A DNA stretch of 9,495 bases from Actinomycetes bacterium (lineage in GTDB: Bacteria > Actinomycetota > Acidimicrobiia > Acidimicrobiales > RAAP-2). The translations under genes were made by a program, and so were the position numbers. The number at the start of each line of letters is the position of its first letter. The stretch's first letter is position 1. Shown here in pieces: positions 1 through 9,495 of the stretch. Where the stretch lies: NCBI GenBank assembly GCA_021849435.1, contig JAJZSX010000066.1, positions 1-9,495 on the forward strand, written 5' to 3'. Under the pieces are notes generated by a model. It saw nothing but the letters and a program-made list of their open reading frames with translations, was not told the origin of the DNA and did not search any database.

Positions 1-30
1 GCGCGCGCGCTCACTCAATGCTCGCAGCAG

Positions 31-70
31 CGACGTGCGCCGGTCCCTGCCGGACCTGGCGCGACGCACG
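31..70 (-). terminator. GC-rich hairpin after the S51 peptidase gene
   Basis: Just past the stop codon of the minus-strand peptidase gene, GCGCCGGTCC (37-46) pairs with GGACC (52-56) and GGCGC (58-62). The loop is 5 nt and T57 is a single bulge. CGT (34-36) and ACG (64-66) can extend the stem. No T-run follows on the minus strand, so this would be a U-less terminator or an mRNA 3'-end stabiliser rather than a classical intrinsic terminator. The remaining bases at 1-30 begin with a short GC dinucleotide run and show nothing else. Confidence 0.45.
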
Positions 71-75
71 TAATC

Positions 76-801
76 TCACTTGACGCCAAGGCGCGTCTCG
101 ATGACGCCATCGCCAGTCCGTTCGACGCGGTAGGCGGCGGGACCGGTGTCGGGATCGACCTGCTGGTCGGCAACGACCCGCTCGAACTCGTCGTCGTGGT
201 ACCAGACGCCGACGTGGTCGTCCGTGGCGTAGGCCACCGGTGGGAGGACGCCTTCAGTGACCAAATGGTGCAGGAGCGGTCGGCGCTGGGGTTCGGAGTC
301 GTAGTGGACACCGTTCGCGTAGGGCACGAGCGCCAGTCCCGTATCGATCGCGCGCAACGTCGGTCCGAAGGAGTCGGTCGTGCCGCCGACGTGCCAGCAG
401 AGGCTGCCCGCCGAAACGCCGGCGAGGATGACGCCGGACTCCCAGGCCGCTCGCATCGCGTCGTCGACACCGTGCAGGCGCCAGAGTGAGAGCAGGTTCG
501 CGACCGACCCACCACCGACCCAGACGAGGTCGCTGCCCACGAGTCGCTCCTCGGGCGGGGCGGTCGGCTGTGGGAAGAGTCGCAGTTGGGTGACGTCACA
601 GCCGACGGCGTTGAAGCACTCGTAGAGCATCGCGTAGTACGCATCGGCGTCGCCGCTCGCGGTGAGTACTAGACAGATCCGAGGTCGCGAGGCGCCAGTA
701 GCGGCGAGTGCGTCGAGCAGCATGGCGCCGGGACGTACCGTCTGCTGGACGGGTCCGGCGATGAAGCCACCGGAGGTGGCGAGGATACGTCGATTGGTCA
801 T
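76..801 (-). CDS. Peptidase S51 family protein (peptidase E / cyanophycinase-like)
   Basis: This 241-aa cytosolic protein has the class-I glutamine-amidotransferase-like fold of family S51. That family contains alpha-aspartyl dipeptidase (PepE) and cyanophycinase, which use a serine nucleophile. What is visible: an N-terminal strand followed by SGGF (10-13), the WVGGGSVANLL segment (94-104), the nucleophile elbow GVSAGSLCW with Ser130 (128-136), and a conserved region LVPYANGVHYDSEP (158-171) in which His166 is the likely catalytic histidine. Length fits PepE-type members (about 230-240 aa). There is no signal peptide, so a secreted cyanophycinase is unlikely. The ATG at 801 is directly preceded by AGGGGG and has TAGAAC six bases further upstream, which suggests a leaderless or near-leaderless transcript. 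It diverges from the acyl-CoA dehydrogenase. The exact substrate (Asp-X dipeptides or another) cannot be read from sequence. Confidence 0.88.
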   Translation of the reverse strand: MTNRRILATSGGFIAGPVQQTVRPGAMLLDALAATGASRPRICLVLTASGDADAYYAMLYECFNAVGCDVTQLRLFPQPTAPPEERLVGSDLVWVGGGSVANLLSLWRLHGVDDAMRAAWESGVILAGVSAGSLCWHVGGTTDSFGPTLRAIDTGLALVPYANGVHYDSEPQRRPLLHHLVTEGVLPPVAYATDDHVGVWYHDDEFERVVADQQVDPDTGPAAYRVERTGDGVIETRLGVK

Positions 802-807
802 CCCCCT

Positions 808-813
808 GTTCTA
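808..813 (-). promoter_or_regulatory. Possible -10 element for the S51 peptidase gene
   Basis: Read on the minus strand, TAGAAC is followed by exactly six bases (AGGGGG) and then the ATG. This is the spacing expected for a leaderless transcript starting at or next to the start codon. The last base departs from the TANNNT pattern and I see no good -35. Alternatively AGGGGG could be a Shine-Dalgarno sequence, but it abuts the ATG with no spacing, which is poor for ribosome binding. Confidence 0.3.
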
Positions 814-833
814 GCCGTGGTGCTGCGGTTGCG

Positions 834-870
834 TAGGATGCCTGCAGCGAGACCTACACCTCGAGGAGGA
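834..870 (+). promoter_or_regulatory. -10 element and Shine-Dalgarno of the acyl-CoA dehydrogenase gene
   Basis: TAGGAT at 834-839 is a good actinobacterial -10 hexamer and would place the transcription start near 846. The -35 region around 810-815 is poor. GAGGAGGA at 863-870 is a strong Shine-Dalgarno ending two bases before the ATG at 873 and fixes that start. In contrast to the leaderless genes of the window, this one has a short leader with a clear ribosome binding site. Confidence 0.5.
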
Positions 871-872
871 CT

Positions 873-2069
873 ATGACGGGCGTGGTAACCATCGACGAGC
901 GCATCGACCACCTGCTTGAGGAGTTCCCGCCTTCTTCGACCGACGCCGTCACCTTCCTCGGCGCGCAGTTCGACCGAGGACTCGCGTGGGCACACTTCCC
1001 CGAGGGCGACGGGGGGATCGGGGGCACACCGGCCGATCACTTGCGTGTGCTGCAGCGGCTCGCGCGCGCCGGGGCCCCGTCCGCGGCGAACCGCAACGTC
1101 ATCGGCTACGGCATGGTCGCGCCGACCCTAGTCGTGCACGGCACTGAGGAGCAGCGCCGTCGCTACTTACGCCCCCTGTTCACCGGCGAGGAGATCTGGT
1201 GCCAGTTGTTCTCCGAGCCCGGTGCGGGCAGTGACGTCGCGGCGTTGTCGACCCGCGCCGTGCGAGATGGTGACGAGTGGCGCATCGATGGTCAGAAGGT
1301 CTGGACCACGCTCGCGCACGTTTCCGCCTTCGGACTGCTGATCGCTCGTACCGATCCCGATGTCACCAAGCACCGCGGGATGACCGCGTTCCTCGTGGAC
1401 ATGCGCGCCGCAGGCGTCGAGGTGCGCCCGCTCTACCAGATCACCGGCGAGGCGGAGTTCAACGAGTGCTTCTTTAATGACGCGCGAGTCGCTGACGACC
1501 AGCGATTGGGTGACGTGGGTGACGGTTGGCGAGTCGCACTGACGACGTTGATGAACGAGCGGGTCTCCATCGGTGGGACGGTGCCCTCGCGTGGGTCGGG
1601 ACTCATTGGCGAGGCCGTTTCCATCTGGCAGGACCGATGGTCTGCGCGTACGGACCGTCACGCCCAGGCGATGCGCAGCGAGTTGTTGGCCGCCTGGGTG
1701 CGCAACGAGGTCGCTCGACTCACCAACTGGCGCGCGAGCGATCTGCGGCGCGCTGGCACCCCCGGTCCCGAGGGTTCGGCGGCGAAGCTCGTTTTCGCCG
1801 AGGAGAACCAGCGCACGAGTGCGCTCTGTGTCGACCTGCTCGGCGCCGACGGCATGCTGTATGGCTCGACCTACCCGTTGGTGCGACCGACCGAGTCAGC
1901 GTTCAACAGCGCCGACCCGCGTAAGGCCTTCCTTCGGATGCGCGCGAATTCAATCGAAGGTGGAACGAGCGAGGTCATGCGCAACATCATCGGCGAGCGC
2001 GTGCTCGGGCTCCCCGGCGAGCCGCGGGTGGACAAGGACTTAGCCTGGAAAGACGTACCGCGCAGTTAG
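873..2069 (+). CDS. Acyl-CoA dehydrogenase family protein (FadE-type)
   Basis: This 398-aa FAD-dependent enzyme introduces a trans-2,3 double bond into an acyl-CoA, the first step of beta-oxidation or of a related acid or sterol side-chain degradation. Visible motifs in order: an N-terminal helical domain with RNVIGYGMVAPTLVVHGTEEQ (74-94), the FAD/substrate-binding signature QLFSEPGAGSD (111-121), VWTTLAHVS (143-151), the middle beta-domain RGMTAFLVDM (168-177), and the C-terminal signature SIEGGTSEVMRNIIGERVLG (360-379). Glu362 occupies the position of the catalytic glutamate of medium-chain dehydrogenases (the E of the YEGTSQ-type motif), so the enzyme looks active. Length is normal. The gene stands alone on the plus strand: its stop codon overlaps that of the convergent hydrolase gene, leaving no room for a terminator between them. 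Chain length and substrate class cannot be assigned. A notable G-run encodes DGGIGG (46-51). Confidence 0.93.
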   Translation: MTGVVTIDERIDHLLEEFPPSSTDAVTFLGAQFDRGLAWAHFPEGDGGIGGTPADHLRVLQRLARAGAPSAANRNVIGYGMVAPTLVVHGTEEQRRRYLRPLFTGEEIWCQLFSEPGAGSDVAALSTRAVRDGDEWRIDGQKVWTTLAHVSAFGLLIARTDPDVTKHRGMTAFLVDMRAAGVEVRPLYQITGEAEFNECFFNDARVADDQRLGDVGDGWRVALTTLMNERVSIGGTVPSRGSGLIGEAVSIWQDRWSARTDRHAQAMRSELLAAWVRNEVARLTNWRASDLRRAGTPGPEGSAAKLVFAEENQRTSALCVDLLGADGMLYGSTYPLVRPTESAFNSADPRKAFLRMRANSIEGGTSEVMRNIIGERVLGLPGEPRVDKDLAWKDVPRS

Positions 2070-2773
2070 GCGCGCGCTACGAGCTTTTCAGCGAAGAATT
2101 GGTACGTGCGCGATGTGGCGTCTTGAGCGGCGGCCTCGTTGAACACCGCCGGTCGGCCGTCACAGTTGAACCCGTGCTCCGCGTCGGCGTACCGGACGAT
2201 TTCGGCGCCGTAGGGCGACGTGCTCGTAGCGACGCGAAGTGCCTCCACCTGCTCGACGGGGATCCCCTTGTCGAGGTCACCGTAGAAGCCCATCCACGCA
2301 CAGGTGAGGTCCCCGGCGAGTTCCAGTAGCGATGGCAGGCCGAAGCGCCCCGTCTCGACGCCGCCTCCGTAGAACGTGACGCCGGCGCCGACCACCCCCA
2401 ACGTCGCGGCGTAGAACGCCACCGAGCCACCCATGCAGTAACCGACGACGCCAGTACCGCCGGCCTCGTAGCCCGCGTCGGCGAGGAACTGGCTCGCCGC
2501 CAACAGGTCGTCAGTCAACCCGTCGCGCGTGAGCGACCCGACGGCGGCCATGGCGTCGGGGAACTGGTCGTAGGGGATCTCTGGCGAGCCGATCCGGTGG
2601 AACAGCTCCGGCGCCACGGCGTAGTAGCCCTGGTCGGCGAACCGTTGGGTTACCGACCGGATGTGGTCGTTAACGCCGAAGGCCTCCTGAAGCACGAGAA
2701 CGGCACGCGGTGCCGTGATCTCGCCGGCAACCTGAATCGGTGTGCCTGACGCCAAGACGTGACGGGTGGTCAT
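2066..2773 (-). CDS. Dienelactone hydrolase family protein
   Basis: This 235-aa alpha/beta-hydrolase belongs to the dienelactone hydrolase (carboxymethylenebutenolidase) family. The classical enzyme opens dienelactone to maleylacetate in chloroaromatic degradation, but many members act on other esters or lactones. All expected residues are present: QEAFGVN (29-35), with Glu30 at the position that polarises the nucleophile; the cysteine nucleophile elbow GYCMGG (Cys113, 111-116); the acid Asp168 in GDLDKGIP (165-172); and His200 in EHGFNCDGR (199-207). Length is normal. The ATG at 2773 overlaps the stop of the upstream DsbA-like gene as ATGA, so it is probably translationally coupled; AAGGGA lies 11 bases upstream as a weak ribosome site. 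It is the last gene of the five-gene operon and converges on the acyl-CoA dehydrogenase. Nothing nearby suggests an aromatic degradation pathway, so the substrate is unknown. Confidence 0.93.
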   Translation of the reverse strand: MTTRHVLASGTPIQVAGEITAPRAVLVLQEAFGVNDHIRSVTQRFADQGYYAVAPELFHRIGSPEIPYDQFPDAMAAVGSLTRDGLTDDLLAASQFLADAGYEAGGTGVVGYCMGGSVAFYAATLGVVGAGVTFYGGGVETGRFGLPSLLELAGDLTCAWMGFYGDLDKGIPVEQVEALRVATSTSPYGAEIVRYADAEHGFNCDGRPAVFNEAAAQDATSRTYQFFAEKLVARA

Positions 2774-3372
2774 GAGAAGTCTGGTCCCTTCGTTCGACTG
2801 CGCTTGAGTTCGAAGAACCCCGGTGTCGCGGCGACGGCGATAACGCCGTCATAGAGACGCCCGGCGTTTTCGCCCTTGGGGGCCGGTGTGACGACAGGCC
2901 CGAAGAAGGCGACGTCACCGACGTGGATGACCGGCGTGCCGACGTCGAGACCGACGGGGTCCATGCCTTGGTGGTGACTGGCGCGAAGCAAGTCGTCGTA
3001 CGTGGTGACCGAGCCCGCCTCAGCAAGATCGGCTTCGAGTCCAACGTCGGCCAAGGACTCCGCGATGATTGTGGTCACGTCGTCGATGCCGCCGACGTGC
3101 CGTCGACGACCCATCGCGCTGTAGAGCGGCTCGACGACGGCGTTGCCGTGGCGCTGTTCGGCGGCGATCAGCACGCGGACCGGTGACCACGCATGGGCGA
3201 GGAACTCCTGGTATTCCGCACTGAGATCGCGGCCCTCGTTGAGGACGGCGAGGCTCATCACGTGAAAGCGAACATCGAGGTCTCGTACGGACGCGGCCTC
3301 GAGTAGCCAACGCGAGGTCATCCACGCCCAGGGGCACAGGGGATCGACCCAGAGGTCTACGGGCTGGGTCAT
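2770..3372 (-). CDS. DsbA-family protein, mycothiol-dependent nitroreductase Rv2466c type
   Basis: This 200-aa thioredoxin-fold protein with a DsbA-type helical insertion resembles the M. tuberculosis mycothiol-dependent nitroreductase Rv2466c along its whole length. Matching stretches include DPLCPWAW (10-17), TSRW (19-22), FHVMSLAVLNE (36-46), IAAEQ (69-73), the cis-proline region DVGTPVIHV (143-151), FFGPV (156-160) and the C-terminal FFELKRTRT-like end. The known family member reduces substrates with mycothiol and activates nitro-prodrugs. Here the active site is CPWA: Cys13 is the only cysteine in the protein and the resolving cysteine is absent, so a monothiol, mycothiol-linked mechanism is likely. 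The frame is open to 3633, but the ATG at 3372 is chosen because it aligns with the family start, has GAGGAG five bases upstream and overlaps the preceding peptidase stop as ATGA. There is no signal peptide, so it is cytosolic. Confidence 0.92.
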   Translation of the reverse strand: MTQPVDLWVDPLCPWAWMTSRWLLEAASVRDLDVRFHVMSLAVLNEGRDLSAEYQEFLAHAWSPVRVLIAAEQRHGNAVVEPLYSAMGRRRHVGGIDDVTTIIAESLADVGLEADLAEAGSVTTYDDLLRASHHQGMDPVGLDVGTPVIHVGDVAFFGPVVTPAPKGENAGRLYDGVIAVAATPGFFELKRSRTKGPDFS

Positions 3373-4775
3373 ACGTGCTCCTCGGCGTGGACGTATGCCT
3401 CGAGCACAGTCGAAACCACGTTCGTTACCCGTACCGCTGTCGGTAGGTCGAGCATTTCGTCGATGCCGTGCGCGTTGGAGTGCGGTCCGAGGACCCCCGT
3501 GGCGACGAACTGGACACCGGGGTAGCGGCGACCGAGGGAGGCGAGGAACGGGATCGAGCCGCCCTCGCCCGTGAAAGCGGCTTCTCGACCGAAGGCGTCG
3601 GTCGAAGCACGATTCAGCGCGTCGCTCAGCCACGGCTCGAGCGCCGGCGCCACCCAGCCCTGGGCCGTGTTGGTTCCGCGCAACGAGATCTGCGCACCCT
3701 CAGGGGTGTTGGTCAGTAGGGTCCGTTCGATAGCGGCGTACACGTCGAGGGGATCGACGGTGGGAGGAAGTCGCATGGAGAGCACCGCGGTCGTCTGTGG
3801 GCGCACGACATTGCCCGCGATCGCCGGATCGGGTGCACCACCGAGTCCGATGATTGAAAGGGCCGGGTGCCACGTTTGTAGCACGATGCGCTCGGCGGGC
3901 GAGTCACCCATCAGCTCAACCCCGGGAAGGGTCGGCATCTCGGCGGCGAGCACGTCGCCGAACTCGTCGGCCAGGGTCTTAGCAGCGCTGTGTACGGCGT
4001 CGGGGATTGGGGCGTTGGCTTCGGGGAGCAGCACCGTACCAGTGGATGCGTCTTCGATGCGATCGAGAAGTTGGCGCAGGACCCGAAACGACGATGGGAC
4101 CACGCCGCTCGCGCTGCCACTGTGCACGCCACGCTCGAGTACGCCCACGCGCACTTCGGTGTTCACGAGCCCGCGCAAGGAGGTCGTCACCCAGAGCCGG
4201 TCGTAGCTGAGTGCGCCCGAGTCGAGGCATACGAGCAGGCGTACGTCGCCGAGGGTGTCCGCCAAATCGTCGAGGTAGGCCTCCAAGTCCTCGCTGCCGC
4301 TCTCCTCGCTGGCCTCGATCACGATGACGATCCGCGGGTGGGCAACGCCGTCATTCTCGAGTGCGGCGATGGCGAGGCCGGCGCTGAACGTCGAATAGCC
4401 GTCATCGGAGATTCCACGCGCGTAGACCTGATCGCCGCGACGGACCGGCACAAAGGGGTCCAGTCCGGCAGACCAATCGCCGAGCGGTGGTTGTTTGTCG
4501 AGATGGCCGTAGAGGATCACCGTTCCGTCGACGGGGGCAGTGGCCTCGACGACAGCCGTGATCAACGGGGTTCGACCATCGAGGTGATGGACCTGAACCG
4601 TGGCGCGGGGAAGGGTGGTTGTGAGCCAGTCGGCGAGCAAAGTTGCCGCTCGGTCGAGCTCGCCGTTGACTGCCCATGACTCATCGAAGGACGGTGAGAG
4701 ACAGGGGATCGTTGCATAGTCGAGGAGCGTTGGCAGCGCTAAACGCTCGAATTCCTGAAGGGTGAGTGCGGGCAC
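3369..4775 (-). CDS. M20-family zinc metallopeptidase (dipeptidase-like)
   Basis: This 468-aa protein belongs to the M20 di-zinc aminoacylase/carboxypeptidase clan and is most like dipeptidases of the carnosinase/DapE type. Metal and catalytic positions are visible: His91 and Asp93 in YGHLDKQP (89-96), bridging Asp124 in RGISDDG (120-126), catalytic Glu157 and ligand Glu158 in EASEESGS (154-161), Asp185 in CLDSGA (183-188), and His432 near the end in GPHSNAHG (430-437). His218 in GVHSGSASG (216-224) marks the lid/dimerisation domain that supplies a histidine to the neighbouring active site. Length is normal for dipeptidases. There is no signal sequence, so it is cytosolic and probably recycles peptides. 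The start is GTG at 4775, ten bases after the glycosylase stop. No clear Shine-Dalgarno is visible, which suggests translational coupling. It overlaps the following DsbA-like gene by 4 bp. Confidence 0.93.
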   Translation of the reverse strand: MPALTLQEFERLALPTLLDYATIPCLSPSFDESWAVNGELDRAATLLADWLTTTLPRATVQVHHLDGRTPLITAVVEATAPVDGTVILYGHLDKQPPLGDWSAGLDPFVPVRRGDQVYARGISDDGYSTFSAGLAIAALENDGVAHPRIVIVIEASEESGSEDLEAYLDDLADTLGDVRLLVCLDSGALSYDRLWVTTSLRGLVNTEVRVGVLERGVHSGSASGVVPSSFRVLRQLLDRIEDASTGTVLLPEANAPIPDAVHSAAKTLADEFGDVLAAEMPTLPGVELMGDSPAERIVLQTWHPALSIIGLGGAPDPAIAGNVVRPQTTAVLSMRLPPTVDPLDVYAAIERTLLTNTPEGAQISLRGTNTAQGWVAPALEPWLSDALNRASTDAFGREAAFTGEGGSIPFLASLGRRYPGVQFVATGVLGPHSNAHGIDEMLDLPTAVRVTNVVSTVLEAYVHAEEHV

Positions 4776-4785
4776 GCAGACGAGG

Positions 4786-5412
4786 TTAGCGGTCGGTTAC
4801 GGGACCGTCGACCACGCGCCAACAGTAATGAGCGACCGAGGAGCGAAAACCCTCAAAGGCCGTACCGGCGTCTCGCAAGGAGCGCTCAGCGATTATCTCG
4901 TCGAGTCCGTGCAATTGGCTCCAACCGTTTCGAACACCGAAGTCACCGGCCGGCCAGACGTCTCGCCGCGCCAACGTGAACATGAGGTACATCTGCGCCG
5001 TCCAAGGACCGATCCCGCGTACCGCCGTTACCTCTCGGATGATCTCGTGATCGCTCATGTAGCCGTGCCGCTCGAGTCGGATCCGTCCGTCGTGGACGTG
5101 TCCGGCCAGTTCGATCATCGCCTCGGCTTTAGCTCGTGAGAGCCCGGCCGATCGCAGACTTGCGACGTCCATCGTGAGCAACGTGTCTACCGTAGCGTTA
5201 CCGTCCAGGACCTCCAGGACGCGACGATGGATTGTGGTCGCCGCCGCGGTCGCCAGTAGTTGGAAGCTGATCGAGCGCACGAGGCTGGCAAAACGATCAC
5301 TCATCGGCGCGGGCCGGGGGGACGGCGGTGGGCCCACGGTGCGTACCAATTCTCGGAACGCCGGATCCTTTACCGCGATCAAGCGTGCGATTTCATGGCG
5401 GTCTAATTGCAC
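4786..5412 (-). CDS. AlkA-like DNA-3-methyladenine glycosylase (HhH-GPD)
   Basis: This base-excision repair enzyme of the helix-hairpin-helix GPD superfamily is expected to remove alkylated purines such as 3-methyladenine. Numbered from the chosen GTG start (208 aa): SISFQLLATAAATTIHRR (47-64) corresponds to the helix rich in conserved residues, AGLSRAKAEAM (89-99) follows, the helix-hairpin-helix is VRGIGPWTAQMY (131-142), and the catalytic aspartate is Asp157 in PAGDFGVRNG (154-163). A C-terminal RSSVAHYCWRVVD segment is typical. It lacks the extra N-terminal domain of E. coli AlkA and so is a compact form. The frame also offers TTG at 5418, but AAAGG ends directly against that codon. From GTG 5412 the same AAAGG lies six bases away, so GTG is preferred. 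That AAAGG overlaps the lysR stop codon, which points to translational coupling. Confidence 0.9.
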   Translation of the reverse strand: MQLDRHEIARLIAVKDPAFRELVRTVGPPPSPRPAPMSDRFASLVRSISFQLLATAAATTIHRRVLEVLDGNATVDTLLTMDVASLRSAGLSRAKAEAMIELAGHVHDGRIRLERHGYMSDHEIIREVTAVRGIGPWTAQMYLMFTLARRDVWPAGDFGVRNGWSQLHGLDEIIAERSLRDAGTAFEGFRSSVAHYCWRVVDGPVTDR

Positions 5413-5421
5413 GGTCAACCT

Positions 5422-6330
5422 TTACGACGGAACGAACACGTTGTCAGGAACGTTCGCTGTTCGTACGACCTCTTGGAGCAGTGCGTGGATCGCTCGCACC
5501 GGGGCGGCCGGAAACCCGAACCGTCGACTAACGAGGCTGACCCTTCGCCGAGCGATGCCTTCGACGTGTACGGCGACGAAGTTATCTCGAAGGTGCTGCG
5601 ACAGCATGGTGGCCGGCAGGATCGACGGTCCGTAACCGTCAAAGGTGAGTGACGCGATCGTGCGCAACCCGTCCAACTCGATGATCGGCTGCAGGGTCAC
5701 TCCGTGGGCCACGGCGGCCTCGTCGATCTCTCGACGCAGCGGTGTCCCCTGGAGGGGCAGCAGGAGCGGCAGGGTGGCGAGCGTAGCGAAGTCCACGCTG
5801 CGCTGGGCGGCGAGCGCGTGCCCGCGGGGCACAATCAACACCAGGTCTTCGCTGAACAGGTCGACGTCGGTGAGTTCGGGTGTGAAGACGGGCCACGCGA
5901 GCACGGCCAGGTCGAGTTGCCCATTGACGACACGGGGTTCGAGCGCCGAATTCGTTCCTTCGCTGATCCGAATCGCGATGTGGGCGAACGAGCGGCGCTG
6001 GGCTTCGATGAGCAGGGGCACAATCCATCGTCCCGCCGTGCCAATCATTCCGAGATTGACTTCGCCGCGGATGTCGGCGTTCAACTCGGACACGTCTGCG
6101 GCGATCGCGTTAAGTTCGATGAGGATGCGCCGTGCTCGGTGCAGGACCACGGAACCAGATTCGGTGATCGAACCCGTGGAACGGTCCACCAGTTCCGAGC
6201 CGAGCTCGGATTCGAGTCGGGCGATCCGGTTCGAGATGTTGGACTGGACGGTGCCGAGCGCGTCGGCGGCACTCGAGAAGGTTCCATGATCGGCGATGCC
6301 GACGAGGGCCTCCAGTTGACGAATCTCCAC
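5422..6330 (-). CDS. LysR-type transcriptional regulator
   Basis: From the GTG at 6330 this is a 302-aa LysR-family regulator of normal length. It has an N-terminal winged helix-turn-helix (about residues 3-62, with RQLEALVGIADHGTFSSAA, TVQSNISNRIARLESELG and LVDRSTGSITESG) and a substrate-binding effector domain (about 90-290, starting RGEVNLGMIGTAG and including DLVLIVPRGHALA). The frame is open to ATGs at 6363 and 6384, but these would add residues with no family counterpart and would place the TATAAT box inside the coding region. GTG 6330 gives the classic LysR beginning and sits six bases after that box, so the mRNA is probably leaderless. The gene heads the operon and is divergent from the small RNA promoter, the arrangement typical for a LysR target. 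The inducer is unknown. Confidence 0.92.
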   Translation of the reverse strand: MEIRQLEALVGIADHGTFSSAADALGTVQSNISNRIARLESELGSELVDRSTGSITESGSVVLHRARRILIELNAIAADVSELNADIRGEVNLGMIGTAGRWIVPLLIEAQRRSFAHIAIRISEGTNSALEPRVVNGQLDLAVLAWPVFTPELTDVDLFSEDLVLIVPRGHALAAQRSVDFATLATLPLLLPLQGTPLRREIDEAAVAHGVTLQPIIELDGLRTIASLTFDGYGPSILPATMLSQHLRDNFVAVHVEGIARRRVSLVSRRFGFPAAPVRAIHALLQEVVRTANVPDNVFVPS

Positions 6331-6336
6331 GTATCG

Positions 6337-6342
6337 ATTATA
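6337..6342 (-). promoter_or_regulatory. Leaderless promoter (-10 TATAAT) of the lysR operon
   Basis: Read on the minus strand, a perfect TATAAT is followed by CGATAC and then the GTG start, so transcription should begin at or one base from the initiation codon. This is the usual geometry of actinobacterial leaderless genes. No Shine-Dalgarno precedes the GTG, which agrees. The -35 region (about 6360-6365) is weak, suggesting activator dependence or autoregulation. Confidence 0.65.
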
Positions 6343-6344
6343 GA

Positions 6345-6376
6345 GATAGCAGGTATCCCTCATATCATGTTGATGA
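6345..6376. promoter_or_regulatory. Candidate LysR operator dyads between two back-to-back promoters
   Basis: GATAGCAGGTATC (6345-6357) is a GATA-N5-TATC dyad, and it extends imperfectly to GAGATA-N5-TATCCC. TCATGTTGATGA (6365-6376) is a perfect TCAT-N4-ATGA dyad overlapping the -35 of the small RNA promoter. The tetramer TATC recurs at 6332, 6354 and 6363, with GATA at 6345, so GATA/TATC units from 6345 onward repeat every 9 bp. A T-N11-A frame exists at 6365-6377. LysR regulators usually bind such interrupted dyads upstream of divergent targets. That this regulator binds here is inference. Confidence 0.4.
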
Positions 6377-6398
6377 ATGGCCATCGGGTTGGCATACT
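6370..6398 (+). promoter_or_regulatory. Promoter of the 6C-like small RNA
   Basis: TTGATG (6370-6375) and CATACT (6393-6398) are separated by 17 bp, a good sigma-A-type pair. The start would be about A6405, shortly before the first stem of the small RNA. The -35 lies next to the -35 region of the opposing lysR promoter, so the two promoters stand back to back and could be co-regulated. Confidence 0.55.
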
Positions 6399-6404
6399 GG
6401 TCTC

Positions 6405-6490
6405 AGCCTGTTTACAACGAATCCCCCCTCGAAGTAAACCAAGGTTTTGCAAAAGGACCAACCACCCCCCCGGTTGGTCCTTTTGCGTAT
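6405..6490 (+). ncRNA. Probable 6C small RNA (two C-rich hairpin loops)
   Basis: The predicted transcript is about 80-86 nt. Hairpin 1 has stem GTTTAC (6410-6415) with GTAAAC (6434-6439), a symmetric AA/AA internal loop, inner CGA (6418-6420) with TCG (6429-6431), and loop ATCCCCCC (6421-6428). A short purine-rich linker containing the palindrome TTTTGCAAAA follows. Hairpin 2 has a perfect 15-bp stem (6449-6463 with 6472-6486), loop ACCCCCCC (6464-6471), and ends in T-rich sequence as a terminator. Two stem-loops each carrying six or more cytosines define the actinobacterial 6C RNA family (B11 in M. tuberculosis). From family knowledge, such RNAs act in trans by base-pairing their C-rich loops with G-rich mRNA regions. 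A promoter at the right distance supports the call. The 5' end is inferred from the -10 position, and the 3' end from the terminator. Confidence 0.85.
6449..6486 (+). terminator. Intrinsic terminator forming the 3' hairpin of the small RNA
   Basis: A perfect 15-bp inverted repeat (GCAAAAGGACCAACC with GGTTGGTCCTTTTGC) encloses an 8-nt C-rich loop. The GC-rich core GGACCAACC/GGTTGGTCC is flanked by A4 and T4, so it can work as a terminator in both directions. In the plus direction the TTTT directly follows the core stem and ends the 6C-like RNA. Confidence 0.85.
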
Positions 6491-6513
6491 TCCGGCGAAA
6501 TTTCGTACTTCGA

Positions 6514-6543
6514 GCCGAGACCGTGCTCGGTTGGCACGGTGGC
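6514..6543 (+). other. Two mutually exclusive hairpins, function unknown
   Basis: CCGAG (6515-6519) can pair with CTCGG (6526-6530) around loop ACCGTG. That same ACCGTG (6520-6525) can instead pair with CACGGT (6535-6540), optionally helped by GCC (6514-6516) with GGC (6541-6543). Only one can form at a time. It may be a small RNA switch in a murT leader or a DNA operator, or chance in GC-rich DNA. The rest of 6491-6621 shows only the palindrome CGAAATTTCG (6496-6505) and no gene I recognise. Confidence 0.25.
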
Positions 6544-6621
6544 GTGGGATTGTGTGATTGCCTGCGTTAACTGGGTGAACGCGCTGATGGCGCCACGATG
6601 TCGGCCCCACATACGCGTTGA

Positions 6622-6861
6622 GTGGCTGAACCAACGCCATACGCGATGGCCGTGGCGCACCGCGATCGTGCGGAGCCCGATTCGATCAGGATAAACGTAG
6701 ACCACCACGGCGTGGCGATCCTCGCGGGCGTGCCCGTCGGCACTACCGTGCGTTATCGCGCGCTGTCACCGCGCTGTCGCGAGGACGTGTTAACCCACTG
6801 GGGGCCTCGCGGTCGAGAACGCCTGGTGAGACCGATGGTGCTCGCCGGTGCGACCAGGTGA
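6622..6861 (+). CDS. Doubtful small ORF upstream of murT
   Basis: A 79-codon frame opens with GTG at 6622 (an internal ATG lies at 6646) and stops 18 bp before murT on the same strand. About 73 percent of third positions are G or C, similar to real genes here, and the reading frame is the longest in the stretch. Against it: no Shine-Dalgarno or clean leaderless promoter is visible, I recognise no domain, there is no membrane segment or metal-binding cluster (a single cysteine), and the N-terminal part is rich in residues expected from random GC-rich DNA. If real it would be the first gene of a murT-gatD operon. If not, 6491-6879 is a long non-coding leader. Confidence 0.25.
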   Translation: MAEPTPYAMAVAHRDRAEPDSIRINVDHHGVAILAGVPVGTTVRYRALSPRCREDVLTHWGPRGRERLVRPMVLAGATR

Positions 6862-6867
6862 GGTTGT

Positions 6868-6873
6868 TAGCGT
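6868..6873 (+). promoter_or_regulatory. Possible leaderless -10 element of murT
   Basis: TAGCGT fits the TANNNT pattern and is followed by six bases (GAGTCC) and the ATG at 6880, the same geometry as the lysR promoter. No convincing -35 is seen. An AGGTGAGG at 6856-6863 would be a Shine-Dalgarno but lies 16 bases from the ATG, too far for ordinary use. Confidence 0.35.
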
Positions 6874-6879
6874 GAGTCC

Positions 6880-8091
6880 ATGGCGATTTGGCGCACACTT
6901 CGACTCCAGATCGCGACGACGGCCGTGCGCTCGGCCAACTGGATTTCGTCTCGGACGGGACGGGGCAGCGGGACAGTCATCGGGGGGACGGTAGGGCTCG
7001 CGATCGCGCCGGGGCTGCTCAACGCGTTGGCCGTGCACCGCCGCGTCATCGTGGTCTCGGGGACGAACGGCAAGACGACGACGACCGCCCTCGCCGTCGC
7101 GGGTTGGGGCGACGATGTCGCGTCCAACGACACCGGCGCCAACATGCCCGCCGGCCTCGCCGCCGCGCTCGTGCGCAGTCGATCCCCGCGCGCCGTTCTC
7201 GAGAGCGACGAAGGTTGGCTGGGCGCGAACGTCGAGGCGACGCACCCTGCGGTCATCGTCGTACTCAATCTCTCCCGTGATCAGCTCGACCGAGCGAGCG
7301 AAGTGCGCCAGATCGCTGAGCGCTGGCGCGCCGTCTTTGCGAAGACGGAGTCTCACGAAGCCGTGATCGTGGCCAACGCTTTGGATCCCTTGGTCGTTTA
7401 CGCGGCTTTTGAGGCAGTCAATGTTCGTTGGTGCACACCGCCGACGACCTGGACCGCGGACACCATGTCGTGTCCCCGTTGCACGGCCCCGCTGCATCGC
7501 ACCGAGGAACGGTGGTGGTGCTCGTGCGGACTCGCCCAACCCAGTGCTAGCTCCTTCCTCGATGGCACCACTGCGGTGGTCGGTGGTGAGCGTTTCGAGA
7601 TCCCCGTGTCGCTACCGGGTTCGTTCAATCAAGGCAACGCGCTCATGGCACTCACGGCCCTCGCCGAGGTTGGCGTCGACGTGCGCCGTGCGGCGCTGCG
7701 GATGGCCAGTGTGGACGAGGTGGCCGGGCGCTATGGCGTTCGACGAGTCGACGGTCAGCTCGTGCGACTACTGCTCGCGAAGAATCCCGCTGGCTTCGCC
7801 GCGATGCTCGAATCCATCGCTGGTGAGGGAGAGCTGTGGGTTTCAATCAACGCGAGGGTGGCCGATGGTCACGACCCTTCGTGGCTCTATGACGTGCCCT
7901 TTGAGGTGCTGTGCGGCCGACGAGTCCGGTGTCTCGGTGATCGCCGACTCGATCTCGTGACGCGCCTTTGGTACGCCGGCGTCGATGCATACGTCGATGA
8001 AGGTCCACCGGTGATTGAGGATCGGGTCATCGACGTGCTGGCGAACTACACCGCGTTCAGCGATCTACTCAGGGACTCACAGCCGTGTTGA
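6880..8091 (+). CDS. murT: Lipid II isoglutaminyl synthase (glutamine-hydrolysing), subunit MurT
   Basis: This 403-aa Mur-ligase-like subunit works with GatD to amidate the D-glutamate of the lipid II stem peptide to D-isoglutamine, using ATP and ammonia from glutamine, at the cytoplasmic face of the membrane. Visible features: an N-terminal segment typical of MurT before the P-loop SGTNGKTTT (60-68); the Mur-type central domain with NDTGANMPAGL (83-93) and ESDEGWLG (108-115); a zinc-ribbon insertion with CPRC (Cys198, Cys201) and CSC (Cys214, Cys216); then the Mur C-terminal/DUF1727 domain with KNPAGFAAML (301-310) and INARVADGHDPSWLYDVPFE (323-342). The last motif is where MurT is thought to supply an acidic residue to the GatD catalytic triad. 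The ATG at 6880 aligns with family starts. The 3' end overlaps gatD by 7 bp, indicating coupled, equimolar synthesis. Confidence 0.96.
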   Translation: MAIWRTLRLQIATTAVRSANWISSRTGRGSGTVIGGTVGLAIAPGLLNALAVHRRVIVVSGTNGKTTTTALAVAGWGDDVASNDTGANMPAGLAAALVRSRSPRAVLESDEGWLGANVEATHPAVIVVLNLSRDQLDRASEVRQIAERWRAVFAKTESHEAVIVANALDPLVVYAAFEAVNVRWCTPPTTWTADTMSCPRCTAPLHRTEERWWCSCGLAQPSASSFLDGTTAVVGGERFEIPVSLPGSFNQGNALMALTALAEVGVDVRRAALRMASVDEVAGRYGVRRVDGQLVRLLLAKNPAGFAAMLESIAGEGELWVSINARVADGHDPSWLYDVPFEVLCGRRVRCLGDRRLDLVTRLWYAGVDAYVDEGPPVIEDRVIDVLANYTAFSDLLRDSQPC

Positions 8092-8777
8092 GGATCATCC
8101 AGGTGTATCCGGAGCTATTGGGCACTTACGGAGACGGTGGCAACGGACTCGTTTTAAGGGAGCGGGCCCGGCGACGCGGTATCGACGTCGAGCTTGTCAG
8201 AGCCGACATGGATGACCCGCTGCCCGCGGGCGACATCTATTTGTTGGGCGGAGGCGAGGACGGACCTCAGCGCCTGGCGGTGGCGCTGCTCGAAGAGGCC
8301 GGCTTCTCACGTCGCGTGGCCGATGGAGCCATGGTATTCGCTGTGTGCGCCGGACTGCAGATGCTCGGGTCACGGTTCAGCGTGCAGGGTGACGACGAGT
8401 ACGTCGGGCTCGGTCTCGTCGACGCCGTGACGACGCGCGCGTCCACGCGAGCCGTGGGTGACTTGGTGACCACGGCGGGCGCCAGCACAATGGTGGGCTT
8501 CGAGAACCACGGCGGGGAGACGACGATTGGCGCCGGCGTCGAGCCTTTCGCGACCGTGGCACGCGGACGCGGCAACGACGGTCGATTCGACGGATTCCGC
8601 GTCGGACGGATCTGGGCGACTTACGCCCACGGCCCGGTCCTTGCCCTCAATCCTTGGCTTGCCGATGCCGTACTCGCGGAGTCACTCGGTCTAAGCCAAC
8701 TCACGCCATTGCCGTCGGTGGCCGACCAACTTTACGAATCGCGGTGTCGTGTGCTCATGGGGCGGTTGGCCGATTGA
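8085..8777 (+). CDS. gatD: Lipid II isoglutaminyl synthase (glutamine-hydrolysing), subunit GatD
   Basis: This 230-aa glutaminase subunit hydrolyses glutamine and passes ammonia to MurT for lipid II D-glutamate amidation. It is a class-I glutamine amidotransferase of the CobB/CobQ-like type. It starts with the characteristic YPELLGTYGDGGNGLVL (8-24), then LLGGGEDGPQ (53-62), the nucleophile elbow VCAGLQMLG with Cys88 (87-95), the substrate-region GFENHGGET (138-146), and the catalytic histidine His182 in TYAHGPVLALNP (179-190). The elbow reads CAGLQ where other GatDs often have CGGxQ, a mild change that keeps the cysteine. GTG 8085 is chosen because AGGGA lies nine bases upstream; TTG 8088 is an alternative. 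It overlaps the murT end by 7 bp and overlaps the convergent acyltransferase tail to tail by 23 bp. Confidence 0.96.
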   Translation: MLRIIQVYPELLGTYGDGGNGLVLRERARRRGIDVELVRADMDDPLPAGDIYLLGGGEDGPQRLAVALLEEAGFSRRVADGAMVFAVCAGLQMLGSRFSVQGDDEYVGLGLVDAVTTRASTRAVGDLVTTAGASTMVGFENHGGETTIGAGVEPFATVARGRGNDGRFDGFRVGRIWATYAHGPVLALNPWLADAVLAESLGLSQLTPLPSVADQLYESRCRVLMGRLAD

Positions 8778-9492
8778 TGCCGAGATCGGGGTCGCCACTT
8801 ATCCGTTGACCGAGTTGGACGACCGCTTCTTCGACTCGTGCCCCAAAATGGCGAATGGACTCATCCGCACCGCAGGCGATCGGGGTGTCGAAAGCCACGA
8901 TGACGTGGTGTCGACGACGGTTGGGCGCATTAACGAATCGAGGTGCCTTGGCGTACTTGGGTCCTCGTAGGTGGCCGGCCTCATGGACGTAGGTCGGCAC
9001 CACGCTTGCCCCGGCACGCTGGGCAAGGTATGCGGCGCCACCTTTGAACTCTTGAATCGAACCATCGGGCGTCCGACCGCCCTCGGGGTAGATGAGCAGA
9101 TGCCAACCATCCTCCACGAGCTCGAGCGCCTGTTGGGCGCTTCGTCGATTGACGCGTTGACGATCGATTGGGATCGCGTTGAACACCAACACCGTCTTGA
9201 ACGCTGTGCGACGGTCCATGAAGAAACTGTCCATGGCCGCCGCCACCACAGTCCGGCGACGAACCTTGGCCGGTAGTGAACTCAGGATCAGCGGTGTATC
9301 GAGGTTGCTGGTGTGGTTTGCGACGAAGATGAACGGACCAACTCCGGCGACATTCTCTACGCCACGTGTCTCGAGCGTGGACATGTAGCGCACGTAGGGA
9401 CCGAGGAAGAACCGGTGAAGGAGTTCGCGTGCGAGTCGGGTTCGATAGCGCCGTCCCCACGCTGTTGAGTAGTCGAGTCCGAGTTCGCCCAT
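8755..9492 (-). CDS. 1-acyl-sn-glycerol-3-phosphate acyltransferase (PlsC) family protein, 5' end uncertain
   Basis: This 245-aa (as visible) acyltransferase of the PlsC/LPLAT family transfers a fatty acyl group to lysophosphatidic acid or a related acceptor at the inner membrane. Conserved blocks are in order: I, NHTSNLD with catalytic His60 and Asp65 (59-65); II, FNAIPIDRQR (104-113); III, YPEGGRTPDG for phosphate binding (135-144); IV, VVPTYVHEAG (164-173). The catalytic dyad is intact. The hydrophobic stretch around 52-58 may contact the membrane, but I see no clear transmembrane segment. The ATG at 9492 lies three bases from the window edge, so a start further upstream or an N-terminal fusion cannot be excluded. 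The stop lies inside the end of gatD. Specificity (PlsC proper or another lysophospholipid or glycolipid acyltransferase) is open. Confidence 0.9.
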   Translation of the reverse strand: MGELGLDYSTAWGRRYRTRLARELLHRFFLGPYVRYMSTLETRGVENVAGVGPFIFVANHTSNLDTPLILSSLPAKVRRRTVVAAAMDSFFMDRRTAFKTVLVFNAIPIDRQRVNRRSAQQALELVEDGWHLLIYPEGGRTPDGSIQEFKGGAAYLAQRAGASVVPTYVHEAGHLRGPKYAKAPRFVNAPNRRRHHVIVAFDTPIACGADESIRHFGARVEEAVVQLGQRISGDPDLGINRPTAP

Positions 9493-9495
9493 GGG

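Follow-up and report, generated by a model that had tools for sequence, protein, structure and literature searches.

In Escherichia coli, the gene of the LysR-type regulator OxyR lies divergent from that of the small RNA OxyS, which is under its control, and GcvA and GcvB of enterobacteria likewise consist of a LysR-type regulator and a divergent small RNA, the seed of GcvB being GU-rich. Activation from about −54, combined with autorepression, is common among LysR proteins. In Gram-positive bacteria, RsaE/RoxS directs a C-rich single-stranded motif against Shine-Dalgarno sequences. The actinobacterial 6C RNA (Rfam RF01066; B11 in mycobacteria), about 100 nt long in Corynebacterium glutamicum, consists of two hairpins with six or more cytosines each, the last of them in the terminator (PMC4046766, PMC10470900, PMC12395582). 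It was demonstrated by Northern blotting in C. glutamicum (PMC4046766), and in mycobacteria repression by the B11/6C loops involves base-pairing with the G-tracts of ribosome-binding sites (PMC10470900, PMC12395582). Mycobacterium marinum B11 also has a third stem-loop, which is not C-rich (PMC12395582). The control of 6C is partly known, a link with GlxR in C. glutamicum being mentioned in one report (PMC4046766), and two others pose as an open question why 6C/B11 is kept while its targets change (PMC12395582, PMC9569102). No report linking 6C with a LysR-type regulator, or describing 6C from Acidimicrobiia, was found in the open-licence literature, a body of text outside which most subscription papers lie; one apparent co-mention of 6C RNA and LysR concerned LysRS.

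The locus considered here lies in a 9,495-nt stretch of DNA, the whole of which is called the window below. Like 6C/B11, its predicted RNA has two hairpins with loops of at least six cytosines, the last within a terminator-like structure. In contrast to 6C, however, it scored below the Rfam cut-off, and it is accompanied by a LysR-type gene and a palindrome, whereas classical 6C loci have HAD or MinD-like neighbours; moreover, some relatives of the new RNA, unlike 6C/B11, have three C-loop hairpins. The window locus shares with OxyR-OxyS the divergent LysR gene, the small RNA and a palindrome between them at an activator position, but OxyS is an unrelated RNA, and the window LysR translated from GTG 6330 contains no cysteine, which argues against an OxyR-type thiol switch. 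GcvA-GcvB shares the LysR gene with a divergent small RNA, although the loops of the window RNA carry C-runs instead, and RsaE/RoxS differs in structure, taxon and regulator. Comparison with related loci suggests that a short regulatory RNA with two C-run hairpins is most likely transcribed from the window, and that this trans-acting, 6C-like RNA is probably controlled by the LysR-type regulator encoded divergently from it.

Structure and conservation of the predicted RNA

The features of the locus are listed in Table 1. The initial annotation had described two consecutive C-loop stem-loops, the second with a perfect 15-bp stem, behind a TTGATG-N17-CATACT promoter. Both stem-loops were present, with a C6 run in the loop of SL1 and a C7 run in that of SL2, so that each loop holds the six or more cytosines that characterise 6C. 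Folded with its lower stem (6406–6445), SL1 has the loop ATCCCCCC, and its 11-nt arm pair (6410–6439) is 82% complementary. The stem of SL2 was exactly as described: its arms (6449–6463 and 6472–6486) are 100% complementary over 15 bp and enclose the 8-nt loop ACCCCCCC. AAAA and TTTT lie in the lower stem, and the 3′ arm terminates in CCTTTTGC, followed by GTATTCC. The fold z of window positions 6402–6492 was −7.7, with 0 of 200 shuffles equally stable, beside the −9.8 given for the RNA in Table 1. Among 300 composition-matched Markov windows, five contained two C6 runs at a distance of 25–60 nt, and none contained a C6 run closed by a stem of 10 bp or more.

Table 1. Predicted features of the LysR/RNA locus and of the murT start, in order of position in the window
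Feature	Position	Strand	Basis
LysR-type transcriptional regulator	5422..6330	−	Pfam HTH_1 and LysR_substrate; divergent from the RNA in relatives
TATAAT, −10-like element of the LysR gene	6337..6342	−	6 nt before GTG, beside the candidate operator; mRNA predicted to be leaderless
Palindromic operator candidate GATAGCAGGTATC, GATA-N5-TATC	6345..6357	.	Between LysR gene and RNA; conserved spacing
−35 element TTGATG of the RNA	6370..6375	+	Sequence; TTG at fixed distance from the operator candidate in relatives
−10 element CATACT of the RNA	6393..6398	+	Sequence; conserved in relatives
Predicted small RNA, about 88 nt	6405..6492	+	Fold z −9.8; covariation in 41 sequences; conserved block ending near 6505
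Stem-loop 1 (SL1), C-run 6423–6428 in the loop	6406..6445	+	Fold; covariation in the upper helix
Stem-loop 2 (SL2), terminator-like hairpin, C-run 6465–6471	6449..6486	+	Fold; all alignment cells paired
TAGCGT, −10-like element before murT ATG 6880	6868..6873	+	Recurrence of TTGTTAGCGT in relatives

The promoter was found at the right distance: its hexamers, separated by a 17-nt spacer, agree with the consensus at 8 of 12 positions, and the predicted RNA would start 7 nt past the −10 element. A consensus scan of the window for promoters and terminators called neither the RNA promoter nor an SL2 terminator; the T-tract after SL2 is short. Longer T-runs follow the SL2 equivalent in several relatives, while SL2 of the window is a 15-bp hairpin that the scan left uncalled. 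Promoter and SL2 were nevertheless accepted because both are conserved in relatives. At the level of sequence, there is good support for predicting an independent small RNA that has a promoter of its own, a terminator-like hairpin and a 6C-like architecture.

Loci of relatives were fetched through MurT (the best 80 of 88; except for a few odd labels, all carried that of an actinobacterial metagenome assembly), and RNA loci were chosen from a listing of C-run hairpins where the second hairpin was conserved and lay on the same strand as murT. The RNA recurred at 41 of these 80 Acidimicrobiia murT loci, including one whose contig starts inside it (L028) and one in which the first C-run is C4 only (L009). 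It was not picked in the other 39, nine of which have less than 1,500 nt upstream of murT and thus leave its absence there unproved. The window, 22 close and 18 more distant sequences were aligned (n = 41; L028 was left out as cut); related loci such as these are not independent samples. In this alignment, 95.8% of cells were paired and 16 of 23 pairs had changed on both sides, with 193 double-change cells compared with 68 in shuffles. The covariation score was 0.564, as against at most 0.158 in slid controls, and only 1 of 500 shuffles was as high in the number of doubly changed pairs and of pair types. All six pairs of the SL1 upper helix showed double changes, with 84.7% of cells paired; the corresponding values for SL2 were 9 of 14 pairs and 100%. 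Loss of the C-runs from homologous loci had initially been named as an observation that would speak against the RNA, but the runs were conserved, with five or more cytosines in 40 of the 41 aligned sequences for the first run and in all 41 for the second, and six or more in 30 and 37, respectively.

In five close relatives (L001–L005), identity was 84%–99% per 25-nt bin over a block from about 6330 to 6505 and 21%–52% over the rest of the gap toward murT until 6855, where conservation resumes. The 549-bp gap between the LysR gene and murT, which the RNA had been suggested to give a purpose, is thus not filled by it: conservation is poor over the roughly 350 bp that follow the RNA, and a promoter-like element of its own precedes murT. 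Separately, the hairpin junction (6443–6450, GGTTTTGC) is partly paired and near-invariant in the close clade, and might be a protein-binding or pairing site.

The divergent LysR-type gene and the palindrome

The LysR gene likely starts at GTG 6330, a start of the ORF at 6384 being possible, and solved relatives of its product are distant (best NtcB, 79 bits; OxyR-type, 76 bits). Of the 41 murT-set loci with the RNA, 39 had a gene matching the window LysR upstream of the RNA and divergent from it; at the remaining two (L028 and L071), the contig extends less than 30 and 85 nt, respectively, upstream of the second C-run. No match to the window LysR at E 1e-8 was found in the 39 murT loci lacking the RNA. 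A covariance model built from the 41 aligned sequences (R1) gave one weak match over the same 39 loci (L060, 24.3 bits). This match (8082–8152, minus strand) is a single C-loop hairpin opposite to the murT strand with the second-clade tail GCGTCCGGGC; it has neither a LysR match nor an operator and was not counted.

Across 198 genomes of the class, R1 matched 45 at E ≤ 0.1, part of them noise. A LysR gene adjoined 23 of the 30 class-wide matches that were fetched; two (L081 and L082) were already in the model. Among fetched loci scoring at least 36 bits, the gene was found at 20 of 22, compared with 3 of 8 below this score, which argues that low-scoring matches are largely noise. The seven loci without a LysR match (L090, L094 and L106–L110) were not counted as members. 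The C-loop hairpin matches at L094 and L090 are possibly unrelated or orphan RNAs.

In the window, the palindrome has its centre at about −54 relative to the RNA and is 14 nt away from the LysR start codon. Across 40 loci (the window and 39 others), GATA-N5-TATC matched at all eight positions in 26 and at seven in 14, whereas shuffled regions reached such matches in 0.1% and 3.75% of cases, respectively. The script selected the RNA promoter in 33 of 40 rows, and in these the centre of the palindrome lay 19 nt before the −35 element; in the other seven, the script chose another site, but TTG stands at the same place. Exact sites numbered 26 in 885,643 nt, all of them at the RNA promoter and not independent of each other, against 2.8 expected from base composition. 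With respect to the LysR start, the palindrome stood 10 or 14 nt away in 56 of 68 LysR loci, and its GAT-N7-ATC form lay upstream in 66 of the 68 (exceptions, L091 and L096), a set that holds L011 and L026 twice, as L082 and L081. In L092 and L095, a tandem pair of GATA-like palindromes lies between the LysR gene and the RNA.

The string operator-N12-TTG occurred once in 20 of 22 genomes and twice in the other two; these genomes had been picked for carrying the exact operator-promoter string, so that its near-uniqueness is the result and its presence a matter of choice. The operator-promoter string was found in 70 of the 198 class genomes, mostly away from R1 matches; many of these genomes are small and AT-rich, and chance matches are expected. 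Of seven places fetched as promising in an operator-led search, five (L127, L128, L129, L131 and L132) held a LysR gene with C-loop hairpins, and all five had been missed or weakly scored by R1. Neither of the other two (L130 and L133) had a LysR gene, and both were set aside as chance matches. The pairing of the predicted RNA with a divergent LysR gene through a candidate operator at conserved spacing is the larger feature of the locus, and it lies beyond the scope of the initial annotation.

A script counted hairpins over 22 LysR loci (L096 was left out; L098, L099 and L131 were ambiguous) and found three C-loop hairpins in eight of them (L093, L097, L100, L102, L104, L127, L128 and L132). 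Seven of these eight were folded, and all seven showed three main hairpins. The predicted number of hairpins is variable, while the C-runs, the LysR gene and the palindrome stay.

Descent of the RNA and other readings of the locus

The initial assignment of the RNA to 6C stood with respect to its 6C-like architecture but not with respect to the Rfam score or, at one classical locus, the orthology of the neighbouring HAD gene. The covariance-model check proposed with that assignment was non-significant: RF01066 gave the window RNA 17.3 bits, where the cut-off is 47 (E 3.7, search over 221 nt), the top match of the same search was a microRNA family (22.1 bits), and the window held no 6C at gathering level. 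Under stricter filters, which can lose weak matches, no 6C passed the cut-off in 50 related genomes or in 100 genomes of the class; over 198 genomes of the phylum, 8 passed it and 16 matched at E ≤ 0.001. A C. glutamicum control gave a match below the threshold, without an indication of its position. The Rfam 6C model is narrow, as this control indicates, and its cut-off thus misses even a species in which 6C was shown by Northern blotting.

It is quite conceivable, although we would stop short of calling it probable, that the RNA is the Acidimicrobiia orthologue of classical 6C, moved beside a LysR gene and diverged beyond the reach of the Rfam model. Such an origin would be compatible with control by LysR and competes with other readings on descent. 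It would fit the shared phylum, the common architecture of two hairpins with at least six cytosines and a terminator-like second hairpin, the result that no other 6C exceeded the cut-off in related genomes, and the likewise sub-threshold score of the C. glutamicum control. The Rfam score, far under the cut-off, speaks against it. When R1 was applied to the 3-kb loci of 16 Rfam-found 6C genes, 14 were matched at the Rfam position, with 9–26 bits and E values from 1e-4 to 1.3 in 49 kb. However, the R1 search over the phylum was rejected as proof of kinship, as its listed matches went up to 34 bits at other places and did not include any of the 16 classical ones. Gene neighbourhood also spoke against orthology. 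A HAD gene adjoins 12 of the 16 classical 6C loci and also the RNA in second-clade loci, but this synteny was discarded after the HAD of one classical locus (L118) best-matched another Acidimicrobiia locus in 13 of 13 genomes, with 49%–52% identity to that different gene versus 31%–38% to the second-ranked gene. It is the second-ranked match that adjoins the RNA, in 10 of the 13 genomes as judged by contig and operator place, and neither twin C-hairpins nor 6C matches were found 5′ of the better match in any of 10 fetched flanks. The orientation of HAD relative to the RNA differs between classical 6C and LysR-linked loci, and a scan of 10 window proteins found no HAD gene.

More tentatively, the RNA may belong to a separate family not derived from 6C, a switch of Acidimicrobiia composed of one LysR and one RNA, with a single operator in most genomes tested and two to three C-loop hairpins; we hold this for possible, with the balance somewhat against it. 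Irrespective of descent, the RNA looks as if it were functionally 6C-like, having the shape of the 6C type in a different regulatory setting.

The position of the RNA ahead of murT-gatD (plus strand, 6880–8091 and 8085–8777; identified by ORFs, NCBIfam and Pfam) might instead suggest that the RNA acts in cis, as a leader or attenuator for the gene downstream, a role for which 6C is typed by Rfam (Cis-reg). The next gene runs in the same direction as the RNA, and many close relatives have a distance of about 65 nt between the second C-run and murT. The downstream gene changes, however, while the LysR neighbour stays: murT follows the RNA in close relatives, whereas in much of the second clade the downstream gene is a HAD-acyltransferase, which intervenes in L035 and L070 (ORFs read) and adjoins the RNA in further second-clade loci (tblastn). 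In the window, moreover, the poorly conserved stretch and a separate conserved element, TTGTTAGCGT, precede murT. This element was present at 12 of 15 murT starts (the window and 11 of 14 relatives), with variants in L007 and L010, and absent in L020. A −10-like element in front of murT itself argues against a murT leader, and we consider a leader function unlikely. Even less credible is a plain bidirectional or intrinsic terminator devoid of regulatory RNA function. The strength of the SL2 hairpin and the AAAA and TTTT of its lower stem would suit termination, but no convergent gene ends at the locus, LysR being divergent, and two to three C-run hairpins, a conserved promoter and a palindrome would be superfluous for this purpose.

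Two further observations concern these genes. murT is seemingly leaderless, with TTGTTAGCGT a few nucleotides before its ATG, similar to the TATAAT six nucleotides before the LysR GTG. The second-clade gene directly after the RNA (L035:4586–5968 and similar) encodes a HAD phosphatase fused to a PlsC-type acyltransferase.

Proposed regulation and its significance

For the preferred reading, a C-loop RNA under the control of the divergent LysR, the following course of events is proposed. LysR would bind the palindrome, activate the RNA promoter from about −54, and repress or limit its own promoter, the −10-like element of which lies beside or within the palindrome. The C-runs of the loops, together with CCCCCUC(C) in loop 1, would then pair with G-rich ribosome-binding sites, thereby blocking translation. 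After the C-run, loop 1 continues with UCC, UCG or UCU in 29 of the 41 sequences, and these continuations, like CCCCCUC(C), are close to the anti-Shine-Dalgarno core. This mechanism is independent of whether the RNA descends from 6C.

Potential target sites were in excess: GGGGGG-N4-9-ATG occurred 172 times in 5 genomes, compared with 104 for the reversed-pattern control, and GGAGGGGG-N3-10-ATG occurred 184 times in 16 genomes, compared with 108. The excess is modest and does not exceed what ordinary Shine-Dalgarno sites could account for. A candidate target was noted post hoc, GGGGGGAGACAAACC standing before an ATG in at least 4 of 5 genomes among the matches listed; the gene behind it was translated in two genomes and was Peripla_BP_6 in both. 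Its duplex with loop 1 had a predicted energy of −21.6 kcal/mol, whereas 500 shuffles had a lowest value of −21.3 (mean −9.9, sd 3.3). The Peripla_BP_6 gene is thus a possible target and a lead only, given that the duplex lies barely beyond the lowest shuffle. In L173 and L170, a gene for a Peripla_BP_6 substrate-binding protein has GGAGGGGGGAGAC before its ATG, with nine-nucleotide complementarity to loop 1, and might be a target.

The predicted RNA is a conserved small RNA so far unlabelled and missed by the standard RNA library, which would place a C-loop RNA, beyond the reach of the Rfam 6C model, in some members of an actinobacterial class. With the LysR/RNA module, a 6C-like RNA gains a neighbouring candidate regulator, together with a directly testable site, and the two- and three-hairpin versions of the module permit asking whether loop number sets the strength of repression. 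If the RNA does represent a separate family, the number of anti-Shine-Dalgarno loops would be an evolvable trait, and 6C-like loops would have arisen more than once in Actinomycetota.
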